The position numbers and the translations under genes were made by a program. From contig VMSP01000025.1 in the NCBI GenBank assembly GCA_013792135.1, positions 1 through 64,000 on the forward strand: a DNA stretch of 64,000 bases. The letters are read 5' to 3'. Source of the DNA: Desulfocapsa sp. (lineage in GTDB: Bacteria; Desulfobacterota; Desulfobulbia; Desulfobulbales; Desulfocapsaceae). A model generated the notes under the pieces. It saw only the letters and a list, made by a program, of their open reading frames with translations, searched no databases and was not told where the DNA came from. This document shows, in pieces, positions 1-64,000 of this stretch; within the stretch, counting starts at the first letter, position 1, and each line of letters begins with the position of its first letter.

Positions 1-88
1 AGCGCAACCGGAGAAAATATTGGCGGCAGTCTTCCTCGGTCGCAAACCGATGCTCAAATTCGAGCAAGTTTTCGGGGTAATCCTCCAT
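1..88 (-). CDS. IS1595-family transposase, N-terminal fragment (runs off window)
   Basis: Reading the minus strand from the ATG at 88 gives MEDYPENLLEFEHRFATEED and then CRQYFLRLR before the window edge. This resembles the start of IS1595-type transposases, which open with a short Leu/Phe/Glu-rich segment containing a FATEEDCR-like motif ahead of a zinc ribbon. Only 29 residues are visible, so the zinc ribbon and the catalytic DDE/N core cannot be checked. The gene points away from the truncated transporter on its right, as expected for an insertion sequence whose end lies between them. Confidence 0.7.
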   Translation of the reverse strand, partial: MEDYPENLLEFEHRFATEEDCRQYFLRLR

Positions 89-135
89 AATTAGAGATAC
101 TATATGTAGTGGCCACTTGAGTCAAGTGCATACCC
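1..135. mobile_element. End of an IS1595-like insertion sequence
   Basis: Beyond the transposase start (88) lies a short non-coding end. It contains the perfect palindrome CACTTGAGTCAAGTG at 114-128, next to GTGGCCAC, and finishes with GCATACCC near 135. Transporter-like coding sequence becomes readable immediately afterwards (from about 137). I infer that the element's terminal inverted repeat ends at about 135. The other end and any target-site duplication lie outside the window. Confidence 0.5.
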
Positions 136-136
136 A

Positions 137-925
137 CAAAATGTTAAATTACAAGTTTTGACCCAGGTGATAAATTTTTGTTTGGTCCCTTTTCTCGCCT
201 ATGGACTTGGGCTTTATTTTTTTCCTGACAATCATTATTTAGCTCTTGGTTTATTGTTAGCTTCATTGCTGCCCACAAGTGGTATGACCATTTCCTGGAC
301 CGGTTTTGCCAAAGGGAATATGGGCGCGGCCATTAATATGACTGTCATCGGTCTCACTCTAGGCTCTCTGGCAACACCGTTGTATGTAAAGATGCTCATG
401 GGAACCAAGGTGGATATGGATATAGTCTTGGTTGTCAAACAGATTGTCTACATTGTTTTTATCCCCATGGTTTTTGGGTATTTAACCCGCTCTTATTTTC
501 TGAAGAAATATGGACAGCAGGAATTTAAGAAGACCTGGGCTCCACGTTTCCCTTCCCTGTCTACGGTTGGTGTGCTTGGTATCGTCTTTGTCGCCATTGC
601 CCTGAAGGCGCAACAATTATCCCAAGATCCGGCGGTACTCTGGCGGATTCTACAACCCCTGCTGTTGTTGTATGCGGCGAATTTCATTATTGGTACCATT
701 GCAGGCAGGATGCTGTTTTCCCGTGGAGATGCTATCGCACTGGTCTATGGAACGGTGATGCGGAATTTATCTATTGCCCTTGCCATATCCATTAATGCCT
801 TTGGAACTCAAGGAGCGGATGCGGCCCTGGTTATTGCTGTTTCCTACATTATTCAGGTGCAGGCAGCAGCATGGTATGTCAAGTTTACAGATGTTTTTTT
901 CGGCCCGGTGCCTGTTGAACAGTGA
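137..925 (+). pseudogene. Arsenite/bile-acid:sodium symporter-type transporter, 5' end missing
   Basis: The product is an integral membrane protein of the bile acid:sodium symporter/ACR3 (arsenical resistance) superfamily. The segment LLLASLLPTSGMTISWTGFA is the family hallmark around the unwound transport helix, and about eight hydrophobic helices are visible in roughly 260 residues. Family members have about 320-400 residues and ten helices, so the first two or so helices are absent. The frame stays open upstream of the TTG at 158 with family-like residues (NVKLQVLTQVINF), up to the point where the IS end starts. This shows truncation rather than an alternative start. A shortened protein could start at TTG 158, but activity is doubtful. 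The substrate (arsenite or organic anion) is not determinable. Confidence 0.7.
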
Positions 926-1017
926 ATGGGAAGTGGTAATGTTTTAGGTGACAGTTTCATGGGACAGATTTTTTATAGAAAAAATAACGGTGAGAGGATG
1001 CTGCCATTGGAGGCGAG

Positions 1018-1518
1018 ATGAAACAACCTTTGTTTAAAAAAATATTGTATGCAACAGACCTTTCCCAAACTGCTAAACAGGCGGCGCGCTATGCGCTCAG
1101 TCTGGCTCATGAGTATGGAGCTGAATTGACTGTTATCAATGTAATTCCGGATTTGGTGGAGGAGATGTCTGCGGGAATGGGGTATGATCTTGTCAGCCAT
1201 TTCGGTCGGGAGAAGCTGAGTACCTTTTATACTGAAGGTCTTGAGGAAAGTAGAAAAAGTGTGATTGCACGTATTCATTCAGTCTGCGCGGAAGCAGGGA
1301 GTGAATTGGAAAACTGTGCAGTGGAGCCGAAGGTGGTGGTTAAAGTCGGTCATCCGGTTGAACAGATTGTGCAGACGGCAATAGAGGGTGGTTTTGATCT
1401 GGTGGTACTTGGAACCCATGGGCACAGCATGATCGATGACCTGCTTCTTGGCAGTGTGGCTCGGGGAGTAGTGAAAAAAAATCCTATGCCGGTCTTGACA
1501 GTCAGGCTGAAGGAATAA
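1018..1518 (+). CDS. Universal stress protein, UspA family
   Basis: This 166-residue cytoplasmic single-domain Usp has the alpha/beta fold with an N-terminal KKILYATDLS strand. The C-terminal ATP-binding signature GTHGHSMIDDLLLGSVA fits G-2x-G-9x-G-S, so it is likely an ATP-binding UspA-type protein. It starts at ATG 1018, with GGAGGCGAG just upstream as a ribosome-binding site. It lies about 90 bases after the broken transporter in the same orientation and may have been co-transcribed with it. The stress it responds to cannot be read from the sequence. Confidence 0.9.
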   Translation: MKQPLFKKILYATDLSQTAKQAARYALSLAHEYGAELTVINVIPDLVEEMSAGMGYDLVSHFGREKLSTFYTEGLEESRKSVIARIHSVCAEAGSELENCAVEPKVVVKVGHPVEQIVQTAIEGGFDLVVLGTHGHSMIDDLLLGSVARGVVKKNPMPVLTVRLKE

Positions 1519-1620
1519 GAACTATTGAGAGTAAAGTTCCCGCAAAGTATGCGGGGGCTGGCAAGTGTGGATAAACTTTTATAAATCCGGGGCTTCCGGT
1601 TAAACAAGGAGAAATGAAAA

Positions 1621-2010
1621 ATGCGTATAGCTATTCCGACAAATAATCCAGGAGGCATGCAGGCAAATCGTTCAGAACATTTTGGCCACTGTGATGTCTT
1701 TACTGTTGTTGAACTGGATGATGATAAAAATATCAAGACGGTGGAAATGATTCCGACACCTGAACATGGAGCAGGTGGCTGCATGGTCCCGGTGAATACC
1801 CTCAGTACCGCCAATGTGAATGTCATTGTGGTGGGCGGTATGGGCGCTAACCCTTTACGGGGATTTAACAAGGTGGGTATTGATGTTTACTGGGCCGATA
1901 AGGGCACTATCCCTGATGCAGCAACAGTTATTGAACATTTTGTGGCGGGTAAATTGCCAATGATGCATGCGGATCAAGTCTGTGGTGGCGGCAGTAATTG
2001 CCATCATTGA
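1621..2010 (+). CDS. NifX/NifB-like iron-molybdenum cofactor-binding domain protein
   Basis: This 129-residue protein is one dinitrogenase iron-molybdenum cofactor biosynthesis (NifX/NifB C-terminal-like) domain. Family marks are the MRIAIPTN start, the SEHFGHCDVF segment and a central VVGGMGANPL loop. The tail VCGGGSNCHH is rich in Cys and His and could add a metal site. AAGGAGAA precedes ATG 1621. No nif genes are nearby, so a role in nitrogenase assembly is not supported. Related small proteins in anaerobes occur beside DUF134 regulators and Mrp-type ATPases, and a DUF134 gene follows here. Confidence 0.85.
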   Translation: MRIAIPTNNPGGMQANRSEHFGHCDVFTVVELDDDKNIKTVEMIPTPEHGAGGCMVPVNTLSTANVNVIVVGGMGANPLRGFNKVGIDVYWADKGTIPDAATVIEHFVAGKLPMMHADQVCGGGSNCHH

Positions 2011-2133
2011 TTGAATATTTGATTTTTTGCGTTATCTGCAGTATATGATGTAGATATGTGTGATGGCAGTCTGTGTGTTGAAATGCATGCAAACTGCCAT
2101 ATTTATTTATTTTAACTGTAAAAAATAAAAAAA

Positions 2134-2439
2134 ATGTCTCCACGACCAAAAAAAATACGACATTGTCAGGGGAATTTTTGTGGACGGGCCTTTAAGCCAA
2201 CCGGTACTCCTTTAAGTAAGCTTGATCGGGTAGAACTGTATCGTGATGAACTTGAGGTACTCAGGCTTTGTGATCGTGACGGATTAACTCAGGAAGAGGC
2301 TGGGCAGTTCATGGGGGTATCGCGAGGGACTATTCAGCGGATTATCACCACTGCCAGAAAAAAGGTGGCCACGGCTCTCTCCGAAGGACAGGCCCTTGTT
2401 TTTATTGATGATGAAGAACAGGAAGAAACTACGACATAA
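2134..2439 (+). CDS. DUF134 family putative DNA-binding protein
   Basis: This 101-residue protein has a DUF134 N-terminus (MSPRPKKIRHC, with Cys residues at 11 and 16) and a C-terminal sigma-70 region 4-like helix-turn-helix (LTQEEAGQFMGVSRGTIQRI). The very C-terminus is acidic (DDEEQEE). It follows the NifX-like gene by about 120 bases in the same direction, a frequent pairing that suggests it may regulate or partner with that protein. No target is visible. The A-rich leader before ATG 2134 lacks a strong Shine-Dalgarno sequence. Confidence 0.85.
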   Translation: MSPRPKKIRHCQGNFCGRAFKPTGTPLSKLDRVELYRDELEVLRLCDRDGLTQEEAGQFMGVSRGTIQRIITTARKKVATALSEGQALVFIDDEEQEETTT

Positions 2440-2507
2440 GAGGTGTTGGTTTGCTCAATCACTGGTGGAGCAGTAACACAAAGGTAGTTGGTCTTTGCAA
2501 CCCACTG

Positions 2508-2614
2508 GCCGTTTATTAGCGAATAATCAAAAAGACGATTATTCGCTAATAAACGGCATAAGGAGCAGTAAGCAGAACAGCCGAAACAGCACCCGCTGTT
2601 TCGTAACTGCTCCT
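2508..2614. repeat. Composite palindromic element, copy A (two hairpins)
   Basis: Hairpin I has two perfectly complementary 21-base arms, 2508-2528 and 2537-2557, around an 8-base loop. They begin with GCCGTTTATT and end with AATAAACGGC. The junction ATAAGG leads to hairpin II (2561-2614), with outer arms AGGAGCAGT / ACTGCTCCT and inner arms CGAAACAGC / GCTGTTTCG. It lies between convergent DUF134 and prfC genes and overlaps the last bases of prfC. There is no strong T-run. The layout matches copy B at 9239-9341 in the opposite orientation. Confidence 0.8.
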
Positions 2615-4202
2615 AAATATTCTCCCTCGTCTTATGGAATTCAATGGCTGGCCATTTTTCCATGAAAAAGTTCAGCATCCACTCATTCTGGGCCAGATAG
2701 GTAAGGAATCCCTCCGCATCCCGGGCCAGTGCCGCCTGATTTTTTCTTTCAAATTCCGCCATCTTTTTTGAGTCTGCGCAGGTTACCCAGCGTGCGGCCT
2801 GATAGCTAATCGGTTCATAGACAGCATCTACACCGTACTCATTTTTCAGCCGGGCCATAGTGACTTCAAATTGAAGAACGCCTACCGCTCCCATGATATA
2901 ATCAGCACCGATGAGTGGACGGAATACCTGGACCGCCCCTTCTTCTGCCAACTGAATCAGTCCCTTCTGGAGCTGCTTCATCTTCAGGGGATTCTTTAGT
3001 AAGACCCGGCGAAAGTGTTCAGGTGCGAAGTTGGGAATGCCGGTGAATTTGAGCGGTTCCTTGAGGCTAAAGGTGTCGCCGATCTTGATGGTGCCATGGT
3101 TGTGCAGGCCGATAATGTCTCCAGGCCAGGCCTCTTCCACGTTGGCCCGGTCCTGGGCCATAAAAATGGTGGCATTTCCCAAATTGATGTCTTTGTCCAG
3201 GCGATGATGTCGCACCTTCATACCGCGGGTGAATTTACCGGAGCAGATCCGGAAAAAAGCGATACGATCGCGATGGGCCGGGTTCATGTTGGCCTGAATC
3301 TTGAAAACGAAACCAGAGAAGTCTTCCTCCGTTGGCTCCACATCACGGGTTATAGCAGCTCTTGGGCTGGGAGGAGGGGCCAATTCTACAAAGGCGTCAA
3401 GCAGTTCCTGGACTCCAAAGTTGTTGACGGCGCTGCCAAAGAAGACCGGGGTCTGATTGGCCTTTATAAAGTGGTCATAGTCAAAGGGGTTGGCCGCCCC
3501 GGCCAGGAGCTCAAGGTCTGTGCGCAGTTCGTCGGCCTGATGTGCCCCCACGAGTTGATCAAGGCGCGGATCATCCAGGGATTCGATGGTGATTCCCAGC
3601 TGGCCACGGGATTCTTGGCCCGGGGTGAACAGGTGGAGTTGCTTGCGATAGAGATTGTAGACACCCTTGAAGGTCTTACCCATGCCTATGGGCCAGGACA
3701 TGGGGGCGCATTCGATCTGCAGTTTTTCTTCGATCTCGGCCAGGATGTCGAGGGGCTCCATCCCTTCGCGATCCAGTTTGTTGATGAAGGTGATCAGCGG
3801 CGTGTTGCGCATGCGGCACACCTCCATCAGTTTCTCGGTCTGGGCCTCAACCCCTTTGGCATTGTCGATAACCATGATTGCAGAATCAACGGCGGTGAGC
3901 ACCCGATAGGTATCTTCGGAGAAATCCTGATGGCCGGGGGTGTCGAGCAGATTGATCTCGTAATCCCGATAGGTGAATTTCATCACCGAGGTGGTGACCG
4001 AGATGCCGCGTTCCTGCTCGATGGCCATCCAGTCGCTGGTCGCGCGTCGTTCTATCTTGCGCGACTTGACGGCCCCGGCCAGATTGATGGCGCCGCCAAA
4101 GAGGAGGAGCTTTTCGGTAAGGGTGGTCTTTCCGGCATCCGGATGGCTGATGATGCCGAAGGTTCGCCGTTTGGCTACTTCCTGTTCAAGCTGTTTACTC
4201 AT
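2613..4202 (-). CDS. prfC: Peptide chain release factor 3
   Basis: RF3 is a translational GTPase that recycles release factors 1 and 2 from the ribosome after peptide release. The 529-residue length is normal. GTPase motifs are in order: P-loop SHPDAGKT (residues 19-26), switch [17 protein letters not shown], and NKLDRE for guanine specificity. These are followed by the beta-barrel and the RF3-specific C-terminal domain. It is transcribed alone, about 200 bases downstream of the DUF3047 gene. Its stop overlaps the end of palindromic element A. Confidence 0.96.
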
Positions 4203-4400
4203 AATATTTAAAGGTGCTCATGTCTGGTGTTCTGGGGTTGGCGCAAGGTGTCATTGTAGGAATAAAGAAAGAAACACAATAGGTCTTTTTGGCAGGAATG
4301 CAATGGTAAAACGCATTGATGGGCCAATTACCCCGGATGAACTGGGGAGAATGGGAAATGGTCGATGGTCAGAGATTCCCTTTATCCACAAAGCCTGCCA

Positions 4401-5096
4401 TCAGTCGCCCGAGAAAAAGATGTCGCCATACTGGGCGCTTGTCTCTTGGCCGCTATTGTCGGTATCGGTCATGATGGCTATGGCATCAATATATCTGATC
4501 TCTGTGCCAAAGAATTCTTTGAGATCGGCAGCGACATTGCGCTTTTCCTGATACCAGGTAGCTGCCTCGTCTGTTGATGAACGGAGGGCCAGCATCATGG
4601 CGCTTTTGCCGGCAAAGGCATTGGGCCAGCTCTTTCCTTTAGGCGAGGAGGAGGCCCAGACATAATTGATGGCCTTGGTCTTCCAGAAGAACAGTCCTCC
4701 GTCAACGACCACATAGATCCGAGCCCCATAGTCATCGCCGGATTTCGTCTGTTCATCGAGGGAATGCAGGGGCTTGTCAACGCGCCAGCGCCAGTTCAGA
4801 TAGGGGGTTTGTTGCAGATCGATGCGCTGCTTTTTGAACAGCCCGGATGCGGCCGCCTGGCTGGTGGCCTTGACGACTGTTTCCTTTCCCTCCGTGATAA
4901 GCTGATAATCGGTCTTGCTGGAAAAGCTCTTTTCCTCCCATCCTCTCAAGCTCTCAGCTGCAAAGTCACCAACTGTAATTTTCATGGGTTCGGCACCAGA
5001 GGCAGGGGTGGTGAGCAGGAGCAAGAGGCCTATGCCAGAGCAGAGCAGAAAGGATGAGGTGTTTGTTGTTGCGAGTTTGGGTGTCGGGATTTTCAT
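4401..5096 (-). CDS. DUF3047 family exported protein
   Basis: This 231-residue protein has a Sec signal peptide (hydrophobic core SFLLCSGIGLLLLLTTPASG, cleavage likely after ASG). The mature part matches the DUF3047 pattern: LNWRWRVD near the middle, GDDYGARIYVV, then INYVW and IAIMTDTDNSG near the end. It is expected in the periplasm. The family function is unknown. The 198 bases between its stop and prfC contain no gene I would defend. Confidence 0.85.
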   Translation of the reverse strand: MKIPTPKLATTNTSSFLLCSGIGLLLLLTTPASGAEPMKITVGDFAAESLRGWEEKSFSSKTDYQLITEGKETVVKATSQAAASGLFKKQRIDLQQTPYLNWRWRVDKPLHSLDEQTKSGDDYGARIYVVVDGGLFFWKTKAINYVWASSSPKGKSWPNAFAGKSAMMLALRSSTDEAATWYQEKRNVAADLKEFFGTEIRYIDAIAIMTDTDNSGQETSAQYGDIFFSGD

Positions 5097-5160
5097 GGGG
5101 ATGCAGGTAAAACTTTAAAGAAGATATGAAGGCATTTTGATGTCAGCGTTGATACTATGG

Positions 5161-5895
5161 TTATCTTTTAAAGGCCCCGTTCATGTTAAAGAATAGGATG
5201 TCTTTAGGCATGGAAGTATGTACAAACCAAACATTATCTATACCAGTAGGTAAGCCTTCAGGGTAAGCGTCACTTAAACTATCCCACATAATTCCTTCAT
5301 TCATAAATGCGATACAGTCAGACTCGATCAGAAGAATGGTGGATTTGTCTTTACATTTATATGGGGCGAGTTTTTTTATCTTCCGATCAAGGTGATTTCG
5401 TAAACGCGATGGAAAATCATCAAGTATAGGGGCAAAACGCAATAATGAAAGTCCTGTTTTTCCTGAATGCGTCTTTCTTGCATGAAACTCAAATGGAACT
5501 CCAGGAATATTTGAAATAATGTGCGAACCATCTGCTAGGTTTATAGATTCATCAGCTATCCAGTTATGTAATGCTGTTCTCAGTCCTTGCCAGTCCGCCC
5601 CTTTTTGAATGCTATTATATGGCAGAGTTAAGAAAAGTCCAAAATGCAACACCTCGGTGAATTCTTGCTCCAACGTATTGAATGCCTGTAAAAACCATGT
5701 TGAATCTCTAGATTGTTTATGAATGAAGTCGATGCTCGTATGCTCAATAGCATATTTACCAGCTATAGCGTCTATATCACCTGGATGTTGCTCATCAGGA
5801 AACGTTTCGATTTCAAGACCTTCATTAAAATTAGTTGCCATATATTCAACGAATAGGATAACAACTTCTCTGTCATTTAATTGTCTTATTGGCAT
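5161..5895 (-). CDS. Hypothetical protein, possible PD-(D/E)XK-like fold
   Basis: I do not recognise this 244-residue protein. It lacks a signal peptide and membrane segments. The segment PGDIDAIAGKYAIEHTSID (about residues 37-55) has the spacing D...IEHT seen in some restriction-like nuclease families, but the canonical E-x-K is not clear, so this is only a suggestion. Base composition is visibly more AT-rich than prfC and the RNase on either side. This fits an acquired accessory gene. It starts at ATG 5895, and no partner gene adjoins it. Confidence 0.6.
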   Translation of the reverse strand: MPIRQLNDREVVILFVEYMATNFNEGLEIETFPDEQHPGDIDAIAGKYAIEHTSIDFIHKQSRDSTWFLQAFNTLEQEFTEVLHFGLFLTLPYNSIQKGADWQGLRTALHNWIADESINLADGSHIISNIPGVPFEFHARKTHSGKTGLSLLRFAPILDDFPSRLRNHLDRKIKKLAPYKCKDKSTILLIESDCIAFMNEGIMWDSLSDAYPEGLPTGIDNVWFVHTSMPKDILFFNMNGAFKR

Positions 5896-5947
5896 TGACT
5901 GTAGTTGTTTCCTTCACGAAGAATACAGAGTATTAGACAGAATTCGC

Positions 5948-5989
5948 CAATATGCGTTGCCAGGCAGATTCTGTCTGGCACGCATATTG
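5948..5989. terminator. Hairpin downstream of the RNase gene
   Basis: Arms CAATATGCGTTGCCAG (5948-5963) and CTGGCACGCATATTG (5975-5989) pair with one bulged T around an 11-base loop. The hairpin lies just past the stop of the minus-strand RNase gene and upstream of the unknown gene. There is no U-tract, so it may be a processing or mRNA-stabilising stem rather than a classic terminator. Confidence 0.45.
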
Positions 5990-6003
5990 CCCTTTCCGAT
6001 CTC

Positions 6004-8061
6004 CTACCATTCAAAGCGGACGCTGTTATCGAGGGCGTCCACCTTGGCTATTTTTACCTGCACCATGGCACCCGGTTCCGGAATCTGGCCGGCGGGGGCC
6101 GGGATATCAATATCCAGCAGGATGTCGGTGAGCAGGAGGAAGATCCGTCTGGGGGTGGCATCAAGGACCAGGGCATTCATGCTGGCCCCTTTCCTGGCCT
6201 CAAGGTATTTGAGGAGCCAGTAGCGGTGGCGCTGTTGTTTGACCGCATTGGCGGAAGCCAGGGTCCGGCTGATGACGGCGGTGAAATCCTTGCACATCTT
6301 TTCATTGAAGCGCAGATCCTCACGTCTGATCAGGGAGTGGAGCTGGTGCTGCATCAGCAGATCAAGGAGTCTTCTGATCGGTGAGGTGATGGTGGTGTAC
6401 TGTCCAACCCCAAGTCCGCTGTGAGCCTTGGCTTCGGTGAGCAGTTCGCCGCGGGAAAGCTGCTTGCGCTGCAGGCTGTTTAGGAAGAGGTCGTTGTCCA
6501 GGCCCTGTACCAGTCGTTTCCGGGGCGGACCCTGGGCCCTGAAGAGTCCGGGCGCCATCCGGTCGGCAACGAATCGTGCCGCCTCGGTATTGGCCAGGAT
6601 CATCATCTCCGATACCAGAGTGCGGGCCGGGGTGTCGGTGTCGCTCAGAGTGACCTGGACAGTGCTATTGCCACTGACTGAAATATTCACATCGGGGAAG
6701 GGGAGGAGGAGGGCACCTGCCGCCACTCGTTTCTCGCGCAGTTTGATACGCAGCATGTTCAAGGTCTGCAGTTCCCAATCGTCTCTTTCGATCAGCCGGT
6801 CGGCTTCTTCATAGGTAAGGCGTCTGGCCACTTTGATGATGGAAGGTTTGATCCGTACCCGCAGTACCTCTGCCTCTGGTGACAACAGAATCATCAGGCT
6901 GATGGTGGCCCGGATCTCGCCCTGGATCAGGCTGCAGATTCCCTGGGAGAGATGGCGGGGCAGCATGGGGATCTGTCCTTCGGGAAAATAGAGGGAGGTG
7001 CCACGGTGCATGGCCTCCTGAAAAAGCGGATCTTCCGGGTTGACATAGTGGGCGACATCAGAGATATGGACGCCCACCAGATAGTTGACAGCCGCAGGGC
7101 AGGAATGTTCCAGTGTCGCGGGCACCATGGACGGTGCAGGAGCGACCTCTTCCGTGATGGTCAGGGCGTCGTCATAGTCCAGGGTCGTGGCGCCATCAAT
7201 GGTCATGGGCTTGAATGCAGTGAGGTCCATCCGGCCCAGATCGCTGAACAGATCAGAGGTTCCCTTTTGCAGGAGCATTTCTGCCTGCTGTCTGGCTGCA
7301 AGGGAGAAGATCGTGGGAATCTCCTGGCGGAGCAGGGGGATGTTCTCATTGGGCTCCCAGATTCCAGCCTTTACCAGAAGATGAAAGGGGGCATGAGGGT
7401 CATGGAGGCCGGCCATTTTCAGCAGCTCCCTGGCCATGGCGGCCTGAGGGGCATCACCTGCAAAAAGGTAGAAGTCCTGGAGTACCGCCAGGCATTGATC
7501 AAGGACGGGTTTGAGGTCGGCGTCGATTTCTTCGTCCTGCATCAGCCTGGAGATGGCCATGGCACCATTGGTCAGCAGGGTATGTTTGCTCTGTTCTTTC
7601 TCGTGCTGGAGGCGGAGCTGTTCGACCTGCTCTCGGGAGTGGGCGTGGATCTCTCCTTCCCGGAACTTGAAATATAATCGGTCGGAGAAGACGCAACGGA
7701 TAAAGGCTGCCACCATGTTGTCATCCGTATCGCTGCCAAAGGTCAGTTCTGCCAGAAATAGTGGTTCAAAGGCTGCCGTTTCCTCGTCCGTTGTCAGTTC
7801 CCAGATCTCCTCAAGATTAATCGTCTCCACCAAAGACTTGCGTTTGTCTGCGGCCTCCTGCAGTTGTTTGAGCATTTCTTCCCGGTCACCAGTTATGGAA
7901 TGGGTGCGTTTAGAGATGTGCAGCACTCGAGAGAGGGGCAGGTTGATCTCGCGACCGGTCTGATTGATCAGCCGCAGCCGTTTTTCCTGGGCCTCGGTGA
8001 CAAAGGCGCAGATAAACTTGCCGCCGTCCAGATATTCGATGATTTTTCCAGCTGTTGTCAT
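6004..8061 (-). CDS. RNase II/RNB-family 3'-5' exoribonuclease
   Basis: This 685-residue hydrolytic exoribonuclease contains the RNB catalytic signature TIDGATTLDYDDAL at residues 287-300, with the metal-binding aspartates. A second conserved block is TSPIRRLLDLLMQHQL, and there is a C-terminal S1-like strand region (GAMVQVKIAKVDA). The N-terminal third differs from E. coli RNase II/R and lacks an obvious cold-shock pair. This is typical of the divergent RNB proteins of anaerobic Proteobacteria and cyanobacteria. It acts in RNA turnover in the cytoplasm. The ATG at 8061 is the plausible start. Divergent from era, with element C in the gap. Confidence 0.9.
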   Translation of the reverse strand: MTTAGKIIEYLDGGKFICAFVTEAQEKRLRLINQTGREINLPLSRVLHISKRTHSITGDREEMLKQLQEAADKRKSLVETINLEEIWELTTDEETAAFEPLFLAELTFGSDTDDNMVAAFIRCVFSDRLYFKFREGEIHAHSREQVEQLRLQHEKEQSKHTLLTNGAMAISRLMQDEEIDADLKPVLDQCLAVLQDFYLFAGDAPQAAMARELLKMAGLHDPHAPFHLLVKAGIWEPNENIPLLRQEIPTIFSLAARQQAEMLLQKGTSDLFSDLGRMDLTAFKPMTIDGATTLDYDDALTITEEVAPAPSMVPATLEHSCPAAVNYLVGVHISDVAHYVNPEDPLFQEAMHRGTSLYFPEGQIPMLPRHLSQGICSLIQGEIRATISLMILLSPEAEVLRVRIKPSIIKVARRLTYEEADRLIERDDWELQTLNMLRIKLREKRVAAGALLLPFPDVNISVSGNSTVQVTLSDTDTPARTLVSEMMILANTEAARFVADRMAPGLFRAQGPPRKRLVQGLDNDLFLNSLQRKQLSRGELLTEAKAHSGLGVGQYTTITSPIRRLLDLLMQHQLHSLIRREDLRFNEKMCKDFTAVISRTLASANAVKQQRHRYWLLKYLEARKGASMNALVLDATPRRIFLLLTDILLDIDIPAPAGQIPEPGAMVQVKIAKVDALDNSVRFEW

Positions 8062-8093
8062 GAGAACGTTGAATAGTGAAAGTGAAAAGTTTA

Positions 8094-8192
8094 GGGGCCG
8101 TTAAGAAATAAATTGACCTTTTATGCAAATTTCTTTTCGGCACTTTATGCCGTTTTTGTCATTCCATTGGCCATGTTATTTTTTACAACGGC
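8094..8192. repeat. Composite palindromic element, copy C
   Basis: Read on the minus strand it shows the same layout as copies A and B. The first imperfect stem is GCCGTTGT ... ACAAAAACGGC (8192 back to 8149). The junction ATAAAG follows, then a second stem with TGCCG / CGGC ends and inner AAGAAAT / ATTTCTT arms (down to 8094). It sits between divergent genes, so it is not acting only as a terminator for convergent transcription. On the plus strand CGGCACTTTATGCCG followed by TTTTT looks like a small terminator hairpin. Confidence 0.55.
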
Positions 8193-8322
8193 TTAATTGT
8201 TCGCCAAAGGTGATAAGCGAATGACGAAGCGAACCATATACTTTATAGTATTGTTTGTTGTTTTGAACACTTTTATTCGCTCTGTGCGCTAACTTTTTTA
8301 TTGATGGGAGAATCAGTTCGTT

Positions 8323-9240
8323 ATGATGGACTTGGATGAGAAACAAATACGTTCCGGGATGGTTGCCATTGTCGGCCCTCCCAATGCCGGCAAGTCAACC
8401 CTGATGAATGCTCTATTGGAGCAGAAAATCTCTATCGTCACCCCCAAGCCCCAGACCACCCGCAACCGGATCCTGGGGATTGTCAATGCTGAGGGGTATC
8501 AGATCGTTCTCCTTGACACCCCTGGTCTGCATAAGGCCCGTGAACCGTTGAATCAGGAGATGGTGCGTATTGCCATGGACAGTCTGCACGGGGTGGATGC
8601 GGTGATCTACATGATTGATGTCTCCCTGCCTCTGCCGGATCGTTTGAAAAAGGAGAAGGGTCAGGAGCTGGCCGGATATATGGAGCAGGTGAGCTGTCCG
8701 GTGATCCTGCTTTTGAACAAGGTCGATCTGCTGAACAAGGAAAAACTGCTGGCCCTGATCCAGGCCTATGCCGAGATCTTCCCTTTTCATGCGATCATTC
8801 CCATCTCCGCTCTCCATGGCGACGGAACGGACCGCTTGCTGGACGAGCTGCTGCAGGTCTTGCCCATCGGGCCGCGCTATTATCCTGAGGATATCCCCAC
8901 TGATGCCACGGAGCGTTTTCTGGTGGCGGAGATTATCAGGGAGAAGGTGTTTCTGCTTACGGGTGAGGAGGTGCCTTATTCCTCGGCGGTGCTCATTGAA
9001 TCGTTCAAGGAAGACCCAGTGAAGGGGCTGATCACAATCCATGCCGCCATCGTGCTGGAGCGGGAGTCGCAGAAGGGGATTGTCATCGGCAAGGGTGGCC
9101 TGAAACTGAAGAGTATCGGTATTGCCGCCCGTAAGGATATAGAAAAACTGCTGGATCAGAAGGTGCTGTTAAAGCTCTGGGTCAAGGTGCGGAAAAACTG
9201 GTCTCAAGACGAAAATTTCTTGAAGGAACTGGGATTTTAG
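8323..9240 (+). CDS. era: GTPase Era
   Basis: Era is an essential GTPase that binds 16S rRNA near its 3' end during 30S assembly. The 305 residues are standard. G1 is GPPNAGKST (about 18-26), switch II is DTPGLHK, G4 is NKVD. The C-terminal KH domain has GKGGLKLKSIG. Two adjacent ATG codons (8323, 8326) make the exact start ambiguous by one residue. The gene is preceded by GGGAGAATC. Element B begins at its stop codon. Confidence 0.96.
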   Translation: MMDLDEKQIRSGMVAIVGPPNAGKSTLMNALLEQKISIVTPKPQTTRNRILGIVNAEGYQIVLLDTPGLHKAREPLNQEMVRIAMDSLHGVDAVIYMIDVSLPLPDRLKKEKGQELAGYMEQVSCPVILLLNKVDLLNKEKLLALIQAYAEIFPFHAIIPISALHGDGTDRLLDELLQVLPIGPRYYPEDIPTDATERFLVAEIIREKVFLLTGEEVPYSSAVLIESFKEDPVKGLITIHAAIVLERESQKGIVIGKGGLKLKSIGIAARKDIEKLLDQKVLLKLWVKVRKNWSQDENFLKELGF

Positions 9241-9341
9241 GTGCCGTTGTTCAAAGAGCAAACTCTTGCTCTTTGAACTTACGGCACCTTATGCCGCTTC
9301 AAGAAAACAGCCAATTTTTTCCGGCTGTTTTCTTGAGCGGC
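9239..9341. repeat. Composite palindromic element, copy B (two hairpins)
   Basis: Starting at the era stop codon, hairpin II runs 9239-9288: ends AGGTGCCGT / ACGGCACCT, inner arms GTTCAAAGAGCAA / TTGCTCTTTGAAC, loop ACTC. The junction CTTAT leads to hairpin I, with arms 9293-9312 and 9323-9341 (GCCGCTTCAAGAAAACAGCC and its near-complement). It is the mirror orientation of copy A and sits between convergent era and the hydrolase remnant. Stem sequences differ from copy A but pairing is kept. Confidence 0.75.
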
Positions 9342-9379
9342 GCCTGCTAGATATCACGCAGGGGCTACAAGCAAGTTCT

Positions 9380-9622
9380 TCACCCATCAGTCTTTCCTCC
9401 TTTGAGTTCAAGAGAAAGGATAAACTCCGCAATCAGGGTCGCGACCTCTTCCTCACGTCTTAAAAAGAAGTGATCGGTGCCCCGGATGGTTTTATGGATG
9501 ATGTCGTTTGGTCTCGGCAGATCGGCTGGTGTTGCCAGCAGGCCATCATCTTCTGCCAGGATGGTACAGATCGGGATGGATAAGGATTGTATCCCGGTAA
9601 AATCGTATTCGACCAAAGGCGG
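9380..9622 (-). pseudogene. Alpha/beta-hydrolase C-terminal remnant, out of frame with upstream SDR gene
   Basis: In the frame overlapping the end of the SDR-SCP2 gene, the sequence encodes DFTGIQSLSIPICTILAEDD, then GLLATP and GTDHFFLRREEEV. This looks like the last part of an alpha/beta-hydrolase, with an acid-bearing AEDD loop and the catalytic-His-like GTDHFF. No nucleophile elbow (GxSxG) or N-terminal half exists. The recognisable part begins exactly where the SCP2 homology of the neighbouring frame stops (about 9615-9620). I infer an internal deletion with frameshift of a longer fusion or adjacent gene. An ATG at 9664 exists, but the residues it adds are not family-like. Confidence 0.5.
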
Positions 9623-11018
9623 TGTGCAGGGCCTCCATGGTGTTGCCTTCCAAGCTGATATCACCTTGGAAGAAACCTTGCTGGGGTGAGAGTTTGCCGC
9701 TTACCATCTGGAGAAACGAGGATGGATTAACCCTATAGCCAAAGGTGCCCTGATGTTCGGAGGAAATTGAAATAAGCCGTCCCTGGCTGATCTCCAGAGT
9801 GCGGCGGGTACAGCCCTGAACATCAAGCCAGAACTTGCAGGAGAGGGATGCAAGACCGGCGATGAGTTGCTGCCCGTAAAAGATGGGCAGGAATTTTTCG
9901 AAATAGTCTTCAATGGCCGTGCGCTTGGTGGCTGAAAGGAAAACCAGGTCGGCATTGTTCTCTTTTTTACTGGCCAGATAGAGAGTGAAGGCTGAGAGCA
10001 ACTCATCTTCTGAGATGGCCGGTCGCCAGAGCTGACTCATTATTTCTTCGAGATGAGTCCGGTCAAGCTGTATGTGCAGATCGAGATAGGCGTCGTACAT
10101 AGCGGTCTTCTGGGTCATGACCTTTTCCGCAGGAGATGCAGGTTGCTCTTTGAAAGAGTTGGCCTCGACCAGACGGGCCACTTGCCGGCCAAAGGCATCA
10201 TTAAAGACATCCTCCAGCATCTTGTTGGGACAGGGTTGGCTGCTCACCAGATGGAAGGTCCTGCCATGAATTTCAGGGGCAGCCGAGATTCGCATGATGG
10301 CCTTGACCACGTCATCGTCAAAGATAAAGGGCAGGGAGCAGGTTGCGTCCCCCCGGATTCTGATAGCTGTATCGTCTTGATTCCGGCGCCTGGAGGCGAG
10401 CAGGATGCGGAAGACGCCGTCAAGAAAGATAAAGGGGCCAAAGGTGTTGATCGAGTCCTGCGAGGGGTGCCGTTCCAGGATAATACCGGGCCGGTAGATG
10501 GTCACAGCGGAGCCGACCGTTGTCTTCTTGTAGGCAATCTGGGTATGGAGGTATTGTTCACCTCTGAATTTGCTCTCCTCATAGCCGTTACGAAACGTCT
10601 GGCCACGATCAAGATCATCCTCTTGAAAGAATCCAGCAAAGTTTCCCGCGACAAAGGCGGTGGAGATGTGATGGAGGTGGGCGCCTGCTTCCTCAGCCAG
10701 GGCGTAGATATTTTTGACACCGTTGATATTGACCGCTGCATAATCAGTCACCGATGCTCCTTTGAAATCGGTGCGGGCCGCCAGATGAAAGATGGTATCC
10801 ACCGAGTTGCAGAGCGTTTGATAGGTATCTGCATCCAGACCAAGCTGGAGTCGGGAGACATCTCCTTCCAGATGAATGCAGGAACTGTGCGGAGCATCCA
10901 CGCTTTTTGGGGCCTTGCGGCTGAGGATGACAACATCATTTCCGGCTGCGCACAGGGCTGCCACCAGTGGTCTGCCCACAACTCCGGTCCCGCCGGTGAC
11001 CAGAATGCGTCTGGTTAT
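9546..11018 (-). CDS. SDR-type fatty acyl reductase-like protein with SCP2-like C-terminal domain
   Basis: The N-terminus has a Rossmann fold of the extended SDR/fatty-acyl-reductase (NAD_binding_4) type. It carries ILVTGGTGVVGRPLV, the IFHLAARTDF loop, a Ser in HHISTAFVAG and the YEESK (YxxxK) catalytic pair. Near the C-terminus GKLSPQQGFFQGDISLEGN is typical of SCP2 sterol/lipid-carrier domains. A lipid substrate is therefore likely. The GTG at 10979 would delete the nucleotide-binding glycines. The frame extends to a TAA at 11025, and the only suitable upstream codon is ATA (11018) in SKITRRILVTG, where ATG would be expected. The last residues (from about 9615) read into the frame abandoned by the hydrolase remnant. 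Status as a working gene is doubtful. Confidence 0.6.
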   Translation of the reverse strand: MTRRILVTGGTGVVGRPLVAALCAAGNDVVILSRKAPKSVDAPHSSCIHLEGDVSRLQLGLDADTYQTLCNSVDTIFHLAARTDFKGASVTDYAAVNINGVKNIYALAEEAGAHLHHISTAFVAGNFAGFFQEDDLDRGQTFRNGYEESKFRGEQYLHTQIAYKKTTVGSAVTIYRPGIILERHPSQDSINTFGPFIFLDGVFRILLASRRRNQDDTAIRIRGDATCSLPFIFDDDVVKAIMRISAAPEIHGRTFHLVSSQPCPNKMLEDVFNDAFGRQVARLVEANSFKEQPASPAEKVMTQKTAMYDAYLDLHIQLDRTHLEEIMSQLWRPAISEDELLSAFTLYLASKKENNADLVFLSATKRTAIEDYFEKFLPIFYGQQLIAGLASLSCKFWLDVQGCTRRTLEISQGRLISISSEHQGTFGYRVNPSSFLQMVSGKLSPQQGFFQGDISLEGNTMEALHTAFGRIRFYRDTILIHPDLYHPGRR

Positions 11019-12225
11019 CTTCGATTACCTGTTCAGCGGCCTGTTCCTGCCAGCTGGTGATCACCTGCTGGGTTTCCTGGGCGGACGGGATGTCCTGCGC
11101 CAGGTGTCTGAGATTACAGGACATGTTCAAAATATATTTATCTTTCAGGGCTTCATCGTTAAAACTTAGAGCCTTCCGGCTCCAGGCCAGGCAATGTCCG
11201 CACTGGTCGCAGCCAAGCCGGCACTGGGGTCTTTTTCTGGCAAAGAAATCAAGAAATCCGTCCAGTGCCTTATTGTCAAGGATCACATCTAAAACCGGGA
11301 GTCGGGTGCCATCGTTGTTGTCGCGAAAGGCAAGCCAGTGCGGCCATCCTAACAGCTCCAGCAGGTTGCCGGAAAAGTCCCTGGCTAGATAACTGCGGCA
11401 GAGACGCAGGATCTCAGGGCCGGGGAGTCCCCGGCCCGCTATTTTGAAATAGGAAAGGCCGGCCTCTTCCCAGAGATAGAGGTCTTCCGGTCGTACCCAG
11501 GGGCTTTTGAGAAATTCTGCCTCTTTCTGAAGTTTCTGCAGGAAGCACCAATTGAGATAATTTTGATTATAAGGAATCCCTGCCCCGCCGCGCAGATAAC
11601 TCTGGGAGCCCATGGAGGCCACGCAGTAATGGTTGTACTTAAAGTGGCACTGGCTGATACAAACGGGATTGACGATGATCTCCAGCGGCACCGGGCTTGC
11701 TGCACATGCCTTTCGTAAAAACTGAAAATCACGGTTCACCTCCACATCCAATACCACCCGGGAGGCTCCGGCTTCGTGATACTGATTGATCCCGGCCACG
11801 GCTCCCACGTAGCCGATGGTTGAGGTCACTACCTCGAGCTGGGGAAATGTACTGCTGATAATTTCAATCAGGTAGGGGATGGCAACGGTTACGGAAGCGA
11901 CCCCAGCATCCACCAGAAAGCCTAGAAGTGCTGCCAGTTCTCTTCGACCTTTATGGGTGTATTCCAGGTTAGCGTAACTGGGGGCATTGAACAAGTAGTT
12001 AAAGCCGATACCCTTTTCCCGGGCAAGGGCGACGTGATGTTGAAACTGTTTTCGGTTGACAGCCGGAAGATATTTTGCCGGTCATGCCGAGTTAAAGGCG
12101 CCTTCCTGGAATGAGCCGTAAATCTCAGAGATTTCTCCATAGCTATCGGAAAATTCCTGATTCAATTCACTGAGCGCAGCGATAAAATCAGAAGAGAATG
12201 TGGTTGGTATGGTGAATTTTCGCAT
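10936..12225 (-). pseudogene. Peptidase U32-family protein interrupted by TGA at codon 48
   Basis: From ATG 12225 the frame reads MRKFTIPTTFSSDFIAALSE through GAFNSA. It meets TGA at 12084-12082, then continues in the same frame with PAKYLPAVNRKQF and FNYLFNAPSYANLEY to a stop at 10936. The protein belongs to the U32 group, with NPVCISQCHF and a C-terminal RLGCDQCGHC cluster of cysteines. In relatives the TGA position is, from memory, an Arg in a GRP(S/A) motif, so CGA to TGA is the simplest explanation. Selenocysteine is a less likely alternative. Only 4 bases separate it from the cytochrome stop, so it is in that operon. A downstream start (e.g. TTG 11994) would lose the first strands. Confidence 0.7.
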
Positions 12226-12229
12226 GAGA

Positions 12230-13252
12230 TTAATAAAAAGCCTCGTGGATGGAATCTATGATCTTTGAAGACAGGACTATGGGTGGCCTTTCAGGATCAT
12301 TAGAGCTGTGACGTTCCAGTTGCAGGCGTAGGGTGTCGGCGCCACTCTCCTCATGTGAAAGTGGAACAATGAGATTTTTTGTTTCACCGGCAACAAGAGC
12401 TTTTCCTTCATCACTGACCAGCAGTCTCTTTTCTGCCACCTGAGAATCACCTTTGAAGAAAAGCAGCGAGAGCTGGACCTCCTTTTTGCCAAAGGTTCCC
12501 GTGGGTAGGTTGTGGGGCAGGTTGTTGCGGATCTTTATTGTAAGAGTTGGTGTGTTTTTCACTTTTTGCGAGGCATGAACGGTCATGTTGACACCGTCTG
12601 GAAAGTTGGACATCTTTTCCAGAGTGATTGAATGGTTGCATGCCATGACCTTTTCTTCAAAAGAGACCAGGACATTGGAAAACAGATTGGTCCCTTGGCT
12701 TACATAACATTGTTTAGTGGATTGGTGGCATTGCTGGCAGCTCCTCAGATTTTGTTCTGCTGCGACCTTCTTCCACTGAGAATAGGTCTCTTCATGACAG
12801 GTGGCGCAGAGGGCTGGGGTCAGATAAAATGGATCCTGCTCTATCGGATGCGGGGTGAACAGGGCGGAACTTTTATGGGGGCCGTGCATCTTTCCTTGAG
12901 AGAGGTGACAGCTGATGCAGTTGATCCCTTCGTCACGATGGAAGGAGCGAGCCTCTGCTTCCCTCTCATGGATGCCCAGAGGGACATGACATCTCAGGCA
13001 ACTATCTTCTTCCGGAGTTTCGGTGGCTTCCTGGAAAGACTTGTTGCTGAAGGACCTGGCATGAGCTGTTCCAATCCACTCCTGATACTGCTGCATATGA
13101 CAGGCACTGCAATGGATTGCCTGGGGTCCGTCATGGTCTTCAGGGGGAATCCGGGTAAGATGGCTGAAAGAGGTGCAGCCCGCCATGAAAAACATCCAGG
13201 AGAGGAAAACGGCAACGATAGTGTGCGCAAGAGCACGAGGGATACTATACAT
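12230..13252 (-). CDS. Pentaheme c-type cytochrome lipoprotein
   Basis: The protein has 340 residues. The signal peptide ends in a lipobox (FFMAGC, lipidated Cys26), so it is anchored to a membrane facing the periplasm. Five CxxCH haem sites are seen: CSACH 48-52, CLRCH 85-89, CISCH 112-116, CATCH 149-153, CQQCH 172-176. Haem-ligand-type histidines lie between them. The second half has no haem motif and resembles a beta-sandwich (PTLTIKIRNNLPHNLPTGTF). This layout recalls the cytochrome c-554/hydroxylamine-type multihaem group. It is likely an electron carrier, with unknown partners. First gene of the operon continuing into the U32 and SDR genes. Confidence 0.85.
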   Translation of the reverse strand: MYSIPRALAHTIVAVFLSWMFFMAGCTSFSHLTRIPPEDHDGPQAIHCSACHMQQYQEWIGTAHARSFSNKSFQEATETPEEDSCLRCHVPLGIHEREAEARSFHRDEGINCISCHLSQGKMHGPHKSSALFTPHPIEQDPFYLTPALCATCHEETYSQWKKVAAEQNLRSCQQCHQSTKQCYVSQGTNLFSNVLVSFEEKVMACNHSITLEKMSNFPDGVNMTVHASQKVKNTPTLTIKIRNNLPHNLPTGTFGKKEVQLSLLFFKGDSQVAEKRLLVSDEGKALVAGETKNLIVPLSHEESGADTLRLQLERHSSNDPERPPIVLSSKIIDSIHEAFY

Positions 13253-13384
13253 TTGCGATGAATTGGCAGTGCCCTCTGCATATGAAAAGGACGTTGAGTC
13301 TGAATTGTTCAGGTTAAGAGAACGGATATGAGTATCCTGACTTGTTCAGGTGTAAGACCATTGTGCTTGAATAAGACAACCATT

Positions 13385-14797
13385 TTATTCTGTTATCGGG
13401 GCGGTTCCCTCCTCTGCAGGTACCTTTTTGTTATTAGCCGTGGAGTAAATCTTCAGGCTTTTCAAGATATTCAGGGCTGAGCGGAGTTGATTGTCTTTTT
13501 CCAGCCGGATCTCGGAATTGCCGGCCGGTATTTCGGTGTTGTCTGGCTCATTCAGGATAATGGGGGCCTGTTCTTGTTCTGTTTGGGGCTCAGGAGTCTG
13601 AGCTGGCTCTTGAGCCTGATTCGGGTTGGGAATATGGTTTTTCAGGTCAGCTTCTTTTAAGGTAACAGGCGGTTTGCTTTTCTTGCCAGTGTCATCGCTG
13701 GAGGCAAAGGGAACTACCACATCCGGGGTGATTCCGGTGGCCTGAATGGAGCGGCCGTTTGGGGTGTAGTAACGGGCAGTGGTCATCCGCAGGCCTGCAC
13801 CTTCCGGCAGGGGAAGAATGGTCTGCACAGAACCTTTGCCAAAGGTCTTGGTGCCGACAATAATGCCTCGTTTGTGGTCCTGAATGGCACCGGTCACGAT
13901 TTCGGAGGCGCTTGCCGAGCCTTCATTGACGAGGACGACCAGAGGAAAAAGGTTTTTGCCGCCATTACTGTGAGCCTGGAAGGTCATGTTCTGTTCCCTG
14001 ACCCGTCCTTTGGTATAGACCACCAGCCCCTCATCCAGGAAAATATCCGTGACTGAAACAGCTTGGTCGAGCAGGCCGCCGGGGTTGTTGCGCAAGTCAA
14101 GAATCAGTCCGTTGACAGGGTGTTCTTTCTGCAGTTTCTGCAAGGCCTTTTTAACCTCTTCTGTGGTCTGGCTCTGGAAATTGGTGATGCGGATATAAGC
14201 CAGTCCCGGTTCCAAAAAGCTGTCTTTGACACTGTGTAAAGGAATGTTCGCACGGGTCAGGGTAAAATCCTTCAGCTCTTCCCAGCCTTCGCGATGAATG
14301 GTGAGGATGACTTTTGTCCCTTCCGGTCCCCGTAGTTTTTTGATGGCATCCATGGGGCTCATACTTTGGGTAGGCTCGCCATCGATCTTGATGATCAGGT
14401 CTTTTGCCTTCAGACCGGCTCGGTCTGCCGGAGTCTCTTCGATAGGAGAGACCACGGTAAGAATTCCTTCCTCAATGGAGACTTCAATGCCGATGCCGCT
14501 GAAGCTTCCTTCTGTCTCTTCTTGTAGTTCCTTGAAATCTTCAGGTTTGAGATAGGACGAATGAGGATCAAGGGAGAACAGCATGCCACTGATGGCTCCT
14601 TCCATAACCTTCTTGGCATCAATGTCATCCACATAATTTTCTTGAAGAATACTTAAGACATTGGCAAAAGTTTCAAGCTGCTGGTAGGTGGATTGGCGTT
14701 CTCCCTCTGAGATTTCGGCATGGATCTGAAGGGGCAGGCAGAAGGTGAGAATGGTCAGGATTCCATAACGAAGCAAAGAACTGATTGGTTGGTGCAT
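13385..14797 (-). CDS. ctpA: S41 carboxy-terminal processing peptidase
   Basis: CtpA/Prc proteases are periplasmic serine proteases that trim C-termini of exported proteins and often control cell-wall hydrolases. An N-terminal signal peptide (LLRYGILTILTFCLPLQIHA) is followed by YVDDIDAKKVMEGAI, typical of the family. A PDZ domain (SGIGIEVSIEEG to GLKAKDLIIKIDG) and the S41 core come next. The nucleophile is in NEGSASASEIVTGA and the catalytic Lys is in VGTKTFGKGSVQ. The C-terminal 100 residues are Pro/Glu-rich and low complexity. The position just downstream of envC-ftsX-ftsE fits a division/cell-wall role. Confidence 0.93.
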   Translation of the reverse strand: MHQPISSLLRYGILTILTFCLPLQIHAEISEGERQSTYQQLETFANVLSILQENYVDDIDAKKVMEGAISGMLFSLDPHSSYLKPEDFKELQEETEGSFSGIGIEVSIEEGILTVVSPIEETPADRAGLKAKDLIIKIDGEPTQSMSPMDAIKKLRGPEGTKVILTIHREGWEELKDFTLTRANIPLHSVKDSFLEPGLAYIRITNFQSQTTEEVKKALQKLQKEHPVNGLILDLRNNPGGLLDQAVSVTDIFLDEGLVVYTKGRVREQNMTFQAHSNGGKNLFPLVVLVNEGSASASEIVTGAIQDHKRGIIVGTKTFGKGSVQTILPLPEGAGLRMTTARYYTPNGRSIQATGITPDVVVPFASSDDTGKKSKPPVTLKEADLKNHIPNPNQAQEPAQTPEPQTEQEQAPIILNEPDNTEIPAGNSEIRLEKDNQLRSALNILKSLKIYSTANNKKVPAEEGTAPITE

Positions 14798-14925
14798 ATC
14801 GATTTTTTTTTAATGAATTTTTAGGTTAAGTATTAAGTCTGGCTCTGATTGAAGATCTGTTGCCATCTATCAGGCGGCAGGATGCTTTTTGACACAAAGA
14901 AAAGTAATCATTCAAGTGTGCTGTG

Positions 14926-16182
14926 TCAGGGGAGGGACAGTTTATTTTTATCCAGCCAGAGTAGCGGGTCTTCGGTCTCGGCGCCATGACGGATTTCAAA
15001 ATATAACCCTTCTTCCACCAGGGTGGCTGTCTCACCCATAATCCCAATGTTCTCTCCTGCCTTAACCGCATCGCCTTCTTCTTTCAAAAGCTTTTCTATC
15101 CTGGAGGTAACGGTGTAATATTCAAAGCCATGGTCGATGATGATAGTATTGCCGTATCCTCGAAGATATCCGGCGTAGTGGATGGTGCCCTCAAATATCG
15201 CTTTGACCTTTGTTCCATCAGGTGCCTCAATGGAAATACCGGCAGATACACCTTCAACTCCCATTTTGTTTTTAGTGGATTGTCCATAAAGGGTGAGCAC
15301 TCTTCCACTCACCGGAAGTAGCAGCCAGCCCTTGTTCATGAGGAATCCCTGACTGAAGAGCACTTTTTTCTGCTTCATAGTTGCAAGTTGGGTTGACAAG
15401 TCTCCAGCCGCCTTCTCAATCTCTTGTGCTGCCTGTTCATGCAGTTTTGTCTGGGTCCGAATCTGGGCAAGCAGTTCTTTTTTTTCCTGTTTGGTTTGTT
15501 CGACAGCTTTTTTTTCCTGACTAGCTTGGTTGATAAAGTCGTCGAGCAGATTTTTTTCCAGGATCAGAGCCCTCTTGGTTTGTTCTAAGCCTTCCAGGGT
15601 TTTCCGGTATTGCTGCAAGAGGTTCTGGTCATAGTGGATTAAGACGCTGAAAGAGTCGTGAATGCTGAGCAGTTTCGGCAGGGTGTCGGCGGAAAAGGCC
15701 ACATTGATCACTCCGATCTTTCCTGTCTTATAGTAGGCCGTTATTCGCTTCTGCAGGTGAGCTTGTCCCTTTTGTTTTTCAAGCTGAATGGAGCTTATCT
15801 CTCTTTCCTTGACAGCGATCAGTTCCTGCTGAGTGGCCATAGAGGTCTCCAGATCTTGGAGCTTTGTCATTTTTTCCAGGAGATGCGCATCAATGACTTC
15901 AAGCTCGGCAAGCAGATTCCTTTCTTGGGTTATAGCCTCAGATGCTTGTTCCTGTTGACGTTTAAGTCCTTGCTGCAATTGATTAATTGAGATGCTCTGG
16001 CTTTCAATCTTTTGTTCAATGGCCTTTTTCTCTGCCTTCCAATCTGTGGCGTTGGCTTTTTGCACAAGGAGAAAGCTGAGGAGCACAAGGCCGAGGATGT
16101 AAAAATGATAGAATGATTTTATTCTTGGGTGAAATGCGTTACCGGAGGAGCGGCAGCTATTGACAGTTTGAAATGTCTTCAT
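14926..16182 (-). CDS. envC: EnvC-like murein hydrolase activator (coiled coil + LytM/M23 domain)
   Basis: The protein is periplasmic: signal peptide (ILGLVLLSFLLVQKANA), long coiled coil (about residues 45-290, Glu/Lys/Gln heptads), then an M23/LytM domain with GVSAGISIEAPDGTKVKAIF, GYGNTIIIDHG and YFEIRHG. As in EnvC, several zinc-binding residues of active M23 enzymes seem replaced (NTIIIDHG rather than a full HxH), which fits an activator of amidases. I place the start at ATG 16182 (MKTFQTVNS), 20 bases after the ftsX stop. The longer open frame to 16380 lies inside ftsX and is not family-like. Functions with FtsEX at the septum. Confidence 0.88.
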   Translation of the reverse strand: MKTFQTVNSCRSSGNAFHPRIKSFYHFYILGLVLLSFLLVQKANATDWKAEKKAIEQKIESQSISINQLQQGLKRQQEQASEAITQERNLLAELEVIDAHLLEKMTKLQDLETSMATQQELIAVKEREISSIQLEKQKGQAHLQKRITAYYKTGKIGVINVAFSADTLPKLLSIHDSFSVLIHYDQNLLQQYRKTLEGLEQTKRALILEKNLLDDFINQASQEKKAVEQTKQEKKELLAQIRTQTKLHEQAAQEIEKAAGDLSTQLATMKQKKVLFSQGFLMNKGWLLLPVSGRVLTLYGQSTKNKMGVEGVSAGISIEAPDGTKVKAIFEGTIHYAGYLRGYGNTIIIDHGFEYYTVTSRIEKLLKEEGDAVKAGENIGIMGETATLVEEGLYFEIRHGAETEDPLLWLDKNKLSLP

Positions 16183-16201
16183 CCTGGATTCGAGGAACGC
16201 A

Positions 16202-17089
16202 TCAGATTCGCAGAAATTTCTGCATGGAGGTGTAGCTGCCTGCGGTGCAGAGGATAATGGATAAAATAACAATGGTACAGATAATTTCCGGTGGAAAAAA
16301 GGTGAAGGTGAAGAGATCAAGAAAACCTGCTCCCGAGAAATGGCGTAATATCCATTGAAAGAGTGTGTAGAGTGAGGCAAGTCCTAGCAGCGAACCCATG
16401 AGGCCTAGGAGTATTCCTTCCAGGAGAAAGGGGGTACGGATGTAGTTATTGGTCGCACCAACCAGCTTCAGGAGTTCCAGCTCTTCCTGCCGGGCGAAGA
16501 TGGTCAGGCGGATGGTGGATGCAACCATGAAGGTGGCGGTCAGAATGAGCAGGAAACCACTGAGGAGCACGACAATGGAGAGCAGTTGGGTGAAGTAGTA
16601 AAAACGCTCCACCCATTTTTGGCCGTATTGTACCTTCTGGCTGCCAGGCAGTGTGGCCAGGTATTCGGAAAAGAGCTTGATCTGGCTGAGGCTGCGCAGA
16701 CTCCTCAAGGGAGTCACCTCTATTGAGGCGGGCAGGAAGTCGGTGGGCATGTCGGTGAGGACATCACGGTTGTCGCCAAGCTCTTTGGCAAAACGCGAGT
16801 AGGCTTCTGCCTTGGAGATAAATTTTATTTCCTGCACCTGGTCAAACTGGGTGATCTTAAGGCGAAGTTGTTCCTGCATTTCAGGACCGGGCTCTTCTTC
16901 TAAATAGACGACAAGGCGCAGGTCATCGCTTACCTTGTCTCCGGCGTTCAGCATGTTGAGGTAGATCAAATAAAAAAAAGAAAAAATAAGCACAGAGAGG
17001 CTGACCGTCAGGCAGGTCATGAACTGGGTTGTCCATGTCTGTCGCAGGTTACGTCCTGTCTGCCGGAAGACGGAAAACCAGAAATTCAT
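16202..17089 (-). CDS. ftsX: Cell division protein FtsX
   Basis: FtsX is the four-helix membrane partner of FtsE and transmits the ATPase cycle to periplasmic EnvC. The 295 residues show TM1 (about 22-45, LTVSLSVLIFSFFYLIYL), a periplasmic loop of about 120 residues (VVYLEEEP ...) and three C-terminal helices including VVLLSGFLLILTATFMVAS. The RQEELELLKLVGAT motif of FtsX/MacB permeases is present. It overlaps ftsE by 4 bases (ATGA type), which implies translational coupling. Confidence 0.94.
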   Translation of the reverse strand: MNFWFSVFRQTGRNLRQTWTTQFMTCLTVSLSVLIFSFFYLIYLNMLNAGDKVSDDLRLVVYLEEEPGPEMQEQLRLKITQFDQVQEIKFISKAEAYSRFAKELGDNRDVLTDMPTDFLPASIEVTPLRSLRSLSQIKLFSEYLATLPGSQKVQYGQKWVERFYYFTQLLSIVVLLSGFLLILTATFMVASTIRLTIFARQEELELLKLVGATNNYIRTPFLLEGILLGLMGSLLGLASLYTLFQWILRHFSGAGFLDLFTFTFFPPEIICTIVILSIILCTAGSYTSMQKFLRI

Positions 17090-17793
17090 ATCTCGTTACC
17101 TCTGGTCAGTGATGCTAGTTTCCCGTTATGGAGTCTCATGACACGATGGGTGGAGTGACGGTAGAGGGTTTCGTCATGGGTGGCGATGACGATGGTGGCG
17201 CCGGAGTTGCTGCACCTGACCAGCAGTTCCATGACCTGGGCAGTGCTGGTTGCATCCAGATTACCGGTTGGCTCATCGACTAGAATCAGGGTGGGGGAAT
17301 TGGCAACCGCCCTGGCCAAGGCCACGCGTTGTTGTTCTCCACGAGAGAGGTCGCCGGTCAGGATGTCGTGTTTGTCTTCGAGCTGCAGTTGAGCCAGCAG
17401 GCTCCTGACCCGGCTGCGGATGATCTGTGGTTTTTTGTAGGAGACCTCCATGGAAATAGCGATGTTTTCCGCCACTGTCCGCTCGGTAAGCAGCCGGAAA
17501 TCCTGGTAGGCCATTCCTACTTTCTGCCGTAGCTTTGCCAGTTTGTTGCCGGTAACCTGGTGGATGTTCATGCCGGCGACCTCAATCAGCCCCGTGCTGG
17601 GTTTGTCCATGTTGGAGAGCAGTTTGAGCAGGGTGGTTTTTCCCGCGCCGCTCCTGCCGATCAGGAAGAAGACCTCTCCACTGGCAATGGAGACAGAGAT
17701 ATCGGCCAGTGCTGTCACGTTTGGCGGATAACTCTTGCTGACCTTGATCACCTCGATCATGGCCGTGCGGGAGGAAGTAGTGGTTTCGGTCAT
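17086..17793 (-). CDS. ftsE: Cell division ATP-binding protein FtsE
   Basis: This 235-residue ABC ATPase has Walker A GRSGAGKTTLL, Q-loop MAYQDFRLL, signature LSRGEQQRVALARA, Walker B LILVDEPTGNLD and H-loop IATHDE. The short length and the FtsX gene directly after it identify FtsE rather than another ABC subunit. ATP binding drives FtsEX-EnvC activation of septal amidases. It begins the ftsE-ftsX-envC-ctpA run, about 40 bases after the CooC-like gene. Confidence 0.95.
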   Translation of the reverse strand: MTETTTSSRTAMIEVIKVSKSYPPNVTALADISVSIASGEVFFLIGRSGAGKTTLLKLLSNMDKPSTGLIEVAGMNIHQVTGNKLAKLRQKVGMAYQDFRLLTERTVAENIAISMEVSYKKPQIIRSRVRSLLAQLQLEDKHDILTGDLSRGEQQRVALARAVANSPTLILVDEPTGNLDATSTAQVMELLVRCSNSGATIVIATHDETLYRHSTHRVMRLHNGKLASLTRGNEI

Positions 17794-17834
17794 GGCGGAT
17801 TATTTATTCCAACCGATGAATAATTGGTAGTTGA

Positions 17835-18608
17835 TCATTGGCTAGTGTCCATTGCAAAGATTGTATCAAAAAGAGCGGTTGTGGTTTGAATGATCTCGGC
17901 GTCATCGCCCAGTTTGAGGTAGGACTCGCCGCTCAACTCCTGATTAATCAGGTCGTTACTGGTAGGTATGATGCCGCCCAAGGTCATGCCTGTTTCCGCG
18001 ACTGCCGCATTGATCTTTTCCTGAAGCAGGCTTGGTAGTGGTTGCGGCGCGCGATTGATCAGCAGATACTGATGTTTGACATCCAGTCCCAGAGGGGCGG
18101 TGATGTCTGATATGCGTTTGGCGGTCAGGATGCCGCGGGCTGAAGGATCGGAGGTGATAAAGAGGTAGTCGATGGTACGAAGATTCATCCGGCTCAGATG
18201 TTCCATTCCGGCCTCATTATCGACGATGATATATTGATAATTGTCCGCCAGTTTGTCCATAGTCATGGCCAGATACTGGTTGGCGGCGCAGTAGCAGCCA
18301 GGACCGTCCGGTTGGCCCATGACCAGGAGATCAAAACCGATTTCTTCGATCAGGGCCTGGTGAATCTTCAGCTCCATGAACTGATCACGGCTCATATTAG
18401 GCGGTAGCTCCCCTTTCAGCTCTTTTCTGATCTTGCCCAGGGTAAGGCCCACCTTCATGCCAAGCAGTTCGTTCAGGTTGGCGTTGGCGTCTGCGTCGAC
18501 CAGAAGGAGAGGGGTCATTTTTTTCTGCAGGAGGTATCTGGTCAGCAGGGCGGATGTGGTTGTCTTGCCGGTTCCGCCTTTGCCGGCCATGGCTATTACT
18601 TTTGTCAT
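17835..18608 (-). CDS. CooC-like MinD/ParA-type ATPase
   Basis: This 257-residue cytoplasmic P-loop NTPase has a deviant Walker A, GKGGTGKTT (residues 10-18), and the signature Lys of the SIMIBI class. The sequence GPGCYCAANQ places C105-x-C107 as the metal-binding CxC characteristic of CooC, which helps insert nickel into carbon monoxide dehydrogenase. No cooS/acsB gene is in the window, so a maturation target must be elsewhere if that role holds. It is adjacent to ftsE but probably functionally unrelated. Confidence 0.85.
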   Translation of the reverse strand: MTKVIAMAGKGGTGKTTTSALLTRYLLQKKMTPLLLVDADANANLNELLGMKVGLTLGKIRKELKGELPPNMSRDQFMELKIHQALIEEIGFDLLVMGQPDGPGCYCAANQYLAMTMDKLADNYQYIIVDNEAGMEHLSRMNLRTIDYLFITSDPSARGILTAKRISDITAPLGLDVKHQYLLINRAPQPLPSLLQEKINAAVAETGMTLGGIIPTSNDLINQELSGESYLKLGDDAEIIQTTTALFDTIFAMDTSQ

Positions 18609-18663
18609 CGTCTGTCTCGTTTATATCTCTGCTCAGGGAAAAGAGTTGGGAAAACTGATGAAC

Positions 18664-18713
18664 CGTTAAGGATATGATTTCCTCTAGTTATTCCCTTAAC
18701 GCTCTTTGGGCCG
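18664..18713. repeat. Palindromic intergenic element, degenerate copy F
   Basis: Arms CGTTAAGG (18664-18671) and CCTTAACG (18694-18701) flank 22 bases. They are followed by CTCTTTGGGCCG, so on the minus strand CGGC-CCAAAG-AGCG is read where copies A and B have CGGC-ATAAGG-AGC. Only one hairpin is recognisable. The assignment to the family is tentative. Confidence 0.35.
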
Positions 18714-18716
18714 TTT

Positions 18717-18988
18717 TCACAATTTTAAGGTCAATGTTATTTTTGAAAGACAACTTAAATCTCTCTTTCATATAATGAAGACCACACTTTATGTCAAATT
18801 AAAGGTGCTTTTGGCAGTTGATTCTTACTTTCCCCTTGCAACTTGATACGCAGTTGGTATTTTTATAAGTTTTATATGAAAAGAAGGAGCAGGGGGAGTA
18901 CATTGCAAAAGTCAGTCTGTTTCTTGTTTATAATATCTTAACTTTAATTTGTTCACGAGCCGTGCCTTGCTGAAAAAAGGAGAATACC
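18717..18988 (+). promoter_or_regulatory. Leader region of ileS with a possible -10 box
   Basis: Non-coding AT-rich region between the divergent CooC-like gene and ileS. TATAAT at 18929-18934 is a good -10 candidate. The best -35 match, TTGCAA at 18903-18908, is spaced 20 bases away, longer than ideal. AAAGGAGAA at about 18975 is a clear ribosome-binding site for the ATG at 18989. I see no T-box or riboswitch-like fold. Confidence 0.3.
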
Positions 18989-21814
18989 ATGGATTACAGG
19001 GACACCCTGAATCTGCCCCAGACCAATTTTAACATGAAGGCCAATCTGTCTCAGAAAGAGCCTCTGTTATTAAAACGTTGGGAAAAGGAAGACCTGTACG
19101 GACAGTTACAGGAGCGGGGACAGAATAAACCCCTTTATGTCCTACATGATGGCCCTCCCTATGCCAATGGTCATATCCATCTGGGAACTGCTTTTAATAA
19201 AATTTTAAAGGATATTATCCTGAAATCCCGCCGTATGGCAGGCTTTCAGGCTCCATATATCCCTGGTTGGGATTGTCATGGCCTGCCCATTGAACACAAT
19301 GTGGACAAGGAGCTGGGTGACAAGAAAAAAGTGATTCCCAAGCTATCCAAACGGGGAGCCTGCCGCAAGTATGCGGAAAAGTGGGTCAAGACCCAGAAGG
19401 CTGAGTTTAAGCGCCTTGGTGTCCTCGGTGACTGGGACAGGCCCTATTTGACCATGAATTACGACTATGAGGCGGTCATTGCCAGGGAGTTTAACCGTTT
19501 TCTGCTCTCGGGCTCAGTGGTCCGCAACAAGAAGCCGGTATTCTGGTGTTCCACCTGCACCACCGCCCTGGCTGAGGCCGAGGTTGAATACTATGATCAC
19601 ACCTCGCCTTCCATCTATGTGAAATTCCCGGTGGTTGAAGACCTCTCGGATATTGATCCGGCGCTCGGTGCGGCCAAGGTGTCGGTGGTGATCTGGACCA
19701 CCACCCCCTGGACCCTGCCGGCCAATCTGGCCGTGGCCTTTCATCCGGATTTTGTTTATGCCGCCGTGAAAGTTGAGGGTGAAATTCTGATTCTGGCCCA
19801 GGATCTGGTCCTCAAGGTGATGGCCGATCTTGCCATTGCGGACTATGCCATTGTTGCTACCTTTTCAGCGCGCGGCCTTGAGCGCAGGAACTGTCGTCAT
19901 CCCTTCCTGGACCGGAACTCTCTGATGGTCCTGGCCGATTACGTGACTGCCGATGCCGGTACCGGATGTGTTCATACTGCCCCTGGCCATGGTGCCGACG
20001 ATTATCTGACCGGTCTGCGCTATGGCCTGGAGGTCCTGTCACCGGTGGACAGTGAGGGCTGTTATACTGCGGAGGCCGGCAAGTATGAGGGCCAGCAGGT
20101 GCCGGCGGTCAACAAGGTGATCACTGGGGATATGCGGGAGTCAGGCGTCCTGCTCCATGAGTCCGCCATTACCCATAGTTATCCCCACTGCTGGCGTTGC
20201 AAGAAGCCGGTTATGTACCGGGCCACGCCCCAGTGGTTTATCTCCCTGGATCAGAATGACCTGCGTGCCAAGGCCTTGGCCGAGATTAAAAAGGTGGAGT
20301 GGACTCCGGCCTGGGGGATGCAGCGGATTCAGTCCATGGTTGAAAACAGGCCGGACTGGTGTCTCTCCCGTCAGCGCACCTGGGGCGTACCCATCACCGT
20401 ACTCAGCTGCAAGGAGTGCGGAGAGGTCGTCAAGAGTGAGGCGCTGGTTGAACGGATTGATCTCCTGTTCAAGGAGGAAGGGGCTGATGCCTGGTTCCGC
20501 CACGGGGTGGAGGATTTTCTCGAGCCCGGCACCTGTTGTTCCCAGTGTGGTTGCACCCATTTTGTCAAGGAAGAGGATATCCTGGATGTCTGGTTTGACT
20601 CCGGTACCAGTCATGCCGCGGTCTGTGAAAAGCGGGAAGAGCTGCGCTCCCCTGCCGATCTCTATCTTGAAGGCAGTGATCAGCACCGCGGCTGGTTTCA
20701 GTCCTCTCTGCTCACCTCGGTGGGAACCCGGGGGCGGGCCCCGTTCAAGGGTGTTCTGACCCATGGCTATGTGGTTGACGGCAAGGGCAAGAAGATGTCC
20801 AAGTCCGTCGGCAATGTAGTGGCTCCCCAGGAGGTGATTGATAAATTCGGCGCCGAGATTCTGCGTCTCTGGGTTTCCAGCGAGGACTACCGTGATGATG
20901 TCAAGGTCTCGGATGAGATCCTGAAACAGGTGGCCGATGCCTATCGGAAGATCCGCAATACCATCCGTTATATGCTGGGCAATCTCTTTGATTTTGATCC
21001 TGAGCAGGATCGTGTTGCCTATGCTGATCTGCCGGAGATCGATCGCTGGGCCCTGGCCCGTTTTGAGGAGTTGAAAGGACGGGTGACGGCGGCTTACGAA
21101 CGCTTTGAATTCCATTCGATCCATCAGGGGCTCAATTATTTCTGCGGCTTGACCATGAGTGCTTTCTATCTTGATATCCTCAAGGACCGGCTCTACTGTT
21201 CCGGAACGGAGTCGCTTCCGCGCCGTGCGGCCCAGACGGTGCTGCATGAGATCCTGGATGGTCTGCTTCGGCTCATGACCCCGGTGCTCAGCTTTACCGC
21301 GGCCGAATCCTGGGAGTCACTGTATAATCTTGCACCGGATGCGCCCCTTGAGCAGAGTGTCTTTTTTGTGGAATTTCCGCCTCTGCATCCGGAAAGGCGC
21401 GATGGCGAGTTGGAGGGCAGGTGGGAAAAACTGGTCATGGTTCGTTCAGAGATCACCAAGGCCCTGGAAGGGGCCCGTCGGGAAAAGGTGATCGGTCATC
21501 CCCTTGAGGCAGAGGTGTTGCTCCAGGTCGGCGGTGAATGGGCTGATTTTATCCACCAGGAGTGGCAGACCATCAAGGATGTCTGTATTGTCTCTGAGTT
21601 GACCCCGTGCGATGATTTTGCGGTTCTTGGGCTTACTCCTTATGTGAGCAAGGAACTTCCAGGGCTGTCTGTGGCCGTACGGCAGGCCACTGGAGAGAAG
21701 TGCGAGCGTTGCTGGATTCGCTCTACCACCGTGGGAAAGAATCAGGTCCATCCACAGCTCTGTGCGCGCTGTGCTTCCGTGGTGACTGAGATGGGTCTGG
21801 GGGCTTTCGTATAA
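18989..21814 (+). CDS. ileS: Isoleucyl-tRNA synthetase
   Basis: Class I synthetase charging tRNA-Ile, 941 residues. It has the HIGH-type motif (GHIHLGTAFNKILKD, near 63), the editing domain (TTTPWTLPANLAVAF), KMSKS (KGKKMSKSVGNVV) and a C-terminal zinc finger CERCWIR ... CARC. The zinc-finger form is the bacterial type 1 enzyme. The stop codon is directly followed by the lspA ATG, so the pair is translationally linked, a widespread arrangement. Confidence 0.97.
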   Translation: MDYRDTLNLPQTNFNMKANLSQKEPLLLKRWEKEDLYGQLQERGQNKPLYVLHDGPPYANGHIHLGTAFNKILKDIILKSRRMAGFQAPYIPGWDCHGLPIEHNVDKELGDKKKVIPKLSKRGACRKYAEKWVKTQKAEFKRLGVLGDWDRPYLTMNYDYEAVIAREFNRFLLSGSVVRNKKPVFWCSTCTTALAEAEVEYYDHTSPSIYVKFPVVEDLSDIDPALGAAKVSVVIWTTTPWTLPANLAVAFHPDFVYAAVKVEGEILILAQDLVLKVMADLAIADYAIVATFSARGLERRNCRHPFLDRNSLMVLADYVTADAGTGCVHTAPGHGADDYLTGLRYGLEVLSPVDSEGCYTAEAGKYEGQQVPAVNKVITGDMRESGVLLHESAITHSYPHCWRCKKPVMYRATPQWFISLDQNDLRAKALAEIKKVEWTPAWGMQRIQSMVENRPDWCLSRQRTWGVPITVLSCKECGEVVKSEALVERIDLLFKEEGADAWFRHGVEDFLEPGTCCSQCGCTHFVKEEDILDVWFDSGTSHAAVCEKREELRSPADLYLEGSDQHRGWFQSSLLTSVGTRGRAPFKGVLTHGYVVDGKGKKMSKSVGNVVAPQEVIDKFGAEILRLWVSSEDYRDDVKVSDEILKQVADAYRKIRNTIRYMLGNLFDFDPEQDRVAYADLPEIDRWALARFEELKGRVTAAYERFEFHSIHQGLNYFCGLTMSAFYLDILKDRLYCSGTESLPRRAAQTVLHEILDGLLRLMTPVLSFTAAESWESLYNLAPDAPLEQSVFFVEFPPLHPERRDGELEGRWEKLVMVRSEITKALEGARREKVIGHPLEAEVLLQVGGEWADFIHQEWQTIKDVCIVSELTPCDDFAVLGLTPYVSKELPGLSVAVRQATGEKCERCWIRSTTVGKNQVHPQLCARCASVVTEMGLGAFV

Positions 21815-22348
21815 ATGATACGTTTTTTGGCTATAGTAGCGGCGGTTGTGGTCGGAGACCAGTTGACAAAACTGTGGATTCTAAATTCATTTTCTTTGTA
21901 TGAATCCCTGGAGATTATCCCCGGATTTTTCAGCCTCACCTATTTGACGAACAAGGGGGCTGCTTTTGGCTTTCTGGCCGGACAGACAGGGGCTTGGCGA
22001 CACTATCTGTTTTTGGTTCTTGGGGCTGTAGCCCTGATGGTGATTGTCATTGCCTGGTTTCGAATGCGGCATGCTCACTGGCTCTATTCAATAAGCCTGC
22101 CACTGATTGGTGGCGGTGCCCTTGGTAATCTGATAGATCGTATCAGGCATGGTTCCGTGGTTGACTTTCTTGATGTTTTCATCGGGACCCATCACTGGCC
22201 GGCTTTTAATGTTGCAGATTCAGCGATCAGTATTGGGGTGGCTGTTTTTTTACTTGCGAATATATTGGAAGATTCTGAGCAGGGACGCTCTAGTGTTGCG
22301 GGTGCCAAGGACGGGGCAGGGGCGACAAAAAGGGAAATTGATAAGTGA
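21815..22348 (+). CDS. lspA: Lipoprotein signal peptidase
   Basis: Inner-membrane aspartyl protease that removes the signal peptide of prolipoproteins. It has 177 residues with four hydrophobic helices. The catalytic aspartates are in GALGNLIDRIRHGSVVDFLD and FNVADSAIS. It starts at ATG 21815 with no gap after ileS. The last 25 residues are polar and add to the typical length. It would process the cytochrome lipoprotein and the 58840 lipoprotein in this window. Confidence 0.96.
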   Translation: MIRFLAIVAAVVVGDQLTKLWILNSFSLYESLEIIPGFFSLTYLTNKGAAFGFLAGQTGAWRHYLFLVLGAVALMVIVIAWFRMRHAHWLYSISLPLIGGGALGNLIDRIRHGSVVDFLDVFIGTHHWPAFNVADSAISIGVAVFLLANILEDSEQGRSSVAGAKDGAGATKREIDK

Positions 22349-22397
22349 AGGTTGAAGAATTAAGTAGTCTCAAAGTACCTAGAGTAAAGGTGTTGAA

Positions 22398-23348
22398 ATG
22401 AAAATAGCAGTTCTTTTTCCAGGCCAGGGCTCTCAGTATCTGGGCATGGGGCGCGAATTTATTGAGACAGATTCTGCTTGCGCTGCTATTATGGTACAGG
22501 CTGAAGCTGTGTGTGATTTTCCCCTGCGCCAGCTCTGCATCGAAGGGCCCATGGAGGAATTGACCAGGGCTATTCATCTGCAACCGGCCATCACTGTAAC
22601 TAATCTTATCTGCTGGCAGGCGCTGCAAAAGGCCTGGAGGGGTAAGGTCGTTGCCAGTTGTTTTGCCGGGCACAGTCTGGGTGAATATTCAGCCCTTTGT
22701 GCTGCCGGGGTGCTCAGTGTTGAGGATACCATGCGGCTTGTGGCCAAGCGCGGCATGTTGATGGAGCGTGAGGGACAGAAACATCCAGGGGCCATGCGAG
22801 CCGTGCTCGGCTTGAGCATTGGTGATATTGAAGGAATTATTGCTCAGTGTGCTGGTGCTGGTGTGGCCACCGTTGCCAATTATAACACCGATCAGCAGAT
22901 CGTGATCTCAGGGGAGGTAGCGGCGCTGGATGCCGTTGGGGGCATCGCCGCAGAGCGGGGTGCTAAAATTATTCCTTTGGCGGTCAGTGTGGCCAATCAT
23001 AGTCCACTGGTGGCGGATGCTGTTCCTGATTTTGCCACATTTATGGCAGAGGTGGAATTTAATCGTCCGCAGATTCCTGTTTATTTTAATGTCCTGGCCG
23101 CAACGGAAGAGGAACCCGCTATGATTCGAGAAGTAATGGCCAGGCAGATCGCCTCCAGGGTTCGCTGGTTCGAGCTCATTCAAGCCATGATCGGGCAGGG
23201 AGTTGATACCTTTATCGAGGTGGGTCCCAAAACTGTGTTAAAAGGGATGATACGTAAGATTGCCCCCAAAGGCTATGTATATCAGGCCTTGCAGCTGGAT
23301 ACTCCTGACAGCTTGGGTCAATGTCTTGAACAGCTAGGCATGAATTAA
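22398..23348 (+). CDS. fabD: Malonyl-CoA:ACP transacylase
   Basis: Transfers malonyl from CoA to acyl carrier protein to supply chain-extension units. The 316 residues carry LFPGQGSQYLGMG at the N-terminus, the nucleophile elbow GHSLGEYSAL and the catalytic His in ANHSPLVADA. It is separated from the main fab operon (25630-33506) by mlaA, mlaC and a cyclic-nucleotide-binding gene, but all run in the same direction. Confidence 0.96.
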   Translation: MKIAVLFPGQGSQYLGMGREFIETDSACAAIMVQAEAVCDFPLRQLCIEGPMEELTRAIHLQPAITVTNLICWQALQKAWRGKVVASCFAGHSLGEYSALCAAGVLSVEDTMRLVAKRGMLMEREGQKHPGAMRAVLGLSIGDIEGIIAQCAGAGVATVANYNTDQQIVISGEVAALDAVGGIAAERGAKIIPLAVSVANHSPLVADAVPDFATFMAEVEFNRPQIPVYFNVLAATEEEPAMIREVMARQIASRVRWFELIQAMIGQGVDTFIEVGPKTVLKGMIRKIAPKGYVYQALQLDTPDSLGQCLEQLGMN

Positions 23349-23374
23349 TTTTGTCAGTAAGGATGGGTCACACT

Positions 23375-24163
23375 ATGAAGCCAAAAAAAATGTTCATTAT
23401 CTTCTTGTTCCTGATGATTGTGGTTGTCCCTGTTGCCGGTAGCTGGGCTGAAGATGGAGAAGGAAGTGTTGGTTTGCTGGATGATGATGGGAAGGAAGAT
23501 TTTGACACATTTTTCGAAGAAGAGAGTGGATATGATCCTTTGGAGTCCATGAATAGGGTTTTTTTTCAAGTGAATGATAAACTCTATTTTTGGGTATTGA
23601 AACCGGTCAACAGGGTATATTCAACAGTTGTTCCCATTGATCTTCGACAGTGTTTTGGTAACTTTTTTGATAATATTGCCGCCCCGGTACATGTGATAAA
23701 CAATCTTTTACAGGGAAAGTTTACCGATGCGACCATTGATTTTTCAAGATTCTTGATTAACTCCACAGTGGGAGTTTTGGGGCTTGGGGATCCGGCCTTG
23801 CGCTCATTTGGGCTTGAGCCTAAGCCTGAAGATTTTGGCCAGACCTTGGGGGTCTGGGGGCTTGGTGAAGGACCTTATTTGTGTCTGCCGCTTATTGGGC
23901 CCTTGACTGTGCGGGATTCATTTGGCTTTGCTGGTGACGCTGTAACTCATCCGGTCACCTATGTTAGTAGTACGTATCTGGATAGCACAGCTTATTATTC
24001 AGCTGATAAGTTGAATCTGTTGTCTTTGAATCCCGACCTTTATGAGGAGATGAAAAGGTATTCTCTGGATCCTTATGTCTCTATGCGACAGGTGTATCTT
24101 GAATACAGGCGGAATAAGGTGTTGGATAAGAAAGTGGAAAATAATATAATCAATGATTTGTAG
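23375..24163 (+). CDS. mlaA: MlaA (VacJ) family outer-membrane lipid asymmetry protein
   Basis: MlaA removes misplaced phospholipids from the outer leaflet of the outer membrane. The family core is clear: DPLESMNRVFFQVNDKLY, the FFDNI / VHVINNLLQGKF helices, RFLINSTVGVLGLGDPA and the EDFGQTLGVWGLGEGPYLCLP pore region. I take ATG 23375 as start; an ATG at 23363 and an upstream start are possible. The signal peptide ends PVAGSWA and lacks the lipobox Cys of E. coli MlaA, so this version would be soluble or otherwise anchored. Followed closely by mlaC. Confidence 0.92.
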   Translation: MKPKKMFIIFLFLMIVVVPVAGSWAEDGEGSVGLLDDDGKEDFDTFFEEESGYDPLESMNRVFFQVNDKLYFWVLKPVNRVYSTVVPIDLRQCFGNFFDNIAAPVHVINNLLQGKFTDATIDFSRFLINSTVGVLGLGDPALRSFGLEPKPEDFGQTLGVWGLGEGPYLCLPLIGPLTVRDSFGFAGDAVTHPVTYVSSTYLDSTAYYSADKLNLLSLNPDLYEEMKRYSLDPYVSMRQVYLEYRRNKVLDKKVENNIINDL

Positions 24164-24182
24164 CCAGGAGTTGTGCAGATAA

Positions 24183-24815
24183 ATGTTACTTAGAAATTTA
24201 AAAAAAATAATTATGATGAAATATATATATGCGTTATTGGCCCTGCTTGTTTGCTCTTTCTGGTCTGATCCTTCTGCTCTTGCTCTTGGTGGGCCCACAG
24301 AGCAGTTACGGCCCACGTTAAATGTCGTGATAGATATCCTGCTTGATCCTTCCCTGAAAGGGAGCGAATATAAGGTGGAGCGGCGTACTAAAATTATGGG
24401 TCATGTAACCCAGGTATTTGATTTTCGTGAAATGTCCAAACGGGTGGTTGGGAGGGAATGGAAGGCTTTGTCTCCCGAAAAACAGGACAATTTTCAGAAG
24501 ATTTTTACCAAACTGCTTGAAAATGCCTATATCGGCAAATTAGAGAATTATTCCGGGCAGGAAATTCAGTACATTGGAGAACGGCTGAAGGATGATAGAG
24601 CAATTGTCTCGACTCAAATTGAGAATAATGGCCAGTTGATTCCTGTTGATTATGTCATGATTAAAGAAGGAGCTCGGTGGATGGTCTACGATATTAATAT
24701 CGAAGGGGTGAGTCTGGTTCGCAACTACATGGAACAGTTCAAATCTATCCTTCGTCGTGACAAGTTTGACGGGCTGGTAAAGCTTCTCGAGGAAAAAAAC
24801 AGGACTTTTGAATAA
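24183..24815 (+). CDS. mlaC: MlaC family periplasmic phospholipid-binding protein
   Basis: Shuttles phospholipid between MlaA and the inner-membrane MlaFED transporter. A signal peptide (KYIYALLALLVCSF) leads to a Tol_Tol_Ttg2/MlaC domain. Recognisable segments are FDFREMSKRVVGREWKALSP, FTKLLENAYIGKLENYSG and VDYVMIKEGARWMVYDI. The start is ATG 24183, with AGGAG upstream; ATG 24213 is possible. The transporter subunits MlaD, E and F are not in the window. Confidence 0.9.
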   Translation: MLLRNLKKIIMMKYIYALLALLVCSFWSDPSALALGGPTEQLRPTLNVVIDILLDPSLKGSEYKVERRTKIMGHVTQVFDFREMSKRVVGREWKALSPEKQDNFQKIFTKLLENAYIGKLENYSGQEIQYIGERLKDDRAIVSTQIENNGQLIPVDYVMIKEGARWMVYDINIEGVSLVRNYMEQFKSILRRDKFDGLVKLLEEKNRTFE

Positions 24816-25284
24816 TTTACTTTCCTCAAAGCATCCTTCAGGATTGGCACAGAAACGTTGTGGGGATGTTTTTGCTTTTCTTGGAGCAGAAGAGCAGAAG
24901 CGACTGGCGTCTGTGGTAACCGAAAGGATTCTTGAACAGGATTCGTATCTCTTTGAGGTTGGTGACCCTGCCGACGAGGTCTTCTTTCTGGCTCAGGGGC
25001 GGCTGTCAGTTCAAAAAAAAACGGGGTTTCATCGTAAGATGCAGGTGGTGGCTATACTGGAATCAGGGGCCATCGTAGGCGAGGCCGGGCTTCTGTCAGG
25101 TCATGTCCATGGTGTAAGCGTCAGAGCCATTGAGCACTCGCATCTTTTTCGTTTAGGGTGTCAAGAGCTACAGACTCTGGAACGCACTGACTCGCAACTG
25201 GTTATCCAGCTTTTAAAGCACTTGTTGTTGATCAGCAGTCTGCGTCTGGAGAAAACTGCTGAACGCTTGGCCCATGTGCTGTAG
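24808..25284 (+). CDS. Cyclic nucleotide-binding domain protein
   Basis: This 158-residue protein consists of one cNMP-binding beta-barrel. Core segments are LFEVGDPADEVFFLAQGRLSV and GAIVGEAGLLSG, the latter covering the phosphate-binding cassette, although the usual R-[ST]-A is changed to HGVSVRAIE. No helix-turn-helix follows, so it is not a Crp-type activator. It starts at TTG 24808 and overlaps the mlaC stop by 8 bases, with AGGAC just upstream. Its partner and ligand are unknown. Confidence 0.8.
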   Translation: MNNLLSSKHPSGLAQKRCGDVFAFLGAEEQKRLASVVTERILEQDSYLFEVGDPADEVFFLAQGRLSVQKKTGFHRKMQVVAILESGAIVGEAGLLSGHVHGVSVRAIEHSHLFRLGCQELQTLERTDSQLVIQLLKHLLLISSLRLEKTAERLAHVL

Positions 25285-25629
25285 GGTTTTTTTGCAAGGC
25301 AGATTTTGTTAAACTTCTTGCCTGTCGGGAGCTTTATATTTGTCATGGAGTTGATAGCTCTTCTCTGACAAAGTGCTTGGGCCTGCTTTTTTTCCTCGCC
25401 ATTCTTGAAAAAATTGTTTACTTTTATGTCCTTTGTCTGCGTTCTTCGTTGAAATTTGTTGGATCAAATACTCTGATGCGAATAAAAGTTATTAGTTATA
25501 TTATTCGTTGTCAGTCATGAAGTTTTGTGGATTTATGTAGTAATTAAGTAGTTTATCGTTGTTACAGTATGTGTAGCTTTATCTCAATTTACCCTGAAAA
25601 ACATATTTTGTTTTTTGCTGGAGGATATT
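25285..25629. other. AT-rich intergenic region before rpmF
   Basis: This 345-base stretch has no convincing coding frame. The yceD/DUF177 gene that commonly precedes rpmF is not here. It probably holds the promoter for the long rpmF-fab operon, but I cannot single out a -35/-10 pair. GGAGG at 25620-25624 serves rpmF. Confidence 0.5.
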
Positions 25630-25818
25630 ATGGCATTACCCAAGAGACGACATTCTCACTCTCGTACCCGTAAAAGAAGGTCGCATGATGCACTGAGTGC
25701 GCCAGGTATGTCTACCTGTGCCGAGTGTGGTGCGCCAAAACAGCCACATCGTTTGTGCCCAAGTTGTGGAAAATACAAGGGGCGTACGGTTGTTAGTCTT
25801 GATATTGATATAGAGTAG
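25630..25818 (+). CDS. rpmF: 50S ribosomal protein L32
   Basis: 62-residue L32 with the N-terminal basic segment ALPKRRHSHSRTRKRRSHDA and a zinc-ribbon-like CAEC ... CPSC pair. I place the start at ATG 25630 (MALPKRRH) with GGAGG about 5 bases upstream; an in-frame start at 25615 would only add five residues covering the RBS. It heads the fatty acid operon, the usual rpmF-plsX-fabH order of Proteobacteria. Confidence 0.95.
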   Translation: MALPKRRHSHSRTRKRRSHDALSAPGMSTCAECGAPKQPHRLCPSCGKYKGRTVVSLDIDIE

Positions 25819-25826
25819 GCCCAATT

Positions 25827-26849
25827 GTGCGGATTGCCCTGGATGCCATGGGCGGAGACCATGGCCCCGAGGAACTGATTGATGGGGCATTGCTTGCCGT
25901 AAAACAGACCGATCTGCAAGTAACCCTGGTTGGTAACCGGCAGGTTCTGCAGGCTCATCTTGACCGATTGAGGTCTGGCGATACTGGATTGCTGCAACGT
26001 ATTCAGATTGTCCATGCGGCTGAGGTGGTGGAGATGAGTGAGTCGCCTGTCGACGCTATCCGCAAGAAAAAAGATGCCTCGGTTCTGGTTGCCTTCGATC
26101 TTGTGCGTCAAGGACAGGCTGATGCCGCCGTCAGTGCAGGTAATTCCGGTGCAACAATGGCTGCCGCTGTACGAAAGCTTGGCCGGATGGAGCATGTGTC
26201 CCGGCCAGGAATAGCCAGCATCTTTCCCACCTTGAAGAAGCCGGTCGTCATGATGGATGTTGGGGCCAATGTTGATTGTCGTCCCCAGCATCTTTTTCAA
26301 TTTGCGGTCATGGCCTCTGCCTTTTCCCATATATTCGATATAGATCGTCCCCGAATTGGTATCCTCAGCATTGGCGAAGAAATTGGGAAGGGGAATACCC
26401 TTGTTAAAGAGACCTACGCCCGGCTTGCTGCCAGTTCACTGAATTTTGTGGGAAATGTCGAGGGGCGCGATGTGTTTCAAGGCAATGTGGATGTTATTGT
26501 CTGTGATGGCTTTGTCGGCAATATCTGCCTGAAGCTCAGCGAGGGTCTGGCTGGGGCTGCTATGCAGATGTTGAAAGACGAAATCATGAAGTCAACTGCT
26601 GCCAAAATTGGATACTTTCTTGCCCGTCCCGCCTTTCGTTCCTTTGCCAAGCGTGTCGATTATGCAGAATATGGCGGCGCGCCTCTTCTGGGTATCAATG
26701 GTGTTGGCATTATCTGTCATGGTAAGTCCAGTGCTGAGGCCATTAAGAATGCAATCCTTGAAGCTGCCAAGATGGTAGAAAAGCAAGTCAATCAGAGAAT
26801 CGCGGCAGGTCTTGCCGAAATTGCTCAGGATGAAGAGGCTGTGGTCTGA
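25827..26849 (+). CDS. plsX: Phosphate acyltransferase PlsX
   Basis: Converts acyl-ACP to acyl-phosphate, the donor for PlsY in phospholipid synthesis. The 340 residues include the start motif RIALDAMGGDHGP, VSAGNSGATMAAAV and DGFVGNICLKLSEG. It starts at GTG 25827, 8 bases after rpmF. Its stop overlaps the fabH ATG (TGATG), which indicates coupled translation. Confidence 0.96.
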   Translation: MRIALDAMGGDHGPEELIDGALLAVKQTDLQVTLVGNRQVLQAHLDRLRSGDTGLLQRIQIVHAAEVVEMSESPVDAIRKKKDASVLVAFDLVRQGQADAAVSAGNSGATMAAAVRKLGRMEHVSRPGIASIFPTLKKPVVMMDVGANVDCRPQHLFQFAVMASAFSHIFDIDRPRIGILSIGEEIGKGNTLVKETYARLAASSLNFVGNVEGRDVFQGNVDVIVCDGFVGNICLKLSEGLAGAAMQMLKDEIMKSTAAKIGYFLARPAFRSFAKRVDYAEYGGAPLLGINGVGIICHGKSSAEAIKNAILEAAKMVEKQVNQRIAAGLAEIAQDEEAVV

Positions 26850-27823
26850 TGGGCACAGCGATTCTTGGGACAGGGGTATATCTGCCAGAGCGGGTTGTGA
26901 CCAATCAGGATCTTGCAAAGGTTGTTGATACCAGTGACGAGTGGATACGGACCAGAACCGGGATCAGTACCCGTCGAATTGGGGGTCAGGGCGATGAAAC
27001 TTATCTGCTGGCTGCCAGAGCTGCGGTAAAGGCCTTGCAGATGGCTGAGCTTTCTGCTAACGACATTGATCTTATCATTGTTGCGACCATTTCTTCTCAC
27101 ATGCTCATGCCTTCCTGTGCCTGTTTCGTGCAAAAAGAAATTGGTGCCGGCAGAGCTTTTGCTTTCGATATCAACGCTGCTTGCTCAGGATTTGTCTATG
27201 CTCTTGATCTTGCTGATAAGTATATCCTAGCCGATCCAAGCAAGAAAATTCTGGTAATTGGAGCGGAAACTCTGTCCAGTCGTACGAACTGGGAGGATCG
27301 AAATACCTGTATCCTTTTTGGCGATGGTGCTGGAGCCGTTGTCCTCGGGCATGTTAAGGGGAGTCGCGGAGTGATCGGGGCCAAGTTGTTTTCAGATGGA
27401 AAACTCTGGAGCTTACTCCATATGCACACTGCTGCCAGTTGTAATTCTGAACTGTTGCAGTCAGCAAGCCCCGGTGTGCATATAGTTATGGAGGGTCGTG
27501 AAGTCTTCAAGTATGCGGTCAAGGCCATGGAAGAGGCTGTGTTGGCGCTTTTGGAGCAAGAGCAGATCGCCCTTGATGCCATCAGCTTGGTTATTCCACA
27601 TCAGGCTAATATCCGTATCTTGAATAAGTTGGTTGAACGTCTGGGAATCGGTGCAGAAAAAGTTATCATAAATGTGCAAAAATATGGTAATACGTCAGCA
27701 GCTTCCATCCCTATCGCCCTTGATGAAGCAAATCGGGCGTCCAGAATACAAGCTGGTGATATTATTTTATTTTGTTCCTTTGGTGGTGGTTTTACCTGGG
27801 GAGCAACTCTGGTCAGGTGGTAA
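26849..27823 (+). CDS. fabH: 3-oxoacyl-ACP synthase III
   Basis: Starts fatty acid chains by condensing acetyl-CoA (or another short acyl-CoA) with malonyl-ACP. The 324 residues have the catalytic Cys in NAACSGFVYALD, His in IPHQANIRI and Asn in KYGNTSAAS. The N-terminal GTGVYLPERVVTN block is typical. About 110 bases separate it from the acyl-CoA dehydrogenase gene, the longest gap in this operon so far. Confidence 0.96.
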   Translation: MGTAILGTGVYLPERVVTNQDLAKVVDTSDEWIRTRTGISTRRIGGQGDETYLLAARAAVKALQMAELSANDIDLIIVATISSHMLMPSCACFVQKEIGAGRAFAFDINAACSGFVYALDLADKYILADPSKKILVIGAETLSSRTNWEDRNTCILFGDGAGAVVLGHVKGSRGVIGAKLFSDGKLWSLLHMHTAASCNSELLQSASPGVHIVMEGREVFKYAVKAMEEAVLALLEQEQIALDAISLVIPHQANIRILNKLVERLGIGAEKVIINVQKYGNTSAASIPIALDEANRASRIQAGDIILFCSFGGGFTWGATLVRW

Positions 27824-27933
27824 GCAATTGTTCGAAAATTATATTGATCTTGAACTAACGGGAATGGCTTAAGTTTTCGTAAGAGATTGATCTGAGCAAC
27901 CTTTTATGAACGGCTTCTCGGGAGGAGACAAGA

Positions 27934-29088
27934 TTGGATTATTTTTTATCTGAAGAACAAGAGATGATTGTGGAAATAGCTCGTCAGATTACGGATGAGC
28001 GTATTATTCCGCAGCGGGCTGAGCTTGACGAGAAGGATGAATTCCCACGGGCAATCCTTGGTGAGATGGCTCGGGCAGACCTTTTTGGGATCCCTATCCC
28101 GGAAGAATTTGGTGGCTTTGGCGGAGGTTGTCTTGATATCGTTCTGGCCTTGGAACAGTTGGGGCGTGGCTGTATTGGCGTGGGTACCGCCTTTGCCGCA
28201 AGTTCGCTTGGCATCTATCCCATTCTTATTGCCGGGACACAGGAGATGCGCGAGAAATATCTCCCGGATGTGGCTTCTGGAAAGAAGTTTGCTGCCTTTG
28301 GTTTGACCGAGGCCAATGCCGGTTCTGATGCCTCGGGCATTCAGACGACGGCGGTGCTGGATGGTGATGAGTGGGTTTTAAACGGTACCAAGCAGTGGAT
28401 CACCAATGGCGGTGAGGCCCAAATCTATTCAGTGGTTGCCATCACCGACCGGAGCAAGGGAGCGCGTGGCGCATCCATGCTGGTGGTTGAGGAGGGTGAT
28501 CCAGGTTTTAGTTGTGGTCCGAAAGAGAAAAAGATGGGGATCAGGGCTTCATCCACTACCGAGCTTATTTTTAAAGATTGTCGAATCCCCAAAGATCGAT
28601 TGATTGGACGCAAGGGAACCGGTTTTATAACCGTAATGAAGACTCTTGACTCTTCCAGGCCTGGGATTGCCGCATTGGGGTTGGGCTTGGCGCAGGGAGC
28701 ACTTGATGAGGCTGCCAGTTATGCCAAACAACGTGTCCAGTTCGGTAAACCCATCATGGCCTTTCAGGCGGTTCAGCATATGCTCGCCGATATGGCCATT
28801 CAGCTTGAGGCGGCACGGGCGCTTGTGTATGGCGCGGCCAGGCATATAGACGCCCATCCCAACAATATGTCCAAGGTTTCTTCCATGTGCAAGGTCTTTG
28901 CCACGGATATGGCCATGAAAGTAGCCACTGACGCCGTACAGGTGATGGGTGGCTATGGCTATATGCGTGAATATCCCGTGGAGAAGATGATGCGGGATGC
29001 CAAAATCCTGCAGATCTATGAGGGCACCAATCAGATTCAGCGCAATGTAGTTGGACAGGAACTGAACAAGGAGTATACCCGCGCCTGA
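27934..29088 (+). CDS. Acyl-CoA dehydrogenase (short-chain type)
   Basis: A FAD enzyme interconverting acyl-CoA and 2-enoyl-CoA. The 384 residues show AFGLTEANAGSDA (FAD/substrate loop), WITNG, RVQFGKP and the C-terminal IYEGTNQIQRNV, whose Glu is the catalytic base position used in short-chain and butyryl-CoA dehydrogenases. The start codon is TTG 27934, supported by GGGAGGAG 10 bases upstream. It is followed by etfB and etfA, so ETF is its electron partner. Placement inside the fab operon suggests a link to acyl-chain synthesis or short acyl-CoA supply; the direction in vivo is not known. Confidence 0.93.
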   Translation: MDYFLSEEQEMIVEIARQITDERIIPQRAELDEKDEFPRAILGEMARADLFGIPIPEEFGGFGGGCLDIVLALEQLGRGCIGVGTAFAASSLGIYPILIAGTQEMREKYLPDVASGKKFAAFGLTEANAGSDASGIQTTAVLDGDEWVLNGTKQWITNGGEAQIYSVVAITDRSKGARGASMLVVEEGDPGFSCGPKEKKMGIRASSTTELIFKDCRIPKDRLIGRKGTGFITVMKTLDSSRPGIAALGLGLAQGALDEAASYAKQRVQFGKPIMAFQAVQHMLADMAIQLEAARALVYGAARHIDAHPNNMSKVSSMCKVFATDMAMKVATDAVQVMGGYGYMREYPVEKMMRDAKILQIYEGTNQIQRNVVGQELNKEYTRA

Positions 29089-29109
29089 ACGGTCGGATAA
29101 GTGAATGAT

Positions 29110-29889
29110 ATGAAAATCATTGTCTGTATTAAACAGGTACCTGATGCCAAGGACGTTCGTCTTGATCCCAAAACGAATACCTTGGCGCGTGAAGGTGTGC
29201 AGTCGATCATGAATCCTTATGATCAGCATGCGGTGGAAGAGGCTGTACGCTTAAAGGAACTCCTGGGTGGTGAGGTTACGGTTCTGAGTATGGGGCCGCC
29301 TCAAGCGGAAGAAGTACTCAGACAGGCGATCTCCTGTGGTGCTGATCATGCCGTGCTGGTCTCGGATCGGGCCTTTGCCGGTGCTGATACCTGGGCCACT
29401 TCCTATACCTTGGCCAAGGCGGTTAATGTTATTGGAGCCTTTGATCTTCTTTTGTGTGGAAAACAGGCCATTGATGGTGATACGGCCCAGGTCGGTCCAG
29501 GGCTTGCCATGCGTCTGCAGATCCCGTATGTGACTTGTGTGCAGAAGGTACGTGAAGCCACGGATTCAGGACTGGTTCTGGAGCGGATGATGGATGATGG
29601 CTATGATGTCCTGGCGCTTGATTATCCGGCCTTGCTGACTGTGGTTAAAGATATTAATGAGCCTCGGGTTCCTTCTCTCAAAGGGAAAATGCGGGCCAAA
29701 AAGGTGGAGATCAGAAAGTTGACGGCGGCCGATATCGGTGCTGATCCTGCTTGTATTGGTCTTCCTGGTTCTCCAACTCAGGTTGTCAAGGTCTTTCCTC
29801 CGGAAGCTCGCTGTAAACGGGCCGTTTTTACTGGAAGTCTTGATGAGCAGATCGGACAGCTTGTTGATAGTTTACAATCGTATCTATAA
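29110..29889 (+). CDS. etfB: Electron transfer flavoprotein subunit beta
   Basis: FixA/EtfB family, about 260 residues, starting MKIIVCIKQVPDA at ATG 29110 (GTG 29101 is an alternative). Conserved blocks are NPYDQHAVEEAVRLKE, the nucleotide-site LLCGKQAIDGDTAQVGP and PALLTVVKDINEPR. It pairs with the ferredoxin-fused EtfA next to it and the acyl-CoA dehydrogenase before it. EtfB of this kind can hold AMP or, in bifurcating ETFs, a second FAD; the sequence alone does not settle which. Confidence 0.94.
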   Translation: MKIIVCIKQVPDAKDVRLDPKTNTLAREGVQSIMNPYDQHAVEEAVRLKELLGGEVTVLSMGPPQAEEVLRQAISCGADHAVLVSDRAFAGADTWATSYTLAKAVNVIGAFDLLLCGKQAIDGDTAQVGPGLAMRLQIPYVTCVQKVREATDSGLVLERMMDDGYDVLALDYPALLTVVKDINEPRVPSLKGKMRAKKVEIRKLTAADIGADPACIGLPGSPTQVVKVFPPEARCKRAVFTGSLDEQIGQLVDSLQSYL

Positions 29890-29909
29890 CTCAGTCTGGA
29901 GAAAAAGAA

Positions 29910-31103
29910 ATGTTGATTATAGATAAGGATTTATGTGTCGGTTGCGGCATTTGTGAGAGCGCCTGTCCCTTTGGTGCCATTAGCGTTGTTGATGGTTGTG
30001 CCGTGGTGGGTGACGGCTGTACTCTTTGCGGTTCCTGTGTGGAAACTTGTGATTCTGGTGCCTTGAAGATTGAAGGAGCTGGAAAAAATGCTCCCCTGGA
30101 TCTTGCCAGTTGGTCCGGGGTCTGGGTCTATTGCGAATTCAGGCGTGGAGCCCTGGCTCCTGTTTCCCTGGAATTGTTGGGTATAGGCCGCAGACTGGCT
30201 GATATCCGTAACGTCCCTTTGTCCGCTGTTTTGATTGGCTTTGAAACGGGGGATACGGCACGGCAACTTATCGGTCATGGAGCCGATACGGTATACCTGA
30301 TTGATGATCCGGCGCTTGCCCATTTTACCGATGAGGCATATGGCGCGATCATGACCGCGCTTATTCAGCAACATAAACCGGAAATTGTCCTGGCCGGAGC
30401 GACCGCTATTGGCCGCTCTTTTATTCCGGGTGTTGCCACAAACTTGGGGGCTGGCCTTACTGCTGATTGTACCCAGCTTGCCATCCGCGAGGAAGATGGT
30501 GCTTTGCTGCAGACACGACCTGCTTTTGGTGGCAATATCATGGCGACTATTGTCTGTCCGAATTCAAGGCCGCAGATGTCCACAGTGCGTCCCAAGGTCA
30601 TGCAGACTCTGGCCTTTGATGCTGAGCGACAAGGGAACATTGTTGAGGTGAAACCAACGTCTGAGCAGCTTGCAACTCGGGTACGGGTCATTGAGTCTGT
30701 GGTCTCGGAAGAGGATAATGTGAATATTCAGGAATCTGATATCCTGGTTGCTGGGGGACGTGGACTTGACAGTGCCAAGGGTTTTACTCTGATGCGAGAG
30801 CTTGCTGACTCACTTGGGGGCGCGATTGCTGCTACTCGAGCTGTGGTAGATGCCGGCTGGATCGCTTATCCCCATCAGGTCGGGCAGACCGGCAAGACTG
30901 TGGCACCGAAATTGTACATTGCCTGTGGCATATCCGGGGCAGTGCAGCACGTGGCCGGCATGCAGTCGGCAGAGACGATTGTCGCCATTAATCGGGATAA
31001 GGATGCCCCTATCTTTGATGTGGCTGATTTTGGCCTGGTGGGAGATCTCTTTGAGATCGTACCCAAACTTCTTATGAAAATTGAGGAGCGGCGCAAGTCA
31101 TGA
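29910..31103 (+). CDS. etfA: Electron transfer flavoprotein subunit alpha with N-terminal 2[4Fe-4S] ferredoxin domain
   Basis: 397 residues. The first 60 are a two-cluster ferredoxin: C9-x2-C12-x2-C15-x3-C19 and C37-x2-C40-x2-C43-x3-C47. Then come the EtfA alpha/beta domain ([16 protein letters not shown]) and the FAD domain ([38 protein letters not shown]). Such ferredoxin-fused EtfA is known in caffeoyl-CoA reductase-type and other anaerobic complexes, where electrons also reach low-potential carriers. It overlaps fabG by 4 bases, so it is firmly part of the operon. Confidence 0.94.
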
Positions 31104-31843
31104 GCCTTACCGGAAAAACAGCACTAGTGACTGGTGGAAGCCGTGGTATAGGGCGTGCCATATGCCAACGTGTCAGTGCTCTGGGCGCCCATGTGTACAT
31201 TAATTATGTGTCGAACCCCGCAGCGGCCGAAGAAACCAAAAAGATGATTCAGGACGCAGGTGGACATGCGGATATAATCTGTTTTAATGTGGCAGACGGT
31301 GAACAGGTGCAGGAAGCCCTCAAACAGATAGTTACAGAGGCTGGATCTCTTGATGTCCTTGTTAATAACGCTGGGATCACCAGGGATGGTCTGATGGCCA
31401 GAATGAAAGAGTCTGATTGGGATCTGGTCATCGATACCAACCTGAAAGGTGCCTTCCTCTGTTCCAAGGCCGCCTCTCGGTCAATGATGAAAAATAAATG
31501 GGGTCGAATTGTCAATATCACTTCAGTTATTGGTTTTTCTGGAAATGCCGGCCAGATAAATTATGCTGCGGCCAAGGCAGGACTTGTGGGGTTGACCAAG
31601 TCAATGGCCAGGGAGTTTGCCTCGAGGAATATTACGGTGAATGGGGTTGCTCCTGGCTATATTGTGACTGATATGACAAGTTCTTTGTCTGAGGAAATTC
31701 AGGAAAAGATCAAAGGAGAAATCCCACTGGCCGCGTTGGGAACACCTGAAGACGTTGCGGGAGCAGTTGCCTATTTAATTGGCAATGATGGTCGTTATGT
31801 GACAGGACAGGTTTTGCATGTTAATGGTGGTATGTATATGTAG
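31100..31843 (+). CDS. fabG: 3-oxoacyl-ACP reductase
   Basis: NADPH-dependent SDR that reduces beta-ketoacyl-ACP. The 247 residues carry [11 protein letters not shown] for the cofactor, NNAG, the catalytic Ser in [10 protein letters not shown] and YAAAK. The C-terminal [12 protein letters not shown] is characteristic of FabG. Its ATG overlaps the etfA stop. Confidence 0.96.
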
Positions 31844-31939
31844 ATGGAATAAGGGGAAGGTTTCCCTGAAGTGTTGAATTGATTTTCGGTATTGTGTTTT
31901 TTGTTTTTATTAACGTATAAAAAAAAATGGGAGAAAAAA

Positions 31940-32170
31940 ATGGCGATAGATCAACAGATGGTCGATATTATAGTTGAGCAGTTGAGTGTAGAAAAAGATA
32001 AAGTAGTTCCCAACGCCTCATTTGTGGATGACCTTGGTGCTGACTCTCTGGATCTTGTGGAGTTGATTATGGCCATGGAAGAGGCCTTTGATGTTGAAAT
32101 TCCCGATGAAGATGCCGAGAAAATCAATACAGTTCAAAATGCCATTGATTATATCAATAAGCTTAACTAA
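31940..32170 (+). CDS. acpP: Acyl carrier protein
   Basis: Small acidic protein that carries growing acyl chains on a phosphopantetheine arm. The modified Ser is in [13 protein letters not shown]. From ATG 31940 it has 76 residues, matching AcpP; GGGAG precedes it. The longer open frame from 31892 includes basic and aromatic residues not typical of ACP and is rejected. It lies between fabG and fabF, the usual order. Confidence 0.97.
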
Positions 32171-32261
32171 GCTAAATTAATTTGAAAAATGGGATTTTCG
32201 TGGAATACGAGAGCCTCATGTATTGGTGAGAAACAAATCTGTTGGCCTGAGGGGAGTTTAC

Positions 32262-33506
32262 ATGGCAAGGCGTAGAGTTGTGGTTACAGGAGTTGGGCTG
32301 GTAACACCGCTTGGCACTGGGACACAAAAAACATGGGAAAATATCTGTGCCGGAACCAGTGGTGTCGGCCTTATCACCCGATTTGATACCAGTGATTATG
32401 CGGTAAAGATCGCAGCAGAGGTAAAGGACTTTCAGGTAGAAGATTTTATTGAGAAAAAACTTGCCAAGCACCTAGACCTTTTTGTGCAGTATGCTATCGC
32501 TGCTGCCAGGATGGCGTTTGAAGACAGTGGTGCAATCATCGATGGGAGCAATTGTCAGAGGGTAGGTGTTATTACCGGCTGTGGTATGGGGGGACTTCCG
32601 ACCATTGAGCAGAACCATCTGAGCTGTCTTGAGCGTGGTTCAAAGAGGATTTCACCTTTTTTCATTCCCATGGCCATTCCTAATATGCCTTCTGGTCATA
32701 TCTCCATGCAATTGGGAGCGAAAGGACCTAATCTTGCCCTTTCAACTGCCTGTGCAGCAGGGACACATGCCGTGGGTGAGGCCTATCGTTCCATTGTGTA
32801 CGGTAGTTGCGATATGGTGATTACTGGTGGTACTGAGTCAGTAATTTGTCCCCTTGGCGTTGGTGGCTTCAGCTCCATGAAAGCGCTTTCTACCCGTAAT
32901 GATGCACCAGAACAGGCATCCCGGCCTTTTGATAAAGATCGGGATGGCTTTGTTATGTCTGAGGGTTCAGGGATGCTCATTATTGAAGAGTTGGAGCATG
33001 CCCTGAAACGAGGTGCCACGATCTATGCGGAAATAACCGGGTATGGTGCCAGCAGTGATGCTTATCATATCGCCGCTCCGCCTGAAAATGGTGAAGGAGC
33101 TGCGCGCTGTATGCGCATTGCCCTAGCCGATGCCGGTCTGTCTCCTGAGGATATCGATTACATTAATGCCCATGGGACTTCCACTCCGTTAAATGATCGC
33201 TGTGAAACCCAAGCCATTAAAACGGTCTTTGGTGATCATGCCAGAAAACTTGCCATCAGTTCCACAAAATCTATGACCGGCCATATGCTGGGTGCTGCCG
33301 GCGGGATTGAAGCGGCCTTTACGGCTCTCAGTATTCGGGAACAGATCGCACCGCCGACGATGAATCTAAAGGAAGCAAGTCCTGAATGTGATCTTGATTA
33401 TGTGCCGAATCAGGCTAGAAAGATGGAGATCCGTGCGGCTGTTTCCAATTCTTTTGGATTTGGCGGAACTAATGGTGTTATTGTCATGCAGCGCTATAAT
33501 GATTGA
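32262..33506 (+). CDS. fabF: 3-oxoacyl-ACP synthase II
   Basis: Elongating ketosynthase, 414 residues from ATG 32262 (MARRRVVVTGVGLVTPLG), with GAGGGGAG upstream. Active-site Cys is in STACAAGTHAVG, the two His in NAHGTSTPLND and MTGHMLGAAG. A longer frame starting at 32223 adds non-conserved residues. It ends the fatty acid part of the operon, 38 bases before the rpiB start. Confidence 0.96.
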   Translation: MARRRVVVTGVGLVTPLGTGTQKTWENICAGTSGVGLITRFDTSDYAVKIAAEVKDFQVEDFIEKKLAKHLDLFVQYAIAAARMAFEDSGAIIDGSNCQRVGVITGCGMGGLPTIEQNHLSCLERGSKRISPFFIPMAIPNMPSGHISMQLGAKGPNLALSTACAAGTHAVGEAYRSIVYGSCDMVITGGTESVICPLGVGGFSSMKALSTRNDAPEQASRPFDKDRDGFVMSEGSGMLIIEELEHALKRGATIYAEITGYGASSDAYHIAAPPENGEGAARCMRIALADAGLSPEDIDYINAHGTSTPLNDRCETQAIKTVFGDHARKLAISSTKSMTGHMLGAAGGIEAAFTALSIREQIAPPTMNLKEASPECDLDYVPNQARKMEIRAAVSNSFGFGGTNGVIVMQRYND

Positions 33507-33544
33507 AAAATAGGCAAGGAAAAGACTTGTTACAGGAGTTTGAT

Positions 33545-33976
33545 GTGAAGATAGCAATTGGCGCAGATCATGGTGGCTTTCACTTGAAAGAGATAGTTCG
33601 AGCCCTGGTGGATGAATTGGGACATGAAGTTCAGGATCTGGGCTGTTATTCTACAGTCTCGGTTGATTATCCTGATCTCGCTCGTTTGGTCTGTGAAAAA
33701 GTTGATGCCGGCTCTGTCGATCGTGGTATCCTGATCTGTGGAACAGGTCTTGGCATGTCCATGGCTGCCAATCGCTATGCACATGTGCGTGCTGCCCTCT
33801 GTCATGATCACTATACTGCTCATATGAGTCGTGAACATAATAATGCCAATGTGCTTTGTATGGGGGAGAGGGTTATTGGTCAAGGTGTTGCGGATGATAT
33901 TGTCCAGACCTGGTTAGCGGTGGAGTTCAGCGGTGGGCGCCATCTCGGGCGTATTGAACTGTACAGTAAATGTTGA
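33545..33976 (+). CDS. rpiB: Ribose-5-phosphate isomerase B
   Basis: Isomerises ribose 5-phosphate and ribulose 5-phosphate (LacAB/RpiB family). I choose GTG 33545 (KIAIGADHGGFHLKE) because CAGGAG lies 7 bases upstream and the family starts there, giving 143 residues. The catalytic Cys is in LICGTGLGMSMAANR. It is followed by a strong terminator, so the operon that starts at rpmF probably ends here. RpiB, GlyA and NrdR commonly cluster in Desulfobacterota and Firmicutes. Confidence 0.94.
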   Translation: MKIAIGADHGGFHLKEIVRALVDELGHEVQDLGCYSTVSVDYPDLARLVCEKVDAGSVDRGILICGTGLGMSMAANRYAHVRAALCHDHYTAHMSREHNNANVLCMGERVIGQGVADDIVQTWLAVEFSGGRHLGRIELYSKC

Positions 33977-34007
33977 TTCAGGCGGTTTAGAATTAAAGGA
34001 GTACTGG

Positions 34008-34043
34008 CCGGCATTGTGAACATGAAATGCCGGTTTTTTGTTT
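34008..34043 (+). terminator. Intrinsic terminator after rpiB
   Basis: Stem CCGGCATT / AATGCCGG (34008-34015 and 34026-34033) with a 10-base loop is followed by TTTTTTGTTTT. This is a textbook Rho-independent terminator. Confidence 0.9.
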
Positions 34044-34044
34044 T

Positions 34045-34102
34045 AGGATCTGTTACGAAATAGTTTTTACCTTCTAACTATTTGTTACGCTTCCTTATGC
34101 CG
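34045..34102. repeat. Palindromic intergenic element, copy D (single hairpin)
   Basis: Reads AGGATCTGTTACGAAATAGTT, then AACTATTTGTTACGCTTCCT, then TATGCCG (34045-34102). Reversed, this gives CGGC-ATAAGG-AAGCGTAAC, the same junction as copy A. Stem AAATAGTT / AACTATTT extends with GTTAC / GTTAC sides that pair imperfectly. No partner for the second hairpin is present. It lies directly after the rpiB terminator. Confidence 0.5.
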
Positions 34103-34234
34103 TTTTTACCATCTATAATAATAGTATTTTGTAATAATTATTTTTGTAAGGTCAGTTTTTGAACGAAGGCTTAGTCTGTCCATGAAAAGAAATCTGGTTG
34201 CTTGTCAACTGGAAAAGCAAAAGGTAATTCTGCT

Positions 34235-35482
34235 ATGAACGCATTGCAAAAAACAGATCCTGAAATTTATAATAGTATCAAACATGAATATGAACGACAA
34301 AACAATCAGTTGGAGCTGATTGCCTCTGAAAATATAGCATCACAAGCAGTTCTTGAGGCCCAGGGATCGATATTCACCAATAAATATGCCGAAGGCTATC
34401 CGCAGAAGCGATATTATGGCGGCTGTGATTACGCCGATCAGGTGGAAACATTGGCCATTTCCCGGGCCAAAGAAATATTCGGTGCCGAATATGCCAATGT
34501 CCAGCCTCATTCAGGATCTCAGGCCAATATGGCCGTCTATTTTGCTACCCTGAAACCAGGGGATAAGGTGCTGGGAATGGACCTTGCCCATGGTGGTCAC
34601 CTGACCCATGGCAGCGGGGTTAATTTTTCCGGGCAGCTGTTTAATTTTATTTCCTATGGTGTTGATCGTGATACGGAACAGATTAACATGGAAAAAGTTG
34701 AACAATTTGCCTTTGAAAACAAGCCCAAGATGATCGTAGCCGGTGCCAGCGCCTATTCCCGATTTATTGATTTTGCCGGATTCAGGAGAATAGCCGATGA
34801 AATCGGCGCCTTGTTTATGGTGGATATGGCCCACATTGCCGGTCTTGTTGCGGCTGGTGTACACCCTTCTCCTGTTCCCTATGCGGATTTTGTGACGTCA
34901 ACGACACATAAAACCTTGCGCGGCCCCAGGGGCGGGTTGATTCTGGCTCGTGAAAAATGGGGTAAGTCCCTTAACAGTCATATCTTTCCTGGAATACAGG
35001 GCGGACCTTTAATGCATGTGATTGCTGCCAAGGCAGTTGGCTTCAAGGAGGCCATGGGTGAGGCATTCAAGGTGGATCAGGTTCAGGTTGTGGAGAATGC
35101 CAAGGCTCTTGCCGCAGCCCTGATTGTTAAAAATTTCAGACTGGTCTCTGGCGGTACCGATAATCATCTCTTCCTTGTCGATTTGACGAATAAGGATATC
35201 ACCGGCAAAGAGGCGGAGGAACTTCTTGAGCAAGGGGGACTTACCGTGAATAAGAACGCGATTCCCTTCGATACCAAGCCCAGGTTTGTGACCAGCGGTG
35301 TGCGTATCGGAACGCCTACAGTGACCACCCGAGGGTTAAAGGTCCCTGAGATGTTGCTCATTGCCGACTGGATTGAGCGCGTGATTACGAAACGTGATCA
35401 GCAGACAATCGTTCGGGTGCGTCAGGAAGTACTTGATCTATGCGCAAAATTCCCTCTGTCAGCCATTATTGACCCCGTATAA
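34235..35482 (+). CDS. glyA: Serine hydroxymethyltransferase
   Basis: PLP enzyme interconverting serine and glycine with tetrahydrofolate, the main source of one-carbon units. 415 residues from ATG 34235; the frame from 34202 is not conserved. The PLP lysine is in [12 protein letters not shown], substrate motifs are [12 protein letters not shown] and [10 protein letters not shown]. It may form a transcription unit with nrdR and ribD, with gaps of 12 and 0 bases. Confidence 0.96.
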
Positions 35483-35494
35483 TCCGGTGAAACT

Positions 35495-35965
35495 ATGAAG
35501 TGTCCTTATTGTGGTCACCTTGATAACAAGGTTATTGATTCTCGTTTGAATAAAGAGAGTACCATTACTAGGCGGCGTCGCTCTTGTCTGGCCTGTAACC
35601 AGCGTTTTACCACTTATGAGCGGCTGGAAGTGATGATGCCGGTGCTGGTGAAGAAAGATGGGCGTCGTGAATCCTGGGATCGACAGAAAATGTTTGTCGG
35701 ACTTGAAAAGGCCTGCGAAAAAAGACCCGTAAGTTGTGATGATATCGATGCCTTTGTTGATGAAATCGAAAAGAAACTCCAGGACTTGGGGGCAAAGGAG
35801 GTTTCATCTGAGGTGATTGGTGAGTGGGTGATGGAGGATCTTCCTAATCTTGATGAGGTTGCCTATGTCCGTTTTGCCTCGGTGTATCGACAGTTTAAAG
35901 ATGTCAGTGAGTTTGTCGATGAGTTAAAAACCCTGGTCGATGCCAGAGATACCAAAGAGGCGTAA
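35495..35965 (+). CDS. nrdR: Transcriptional repressor NrdR
   Basis: Represses ribonucleotide reductase genes in response to dATP. The 156 residues have an N-terminal zinc ribbon (CPYCGHLDNKVIDSR ... CLACNQRFTTYER) and an ATP-cone domain (VLVKKDGRRESWDRQKMF onward). No NrdR box pair was found in the window. Immediately followed by ribD, the widespread nrdR-ribD pairing. Confidence 0.96.
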   Translation: MKCPYCGHLDNKVIDSRLNKESTITRRRRSCLACNQRFTTYERLEVMMPVLVKKDGRRESWDRQKMFVGLEKACEKRPVSCDDIDAFVDEIEKKLQDLGAKEVSSEVIGEWVMEDLPNLDEVAYVRFASVYRQFKDVSEFVDELKTLVDARDTKEA

Positions 35966-37087
35966 GTGCTGGCATCTGAGCAAGATCACTATTATATGGG
36001 TCTGGCCCTTAAAGAGGCCCGTAAAGGCATAGGCCGCACCTCTCCAAATCCCTGTGTTGGGGCGGTTATCGTCCGTGACCAGACGGTAATCGCCACTGGC
36101 TATCATAAAAAGGCAGGGACACCTCATGCGGAAATACATGCCTTGAACAAGGCTGGAGCATTGGCCTCTAGTGCCACCCTTTATGTAACTCTGGAGCCCT
36201 GTAATCATACCGGAAAGACACCTCCCTGCACCAAGGCAATAATTGCCAGTGGTATCAGGAGGGTAGTGGTCGGGATGGAAGATCCCAATCCACTGGTTGA
36301 TGGCGGAGGTAACAGCTTTCTGCAACGTCATGGGGTTGAGGTGCTCAGTGGTGTCCTGGCAGCTGAATGTCGTCTGCTTAATCGTCCTTTTATCAAATAT
36401 ATCACCCAGGGCTTGCCCTGGGTAGTGATGAAGGCTGGAATGAGCCTTGACGGCCGCATCAGTTATCAGCCGAATCAGAGCGGCTGGATAACGGGGCCAG
36501 ACTCATTGCGCAATGCCCATCGCCTGCGTGATCGTGTGGATGCGATCCTGGTGGGGAGTAATACTGTCATGGTGGATGATCCATCCCTCACCACTCGTCT
36601 GTCACATGGCAAAGGGAGAGATCCCATTCGTGTCATTCTTGATACCCACTTGAACATCTCAGAGGCTGCTCGACTGCTTCATCTCGATTCATCAGCTCCC
36701 ACCTGGATATTTTGCGGATCGGAGGTGAGCCCTGATAAAATAAAAAGGTTCAGTAGAACAGGGAAGGTTGTTGTTCATCAGGTGGGATGTGGCACTGATG
36801 GCAGGGTTGATCTTCGTGAGATATTAACGTTCCTTTCCCGAGCAGGAGTTATATCGCTGCTTGTTGAAGGAGGGGCTACTGTTCATGGTGCTTTTCTGAG
36901 TCAAAAACTGATAGATCATGTGAATATTTTTATAGCCCCGATCTTTGCCGGAAACTCTGGTTCACCGGTTGTTGAGGGGGTAAATGTATCCGGTAGTGAT
37001 AAAGCCCTTCGCCTGCATAATGTCGGTTACAAGCGATTCGGTGAGGATATTATGATTGAAGGTGATATCCTCTATTATCCTTCCTGA
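35966..37087 (+). CDS. ribD: Bifunctional riboflavin biosynthesis protein RibD
   Basis: Deaminase plus reductase of riboflavin synthesis, 373 residues. The N-terminal zinc deaminase has HAEIHAL and PCNHTGKTPPCTKAI; the C-terminal reductase has VVMKAGMSLDGRI, DAILVGSNTVMVDDP and LLVEGGATVHGAFL. The start is GTG 35966, directly after the nrdR stop. The rest of the rib pathway is not within the next genes, which face the other way. Confidence 0.95.
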   Translation: MLASEQDHYYMGLALKEARKGIGRTSPNPCVGAVIVRDQTVIATGYHKKAGTPHAEIHALNKAGALASSATLYVTLEPCNHTGKTPPCTKAIIASGIRRVVVGMEDPNPLVDGGGNSFLQRHGVEVLSGVLAAECRLLNRPFIKYITQGLPWVVMKAGMSLDGRISYQPNQSGWITGPDSLRNAHRLRDRVDAILVGSNTVMVDDPSLTTRLSHGKGRDPIRVILDTHLNISEAARLLHLDSSAPTWIFCGSEVSPDKIKRFSRTGKVVVHQVGCGTDGRVDLREILTFLSRAGVISLLVEGGATVHGAFLSQKLIDHVNIFIAPIFAGNSGSPVVEGVNVSGSDKALRLHNVGYKRFGEDIMIEGDILYYPS

Positions 37088-37136
37088 GCCCGTAAACAAT
37101 TCCATTCCAGTGTTTTTGCATTTTTCTTTCTGATTC

Positions 37137-38084
37137 TTATTCCACAAATAGTTCTTTTCTCTGCCAGGCTTTTTCAAAACTTCCCAAGTTCGGGAAGGTC
37201 ACAGTAAGATTTACCGCATCTTTCTCAAAATTAAGGCTGTGTGTGAGCTGATAACCTTCAGGAAGGTTGAGTATTCTTACCCTGTCTTTAAAAATTTGTT
37301 CTGCGTCACTACTCTGAGGATAGAATTTCTTTTGCAGGAGTTCAAGGATACTATGGGCTTTTTGTGGAGCATTCATCTCTTTATGCTCCAGAATGTACTG
37401 GAATTCTTGTTCTTCGAAAAGAGTTGTAATTGTTTGTTGGGAACGTTGGGCAATTTCACGACTCAGAAGTAATATTCTTTTTTGTTTTCCTGTACCTGGT
37501 TGTAATAGTTCAAAGAGCTTTGAGAGAGATGACCTATCCTCAGGTGGTAGATCCAACAGTTCAAAAGCAATTTTGTCACTGATAAAGCCATGATGAATTT
37601 GTCGTTGGATATTTTCGTCCAGTGTTAAGAGGCGGATGACTTGGTGGAGAATAGTAGACTGCTGTTTATATCCTAAGCGAGGAAGGAAGAAATTTATGGC
37701 TTCTTTCTCGTCTATCTTCTGCAGGCAATATTTGAGGAAAAAGGCTGCTTCCATGGGAGTGAGTAGTCCATGGACTTGTTGATCGGTCAGGATATAGAGA
37801 AAAAAAGCATATGGATCACAATCAGCTGGAATAATCAGGCAGGGGGCGAAAGTTTGCTTGAAATGATGTTTGAGTGCATGGAGACGTTTACGGCCACATA
37901 TCAATTCGAAAGTTCCATTCGGTGCCTGTTGAACAATGAGAGGGTGCAGAATACCTGACTCCTCAAATGATTGTTTGAGTGCAGGGGGAGTTGATGAGTC
38001 CTCGAGAAAAGGATGAATATTGTAGTGCGGGGTGACGCGAATGGAATTCAGGGAAATATCTTTAAATGAAGTATAGGTGGCCAT
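37137..38084 (-). CDS. ParB/sulfiredoxin-domain protein
   Basis: This 315-residue protein has a ParB-like N-terminal nuclease/CTPase-type domain: PALKQSFEESGILHPLIVQQ then LICGRKRLHALK in place of the usual GERRxxA motif. A helical middle (TPMEAAFFLKYCLQ, GYKQQSTILHQVIRLL) resembles the ParB helix-turn-helix. The C-terminal third is unlike chromosomal ParB. It stands alone without ParA, so plasmid or chromosome partition is doubtful; regulatory or accessory roles are possible. AT-rich relative to ribD. Confidence 0.75.
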   Translation of the reverse strand: MATYTSFKDISLNSIRVTPHYNIHPFLEDSSTPPALKQSFEESGILHPLIVQQAPNGTFELICGRKRLHALKHHFKQTFAPCLIIPADCDPYAFFLYILTDQQVHGLLTPMEAAFFLKYCLQKIDEKEAINFFLPRLGYKQQSTILHQVIRLLTLDENIQRQIHHGFISDKIAFELLDLPPEDRSSLSKLFELLQPGTGKQKRILLLSREIAQRSQQTITTLFEEQEFQYILEHKEMNAPQKAHSILELLQKKFYPQSSDAEQIFKDRVRILNLPEGYQLTHSLNFEKDAVNLTVTFPNLGSFEKAWQRKELFVE

Positions 38085-38211
38085 GGATAAGAGTCAATAG
38101 GTTGCTGAAACGAAAGATTTTGAAATCGAAAAAGAACAGAATGAGTGTGTATCTGGTTTTCAGGACAGAAACAGAACGTAAAGGTTTCCGTGAATTCTGA
38201 GTGCGCAAACA

Positions 38212-38262
38212 CAGCGACTCAACAAACCCATATCACTTACGTCAAGGTGAGTTCAGTCGCTG
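38212..38262. other. Structured intergenic segment between HU-type gene and ParB-like gene
   Basis: CAGCGACT (38212-38219) pairs with AGTCGCTG (38255-38262). Inside, TCACTT and AAGGTGA form a second stem. It lies in the 219-base gap and has no T-run. It could be an mRNA leader structure of the ParB-like gene or a protein-binding site. Confidence 0.3.
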
Positions 38263-38303
38263 GGCTAGAGAGGGAAAAAAGTGCCAAAGAACGGAAATGA
38301 TCT

Positions 38304-38603
38304 TTAACTATTATTTATCTTATCACGGAGGATTCCAGAGGGCTTAAAGGTGATAACTCTTCGAGCATCAAGGGTAAGCTCATCACCGGTTTGAGGGTTA
38401 CGGCCTCTTCTTGAGTTTTTGTCTTTAACATTAAACTTTCCAAAACCACTCAGCAGTAGATCAGCTCCATTAATTAATGTATTTTTTGAGATACGAAGAA
38501 AGGCCTCTACGGATTCCGTTGCTTGGGTCTTACTGAGTGTAGTGTGGGTTTTGTAAACTTGTTGTACTAATTCCGCTTTTGTAAGGGTCATGTTGGTCTC
38601 CAT
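38304..38603 (-). CDS. HU/IHF family DNA-bending protein
   Basis: 99-residue nucleoid protein. MTLTKAELVQQVY starts the usual dimerisation helices; GADLLLSGFGKFNVKDKNSR and RRGRNPQTGDELTL form the DNA-binding arm with the conserved RNPxT proline. The arm sequence resembles IHF-alpha more than HU. Start at 38603 or, more family-like, ATG 38591. It is about 90 bases downstream of nothing coding on its strand except pilC at 38695, whose stop precedes it. Confidence 0.88.
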   Translation of the reverse strand: METNMTLTKAELVQQVYKTHTTLSKTQATESVEAFLRISKNTLINGADLLLSGFGKFNVKDKNSRRGRNPQTGDELTLDARRVITFKPSGILRDKINNS

Positions 38604-38694
38604 TAATAAAAAACTTGTTAAAATATTTCAATATAAAGCTTGAAAAATTAAATCAGAAAATCTGAGTATTGGTTTTTGAAGCTATTGCAGAATG

Positions 38695-39903
38695 TTAACC
38701 AACCATTCCTGCCACTGAGAAGATGGGCAGATACATGGCAACGACAATACCACCTATCATTCCACCCAACACGACCATCATTAAGGGTTCAATCATGGCG
38801 GTAAGATTGTTAACGGCCTGATCAACTTCTTCGTCATAAAAATCGGCAATCTTGGCAAGCATGGAATCTAAGGCACCCACTGATTCGCCAACATTAATCA
38901 TCTGAACCACCATATTGGGAAAGACACCGCTTTCTTCAAGGGGTTCGGCAATAGGACGTCCTTCGCTTATACTTTCTGCGATTCTGAAAACAGCTCCTTC
39001 AATAACCTTGTTCCCTGAGGTCTTAGCAACAACTTGAAGTGCATCCAGAATGGGGACACCACTCTGGAGCATGGTACTCAGGGTCCGTGTAAATTTGGCA
39101 ACGGCAACTTTCCTAATTAAAGGGCCAATAATGGGTGCTCGCAAAAGCATGGAATCAATTCTGTATCTACCTTTTTCTGTTTTGTATATTTTTTTAACAC
39201 CATAAATTATGGCGAATATTGCCATGATAATAAAAAGAAAATTTGATTTTAAAAAATTGCTCATTTGAACAACTATTTGAGTAGGAATCGGCAGAGCTGC
39301 ACCCATACTCGAAAACATTTCTTCAAAAACAGGAATAACAAAGATGAGAATGACTCCAAGGATAAGAAAAGAGATGGCAAGACAGATGGTGGGATAGGTC
39401 ATCGCTCCTTTTATCTTTTTTTGCAGAGCCATGGATTTTTCCTTGAAACCGGCAAGGCGACTAAGGATTGTGTCAAGGATACCGCCTGTCTCACCAGCCT
39501 CGACCATGTTGGCAAAAAGAGTGTCAAAGACCGTAGGGTGTTTTCTCATGGCATCGGCGATGGTGGTACCAGTTTCTACGTCTCTCTTTATAGCAGTAAG
39601 TACGTTTTTAAATGTGGAGTTTTCCTGTTGTTTTGCTAAAATTTCAAGACTCTGAATCAGAGGTAATCCGGCATCAATCATGGTAGATAGTTGACGGGTG
39701 AAGACCACAATGTCTTTGCCGGTTACTTTTGGCTTAAAAAAAGCAATGTTTTCAAACAGGTCTTTAGGCTTTTCTTTAATAAAGATATCTTGGATGCGGA
39801 GGCGTTTGACATGGGCTAAGGCGGCAGCTTGGTCTGGAGATTCTACTTCACCTTTGCGTTTAACACCTTGTGAATTAACTCCTTTCCATACATAAACTGG
39901 CAT
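38695..39903 (-). CDS. pilC: Type IV pilus / type II secretion inner-membrane protein PilC (GspF family)
   Basis: 402-residue platform protein on which the PilB/PilT ATPases act. N-terminal VYVWKGVNSQGVKRKGEVE is typical. Two T2SSF domains repeat: FTRQLSTMIDAGLPLIQSLE and FTRTLSTMLQSGVPILDALQ. Three membrane helices occur, including the C-terminal PLMMVVLGGMIGGIVVAMYL. It is an orphan here, since no pilB, pilT or pilA lies next to it. Confidence 0.93.
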   Translation of the reverse strand: MPVYVWKGVNSQGVKRKGEVESPDQAAALAHVKRLRIQDIFIKEKPKDLFENIAFFKPKVTGKDIVVFTRQLSTMIDAGLPLIQSLEILAKQQENSTFKNVLTAIKRDVETGTTIADAMRKHPTVFDTLFANMVEAGETGGILDTILSRLAGFKEKSMALQKKIKGAMTYPTICLAISFLILGVILIFVIPVFEEMFSSMGAALPIPTQIVVQMSNFLKSNFLFIIMAIFAIIYGVKKIYKTEKGRYRIDSMLLRAPIIGPLIRKVAVAKFTRTLSTMLQSGVPILDALQVVAKTSGNKVIEGAVFRIAESISEGRPIAEPLEESGVFPNMVVQMINVGESVGALDSMLAKIADFYDEEVDQAVNNLTAMIEPLMMVVLGGMIGGIVVAMYLPIFSVAGMVG

Positions 39904-40243
39904 AGTCTGAGTCCTCTTTTGACGAACAGTATGAATTATATTTCGTGTAAATTAAGATAATTGAATTATGCCTAAGCAAATATATGATGCATTCTATCTC
40001 ATGAAGTTACTGAATACAAGGACCTAGCGATAACAGGTTGATTTTTTTTTATGTATTTTTATGAACAGTTGCTGAAATAATACCTGATTTTTTTTTTGCT
40101 TGAGAAAAGTAAGGTGTTTTGTTAATATATTATTTTTTGACATTAATCATGTCGTGGATTAACATTTTTCAGTTCATAATGAGTTGTTGTTAATAATAAG
40201 TTTGATATGATTGTAAAGTTGTTTGAGAATTCAGGAGGATAGT
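39904..40243. other. AT-rich intergenic region between divergent pilC and PxxKW genes
   Basis: 340 bases with several T-runs (near 40040 and 40090). No reading frame is convincing. It should contain promoters for both divergent genes, but I cannot assign boxes. CAGGAGG at 40232-40238 is the ribosome-binding site of the next gene. Confidence 0.5.
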
Positions 40244-40495
40244 ATGCAGAATCAAGATGTGAAAAGTTATAGTGAAAGAAGTTTTAAGTCTGTAATTGAT
40301 AAATGTATTGGCTGTGGAAGGATTGTAGAAGAAGCTGGGACCCAGTTTTGCAAGACGTATATGCAGCCTGAAGCGAAGTGGCGTATTGGAATCTGTAACT
40401 TTGCAACACATGCTAAGCCTGAAATTAATGTAGTTACTATTCGTGTTAATCCTTTGAAGGCTGCTAAGAGGGCATCTGCAAAAGGCAAGAAATAA
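40244..40495 (+). CDS. PxxKW family cysteine-rich protein
   Basis: 83-residue soluble protein with C21-x2-C24 (DKCIGCGRIV), C36, the family motif PEAKW at residues 42-46 and C51 (GICNFATH), then a lysine-rich end (AAKRASAKGKK). Small proteins of this type are known from sulfate-reducing and related anaerobes, with unknown function; the cysteines may bind a metal. The start is ATG 40244 with CAGGAGG 5 bases upstream. It is a single gene followed by a strong terminator. Confidence 0.85.
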   Translation: MQNQDVKSYSERSFKSVIDKCIGCGRIVEEAGTQFCKTYMQPEAKWRIGICNFATHAKPEINVVTIRVNPLKAAKRASAKGKK

Positions 40496-40511
40496 TTCTA
40501 TTTTTTTATAC

Positions 40512-40552
40512 AAAAAAAGCTCTTATTCATTTATGAATAAGAGCTTTTTTTG
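40512..40552. terminator. Bidirectional intrinsic terminator
   Basis: AGCTCTTATTCAT (40518-40530) and ATGAATAAGAGCT (40533-40545) form a perfect stem. It is preceded by an A-run and followed by a T-run, so it can stop transcription of the PxxKW gene on one strand and of the nuo operon on the other. Confidence 0.88.
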
Positions 40553-40610
40553 TCTTTAATTTTAAGAAGATAAGTTGTGACTCTTACGGAAAAGAAAGAG
40601 TTGGTAATCT

Positions 40611-40633
40611 GTTAGCCTCTTTGTGAGGCTAAC
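40611..40633. other. Perfect hairpin past the nuoN stop
   Basis: GTTAGCCTC (40611-40619) and GAGGCTAAC (40625-40633) pair around a 5-base loop. There is no T-run. Possibly an mRNA 3'-end stabilising stem of the nuo transcript. Confidence 0.5.
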
Positions 40634-40693
40634 CGTGTCTTCCATATACTCAAATCTTACATTTTTGACTGGTCTTACAGTTTGTAACGATTA

Positions 40694-42106
40694 TTACATA
40701 ATCGATTGTACTGCAGATGTGGCAAAATTAATAAAACCTTGTGGTGCTACACCCATGATCACAATAATGAGGAGTAAAATAATTGATGTCGCATTGGTAA
40801 AAATATCACTAATAACGGGACTATTATTGTCAGGGTCGCTGCAGAAGGTAACACGTACCACAGATAGATAATAAAATATTGCAATTGCCGTATTGATGGC
40901 AGCCAGGATTACCAATAAGAGATATCCTTGTTTCAGGGCTCCTGTGAGGAGCATGAATTTACCCATGAAGCCGACAAAGGGAGGGATGCCCGCGAGGGCA
41001 AAAAGAGCTACAGCCAAGGTAAATGCCAGTAATGGCGAACGCTTATGTAGTCCATTTAGGTCACTAATCTGCACATTCTCGCCATTGCTGGAAACTGAAC
41101 AGATAACCAGGAAACAGGCCAGATTCATGACCACATAGCCAATGATATAGTAAAAAGCATTGGCGTAACCACTGAGTTGGAAAGTTAATATACCTAAGAG
41201 AACAAAACCTGCATGGGCGATGCCTGAAAAGCCAAGCATCCGTTTGATATCGGTCTGAACTAGGGCTGAAAGATTACCATAAAACATGGAAAGAACTGCG
41301 CATACCATCAGGATATTGACAATGACCTGCCCTTCACCGTTAACCATACTTACAATTCGGATCAGCAGGGCAACGGCAGCCAGTTTAGGGACAGAGGCTA
41401 TAAAGGCAGTCGTCTCGTTGGTTGCGCCCTCATAGACATCCGGCACCCAAAAATGAAAAGGAAAGAGGGCAAGTTTGTAGAAAAATCCTGCCAGTACCAT
41501 CATTATTGCAATAATAGCTGCTGGCTGATTATACATATAAGAGAGTTTTTCCATTACTACTGGGAGCTGAGTTGACCCAGTCAGTCCAAACATATAACTC
41601 ATACCAAAGAGCATGAAGCCGGTTGCTGTGACACCAAAAAGCAGATATTTTATGCCGGCTTCCATCTGAAACCGGTAGTTTCCAGAGTCATCACGCATGG
41701 GAACCATGATATACACGGCAAAGGAAGAGAGCTCAAGGGCTACAAAAATAGCCAGTAGCTCAACGCTGGAGACCAACATCATAAGCCCGAGGACACTTAT
41801 AAAGAGGAAAAGATAGTATTCTGGATGTACAGAGTTTTTTATATCTTTCAACTTACGTCCTAAAATAAGGACAACGAACATGGCACCGGCAATCAAGCAC
41901 TTAAAAATCTGCGAGTAAAGGTCTATCTTGTAAGCGTCATAAAAGAGGCTCCCCTGTGCTCTGAAGCTTAAAAGCGTAGCCGCAAATACTGCTGCTCCCA
42001 GGCAAATGGCAACAGTTTTTATTTTGTCGGCGTCAGTCTTTCCAAGACTGACCAGGAAGATGACAAGACCCGCTCCCAACAGTGTTAATTCAGGTAGAAA
42101 TTGCAT
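40694..42106 (-). CDS. nuoN: NADH-quinone oxidoreductase subunit N
   Basis: Antiporter-like membrane subunit of complex I, 470 residues with about 14 helices. Family blocks: FVALELSSFAVYIMVP (the Glu on TM5), LFPFHFWVPDVYEGAT, and KRMLGFSGIAHAGFVLLGIL. It is the last gene of the operon, 34 bases after nuoM, and meets the bidirectional terminator. Confidence 0.95.
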   Translation of the reverse strand: MQFLPELTLLGAGLVIFLVSLGKTDADKIKTVAICLGAAVFAATLLSFRAQGSLFYDAYKIDLYSQIFKCLIAGAMFVVLILGRKLKDIKNSVHPEYYLFLFISVLGLMMLVSSVELLAIFVALELSSFAVYIMVPMRDDSGNYRFQMEAGIKYLLFGVTATGFMLFGMSYMFGLTGSTQLPVVMEKLSYMYNQPAAIIAIMMVLAGFFYKLALFPFHFWVPDVYEGATNETTAFIASVPKLAAVALLIRIVSMVNGEGQVIVNILMVCAVLSMFYGNLSALVQTDIKRMLGFSGIAHAGFVLLGILTFQLSGYANAFYYIIGYVVMNLACFLVICSVSSNGENVQISDLNGLHKRSPLLAFTLAVALFALAGIPPFVGFMGKFMLLTGALKQGYLLLVILAAINTAIAIFYYLSVVRVTFCSDPDNNSPVISDIFTNATSIILLLIIVIMGVAPQGFINFATSAVQSIM

Positions 42107-42140
42107 GTGTATACCCTAGGTCGTTATTTATTAAATTCAA

Positions 42141-43667
42141 TTAATGAAGAATTAATTCTGCGGCAGCAACTGCCTGACCCTGATGCGCATGAAACTGATC
42201 AAGGAGATTAACAACACTGATGTGCATAAGATCAATAAACGGCTGAGGTCCCAGACCGATCCAGAAGACAAAGAAAAGAAAAGGGCATAAAATAATAATC
42301 TCACGCAGATTGAGATCTTTCAACCAGGATTGATCAGGGTTATCTGTTCCGCCCCAGACAATCTTCTGCAGCATGCGCAACATATAGGCTGCGGCCAGAA
42401 CTGCACCGGGAATGGCTGCAAGGGCAAGGACTGTACTGTGTTTAAATGTTCCGGCTAAAATCATAAACTCGCCTACAAAACTATTTGTGCCTGGGAAACC
42501 GAATGATGAGAGCGAAAAAAAGGTAAGAAAAGTGACATAGATCGGCATATACTTGCCAACCCCTGTGGCGGAACGAAGTTCCCGACTGTGAGTCCGTTCA
42601 TAAATCATACCGACACAAAGGAATAAGGCACCAGTGGTGATTCCGTGGTTAATCATCTGCAGGATGGAGCCTTCCACACCCTCAATGTTCAGGACAAAAA
42701 TACCCAGGGTGACAAATCCCATATGACCGACAGAAGAGTAAGCAATCAGCTTTTTCATATCCTGCTGAGCCAGGGCGGTAAAGCCGCCATAAATAATGCC
42801 GGCGATGGAGAGCCAGAGAACGTAGGGCATGAATAACGTCGTGGCCTCTGGTGTGATGGGCAGGGCAAATCGAAGGAAACCATATGTTCCCATCTTCAAG
42901 AGAACAGAGGCCAAGATAACAGAACCGGCCGTTGGTGCCTCAACATGTGCTGCCGGTAACCATGTATGGAAGGGAAACATCGGAACCTTGATGGCAAAAG
43001 CGAGAAAGAAGGCAATGAAAAGATATATCTGGGCTGTCAGTGAATAATTCTGCCACATCATATCGGGTATAAAAAAGGAGTAGTTATTGGTTTTGTAGAG
43101 CCATATAATTGCAACCAACAACATGATTGATCCAGAAAGGGTGTAGAGGAAGAATTTTATTGATGCGTAAATCTTCCGTGGTCCACCCCAGATACCGATG
43201 AGCAGGTACATGGGAATCAGCATAGCCTCCCAGAGGATATAAAAAAGGACAAAATCCAGGGCCATAAAGACACCCAGCATAGCAGTTTCCATGATCAACA
43301 GGCAAATCATGAAAGGTTGAACGCGGGTTTTGATATAGCTCCATGATGCAAGAATACAGAGCGGCATGATGAATGTTGTCAGCATCACCAGCAGGATAGA
43401 TATACCATCAATACCGATTACATATTGGATATTAAGTGAAGACACCCAGTTGTACTGCTCTACGAATTGAAACTTTGCTGAACTGGTGTCAAAGGCGCTG
43501 ACAAGCGGAATTGAAAGTATGGCTGTCAGAGCAGTTATGCCAAGCGCCCAGTAACGGGCAAAAAACTCGTTTTTCACAAAGAGCAGTAACACGGCTCCTG
43601 CCAGGGGCAAAAAAATAAGGGTGCTCAGAATATGTGGATAATTTGGATTAATAAGTAGTTGATCCAT
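42141..43667 (-). CDS. nuoM: NADH-quinone oxidoreductase subunit M
   Basis: Second antiporter-like subunit, 508 residues. FYILWEAMLIPMYLLIGIWG holds the TM5 Glu, FPFHTWLPAAHVEAPTAGSV and the following LLKMGTYGFLRF hold the conserved Lys, and MKKLIAYSSVGHMGFV is the TM8 region. Expected to form a proton channel in the membrane arm. Between the NuoL-like gene (26-base gap) and nuoN. Confidence 0.95.
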   Translation of the reverse strand: MDQLLINPNYPHILSTLIFLPLAGAVLLLFVKNEFFARYWALGITALTAILSIPLVSAFDTSSAKFQFVEQYNWVSSLNIQYVIGIDGISILLVMLTTFIMPLCILASWSYIKTRVQPFMICLLIMETAMLGVFMALDFVLFYILWEAMLIPMYLLIGIWGGPRKIYASIKFFLYTLSGSIMLLVAIIWLYKTNNYSFFIPDMMWQNYSLTAQIYLFIAFFLAFAIKVPMFPFHTWLPAAHVEAPTAGSVILASVLLKMGTYGFLRFALPITPEATTLFMPYVLWLSIAGIIYGGFTALAQQDMKKLIAYSSVGHMGFVTLGIFVLNIEGVEGSILQMINHGITTGALFLCVGMIYERTHSRELRSATGVGKYMPIYVTFLTFFSLSSFGFPGTNSFVGEFMILAGTFKHSTVLALAAIPGAVLAAAYMLRMLQKIVWGGTDNPDQSWLKDLNLREIIILCPFLFFVFWIGLGPQPFIDLMHISVVNLLDQFHAHQGQAVAAAELILH

Positions 43668-43693
43668 TCCCGGTGGTCCTCAAAATCTGTGGT

Positions 43694-45481
43694 TTATAGC
43701 CAGACGTAAGCTACAAGAATAACGGCTGCAAATGTTACCGTATAATATATTGTCTGCTGAATCTGACCGCGCTGGAGAACCAGACTGACACGCCGACCGA
43801 TGGCGCGTACACAACGGGCCGTTCCATCAACTACGCCGTCAATTCCATTCCAGTCAAACCATGACCAGAATTGTGAAGTAGTCATCAGGCTATTTAACCC
43901 GACAACTCTATATGCTTTGCTGAATGCGGTATCAAACCACTGTAAAGGATTGGTAACCGTCCATAGAAAACATTGTCCACCTTTCCGGTAGAACCAGTCC
44001 AGGTCCAGACTGATTGTTTCTCTGGCTGTAATGTATTTGCGCAGCAGAAAGAATCCCAAAGCGGTAAGTGCAAGAATCTGCAGGGTTTCGCTCAGATGAT
44101 AGGCTCCATAAGGATGATATGCAATCTCGGTGTTGGGGAGCATGCCATAGAGAAAGGGAAGATAGGAACCAATGAAGATGCATAAAAATCCAGCGACCGC
44201 CATGGCAAGTTGCATGTTCCATGGCGGATCCTCGGCCTTTTCCCAGGTTTCAGCACTGCATTTATTGTCACTGAAAAAGAGAAGATAGGGTAGCCTGAGG
44301 CCAGCCACCAGAAAGGTTCCGGCAGAAACAACTGTCAGGAGAAAACCGGCCCAGAGGATGTGTGATTCAAAGCTGGCACTGATGATCATTGATTTGGAGA
44401 CAAATCCTGAGAGAAAGGGGAAGGCCGAAACTGATATTCCCCCAATGACCAGAAAAACAAAGGTAATAGGCATCTTCTTGTAGAGGCCGCCCAGTTCGGT
44501 AAATTTCGATTTACCCGTGGAATGAATGACTGCACCAACTGCCATAAAGAGCAGCCCTTTATAGAGAATATGAGCGAAGGCATGGGCACAGGTGCCATTT
44601 ATGGCAAGGGCCGTACCAATGCCCACTCCTGTTACCATATATCCGACCTGGGAGATAATCTCCCAGCCCAGGAGTTTGCGGACATCATTTTCCATGATCG
44701 CATAAATGATGCCGTAGATGGCCATGACGACCCCGAGCACAATGAGTACATCAAATCCGGCACAGCTTCTGGCCAAGGTGTAGATGGCTGTTTTGGTAGT
44801 GAAGGCGCACATGAAGACGGAACCGGTAACCGTGGCCTTGCTGTAGGCATCTGGTAACCAAGAATGCAGTGGAGGAACTGCGGCATTGAGCATCAGGCCA
44901 ATCATGATCAGCCAGGTATACAGTTCAGGACTCTGGACATTCAATTGGACAAAGGAGAGGTCACCGGTGGCCTGATATCTGAGGACAAATCCCAGCAGTA
45001 GAATAACTCCGCCAAAGGTATGAACGAGTATATATCGATACCCTGCCGCCAGTGATTCAGGATCCTTTTTGAACCAGATAAGGAAGGTGGAGGCAAAGGC
45101 CATCATCTCCCAGAAAAGGAACAACACCAAGAAATCCCCACAGTAGATGACACCCAAAGAACCTGCCACATAAAACCAGGCAGCAATATGCTGCCATTCA
45201 TCTTCTACATGCATGCCGTAGATGGTGCCGATAATTGCCATCAGTGACATGATAAAGCCAAAAATCATAGACAGGCGATCAACACGGCCAAAGGTGAGCT
45301 CCCAGTCGAGAAATTGCAATACACCATAAGTGCCTGGATGCTGGCTCAGATAGAGTACATCCAAAAAGGTCAATAAGGGAATCAGAAAAAGAAAAGGTTT
45401 TCTGAACGGTCCCCTGACCAAGGGCAGGAGAAGTGCCCCAATGATCATGATGAGAGCCGGATGGAAAAAATTAGTTGTCAT
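43694..45481 (-). CDS. NuoL-like antiporter subunit with C-terminal extension
   Basis: 595 residues; core antiporter features are LFLFWEMMAFASTFLIWF (TM5 Glu), PLHSWLPDAYSKATVTGSV and VRKLLGWEIISQVGYMVTGV. The last 120 residues leave the core (LDLDWFYRKGGQCFLW, then GIDGVVDGTARCVRAIGRRV and a final helix). This resembles the lateral-helix tail of NuoL/MrpA. By position it stands where nuoL is expected, but a second such subunit precedes it. It overlaps the small membrane protein gene by 11 bases. Confidence 0.88.
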   Translation of the reverse strand: MTTNFFHPALIMIIGALLLPLVRGPFRKPFLFLIPLLTFLDVLYLSQHPGTYGVLQFLDWELTFGRVDRLSMIFGFIMSLMAIIGTIYGMHVEDEWQHIAAWFYVAGSLGVIYCGDFLVLFLFWEMMAFASTFLIWFKKDPESLAAGYRYILVHTFGGVILLLGFVLRYQATGDLSFVQLNVQSPELYTWLIMIGLMLNAAVPPLHSWLPDAYSKATVTGSVFMCAFTTKTAIYTLARSCAGFDVLIVLGVVMAIYGIIYAIMENDVRKLLGWEIISQVGYMVTGVGIGTALAINGTCAHAFAHILYKGLLFMAVGAVIHSTGKSKFTELGGLYKKMPITFVFLVIGGISVSAFPFLSGFVSKSMIISASFESHILWAGFLLTVVSAGTFLVAGLRLPYLLFFSDNKCSAETWEKAEDPPWNMQLAMAVAGFLCIFIGSYLPFLYGMLPNTEIAYHPYGAYHLSETLQILALTALGFFLLRKYITARETISLDLDWFYRKGGQCFLWTVTNPLQWFDTAFSKAYRVVGLNSLMTTSQFWSWFDWNGIDGVVDGTARCVRAIGRRVSLVLQRGQIQQTIYYTVTFAAVILVAYVWL

Positions 45482-45722
45482 AATAATCCTCCCGGGTCAT
45501 GATCCCGCTTTTGCCGACTACTCTTGCCACCATTATAACGACTGCACAGGAGCCCAAGCCAAAGAGAGACCAGAAGCCTGGTATCAACTTTTCAGCCCAA
45601 GTGTGCGCATGACTGGTGTCAACGGTCAGGCTCCAGATTACTATGAGGGCGATACCTCCATAGCAGCAATATTTAACCGTCTGTAACCGGTCTCGTAGAT
45701 AATCGATAAAATTGACAATCAT
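45471..45722 (-). CDS. Small two-helix membrane protein of the complex I operon
   Basis: 83 residues, with helices at about 18-35 (KYCCYGGIALIVIWSL) and 47-66 (PGFWSLFGLGSCAVVIMVAR). I do not recognise a named family. It overlaps the genes on both sides (4 bases with the upstream antiporter-like gene, 11 with the downstream one), so its translation is coupled to both. This makes a structural or assembly role in the enlarged membrane arm plausible. Confidence 0.75.
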   Translation of the reverse strand: MIVNFIDYLRDRLQTVKYCCYGGIALIVIWSLTVDTSHAHTWAEKLIPGFWSLFGLGSCAVVIMVARVVGKSGIMTREDYYDN

Positions 45723-47200
45723 CCTGTCACCGCCTTAACAAATTGCATCATAAAGTTTGGGAAGATACCAAGGAGGACAGAGATCGTACATGCAATGAGG
45801 ATGGGGATCAGCATGGACAATGGCGCCTCTTTGATACCTTGAAACGTTTCACCTTCCGGGCGTTTGCCGAAAAATGCCTTAATGGTAACGGGTGCGAAAT
45901 ACCCGACATTGAGCATGGTGCTGGCGATAAGGATGAGCAGTATCCCCATCTGGTGGGCCTGAATGGATCCCACCAGCAGATTCCATTTGGTGACAAATCC
46001 GGCAACAGGTGGTGCGCCAATCATTGAGAGTGAGGCAATGGCAAAGGCCCCGAAGGTAAATGGCATGGTCTTTCCAAGTCCTCCCATATCCGAGATATCT
46101 TTCTTGTGCGCGGCAATGTAAATGGCGCCTGCGCAAAAGAAGAGGGTGATTTTAGCGAAGGCATGATTGACGATATGGATCAGGCCGCCATCAATACCTG
46201 CGGGGGTAAGAAGGGCCACACCCATGATGATATAAGAAAGCTGGCTGATGGTTGAATAGGCTAGCCGTTCCTTGAGGTTGTTTTTGGACAGGGCAAGCAC
46301 TGAGGCCATGATCACGGTAAATCCGACAAAGTAAGCAGTGGGAATTCCAAGATTCAAGGCATGCATGGTATCAACCCCGAAGACGTAGAGCATGACCCGT
46401 GTGGTGCAAAAGACACCAACCTTGACTACGGCCACTGCATGGAGCAGAGCGGAAACGGGAGTGGGGGCGACCATGGCACCTGGCAGCCAGTGATGAAAGG
46501 GCATGATCCCGTTTTTGGCAAAACCAAAGAGACAGAAAACGTAGAGCATGATAACCAGGCCATGGTTAACATCTGGCGGGAATATACCTGTTGAGATATT
46601 GGTGGCAAAATCAAGGGTCCCGGTCAGGACATAGATCAGGATCAGGGCGGGCAACAGAAATGCCTTGGCGGTAGTTGTCAGATAGACAATGTATTTACGG
46701 GCGCCATTGTACCCTTCAGCATCCTGATGATGGGCAACCAAGGGGTAGGTGCATATCGATACGATCTCATAAAAGAGATACAGGGTAAAAAGGTTGTCAG
46801 AGAAGGCGACCCCGATTGCCCCAAAGATTGACAGGGCAAAACAGGCGTTGAATCTGGTCTGCGCATGCTCGTTGTGGGCCCGCATATATCCCATGGAGTA
46901 GAAGACGGCGATAGTCCACAGCGATGATGCCACCAGGGCGAAGATCATGGACATGGCGTCGGCCCGAAGGGTGACAGTAACTCCGGGAAGGATGCTGAAC
47001 ATGTGGAAAATCATGGTCTTACCTGAAAGTACTGTCGGGATCATTGAGGCGACAAGTAAAAACAGGATGATTGAGGCAACACATGAAACACCTTCTCTGA
47101 TGTTTTCATTTTTCCCCATAAACATGACACCCAGAGTACCAACGAGCGGCACGAGGAGTGCTACGAGAAGTTTAGCGGAACTGACCGTTGTTATATCCAT
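45719..47200 (-). CDS. Additional NuoL/MrpD-like antiporter subunit
   Basis: 493 residues, 13-14 helices. LYLFYEIVSICTYPLVAHH carries a Glu at the TM5 position; MPFHHWLPGAMVAPTPVSAL and AVAVVKVGVFCTTR match the Lys region of NuoL/MrpD; LKERLAYSTISQLSYIIMGV is the TM8 block. It lacks the long lateral helix. With NuoM, NuoN and the 595-residue NuoL-like protein it makes four antiporter-like subunits where standard complex I has three. Confidence 0.88.
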   Translation of the reverse strand: MDITTVSSAKLLVALLVPLVGTLGVMFMGKNENIREGVSCVASIILFLLVASMIPTVLSGKTMIFHMFSILPGVTVTLRADAMSMIFALVASSLWTIAVFYSMGYMRAHNEHAQTRFNACFALSIFGAIGVAFSDNLFTLYLFYEIVSICTYPLVAHHQDAEGYNGARKYIVYLTTTAKAFLLPALILIYVLTGTLDFATNISTGIFPPDVNHGLVIMLYVFCLFGFAKNGIMPFHHWLPGAMVAPTPVSALLHAVAVVKVGVFCTTRVMLYVFGVDTMHALNLGIPTAYFVGFTVIMASVLALSKNNLKERLAYSTISQLSYIIMGVALLTPAGIDGGLIHIVNHAFAKITLFFCAGAIYIAAHKKDISDMGGLGKTMPFTFGAFAIASLSMIGAPPVAGFVTKWNLLVGSIQAHQMGILLILIASTMLNVGYFAPVTIKAFFGKRPEGETFQGIKEAPLSMLIPILIACTISVLLGIFPNFMMQFVKAVTG

Positions 47201-47217
47201 GACAGATGTTCCTTTTC

Positions 47218-47544
47218 CTAACCGTTAAGTTCGACCAGATCTTCAGTGTCGACTGATTTATAGTTGCGATATACTGCGATAATTATACTGAGACCGATGG
47301 CTGCTTCAGCCGCGGCTATAGCCATAATAAAAAGAGTGAAAACTTGACCCACTGTGGGATCTGGTGCGGTAAATCTGTTAAAGGCCATAAAATTAATGGA
47401 AGCTGCGGCCAGTATCAGCTCAGAGGAGATAAGCATACCAATGAGAGTACGATGGGTCACAATCCCATAGACTCCCATGCCAAACAACATGGCTGCCAGA
47501 TACAAAAAGGTATTCAGATTGTTGTATAGAGTAAGAAATGACAT
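47218..47544 (-). CDS. nuoK: NADH-quinone oxidoreductase subunit K
   Basis: 108 residues with three helices. The conserved acidic helix reads GMLISSELILAAASINFMAF, containing the functional Glu, and IMAIAAAEAAIGLSIIIAVY holds the second. Connects the quinone module to the antiporter subunits. Overlaps the nuoJ stop by 1 base. Confidence 0.95.
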   Translation of the reverse strand: MSFLTLYNNLNTFLYLAAMLFGMGVYGIVTHRTLIGMLISSELILAAASINFMAFNRFTAPDPTVGQVFTLFIMAIAAAEAAIGLSIIIAVYRNYKSVDTEDLVELNG

Positions 47545-48092
47545 TATTTGCTCCTCCCGGCGCGGGCGATGACCAGTGCTCCAATGATTGCAATAAGCAG
47601 GACAATGGATATGAGTTCAAAGACCATGGAGTAACTGGTCAGAAATTGAATTCCTATCTCTTTCACTGTTCCGCCATTGACCTTAGGAAGCGAGGTGAAC
47701 TTTGCTCGCATCGCCATAACGATCAAGCCAATGGTGACAATACCGGCGGTAATAAATGCAAGTGGCCCTGAGAGTGGACCCGCTGGCCCATTTTTTTTAT
47801 TTTCCTCAGGAGCGGCGAGCATGATAGCGAAAGCAATGGTGATACAGACAGCTCCCACATAGATGAGTATCTGCATCAATGCCACAAATGGTGAGTTCAG
47901 GAAGTAATACAGAGCGGCTACCCCGATAAAACAGACAACAAGTCCTGCTACCGAGCGTACCAGTCTTTCTGCGGTACAGGCAATGAGCCCACCAATAAGG
48001 GTTACTGCCATCATTACAAGAAAGATCAGTCCAGTCAGGCCGTCAGCGGTGAACAGCCCTGGCGCTTCTGTTATGGCCATGGAAGGGTTCAT
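47544..48092 (-). CDS. nuoJ: NADH-quinone oxidoreductase subunit J
   Basis: 182 residues with five helices; GLVVCFIGVAALYYFLNSPF and LMQILIYVGAVCITIAFAIM contain the pi-bulge helix of TM3. Overlaps nuoI by 4 bases. An N-terminal extension of about 15 residues precedes the first helix. Confidence 0.93.
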   Translation of the reverse strand: MNPSMAITEAPGLFTADGLTGLIFLVMMAVTLIGGLIACTAERLVRSVAGLVVCFIGVAALYYFLNSPFVALMQILIYVGAVCITIAFAIMLAAPEENKKNGPAGPLSGPLAFITAGIVTIGLIVMAMRAKFTSLPKVNGGTVKEIGIQFLTSYSMVFELISIVLLIAIIGALVIARAGRSK

Positions 48093-48547
48093 GCGTTTCT
48101 CTCCTCCAACCGTTTAAGAAGATTAAAGTGAAAATCTTCCTTGCGCGTAGATGCAAGATTATATTCTTTTGAAAATTCTAATGCCCCAAAGTTGCAATTT
48201 TCAACACATTGACCACATAGTGAGCATTTCGTAAAATCAAGATCGTATTTGCTTAACACCTTTTTCTTTTTAACCTTTCCGTCAACTTCGATATCCACAG
48301 AGACAGATTCCAGGCTGATGCACCCTGAAGGACAGGCGCGCTGGCACATCCCACAGGCGACACATTTTGGCTTCCCATCTTCATCGGCAATGAGCTCGAT
48401 ATGTCCACGAAATCGTGCAGACATCTTGAGGGTCTGATAGGGATACTGAACAGTTACGGTTGGTTTGAAAAATTCTCTAAAGGTTATACTCATCCCAATA
48501 AGCAGACTTTTACTACCATAGAATATATCGCTGAAATAACCGCCCAT
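48089..48547 (-). CDS. nuoI: NADH-quinone oxidoreductase subunit I (two [4Fe-4S])
   Basis: 152-residue ferredoxin-like subunit. Cluster ligands are C62, C65, C68, C72 (KCVACGMCQRACPSG) and C108, C111, C114, C118 (CSLCGQCVENCNFG). With NuoEFG absent, this subunit may be near the electron entry point. It ends the peripheral-arm genes in this operon, between nuoH and nuoJ. Confidence 0.95.
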   Translation of the reverse strand: MGGYFSDIFYGSKSLLIGMSITFREFFKPTVTVQYPYQTLKMSARFRGHIELIADEDGKPKCVACGMCQRACPSGCISLESVSVDIEVDGKVKKKKVLSKYDLDFTKCSLCGQCVENCNFGALEFSKEYNLASTRKEDFHFNLLKRLEERNA

Positions 48548-48548
48548 A

Positions 48549-49535
48549 TTAGAACACCTTCAGTAATCCTGCCGTGAGAAGCAGGTTGAACAGGGATATA
48601 GGAATAAGTATTTTCCAGGACAGATTAAGCAGTCCATAGATGGTTGTTCGTGGAAAGGTCCAGCGAATCCAGATAAATGTGGCAATCAGCAGGTAAATTT
48701 TAAGAAGGAACCACCATACCCCTGGAAACATACCGAAAGGACAATCCCAGCCTCCAAGGAAAAGAATTGTTGTCAGGCTGGCTCCAATGACAATATTTGC
48801 ATATTCTCCCATGAAGAAGAGTCCAAAACCCATACTGCCGTACTCGGTATGGAAGCCGGCTACCAGCTCACTCTCGGCCTCTCCAAGATCAAAAGGGGCG
48901 CGATTTGTTTCTGCCAGTGAGCAGATAAAAAATATAATAAAAGAAATGGGCATTAATGGACTCTGTAGGGAGGGAAATATATTCCAGTGCCAGAAACCAC
49001 CACTTTGCGCCATACTGATCATCTTAAGATCCATTGATCCAGTTGTCATGACCACGGTGATTGCCGTGATCAGCATGGGAATTTCATAGGAGACATTCTG
49101 TGATACTGCCCTGACTGATGCCATGACAGAATATTTGTTACGTGATCCCCAGCCGGCAAAGAGAATGGCCATGGCTCCCATGGAGGCGAAGGCAAAGATG
49201 ACAAGGACTCCAAGCTCCATGTTATGGGCGGCAATTCCTTCGCTGAAGGGAATGGTGACAAAACTCATAATGGCTGGCGCCATGGCCAGCACAGGGGCAA
49301 CCATAAACAGGATTTTGTCAGCACCGCCTGGGATCATCAACTGTTTGGTCATCAGTTTGATGCCGTCAAGAGGTGGCTGCAGAAGTCCGAAGGGACCATT
49401 GATATTTGGACCTGGACGGCGCTGAATACGGGCTGCTCCTCTGCGCTCAGCCCAGACCAGATAGGCAGCATTGGCAGCGGCAAAGGCGATGGCTATCACC
49501 ACAGCAACTATGACATTTAATAATGTTAAACTCAT
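48549..49535 (-). CDS. nuoH: NADH-quinone oxidoreductase subunit H
   Basis: 328-residue membrane subunit forming much of the quinone channel. Conserved parts are ERRGAARIQRRPGPNINGPF, ETNRAPFDLGEAESELVAGF with its string of carboxylates, and WIRWTFPRTTIYGLLNLSWK. A 72-base gap separates it from nuoD, the widest in the operon besides nuoC-nuoB. Confidence 0.96.
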   Translation of the reverse strand: MSLTLLNVIVAVVIAIAFAAANAAYLVWAERRGAARIQRRPGPNINGPFGLLQPPLDGIKLMTKQLMIPGGADKILFMVAPVLAMAPAIMSFVTIPFSEGIAAHNMELGVLVIFAFASMGAMAILFAGWGSRNKYSVMASVRAVSQNVSYEIPMLITAITVVMTTGSMDLKMISMAQSGGFWHWNIFPSLQSPLMPISFIIFFICSLAETNRAPFDLGEAESELVAGFHTEYGSMGFGLFFMGEYANIVIGASLTTILFLGGWDCPFGMFPGVWWFLLKIYLLIATFIWIRWTFPRTTIYGLLNLSWKILIPISLFNLLLTAGLLKVF

Positions 49536-49607
49536 CGAGCTTCTCCCTTATTCCACTTCTCAATCAAATGGTAAGTTTTTACGGTCTTTTTTGATTTAGA
49601 AATGAAA

Positions 49608-50726
49608 TTACCTGTCTATTTCTGGTATTACGAGGTCCAGACTTCCCATAAATGCAAGGGCATCCATTATTAACATCCCTTCGCATGCTTCATCAAAGAG
49701 GTGCATATTCGAATATGTTGGTGAGCGCAGTTTCAGGCGGTAGGCATTTTTATCACCATCACTTACGATTCTGATTCCAAAACTTCCGCGCGCGGTTTCC
49801 ACTGCCTGATAGTAATCACCGACTGGAAGTTTGATGGTTTTTGGTTTCTTCTCAACCATGATGGGGCCGTCGGGTAATTTTTCCAAACCCTGTTCAATGA
49901 TTCTCAGTGATTGTTCCATCTCATCCATTCGCACCTTGTAACGGGCCAATGAATCACATTCATGATATACCGGGACATCAAAATCAAACTCTGGATAGAC
50001 AGAATAGGGCTCATTCTTACGGACATCAAAGTTGATTCCAGAGCCTCTGGCAACCGGGCCTGTGGCTCCGTATTTGCGGCACATCTCAGCCGAAACAGGG
50101 GCGATTCCTTCCAGTCGTTTTTGGAAGATAATGTTCCCAGACACCAAGGCGTCATATTTTTTGAGAGATTTTCGCATCCGGGGGATAAAACGTTTAGCTG
50201 CCTCAATAAAATCATCGTCTACATCATTGTAGAGGCCACCAAATCGGTAATAGCAATACGTTAAGCGAGCACCGGTTACGGCCTCCAGCATATCAAGAAT
50301 ATGTTCACGATCCTGAATGGCGTACATGAGAGGACTGAAGCCGCCAAGGTCCATGACAAAGGCGCCAAACCAGAAGAGGTGGGATGCCACTCGATTCAGT
50401 TCAACAGTGATGGCCCGTATATACTCAGCACGTTCCGGAACTTCAATGCCAGCAGCGCGTTCTATGGCCAGGACGTGGCCATGGGTATATCCTAAAGCAC
50501 CAAGGTAATCCAGACGGCTTAAGTTGGGAAGATACTGGGCATAAGTCCTGTTCTCACCCATTTTTTCGTGCATGCGGTGAACATAGCCAAGGACGGTTTC
50601 TGCCTTGACAATATATTCACCATCCATTTGCATTTTGACCCTGAGAACACCGTGGGTTGCTGGATGCTGTGGCCCTACATTCAGGAGGAATGTCTCGTCC
50701 GGTCGGAGTTGAATTGGAGCGCTCAT
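49608..50726 (-). CDS. nuoD: NADH-quinone oxidoreductase subunit D
   Basis: 372-residue 49-kDa-type subunit of the quinone site. N-terminal NVGPQHPATHGVLRV contains the quinone-loop histidines, and RESHL-type features appear as ELNRVASHLFWFGAF. Related to the [NiFe] hydrogenase large subunit but without its Cys ligands, so it is not a hydrogenase. Overlaps nuoC by 4 bases; C and D are separate, not fused. Confidence 0.96.
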   Translation of the reverse strand: MSAPIQLRPDETFLLNVGPQHPATHGVLRVKMQMDGEYIVKAETVLGYVHRMHEKMGENRTYAQYLPNLSRLDYLGALGYTHGHVLAIERAAGIEVPERAEYIRAITVELNRVASHLFWFGAFVMDLGGFSPLMYAIQDREHILDMLEAVTGARLTYCYYRFGGLYNDVDDDFIEAAKRFIPRMRKSLKKYDALVSGNIIFQKRLEGIAPVSAEMCRKYGATGPVARGSGINFDVRKNEPYSVYPEFDFDVPVYHECDSLARYKVRMDEMEQSLRIIEQGLEKLPDGPIMVEKKPKTIKLPVGDYYQAVETARGSFGIRIVSDGDKNAYRLKLRSPTYSNMHLFDEACEGMLIMDALAFMGSLDLVIPEIDR

Positions 50727-51211
50727 GCCTTGAAATCCTTTAAGAGTGGATGGAAATCTGCATCTTCAGGAAGGAGCAGGGGAACAAGGTGGGGGTGACC
50801 CGCAAATTTTATACCAAAAAAATCGTGGGTCTCACGTTCATGCCAGTTTGCTCCGGCGTATATTGTGGAGATGGTGGGGACTTCAGGTTTTTCGCGAGGC
50901 ATCCTGGTGCGGATAATCACTCGGCAGGTGTCAAAATCGTAACGGGAAAAGTCATAAATAACTTCCAGTTGGTTATCTTTGATCCAGTCTACCCCGGTGA
51001 TACTTTCAATGAAAAAACCGCCTTCATCAAGAATAGTAACTGCTGCAAGAAGTTGATCTGCAGCAACCTGAGCATCAAGATGGTATCCATGGGTTTTGTA
51101 ATCACGAGTGAGAACACCATTACCCCTGGGGGTACCAGCCTCAGCTTCATCTGCTGGAACAGATCCGGCAAAGAGTGCTTGCAGTGCTTGTTGTGTCGTT
51201 TCTAATATCAT
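50723..51211 (-). CDS. nuoC: NADH-quinone oxidoreductase subunit C
   Basis: 162-residue 30-kDa subunit. The C-terminal block ANWHERETHDFFGIKFAGHP is the family signature. The N-terminal 40 residues are less conserved. Sits 82 bases after nuoB. Confidence 0.94.
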   Translation of the reverse strand: MILETTQQALQALFAGSVPADEAEAGTPRGNGVLTRDYKTHGYHLDAQVAADQLLAAVTILDEGGFFIESITGVDWIKDNQLEVIYDFSRYDFDTCRVIIRTRMPREKPEVPTISTIYAGANWHERETHDFFGIKFAGHPHLVPLLLPEDADFHPLLKDFKA

Positions 51212-51293
51212 GATCCTGTGGCTCCGAAGGAGTGTGAAGCGTTTTAGTGACTGACTTTATTATATTTAATGTAGCCTTGAAAACGTAATTAAT

Positions 51294-51833
51294 TTATACA
51301 GCCTCAGGGTCTTTCCATCTCTTCCAACCGGAAATTTTATGTTCGAGTTCAATGATACCCTGCAGGAGTGCCTCTGGGCGTGGAGGGCATCCAGGAACAT
51401 AGACATCAACCGGTAAAAACTGGTCGGCACCCAGAACAATGCCATACTGTCCTTCAAAGGCAAAAGGGCCACCTGATATCGCGCAGTTGCCAAGGGCCAT
51501 AACCCACTTGGGTTCAGGCATCTGGTCGTAGAGCGTTTTGATGCCCGGTTGCATTTTTTTTGAGATGGTGCCGGCCACAATCATCACATCACTTTGTCGT
51601 GGAGAGGGACGAAAAACTTCAGCTCCAAAGCGTGACATGTCAAACCTGGCACAGCCTGTTGCCATCATTTCGATGGCGCAGCATGCCAGGCCGAACGTAA
51701 GTGGCCATAAGGAATTTGCCCGGCCAAGATTGATCAGTTTATCGGCGATGGCAAACTGAACGAATGATGAAGGTACTGCTTCTACTGGTGAAGGTACGTT
51801 TTGCGTTCCCACTTGAATACTCCCTTGATCCAT
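51294..51833 (-). CDS. nuoB: NADH-quinone oxidoreductase subunit B
   Basis: 179 residues, binds cluster N2, the last iron-sulfur centre before quinone. Ligands are in [12 protein letters not shown] (C51, C52), [10 protein letters not shown] and PGCPPRPEA. The N-terminal 25 residues overlap nuoA by 52 bases if the ATG at 51833 is used; a later start inside is possible but less likely given the conserved region begins near residue 30. Confidence 0.95.
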
Positions 51834-52201
51834 GCGTATACGATTGCGAGTGATAAAATTCCGACAAAGATTACAACTTCTACAAAATCCCTATAGGCAA
51901 ACATCTCGTTGTTGTAAGCGAGGGCGACCGGAAAAAGAAAAAGAACATCCACATCAAAGGCAAGAAAGATGAGGGCGTAGAGAAAAAAAACAACGCCGTA
52001 GCGCACCCAGCTGTCACCGATAGGCGGCATGCCGCATTCAATGAATTGCTTGTTTCTGTTTTCGAATTGACGGGTGCCGCGAGGCATGAGGAGGTAAACA
52101 ATGGCGATGGGACCTAAGGCAAAGGCAAGACCGCCCAAGGTGAAAGCCGCGATCCAGAGAACGTTGTCACGGTAAAGAAAGTCTGTAAATTGAAGCTCCA
52201 T
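51782..52201 (-). CDS. nuoA: NADH-quinone oxidoreductase subunit A
   Basis: 139-residue three-helix subunit. Conserved loop [20 protein letters not shown] and the acidic [15 protein letters not shown] are typical. First gene of the operon; promoter must lie in 52202-52470. No nuoE, F or G follows anywhere in this operon. Confidence 0.95.
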
Positions 52202-52470
52202 AAAAACTCCCCCCAGAAGTTATTTGAACTGATAGCTCTTCATTTGTAAGTGTCTTTATAATGAAGGACTATGGGCTTGTCAACTGAATAATGAATGACC
52301 ATTCATGCTTCTACAAGTGATTATTTATTCAATTTTATAGGAATATTATTATTTTATAAAAAACTCTCCCTGAAAACTATTGAGAAAAAATATATACGTG
52401 ATACAGTGGCAAATCGCTAATCTAAAAAAAAGATAATTTTTATCAGAAATATTGAATAAGGGAAAAATAG
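52202..52470. promoter_or_regulatory. Divergent promoter region of nuo operon and LysR gene, with palindromic operator candidate
   Basis: 269 AT-rich bases between nuoA (minus) and the LysR gene (plus). ATGAATGACCATTCAT at 52291-52306 is a perfect inverted repeat with 7-base arms around AC, of the size and sequence style bound by TetR-type regulators. It lies about 90 bases upstream of nuoA. LysR sites (T-N11-A) are too degenerate to call. Confidence 0.45.
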
Positions 52471-53463
52471 ATGTCTATCACCTTGAGACAATTGGAAATA
52501 TTTATTGCAGTAGCAGAGACTGCCCAGGTTACCAAAGCGAGCAAAAAATTGTTTGTGACCCAATCGGCTGTGAGTATGGCACTGGCTGAACTTGAAAATC
52601 AACTTGCCGGGGCCCTATTTGATCGTCATGGCCGCAGTCTGTTGTTAAATGAGCGGGGACGCTATCTTTTACCCCTTGCCAAGGAGATTGTCTGTCAGGT
52701 TGGTAATGTGGAGAGTATCATGTCCGAGAAGAATGACGAGCTTACCGGGCATATTAATATCGTGGCCAGTACCACCATTGGTGACTATCTCCTCCCTTAT
52801 TTGATTGGTGCCTTCAAACGGATGCATGCTCATGTGGGTATTAACATGCTTGTTCATCATACCTGTTATGCTGAAACCCTTATTCAGGAGGGGAAGGCGA
52901 ATATCGGTTTTGTTGAAGGCCCGGTAAAATCCCTCGATACTATTATTCGTCCGTGGTTTAAAGATGAGCTGGTGATCCTGGTTGGTCCTGGCGATCCCCT
53001 TGCTGGTAATGAAATCTTTGATGTGAAGACAGATTTCAAAAATACCCGTTGGATTATGCGCGAAGAGGGATCAGGGACGGTTGCTATATTTCGTGAAAAG
53101 ATGAAGGCCTATCTTGATCAGATTTCTGTGATTATGGAGATGGGCCATCCTGAGGCAATTAAGCGGGCTGTTGAATCAGGAGTAGGCATTGCCTGTCTTT
53201 CTTCGTTGACGGTGTGTCGAGAAGTTGAACATGGTTGGTTGAAAAGTCTGAAGGTGGAAGGGGTTGACATGCATCGACAGCTGCAGATAATTTCCCGAAA
53301 AGGTCAGGTTATGAGTGATGCCCTGGCCGAGTTTCTCGCCTTTTGTGATGTGATGTCCACCTGTAGTGCCAGCAGGGCCTGTCTCTCTTCGCCATGGAAA
53401 CTCCAGTCTTTGCTGGCAAAACAATCCTTGTTGAGCAAACAGTTGTTGAGCTTAAAGAAATAA
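52471..53463 (+). CDS. LysR family transcriptional regulator
   Basis: 330 residues. The N-terminal winged helix is MSITLRQLEIFIAVAETAQV with KLFVTQSAVSMALAELE as recognition region. The C-terminal effector domain (INIVASTTIGDYLLPYLIGA onward) resembles the CysB/CysL and RbcR group. The last 35 residues (after AEFLAFCD) are Ser/Leu-rich and unlike LysR ends; a coding-looking small frame overlaps there. Divergent from nuoA, so nuo is a possible target, though unproven. Confidence 0.9.
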   Translation: MSITLRQLEIFIAVAETAQVTKASKKLFVTQSAVSMALAELENQLAGALFDRHGRSLLLNERGRYLLPLAKEIVCQVGNVESIMSEKNDELTGHINIVASTTIGDYLLPYLIGAFKRMHAHVGINMLVHHTCYAETLIQEGKANIGFVEGPVKSLDTIIRPWFKDELVILVGPGDPLAGNEIFDVKTDFKNTRWIMREEGSGTVAIFREKMKAYLDQISVIMEMGHPEAIKRAVESGVGIACLSSLTVCREVEHGWLKSLKVEGVDMHRQLQIISRKGQVMSDALAEFLAFCDVMSTCSASRACLSSPWKLQSLLAKQSLLSKQLLSLKK

Positions 53464-53519
53464 TCGCCCGGCTGGAGAGATTGCAGGCAGAAGGGGTAGA
53501 TGGACAGATTTATTTGTGA
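53394..53519 (+). CDS. Possible small protein overlapping the LysR 3' end
   Basis: From ATG 53394 the frame encodes 41 residues: METPVFAGKTILVEQTVVEL followed by KEIIARLERLQAEG. This amphipathic, helix-prone sequence reads more like protein than the odd LysR tail in the other frame. It overlaps the LysR gene by 70 bases and ends just before the terminator. No clear ribosome-binding site. It could alternatively be the natural end of a neighbouring gene after a frameshift. Confidence 0.3.
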   Translation: METPVFAGKTILVEQTVVELKEIIARLERLQAEGVDGQIYL

Positions 53520-53523
53520 AGGG

Positions 53524-53565
53524 AAAAAACCGGTTGCAGATGAGTAATTCTGCAACCGGTTTTTG
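53524..53565. terminator. Bidirectional intrinsic terminator between LysR gene and aminotransferase
   Basis: AAACCGGTTGCAG (53527-53539) and CTGCAACCGGTTT (53550-53562) form a 13-pair stem with a 10-base loop. A-run before and T-run after suit both converging genes. Confidence 0.88.
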
Positions 53566-53579
53566 TTTGTGTTTACGTA

Positions 53580-54791
53580 TTATCCTTCCAGGCTGGCTAG
53601 TGCATTTTTGATTCTTCCCATTCCATCTTTAATGATATCCATGGAGGTGGCAAAGGAGAAGCGGACAAAGTCGTCGGCCCCGAAGGCGGCACCAGGTACA
53701 GAGGCTACTTTTGCCTCGTCGAGGAAGTAGTCGGCCAGATCCACTGAATTGTTAATGACCTTGCCGTTGAATTTTTTTCCAAAATATGTGGAGAAATTGG
53801 GGAAGACATAGAAGGCCCCTTTGGGATTGACGCAACTTACCCCTTCGATTGAGCGCAGGTCTTCAACAAAAAAGTCCCGTCTGGGAAGAAATGCCTTGAG
53901 CATGGTTTTCGGAAAATCCTGGGGGCCGGTGATCGCGGCAAGTGCGGCTTTCTGGGAAATGGATGAGGGGTTGGATGTTGATTGACCCTGGATTTTGTTC
54001 ATGGCCGCTATGATATGTTTCGGGCCGGCAGTCCAGCCGATCCGCCATCCTGTCATGGCAAAGGATTTTGAGACTCCGTTCAGAATCAGGGTTTGCTCCT
54101 TTAATCTGTCGTCCACCTCCAGAATATGAGGAAGCTCGGTGTCCATATAGGTGATGGTGTCATAGATGTCATCAGTTATGATCAGCCAGCCGTTTTCCAA
54201 GGCCATTTTGGCAATGGCCTGTAGGGCCTCAATTGAAAAAACTGAGCCCGTGGGGTTGGAGGGCGAGTTGATAATGATGGCCCGTGTTTTGCTGGTGGCA
54301 TATTTATGGAGAATTTCCGGGTTGAGGTCAAAATCATCCTGTTCCAGAAGAGGTACCAGAACCGGGGTGCCGCCAGCCAGTTGTACCATGGGTGGATAGG
54401 AGACCCAGTAGGGAGTGGGAATAAGAACCTCATCTCCGGGATTTATTACTGCCTGAAACATGTTGTAGAGGCCATGCTTCCCACCGCAGGCGACTTGGAT
54501 CTCCTCCATCGCATAGGAGAGTCCTTTGTCTATCTTTATGCGTTGGCAGATGGCTTCACGTAATTCTGGCATGCCGGGAACGGCGGTATATCTTGTGAAT
54601 CCCTCATCGATGGCTTTTTTCCCTGCTTCACAGACATGGGGCGGGGTGTCAAAGTCGGGTTCACCGACGCTGAAATTAAGGATGTCAGCGCCTGCAGCCT
54701 TCAGTGCCTTGGCCTTTGCATTTACAGCAAGGGTTGGAGATGGCTTGATATTGATAACTCTGTCTGCCAGGGTGATGATTGGAGAGCTCAT
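53580..54791 (-). CDS. Aspartate aminotransferase-type class I/II aminotransferase
   Basis: 403 residues, PLP-dependent. Core motifs: NFSVGEPDFDTPPHV, GGKHGLYNMFQA, INSPSNPTGSV, ITDDIYD and the PLP lysine in GVSKSFAMTGWRIGW. This matches the thermostable-type (AspB, subgroup Ib) aspartate transaminases. Substrate range may include prephenate or other amino acids. About 140 bases before the truA stop on the same strand; probably its own unit. Confidence 0.92.
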   Translation of the reverse strand: MSSPIITLADRVINIKPSPTLAVNAKAKALKAAGADILNFSVGEPDFDTPPHVCEAGKKAIDEGFTRYTAVPGMPELREAICQRIKIDKGLSYAMEEIQVACGGKHGLYNMFQAVINPGDEVLIPTPYWVSYPPMVQLAGGTPVLVPLLEQDDFDLNPEILHKYATSKTRAIIINSPSNPTGSVFSIEALQAIAKMALENGWLIITDDIYDTITYMDTELPHILEVDDRLKEQTLILNGVSKSFAMTGWRIGWTAGPKHIIAAMNKIQGQSTSNPSSISQKAALAAITGPQDFPKTMLKAFLPRRDFFVEDLRSIEGVSCVNPKGAFYVFPNFSTYFGKKFNGKVINNSVDLADYFLDEAKVASVPGAAFGADDFVRFSFATSMDIIKDGMGRIKNALASLEG

Positions 54792-54930
54792 TTTAGGATC
54801 CTGTTGAAAAAAGAGTAGTGAAGGGTAAGTCTGTAAAAGCAGTTAAGGATATTTTTAAAATTCATTTTTATTCCTGTACCTGTTTCATTTCCTTTTGGCA
54901 ACAGGAAAAAATGGAAAGTGAACTCGTTGG

Positions 54931-55686
54931 TCAGTAGAAAATTTTTTCCAGAACGAGTCCATGGGCAGGAGCCGTGGGGCCTGCCGTGCTTCTGTTTCTG
55001 GCCTGAAGTGTCTCTTCGAATTCCAGAACAGTGCGCCTGCCTTTTCCTGCCTCCAGTAATGTGCCAACCAGATTACGGACCATGTGCCGTAAGAAACCAT
55101 CGGCGGTGAATTGAAAATGATACGTTTCCGGAGAGACTTTGGTGAAAGTTGCTTGTGACAGCGTACGAACTGATCCGCGGCGACTTGGTGCCTTGAGGTC
55201 GCGGGAACCTGATGCCTCAAAGCTTGCAAAATCGTGGGTTCCTCTCATCTTTTCAAGGCAGAGTTCGATTCTCTCCTGGTGAGAGATGTCCGGTGTATGC
55301 ACAGAATAGAGGCGTTGTGTGGGGAGTTGGATTGGCCCGGTAAACAGTGAGTAGGTATATGTCTTGGCCTTGGCAGAGAAGCGGGAATGAAAATCATGGT
55401 CTTCTTCGCAACTATCCAGGATGCGGATGGATCGTGGCAGCAGGCCATTAAGTCCTCTGATGAAGGTCGGGCAGGAAATGGCGGCTTCGGTGTGGAAATT
55501 GGCGACCATTTCCTTGGCATGAACACCCGCATCTGTCCTGCCGGCACCGTACAGAGAGACTGGATTATTGATTATGATCTGGAGGCACCGTTCAATTTCC
55601 CCTTGGATGGTGATGGCATTTTTTTGTTTCTGCCAACCACTATAATCGGTTCCATCATAGGCGATGGTGAGTCTTATGTTGCGCAT
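54931..55686 (-). CDS. truA: tRNA pseudouridine(38-40) synthase
   Basis: Modifies the anticodon stem of many tRNAs. From ATG 55686 (RNIRLTIAYDGTDYSGWQKQ) it has 251 residues. The catalytic Asp is in GAGRTDAGVHA; RHMVRNLVGTLLEAGKGRR is the C-terminal signature. The open frame continues to 55794, but the added residues overlap argC and are not conserved. Located 64 bases after argC. Confidence 0.94.
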   Translation of the reverse strand: MRNIRLTIAYDGTDYSGWQKQKNAITIQGEIERCLQIIINNPVSLYGAGRTDAGVHAKEMVANFHTEAAISCPTFIRGLNGLLPRSIRILDSCEEDHDFHSRFSAKAKTYTYSLFTGPIQLPTQRLYSVHTPDISHQERIELCLEKMRGTHDFASFEASGSRDLKAPSRRGSVRTLSQATFTKVSPETYHFQFTADGFLRHMVRNLVGTLLEAGKGRRTVLEFEETLQARNRSTAGPTAPAHGLVLEKIFY

Positions 55687-55750
55687 GGCAGGGTATGATG
55701 CCAATTGAACAGAAGGGAATAAAAGACATTCCCGGCCGTCATCTGGATTT

Positions 55751-56791
55751 TTATGGGAAAAAAGGCGCGGACTCAAGTCCGGCGGTTTCGGCAAAGCCGC
55801 ACATCAGATTCATGTTCTGTATGGCCTGCCCGGCAGCGCCTTTGACAATATTGTCAATGGTGGACAAAATGATGATTCGACCGGTTCGAGTGTCGATTTT
55901 GAAGCCAATGTCACAGAAATTGGATCCACGCACATACTGGGTGGCTGGAAAGGTGTTTTCTGGCAGGACTCGGACAAAGGGCTCTTGTGAGTACATCTTC
56001 TCATACAGTTGGGTGATATCGGTTTGTTGAACTTCTGGTTTCAGATGGGCGTAAATGGTGCTTAAGATTCCCCGTGAGATTGGCAGCAGGTGTGGAGTAA
56101 AAGAAATTCGCACCGGTTCTTGCAGAAAGGTATTGATCTCCTGTTCTATTTCAGGAGTATGGCGATGGGTGCCACCAACCTTATAGGCACGGAAGCCATC
56201 TGCCACTTCGCAGAAGAGTGAACCCACCTGGGCTGCGCGGCCTGCCCCTGATGTTCCTGATTTTGAATCGGCGATAATTGAGCGTGGATCAATGACGCCT
56301 GCCTTCAAGAGAGGGGCCAGCGCTAAAATGATTGAGGTTGGATAGCAGCCAGGATTGGCGATGAGTCTACTTGTGCGAATTTGCTCCCGATAGAGCTCGG
56401 GCAGGCCGTATACCGCTTCTGTGAGCAGATCGGCTGCACTGTGTTTTTGGTACCATTCCTCGTAAACTGTTACATCGCGCAGTCTGAAATCTGCTGAAAG
56501 ATCCACCACTTTTTTCCCGGCTGCCAGAAGATGCGGGACAATGTCCATGGCTGTTTTGTGTGGTACCGCGGTGAAAAAGAAATCTGCCCTGGCGCATAGT
56601 TCTTCAGTGCTGAGGTTCTCGCAGATAAGATGAGTTTTTTTACGCAGGTTGGGAAAAACCTGGGCCAGAGCTTGGCCTGCATATTGTCGTGAAGTGGCTG
56701 CGGTAAGAGTTACATCTGGGTGGTTGCAGAGAATCCTGGCCAGTTCAACTCCTGTGTAACCCGAGGCACCGATGATTGCGACATTTAGCAT
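55751..56791 (-). CDS. argC: N-acetyl-gamma-glutamyl-phosphate reductase
   Basis: Third step of arginine synthesis. About 346 residues from ATG 56791 (LNVAIIGASGYTGVELARIL). The catalytic Cys is in IANPGCYPTSIILALAPLL and the His in VGGTHRHTPEIEQE. The other arg genes are not here. It is separated from rpsI upstream by a strong terminator and is probably transcribed with truA. Confidence 0.95.
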   Translation of the reverse strand: MLNVAIIGASGYTGVELARILCNHPDVTLTAATSRQYAGQALAQVFPNLRKKTHLICENLSTEELCARADFFFTAVPHKTAMDIVPHLLAAGKKVVDLSADFRLRDVTVYEEWYQKHSAADLLTEAVYGLPELYREQIRTSRLIANPGCYPTSIILALAPLLKAGVIDPRSIIADSKSGTSGAGRAAQVGSLFCEVADGFRAYKVGGTHRHTPEIEQEINTFLQEPVRISFTPHLLPISRGILSTIYAHLKPEVQQTDITQLYEKMYSQEPFVRVLPENTFPATQYVRGSNFCDIGFKIDTRTGRIIILSTIDNIVKGAAGQAIQNMNLMCGFAETAGLESAPFFP

Positions 56792-56810
56792 GATGGACAC
56801 CTGATAGAAT

Positions 56811-56848
56811 AAAAAAAGGGAATAACAGAATTTCTGTTATTCCCTTTG
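56811..56848 (-). terminator. Intrinsic terminator after rpsI
   Basis: On the minus strand a 15-pair stem (AAAGGGAATAACAGA at 56815-56829 and its complement at 56833-56847) ends in TTTTTTTATT. It closes the rplM-rpsI operon. Confidence 0.92.
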
Positions 56849-56925
56849 ATAAACCTATTTTCTTTTTCGTTGCACTTCCTGCAAGTTTTAAGCAAGAAAG
56901 AAGGAACGAGTCTGAAAGAAAGGAA

Positions 56926-57318
56926 TTAACGTTTAGAAAACTGGAACTTGGCGCGTGCACCTTTCTGACCATATTTTTTCCGCTCTTTCATACGAGGGTC
57001 GCGGGTCAAGAGGCCTGATTTCTTAAGAGGTAATCTGTTGTCTGGATTAACATGAAGGAGTGCCCTGGAAATTCCATGGGTCAAGGCCTCAACCTGTGCA
57101 GACTTGCCGCCACCTTTCAGGGTGGCTATAACGTCATATCCTTCAGCGTTATCAGTTACCTGGAAGGGTTTTGCTATCTTGTAGGTCTGGAATGTGCCAC
57201 CAAAATAATCATCCGCGTTCATGGTGTTCACAATAACCTTGCCACTGCCTGGGGTGATCCATACTCTGGCCACTGCTGTTTTTCTTTTCCCTGTGGCATA
57301 AAAACGATTTTGTACCAT
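56926..57318 (-). CDS. rpsI: 30S ribosomal protein S9
   Basis: 130 residues. FYATGKRKTAVARVWITPGS starts the conserved core, and the C-terminal KYGQKGARAKFQFSKR is the S9 tail that reaches the P-site tRNA. Paired with rplM 21 bases upstream, as in most bacteria. Confidence 0.97.
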   Translation of the reverse strand: MVQNRFYATGKRKTAVARVWITPGSGKVIVNTMNADDYFGGTFQTYKIAKPFQVTDNAEGYDVIATLKGGGKSAQVEALTHGISRALLHVNPDNRLPLKKSGLLTRDPRMKERKKYGQKGARAKFQFSKR

Positions 57319-57339
57319 GCTTACTTTCTCCGCGAAATA

Positions 57340-57768
57340 TTAAATATTTAATTCAGCAGGCAGCTGAGCTGCATGTGGATGCTCATTGCCAACATAAACT
57401 TTAAGTTTCTTCAACTGTTGAGCCCCTAGTTTGTTTCTTGGAAGCATTCCCTTCACAGCCTTTATAATGAGATCTGTTGGGTGAACTTCCATCAACTTCT
57501 TGGCACTTCTTTCTTTGATTCCGCCGATGTAACCTGTGTGACGGTAATACTTCTTGTCGTCCCATTTCTTACCGGTCAGTTGAATCTTGTCGGCATTGGT
57601 GACGACAATGAAGTCACCGTTGTCGATAAAGGTGGAAAAGGTTGGTTTGTGTTTTCCACGCAACCGGGATGCAATTTCTGATGCCAAGCGGCCAAGAACC
57701 TTGCCTTCGGCATTGACGACATACCATTTCTTTTCGATCTCATTGACCGGAGCCAGATAGGTTTTCAT
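57340..57768 (-). CDS. rplM: 50S ribosomal protein L13
   Basis: 142 residues from ATG 57768 (MKTYLAPVNEIEKKWYVVNA). GKVLGRLASEIASRLRGKHK and VKGMLPRNKLGAQQLKKLKV are characteristic. The frame continues upstream through the tRNA gene, so the longer version is rejected. Position after tRNA-Gly and a hairpin leaves the promoter near or inside that region. Confidence 0.97.
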   Translation of the reverse strand: MKTYLAPVNEIEKKWYVVNAEGKVLGRLASEIASRLRGKHKPTFSTFIDNGDFIVVTNADKIQLTGKKWDDKKYYRHTGYIGGIKERSAKKLMEVHPTDLIIKAVKGMLPRNKLGAQQLKKLKVYVGNEHPHAAQLPAELNI

Positions 57769-57802
57769 GGTGTTCCTCAAGATGCTGATTAATGCAATGA
57801 AT

Positions 57803-57833
57803 AAAAAAAGGTTCGAACTGTGTCGAACCTTTT
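57803..57833 (-). terminator. Intrinsic terminator or leader attenuator between tRNA-Gly and rplM
   Basis: On the minus strand AAAGGTTCGA (57832-57823) pairs with TCGAACCTTT (57816-57807) and runs into a T-stretch at 57809-57803. It may end the tRNA transcript. Its position 35 bases before the rplM start also allows a role in attenuating rplM. Confidence 0.75.
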
Positions 57834-57845
57834 CGAATCTCTTAA

Positions 57846-57920
<75 letters not shown>

Positions 57921-58189
57921 TCATTATCTGTAAAGTAAAACGAAGCTACTTTAACAAACCTGTGGTTCCTTTGTCAATAAAAAATAGTTATATTTTGTTT
58001 TGGCATTGTTAAAAAAAATGGGAGAGATAAAAAAGAGATGGCCCTCTGTAAAGGATATATGATATAAATAAATTAATTGTTCAGACATGAGTTTGCAAGC
58101 AGTAGCTACTAAGGAGCTGAAGGTTCCTGGAAGATGTGCTGTTCTTGTTTTTTTATTCTGAAGTTGTAGTTATTTTTTAAGGAAAATGT

Positions 58190-58789
58190 ATGGATGCACT
58201 TGAACAGCGCAGTGGTGAAGTGAAGCGTGTTACCCGTGAAACTGATATTCAGCTCACATTGCTGCTTGACGGCACGGGTATTACCAGAATTGATACTTCG
58301 GTCCCGTTTCTCAATCACATGTTAACCCTTTTTGCCGTTCATGGTTTTTTCGATCTTGAAATCACAGCGACAGGTGATATCGAGATTGATGATCATCATA
58401 CAGTGGAAGATATTGGGATCTCTTTGGGACAAGCCTTTGCCAAGGCCTTGGGAGATAAAAGCGGCATAAATCGGTATGGTCTGAGCTATCTGCCCATGGA
58501 TGAGGCCTTGGTGCGTGTTGTGGTTGATATCTCTAATCGACCCTTTCTCCACTATGTCGCCGCAGTCCCTGAGCAGAAGGTCGGGAATTTTGACACTGCC
58601 CTGGTCCTTGAATTTATGCGAGCATTTTCGCAACATGCCGGGGTGACCTTGCATATTGATCTCCTGCATGGTGAAAATAGTCACCATATTTTAGAGGCGA
58701 TTTTCAAGGGCTTGGCTCGGGCAATGGATCAGGCCACCGGCGTAAATCGTTTAGTGACTGGAACCTTGTCTTCAAAAGGTCTATTGTAA
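58190..58789 (+). CDS. hisB: Imidazoleglycerol-phosphate dehydratase
   Basis: Histidine biosynthesis, manganese-dependent. 199 residues from ATG 58190. Metal motifs DDHHTVEDIGI (first half) and SHHILEAIFKGLARAM (second half) reflect the internal duplication. It is the monofunctional form without the phosphatase domain. No his neighbours here; hisD begins at 63800. Confidence 0.96.
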   Translation: MDALEQRSGEVKRVTRETDIQLTLLLDGTGITRIDTSVPFLNHMLTLFAVHGFFDLEITATGDIEIDDHHTVEDIGISLGQAFAKALGDKSGINRYGLSYLPMDEALVRVVVDISNRPFLHYVAAVPEQKVGNFDTALVLEFMRAFSQHAGVTLHIDLLHGENSHHILEAIFKGLARAMDQATGVNRLVTGTLSSKGLL

Positions 58790-58839
58790 GATATTTCATT
58801 GGGGTTCTTTGGGATTTGGTATGTCCCTGTAAATTTTAA

Positions 58840-59487
58840 ATGAGGTCATTTGTGAAAAATATAACCAGTATTTTAATTGTGGCGCTTTTTTGTTCTCTCT
58901 TTTTTTCAGCTTGCTCTGGGAAAATGGGTGATCAAACAGAAGAGAAGGCGGTAACTCTGCAGCCCCTTACAGGTATTGTAGTGATGCCGACAGTGATAAC
59001 GAAAGAGGCCTTGGGAGCAATGGGCAAAGGGAGTTCTGCCCTTGATATGGGGGCGGGATTTATTGATGGGGTGATAGCCTCTGAACTGGGGAAAAATGAT
59101 AAAGTTCACATTGTGACTGAGAGGCAACTGGACGCCTTGCCCACTGATGCTGCTGGAGGTCGTCTGGCGCAGATGAAGGCCCTTGGTGCCAAATTGGATT
59201 CCAACGCGGTTCTTGATATCACGGTAACCCGTTTTCATGAGCGGGATGGAAGTGATCTGTCGGTGAACTCTCCTGCCTCTGCCGCTTTTCAAATGGTTCT
59301 CACCCATGTGGACAGTGGCATGGTTCTCTGGGCCGCCTCTTTTGATGAGACCCAGGAGGCCTTGTCAAGTAATCTGCTCTCCCTTGGCAAGGCTAGAAAC
59401 CGGGGTTTTAAATGGATTACGGTGGAAGAACTAGTTAGTCAAGGGGTGAAGGAACGTCTGGCTGACTGTCCTTATTTGCAGCAATAA
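58840..59487 (+). CDS. Outer-membrane-type lipoprotein of unknown function
   Basis: 215 residues. The signal peptide ends in lipobox LFFSAC (Cys25). The mature part begins after a polar linker with GIVVMPTVITKEALGAMGKG and contains RLAQMKALGAKLDSNAVLDI and FHERDGSDLSV. This alternating layout resembles the CsgG/FlgO/TolB-N type of lipoproteins that form alpha/beta folds, but I cannot name a family with confidence. It is probably anchored in the outer membrane. Followed by a strong terminator. Confidence 0.75.
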   Translation: MRSFVKNITSILIVALFCSLFFSACSGKMGDQTEEKAVTLQPLTGIVVMPTVITKEALGAMGKGSSALDMGAGFIDGVIASELGKNDKVHIVTERQLDALPTDAAGGRLAQMKALGAKLDSNAVLDITVTRFHERDGSDLSVNSPASAAFQMVLTHVDSGMVLWAASFDETQEALSSNLLSLGKARNRGFKWITVEELVSQGVKERLADCPYLQQ

Positions 59488-59520
59488 GAAAGCTGGTTGT
59501 GGTGTTCCCGTGCTATGGTT

Positions 59521-59560
59521 GCCTGCTGGTTTGCTTGAAGCAAACCAGCAGGCATTTTTT
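59521..59560 (+). terminator. Intrinsic terminator after the lipoprotein gene
   Basis: GCCTGCTGGTTTGCTT (59521-59536) pairs with AAGCAAACCAGCAGGC (59538-59553), then ATTTTTTATT. A long, very stable stem. Confidence 0.92.
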
Positions 59561-59576
59561 ATTGTAAGCTGTTGTT

Positions 59577-59780
59577 TCAAAAAAATCGTAACAGTGAAGT
59601 ATCGTGACCGGCAGTCGCTCTTCCTCCAAACCTCCAGGGCACTTCCTTTGTGGCGGTCACTCCTGCGCCGTCTTTGGCACCCATGACAGTGGGCCATGCA
59701 CGGCCTGCGTAAGGAGCTGTAACGAAATGGTTGGAAATGTAGTAGTATCAAAACGGCGATGGTTTTTTTGTAACAGCTCC
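59577..59780. repeat. Repeat-like region with palindromic copy E and a coding-like remnant
   Basis: 59711-59780 starts AAGGAGCTGTAACGAAATGG and ends TTTGTAACAGCTCC, matching the AAGGAGC...GTAAC / GTAAC...GCTCC ends of copy A. Left of it, on the minus strand, a start-less frame of about 55 residues reads APYAGRAWPTVMGAKDGAG, then TATKEVPWRFGGRATAGHDT, ending at 59577. This looks protein-like but has no start. The whole piece may be a transposed repeat. Confidence 0.45.
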
Positions 59781-59782
59781 CA

Positions 59783-60511
59783 ATGAGATCAGAGACGGTT
59801 CTTTCCAGACAGGTCAACAGGCGTATTGGCCAAGCCATGCAGACTTATTCCATGCTCAGCCATGGTGATTCTGTACTGGTGGCCGTGTCCGGTGGGGTGG
59901 ATAGTCTGGTGTTGGCCTGGCTGCTGCAGATGTGGTTGCAGAAGGCGCCCATCAGCTACACCCTGCGGGTTGTCCATATTGATATGGGGTTTCGGGGACA
60001 GGGGAAGTCAGGTGCCAATCCGGTTGCAGAAATCCGCGAACAACTTAACCGGTTCGGGATTTCTTTGCTGGTTGAACAGGCCAGGGTGATGGATGAGGCT
60101 GAGCGGAACTGCTTTTTCTGCGCCCGGCAGCGTCGTCATCAGCTGTTTAATCTGGCAAGAGAGTATGGGTGTAACAAGATCGCTTTTGGTCATCATAAGG
60201 ATGATCTCATTGAAACGCTTTTCCTGAACATGCTCTATAGTGGCAATCTTTCAACCATGGTGCCGAAGCAGGACCTTTTTGATGGCAGGCTGTCCCTTAT
60301 TCGCCCTCTGGCCTATATTGAAAAACATGAGGTGCAGAAGATTGCCATAACCCTTGGTCTTGCACCGATTGATAATCTTTGCCCACTGGCAGGGAACACA
60401 CGGCGTGATCAGGTGCGCAAGGTGTTGCAGGCCCTTTATGACCAAGACCCTGATGTCAAGGCTTCGATTTTTGCCTCCATGGCCAATGTACGGGAAGGCT
60501 ACCTGCTATGA
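59783..60511 (+). CDS. TtcA-like PP-loop ATPase (tRNA thiolation type)
   Basis: 242 residues of the tRNA 2-thiocytidine synthase (TtcA) superfamily. PP-loop SGGVDS is at 36-41. C110-x2-C113 (NCFFCARQRRHQ) and a later Cys (DNLCPLAGNTRRDQVRK) match the iron-sulfur ligands of TtcA. GHHKDDLIETLFLNMLYSG is a conserved block. Likely role: sulfur insertion at C32 of tRNAs, though other PP-loop functions exist. The ATG at 59783 lies 2 bases after repeat E with no Shine-Dalgarno sequence; ATG 59834 would cut into the conserved start. Overlaps the next gene by 4 bases. Confidence 0.85.
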   Translation: MRSETVLSRQVNRRIGQAMQTYSMLSHGDSVLVAVSGGVDSLVLAWLLQMWLQKAPISYTLRVVHIDMGFRGQGKSGANPVAEIREQLNRFGISLLVEQARVMDEAERNCFFCARQRRHQLFNLAREYGCNKIAFGHHKDDLIETLFLNMLYSGNLSTMVPKQDLFDGRLSLIRPLAYIEKHEVQKIAITLGLAPIDNLCPLAGNTRRDQVRKVLQALYDQDPDVKASIFASMANVREGYLL

Positions 60512-61443
60512 AAACCTCTGTTGATTGTCTCGCTTGTTTCATGGACCAGGCCCTGCGGGTGGCGCGGATCAGTTCGACTGACGAGACGGTGCATCTGGAA
60601 GTGGCCCGTGCTATCGCGGCCCTGCTGCCGCAGATGGAGATGTCGTTGACCCCGCCTGAGAATTCTGTGGCTGTGTATGCGACCATTGCCAGGCTTACCG
60701 GCTGTGCTGATCCCTATCTGGCCATAAAAAAAACGTCCAATGATCAGGCCCTTGCCATCCTTCCTGAACTCATCCGGGAAGTTGAAGAGAGCGAAGTGCC
60801 CTTGATTGCGGCCCTCCGTCTGGCCATTGCCGGTAATATTATTGATTACGGGGCCATGCGCAGTTTTGATGTGGGGAGTGCTCTGGCTCAAGCCAGAACG
60901 ATTCCTCTGGCTATTGATGCCAGCCGACAGTTGTTTGAGCTGGCCTGCCGATTGCCTGGGAAATCAAGGGTTCTCTTCCTGGCCGATAACTGCGGTGAGA
61001 TCGTCTATGACCTCCTGGTTATTCGTTGTCTTGTCGACCTGGGGCTGGATGTGACTGTGGCGGTGAAGGAAGGGCCTATTATTAACGACGCCCTGTTAGC
61101 TGATGCCCAAGCCTGCGGTCTTGATCGCTATGCCCGCATTATCACTAATGGGACGGCTTGTCCTGGAAGCCCCCTTGCCAGTTGTTCGCCTGAGTTTCTG
61201 CATGCCTTTCGGCAGGCTGATCTTATTCTTTCCAAGGGGCAGGGGAATTTTGAGACCTTGTCTGAGGCCGTTTACGAGAGCGATGCGGATATCTTCTTTC
61301 TTCTGACTATCAAGTGTCCGGTGGTTGGGGCCCATCTTGCTTGTCTGACCGGGAAATCTGTGGATGAATTTCCCGGTCACGGGGAAATGGTACTCTATTA
61401 CCCGGAGCGTTCAGCTGGCAGCTCGTGGCGTTCAGTAGTATGA
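60508..61443 (+). CDS. DUF89 (ARMT1-like) metal-dependent phosphatase family protein
   Basis: 311 residues. SVDCLACFMDQALRVARIS holds the CxxC near the N-terminus, common in prokaryotic DUF89 proteins. LFLADNCGEIVYDLLVI contains the metal-site Asp-Asn, and ILSKGQGNFETL is the second conserved site. DUF89 proteins in other organisms act as metal-dependent damage-control phosphatases on sugar or cofactor phosphates. The substrate here is unknown. Coupled to the TtcA-like gene by a 4-base overlap. Confidence 0.9.
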   Translation: MKTSVDCLACFMDQALRVARISSTDETVHLEVARAIAALLPQMEMSLTPPENSVAVYATIARLTGCADPYLAIKKTSNDQALAILPELIREVEESEVPLIAALRLAIAGNIIDYGAMRSFDVGSALAQARTIPLAIDASRQLFELACRLPGKSRVLFLADNCGEIVYDLLVIRCLVDLGLDVTVAVKEGPIINDALLADAQACGLDRYARIITNGTACPGSPLASCSPEFLHAFRQADLILSKGQGNFETLSEAVYESDADIFFLLTIKCPVVGAHLACLTGKSVDEFPGHGEMVLYYPERSAGSSWRSVV

Positions 61444-61508
61444 AGACACTGAAGAGATTTTTCTGATTGCTGAGCGCTTCCCTCTCTCATTTCACCAGAG
61501 TTTATTTT

Positions 61509-62876
61509 ATGAAAAAACGTATAGCGAATATCCTTGCTCTCCCGCAGGCAGGTGAACAGTTGCAGATTGCGGGATGGGTGAGAACCAGGCGGGATGCCAG
61601 CGGGTTTTCATTTATTGAGGTTAATGATGGTTCTTGTCTCGCCAATATTCAGGTGATTGCTGATCAGACCCTTGTTAATTATGGGGATGAGGTCAAAAAA
61701 CTCAGTGCCGGCTGCAGTGTACTGGTAACCGGTATTCTCCAGGAGTCACCGGCCAAGGGCCAAGCGGTGGAACTGCGGGCCACTGAGGTGAAAGTTCTGG
61801 GCTGGGCAGATCCTGAGTCCTATCCCTTGCAGAAAAAGCATCATTCCTTTGAGTTCCTGCGTAATATCAGCCATCTGCGTCCCCGCACCAATGCCCTGGG
61901 GGCAGTGGCCAGGGTTCGTTCGCGTCTTTCCTATGGAGTGCATACTTTTTTTCAGGAGCGGGGTTTTGTTCAGGTGCATACTCCCATCATTACCACCAGT
62001 GACTGTGAGGGTGCAGGCGAGATGTTTCAAGTCACAACTCCCTCTGTCACTTCTGCCGGGGAAGCCGGTAGTGAGTTCTTCGGCCGCCCTGCCGGTCTGA
62101 CCGTGAGCGGTCAGCTTCAGGCCGAGGTCTATGCCCAGGCCCTGGGCAATGTCTATACCTTCGGACCCACCTTCAGGGCGGAAAATTCCAATACCAGCCG
62201 GCATCTGGCCGAGTTCTGGATGGTGGAACCGGAGATGGCATTTTGCGACCTGCAGGGAAATAGAGAGGTGGCGGAAGAGATTCTCAAATATCTTCTGCGG
62301 CTGGTCCTGGCCGAATGCAGTGAGGATCTGGCCCTTTTTGACCGCTTTATTGCCAAGGGGCTGCTGGCCCGTCTCCAGCAGGTGGTCGATCACGACTTTG
62401 CCCATATCACTTATACCCAGGCGGTGGAGCAACTCCTGCAGTCGGGGCAGACTTTTACCTATCCGGTGCAGTGGGGGATTGACCTGCAATCAGAGCATGA
62501 ACGCTATCTGACGGAGACGATTTATCAGCGGCCGCTGATTGTCACCGATTATCCTGCAGCCATCAAACCCTTTTATATGCGGGTCAGCGATGATGGACGG
62601 ACAGTGGCGGCCATGGATATCCTGGTGCCGGGGATTGGCGAGATCATTGGCGGCAGCCAGCGTGAGGATAGGTATGATGTTCTTCTGGCCCGCATGCAGG
62701 AGGCAGGGATTGAAGCGAGTGGCTATGAATGGTATCTTGATCTCCGGCGCTACGGTACGGTTCCCCATTCCGGTTTTGGCCTGGGATTTGAGCGCTTGGT
62801 GCAGTTTGTCACCGGCATGGCCAATATCCGGGAGGTGATCCCCTTTCCGCGCACCCCCGGTTTTGCCCCCTGCTGA
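61509..62876 (+). CDS. asnS: Asparaginyl-tRNA synthetase
   Basis: Class IIb enzyme, 455 residues from ATG 61509 ([15 protein letters not shown]). An OB-fold anticodon domain ([20 protein letters not shown]) is followed by the catalytic domain: motif 2 [20 protein letters not shown] and motif 3 [15 protein letters not shown]. The Asn/Asp discrimination region and the short length point to AsnS. Presence of AsnS suggests direct asparaginylation; GatCAB dependence cannot be judged from this window. Confidence 0.95.
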
Positions 62877-62941
62877 GCCTGCTGTACATATGAGTTGTGT
62901 ATCTTTATAAATGCTGAATGCGATAGAGTCTGAGGGCCAAA

Positions 62942-63673
62942 ATGGAGAACGATAGTGTGAGTAAGGGGCCTGGTGTGCAAAGGATGTTTGATGCCATTGC
63001 CGGGTCGTATGACCTGATGAACCGGGTGATGACCCTGGGGCAGGACCAGCGTTGGCGGCGTTTTGTAGTCAGGAAAGCCCAGAATCCCGGGTCGGGCTGG
63101 GCACTGGATCTGGCTACCGGCACTGGCGATATTGCCGCTCTGACCCGGAGAACCTATCCTGAATGCCGGGTGCTTGGCGCTGATTTTTCCCAGAATATGC
63201 TGAAGGAGGCCGGGAAGAGGTTTGCTGCACTCGACATTGACTGGCAGGCCTGTGATGCCAATTTCCTGCCCTGTGCGGATAATAGTTTTGAGTCGGTGAC
63301 CTTTGGCTATCTCCTGAGAAATGTTGATGATGCCCTGGCGGTACTCAAAGAGGTGCATCGGGTGTTGAAGCCGGGCGGCCGGGTGGTCTGTTTGGATACC
63401 ACTCCCCCGCGGAAAAACCTTTTCTATCCCTTTGTCCGTTTCTATTTTCGTTTCGGTATCCCCTTTCTGGGTCGATTGATTGCTAAAGATGAGGCCGCTT
63501 ACGCCTATCTGACCGGTTCGACCATGGACTTTTACAGTGCTGATGCCCTGGCATCTCTCTTTGCCAAGGCCGGGTTCGAGGCTGTTGGCTATCAACGCTT
63601 TATGCTGGGAACCATTGGGATTCACTGGGGAAGGAAGAAGGATGCAACAGTTGGACAGTCTTCAGGGCTTTAA
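62942..63673 (+). CDS. Demethylmenaquinone/ubiquinone C-methyltransferase UbiE/MenG
   Basis: 243 residues, SAM-dependent. SAM motif I is ALDLATGTGDIA; FGYLLRNVDDALAVLKEVHR and VLKPGGRVVCLDTTPP are UbiE-type. It methylates the quinone ring in the last steps of menaquinone synthesis; given the anaerobic gene set, menaquinone is the expected product. Starts at ATG 62942, 65 bases after asnS. Confidence 0.93.
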   Translation: MENDSVSKGPGVQRMFDAIAGSYDLMNRVMTLGQDQRWRRFVVRKAQNPGSGWALDLATGTGDIAALTRRTYPECRVLGADFSQNMLKEAGKRFAALDIDWQACDANFLPCADNSFESVTFGYLLRNVDDALAVLKEVHRVLKPGGRVVCLDTTPPRKNLFYPFVRFYFRFGIPFLGRLIAKDEAAYAYLTGSTMDFYSADALASLFAKAGFEAVGYQRFMLGTIGIHWGRKKDATVGQSSGL

Positions 63674-63799
63674 CTGACAGTCTCAAAGACAGCAGACTAG
63701 CCATCTGCGAAGGTTGCTGAATAGTAATGGTCATGCAGTTGTTGCTCTCTTGAGGGAAACGATCTGATTTTGAATATAATTTGAAGGGAAGTGGATATC

Positions 63800-64000
63800 A
63801 TGCCTATCAAACCTGTGAAAATAAATACCGAGGAAGGAGAACGGGTTATTGCCTCCCTTCTTCATCGTTTTCAGCCCGCGGATGATTCCTGCCGGGCCAT
63901 TGTCGCCGAGATCCTGGCCGCGGTGCGGCAGCATGGGGATGCGGCTGTCCTCGAATATACCAGAAAATTTGACGCGCCGGATCTTGAGCTTAAGGATATG
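63800..64000 (+). CDS. hisD: Histidinol dehydrogenase, N-terminal part (runs off window)
   Basis: The first 67 codons, from ATG 63800, read MPIKPVKINTEEGERVIASL, then IVAEILAAVRQHGDAAVLEY and TRKFDAP. The VRxxGDxAVLEYTxKFD pattern is the N-terminal signature of HisD. The catalytic residues lie beyond the window. It starts about 127 bases after ubiE/menG. Together with hisB it suggests the histidine genes are dispersed on this chromosome. Confidence 0.85.
   Translation, partial: MPIKPVKINTEEGERVIASLLHRFQPADDSCRAIVAEILAAVRQHGDAAVLEYTRKFDAPDLELKDM

What the first reader, a model, noticed from the sequence alone, without database searches (positions are those of the whole stretch)
2508..2614. 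A dispersed family of two-hairpin intergenic elements with a conserved junction but changing stems
Seen: copies A (2508-2614), B (9239-9341, inverted) and C (8094-8192, inverted) share the order stem I (GCCG...CGGC), junction ATAAGG or ATAAAG, stem II (AGGNGC or similar). D (34045-34102), E (59711-59780) and F (18664-18713) look partial. Stem sequences differ between copies while both arms still pair, so pairing rather than sequence appears conserved. A and B lie between convergent genes, C and F between divergent genes, D and E between co-directional genes, so they are not just terminators. Inference: a REP/MITE-like family, possibly mobilised by a RAYT-type transposase elsewhere, or a structured-RNA class.
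Basis: partly seen in the sequence, partly recalled or inferred. Interest (0 to 1): 0.65.

Follow-up and report, generated by a model that had tools for sequence, protein, structure and literature searches.

The report
Two-hairpin mobile element ending in stops
The repeats are copies of a roughly 106-base "hitch-hiking" transposon, common in sulfate-reducing bacteria and their relatives, that carries no gene of its own, was most likely moved by an ISAzo13-type transposase, keeps both its hairpins paired while their letters change, and often sits exactly at the ends of genes.

Summary
In detail: A, B and C are full members and D, E and F decayed members of a dispersed family of about 106 nt with two hairpins joined by CGGCATAAGGNGC. 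Stretches taken from this genome hold 88 distinct copies, and all 17 genus genomes examined have the junction. A sequence-plus-structure model finds the family in 66 of 146 genomes of the order. Pairing is conserved while stems change.

It is best explained as a MITE, not a RAYT/REP element or a known RNA class. Identical copies sit in different flanks in one genome, and an orthologous empty site shows insertion at a TAA. No copy was found in 45 loci around tyrosine transposases. The tips match ends of insertion sequences with ISAzo13-family transposases: 17 to 23 of 25 bases in six genomes, 21 of 21 at both ends of one IS. The window's own genome has no ISAzo13 gene, and presence of the two is not clearly associated.

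Copies overlap stop codons three- to sixfold more often than uniform TA targeting predicts; in the window they form the stops of RF3-like and Era-like genes. G-T and A-C mispairs are equally rare in hairpin II, so conservation looks DNA-level rather than RNA-level. Interesting, but of a known kind.

The parts
2505..2616 (+). Copy A, full element with perfect stem I (stem I arms 2508-2528 and 2537-2557, junction ATA 2558-2560, hairpin II 2561-2614, end TAA 2614-2616)
2613..2615 (-). TAG stop codon of the RF3-like gene 2613-4202 (-), formed by the right end of copy A
9237..9344 (-). Copy B, full element with perfect stem I; the left extension seen in this type reaches about 9353 (GATATCTAGCA on the element strand)
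9238..9240 (+). TAG stop codon of the Era-like gene 8323-9240 (+), formed by the right end of copy B
8091..8195 (-). Copy C, full element of the common type (weak stem I), between the divergent RNase II-like gene 6004-8061 (-) and the Era-like gene
18656..18757 (-). Copy F, decayed
   Evidence: 39.7 bits, E 5.5e-7
34043..34173 (-). Copy D, decayed
   Evidence: 31.5 bits, E 4.7e-5
59695..59783 (+). Copy E, decayed
   Evidence: 33.6 bits, E 1.5e-5

Best explanation
A non-autonomous transposon (MITE) family mobilised in trans by ISAzo13-family DDE transposases. The unit is TAA|GCCG - hairpin I - CGGC-ATA-AGGNGCC - hairpin II - GGCNCC|TAA, about 106 nt with the flanking letters. Its two tips resemble each other and the ends of ISAzo13-family insertion sequences. 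SHOWN: dispersal of identical copies, insertion at a TAA that an orthologue has without the element, shared tips, two covarying hairpins, excess at stop codons. INFERRED: that the ISAzo13 enzyme cuts out or copies the element and pastes it at TAA, duplicating TA or TAA; that the element arose as a tandem pair of minimal IS-end palindromes; that copies survive at stop codons because target TA plus the first base of either end (A on the left, G on the right) recreates TAA or TAG; and that stem pairing is kept at DNA level (hairpin or cruciform use, or template-switch repair of the palindrome) rather than for an RNA.
For: Recent movement: in G039 twelve copies of one 106-nt version are identical, with sharp TAAGCCG...CTCCTAA edges in differing flanks; three pairs of them share flanks on contig ends, leaving about nine sites. 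Empty site: the G048 copy starts at a gene's ..CGTCGATAA stop; orthologue L217 (G159) has ..CGTCGATAA followed by other sequence and no element. ISAzo13 link: in L278 the 21-nt MITE end TTAGGAGCCGTTACGAAATAA lies at both ends, inverted, around an ISAzo13 transposase (PF07592 E 4.8e-80, NF033519 366 bits); this locus was found by scanning for that tip. An independent PF07592 search led to IS right ends that match the MITE end at 20, 19, 18, 17 and 21 of 25 bases in 5 of the 14 positive genomes (G076 at six junctions, G039, G074 at two junctions, G019, a fragment in G071; shuffled means 6.2-6.7). The letters outside the eight G076 and G074 junctions are TTA or TAA, the kind of target seen for the MITE. 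Two Mesorhizobium ISAzo13 copies show the same TAAGG / TTAGG asymmetry. Structure.
Against: The window's genome has no PF07592 match; 8 of 14 ISAzo13-positive genomes have the element against 58 of 132 negative ones, so presence is not clearly associated. In 9 of the 14 positive genomes I saw no end matching that well: G014 and G128 have weaker resemblances (4-5 mismatches in 20), and in G015, G109, G064, G067, G096, G123 and G141 the scan gave nothing convincing, though several of these are fragments. The IS in the most active genome (G039) matches the MITE tip only at 19 of 25 and its left end was not found. In L278 the transposase is frameshifted and the contig is in a MAG labelled Elusimicrobia. 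Duplication length cannot be read off, because the tips repeat the target letters (L278 fits TA; G076 fits TTA or TAA). Orientation relative to TAA is fixed, which is unusual for a DDE element. The aligned ends were picked by eye.
Confidence: 0.78

Rival explanations
1. REP/BIME-type palindromes moved by a RAYT (Y1 tyrosine transposase) through single-stranded hairpins.
For: Hairpin recognition would explain conserved pairing; insertion orientation is fixed relative to TAA; Y1 transposases occur in all 17 genus genomes.
Against: 0 elements in 45 loci around Y1 genes, of 87 places listed; the unit is about 106 nt, not a 20-40 nt REP; the tips match ISAzo13 IS ends.
Confidence: 0.07
2. A structured RNA or mRNA 3'-end element (terminator, RNase barrier) that spreads or is kept because it works in transcripts.
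For: Copies overlap stop codons: own genome 28 of 88 against 5.5% expected. In copies with a perfect stem I, A-C mispairs outnumber G-T (22 to 7 over both hairpins); on the complementary strand, the one read from genes that end at the right end, these would be G-U.
Against: Over 216 elements hairpin II has 71 G-T and 75 A-C mispairs in 3,744 aligned pairs, no wobble preference. Up to eight of the 22 may be one inherited site (columns 7:50). No Rfam match. Mobility already explains the dispersal.
Confidence: 0.12
3. A MITE of another DDE family (for example IS630 or IS5) whose ends look alike by convergence on TA-rich targets.
For: TA/TAA targets are typical of several families (recalled); the L278 protein also matches the IS630 model weakly, 26.7 bits against a cut-off of 100.
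Against: In 19 loci of PF01609 transposases from five genomes no pair of matching ends was found around a gene; there were three weak matches at 5 mismatches, two of which are an element copy (G000:C14:11537-11642) beside a transposase fragment. Other DDE families were not searched. Seven ISAzo13-associated ends match well above shuffles.
Confidence: 0.08

Closest known systems
Bacterial MITEs such as ERIC, RUP, Nezha, NEMIS/Correia elements
   Same: Tens to a few hundred bp, inverted repeats, no gene, TA at the ends, next to genes, thought to be mobilised by transposases that recognise their ends (passages of PMC3733652 and PMC2759123)
   Different: Two consecutive hairpins with a fixed junction, ISAzo13-type tips, fixed orientation relative to TAA, precise overlap with stop codons. 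I did not compare sequences with those families
ISAzo13-family insertion sequences (PF07592, NF033519)
   Same: Terminal sequence resembling GGCCATGTTATT....AC.G.TCC and TA/TAA at the edges
   Different: The MITE has no transposase gene and has a second internal hairpin
GTAG and CGTC REPs (PMC3733652, passages read)
   Same: Palindromic, mostly outside genes, heterogeneous stems
   Different: REPs are 20-40 bp and GTAG REPs are linked to RAYT genes; the elements here are about 106 nt and were not found beside Y1 genes

Membership tests
MITE | Short, multi-copy, no transposase gene | tested here: met
   88 distinct copies of mostly about 106 nt in stretches of the own genome
MITE | Terminal inverted repeats | tested here: met
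   Imperfect. Left and right arms complement each other family-wide: 7.47 even when swapped between copies, against 5.15 for the inner arms; the left tip is shorter than the right tip
MITE | Evidence of transposition (empty site, identical copies in different flanks) | tested here: met
MITE | Target duplication | tested here: inconclusive
   TAA on both sides, but the letters are also part of the conserved tips; 2 or 3 bp
ISAzo13-derived or ISAzo13-mobilised element | Tips shared with insertion sequences that carry an ISAzo13 transposase | tested here: met
   L278 and 5 of 14 PF07592-positive genomes of the order
ISAzo13-derived or ISAzo13-mobilised element | Transposase present in the same genome | tested here: not met
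   0 PF07592 matches in G000; present in 14 of 146 order genomes
ISAzo13-derived or ISAzo13-mobilised element | Movement by the enzyme | not testable with these tools
   needs an experiment
REP / RAYT system | Repeat copies flanking a Y1 transposase gene | tested here: not met
   0 in 45 loci, of 87 places listed
Known structured RNA family | Rfam match at gathering score | tested here: not met
   tRNA only
Integron attC site | Cassette array next to an integron integrase | not tested
   Isolated copies in both orientations make it unlikely; integrase genes were not searched

The most novel reading that the evidence does not exclude
A mobile element whose palindromes are rewritten as whole stems at DNA level: in copies with a perfect stem I, blocks of about 7-11 bp in hairpin II, and single pairs along hairpin I, differ between copies while staying Watson-Crick paired with few wobble intermediates, as expected if hairpin or cruciform DNA is copied arm-from-arm during replication or transposition and must fold to be a substrate. 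In addition the tips are built so that insertion into a stop codon leaves a stop codon, making it a portable gene-end module.
Probability: 0.2. Interest if true: 0.7.

Novelty: new variant of a known kind. Interest (0 to 1): 0.45.

Why it matters
It gives a name and a candidate driver to an abundant intergenic repeat of sulfate-reducing bacteria; full two-hairpin copies also score in MAGs labelled Methylomirabilota, Holophagaceae and Geobacter. It supplies over 200 natural variants for asking how palindromic DNA keeps pairing while its sequence changes, and it suggests a simple way for an element to land at gene ends harmlessly. I found no paper on an ISAzo13-linked MITE or on a MITE of Desulfobulbales in the open-access library searched (listings); other libraries, and ISfinder, were not searched.

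Tried and rejected
RAYT/Y1 link: not supported (45 of 87 places looked at). IS5/IS4-type DDE (PF01609) link: ends scanned in 19 loci; three weak matches at 5 mismatches, no pair around a gene, and two of the three are an element copy. Nested single cruciform (arms 1:4 with 2:3) as the main structure: rejected as the conserved fold; 2:3 pairing is not above swaps, 1:4 is slightly above. IS200/605-like or attC-like recombination sites were considered because of the fixed orientation and stem variability and were not tested further. A copy with an inverted left end at G039:C101:22293-22398 was dropped because its flanks are inverted too, which is an assembly snap-back. Element in plasmids and phages: no match with one copy as blastn query; in viral contigs: none with a 21-nt pattern of which 19 bases are specified. 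Association of element and ISAzo13 gene across genomes: none clear (8 of 14 against 58 of 132).

Rows dropped before counts: from the 97 own-genome rows, nine (four repeats of one copy in two loci, five opposite-strand shadows), leaving 88; a few own-genome matches were not fetched at all. From I used 65 of 96 rows and 84 of 125 rows, leaving out shadows, repeats of one site, and most rows below about 50 bits plus some long or truncated ones up to about 71 bits; one search was not used in any count. Of these 237 rows, 216 had a distinct sequence and a recognisable junction. At least 9 of the 84 named-contig sites are the same sites as in the other-genome set, so the sets must not be summed. 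One search prints 19 stop overlaps for the named contigs; two sites have both ends at a stop (67 of 84 without), so I give 17 of 84 sites (P).

Full report
WHAT IS THERE. Copies A, B and C are real and D, E and F are decayed relatives. The junction pattern CGGCATAAGGNGC is found 77 times with at most one mismatch in the 4.2 Mb genome, 14 times for the reversed control; exact matches are 26 against 0, and all 17 genus genomes examined (own included) have 7 to 86 exact matches. A covariance model R1 built from 26 copies gives 116 matches at E<=0.01 in the genome, some of them opposite-strand shadows; re-searched at E<=1e-4 in the stretches that I fetched it leaves 88 distinct copies. With stricter filters it finds the family in 66 of 146 genomes of the order, 26 of 55 genera.

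ANATOMY. Consensus: TAAGCCG(C/T)TGTAAAAAAATAACATGGCCAT...AAGCGGCATAAGGAGCCGTAACGAAAT...ATGGCCATGTTATTTCGTAACGGCTCCTAA. Hairpin I runs from GCCG to CGGC, hairpin II from AGGNGCC to GGCNCCT; stem II usually has an A-A mismatch (179 A-A mispairs over 216 elements). In 193 of 216 elements stem I scores low, with mainly its foot paired. The other 23 (13 of 87 own-genome elements) have a long perfect stem I, and most of those from the own genome also share a left extension like TA-TCTGCCAGACGCC; A and B belong here, though A lacks a clear extension. Versions of about 50 nt that consist only of the two tips occur in L276, L312, L319 and L336.

PAIRING. Own arms against arms swapped between elements: hairpin I 6.87 against 5.43 (sd 0.06), hairpin II 13.23 against 10.36 (0.11), outer arms 8.02 against 7.47 (0.10), inner arms 5.13 against 5.15 (0.06), n=216. 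In the minority type: 16.22 against 11.30 (0.51) and 17.74 against 10.80 (0.53), n=23. In an alignment of 21 of those, 95.6% of 562 cells pair against 86.1% in shuffles, 19 of 27 pairs changed on both sides against 5.4, and no slid register exceeds 53.4% paired. On the first 26 copies the signal is weaker: cells with two-sided change 33 against 10.8, but pairs with such a change only 6 against 4.3, reached by 64 of 500 shuffles. The shuffle controls do not remove relatedness. Mispairs in hairpin II over 216 elements: 71 G-T and 75 A-C among 3,744 aligned pairs. An RNA read from one strand should tolerate G-U more than A-C, so this speaks for constraint or repair at DNA level. In the minority type the count leans the other way (22 A-C, 7 G-T over both hairpins), which would be G-U in the mRNA of a gene ending at the right end; up to eight of the 22 may be one inherited pair, so this is only a hint.

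MOBILITY. In G039 twelve copies are 106/106 identical; their flanks differ except for three pairs that share flanks on contig ends, so about nine sites; a second version is identical in five copies. That second version is also identical, 106 of 106, in G008, which belongs to another family. The G048 copy begins at the TAA stop of a gene whose orthologue in G159 ends ..CGTCGATAA with no element after it, so GCCG...CCTAA was inserted after a pre-existing TAA. Tandem copies in G008 share one TAA (L127).

WHICH ENZYME. All 17 genus genomes have Y1 transposases, but 45 loci around Y1 genes (of 87 places listed for the genus, G039 and G048) hold no element. Its two reading-frame pieces are ISAzo13 transposase (PF07592 E 4.8e-80 and 6.3e-26; NF033519 366 and 95 bits, the second below the cut-off of 200). 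An independent search for PF07592 in the order (14 of 146 genomes) led to IS ends of the same kind in 5 of the 14: G076 at six junctions, G074 at two, G039, G019, and a fragment in G071 followed by an exact copy of the tip. They match the MITE right end at 20, 18, 19, 17 and 21 of 25 bases, L278 at 23 and 21; shuffled ends average 6.2-6.7, and only for G019 did one of 20,000 shuffles reach the value. G014 and G128 have weaker resemblances and the other seven genomes none that convinced me. Outside the order, two copies of an ISAzo13 element in Mesorhizobium have edges ..CTAAGGAC and GTCCTAAG.., the same asymmetry as TAAGCCG and GGCTCCTAA here; a pair of Rhizobium copies and one Streptomyces copy did not give two clear ends. 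Against the link: the own genome has no such gene, and the element is not clearly commoner in genomes that have one (8 of 14 against 58 of 132).

STOP CODONS. With crude gene calls, the left end forms the TAA stop of an ORF or the right end the TAG stop of a facing ORF in 28 of 88 sites (own), 17 of 64 (other genomes) and 17 of 84 (named contigs), where uniform choice among TA sites in stop codons or between genes predicts 5.5%, 4.4% and 6.5% (binomial P 2e-14, 2e-9, 2e-5; the last two sets overlap in part). In the twelve G039 sites it is 2. In the window A ends the RF3-like gene and B the Era-like gene. Insertion after TA recreates TAA on the left side and TAG on the right, so a stop codon is kept (inferred). 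Selection against insertion in promoters may add to the excess; I cannot separate it from targeting.

SPREAD. Besides Desulfobacterota MAGs and the named strains Desulfobulbus sp. Tol-SR and Desulfoprunum benzoelyticum, full two-hairpin copies score in MAGs labelled Methylomirabilota, Holophagaceae (L282, 75 bits) and Geobacter (L376, 88.8 bits). In MAGs labelled Elusimicrobia I saw only the tips, on the IS of L278 and on another MITE type. Eleven Methylomirabilota loci have 62-68% G+C, against 50-63% in four Desulfobacterota loci measured; that is not proof, and MAG labels may be wrong. No copy was found in plasmids, phages or viral contigs at the sensitivities stated.

LITERATURE. Passages read: PMC3733652, PMC4853749, PMC2759123. 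Search listings only. Nothing in these describes this family or an ISAzo13 MITE.

VERDICT. A MITE family with a probable ISAzo13 driver, new in its two-hairpin build and its gene-end habit, otherwise of a known kind. On rechecking, one count (named contigs, 17 not 19 sites) and the list of IS ends not matching were mended; the main confidence was lowered from 0.80 to 0.78 for the latter.

Noticed in passing
L182 (G039:C54), about 2078-2314 of the locus: A second, longer MITE of about 238 bp with tips TAAGGGCCTGTCAAAAAATAACATG, resembling the same IS ends
   Followed up: partly
L276, L312, L319, L336: Minimal versions of about 50 nt made of the two tips only, as if the middle had been deleted between the repeated CATGGCCAT motifs
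   Followed up: no
L022 and L234 (own genome), loop of hairpin I: A CCCCCTCC...GGAGGGGG palindrome lies in the loop of hairpin I, apparently another repeat nested in this one
   Followed up: no
L283, L320, L322 (MAGs labelled Elusimicrobia): The right tip occurs without the junction; in L320 two tips lie in inverted orientation about 300 nt apart, another MITE of the same tip type
   Followed up: no
L127 (G008:C48), about 1940-2150: Tandem copies sharing one TAA, the first one with a foreign left half
   Followed up: no
L108 and L122, L111 and L112 (G039): Same flank with different element versions, or same right flank with different left flanks: assembly effect or recombination between copies
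   Followed up: no
window 40510-40553 and 53525-53564: Perfect hairpins of 21 and 16 bp without this family's junction; they may be ordinary terminators
   Followed up: no
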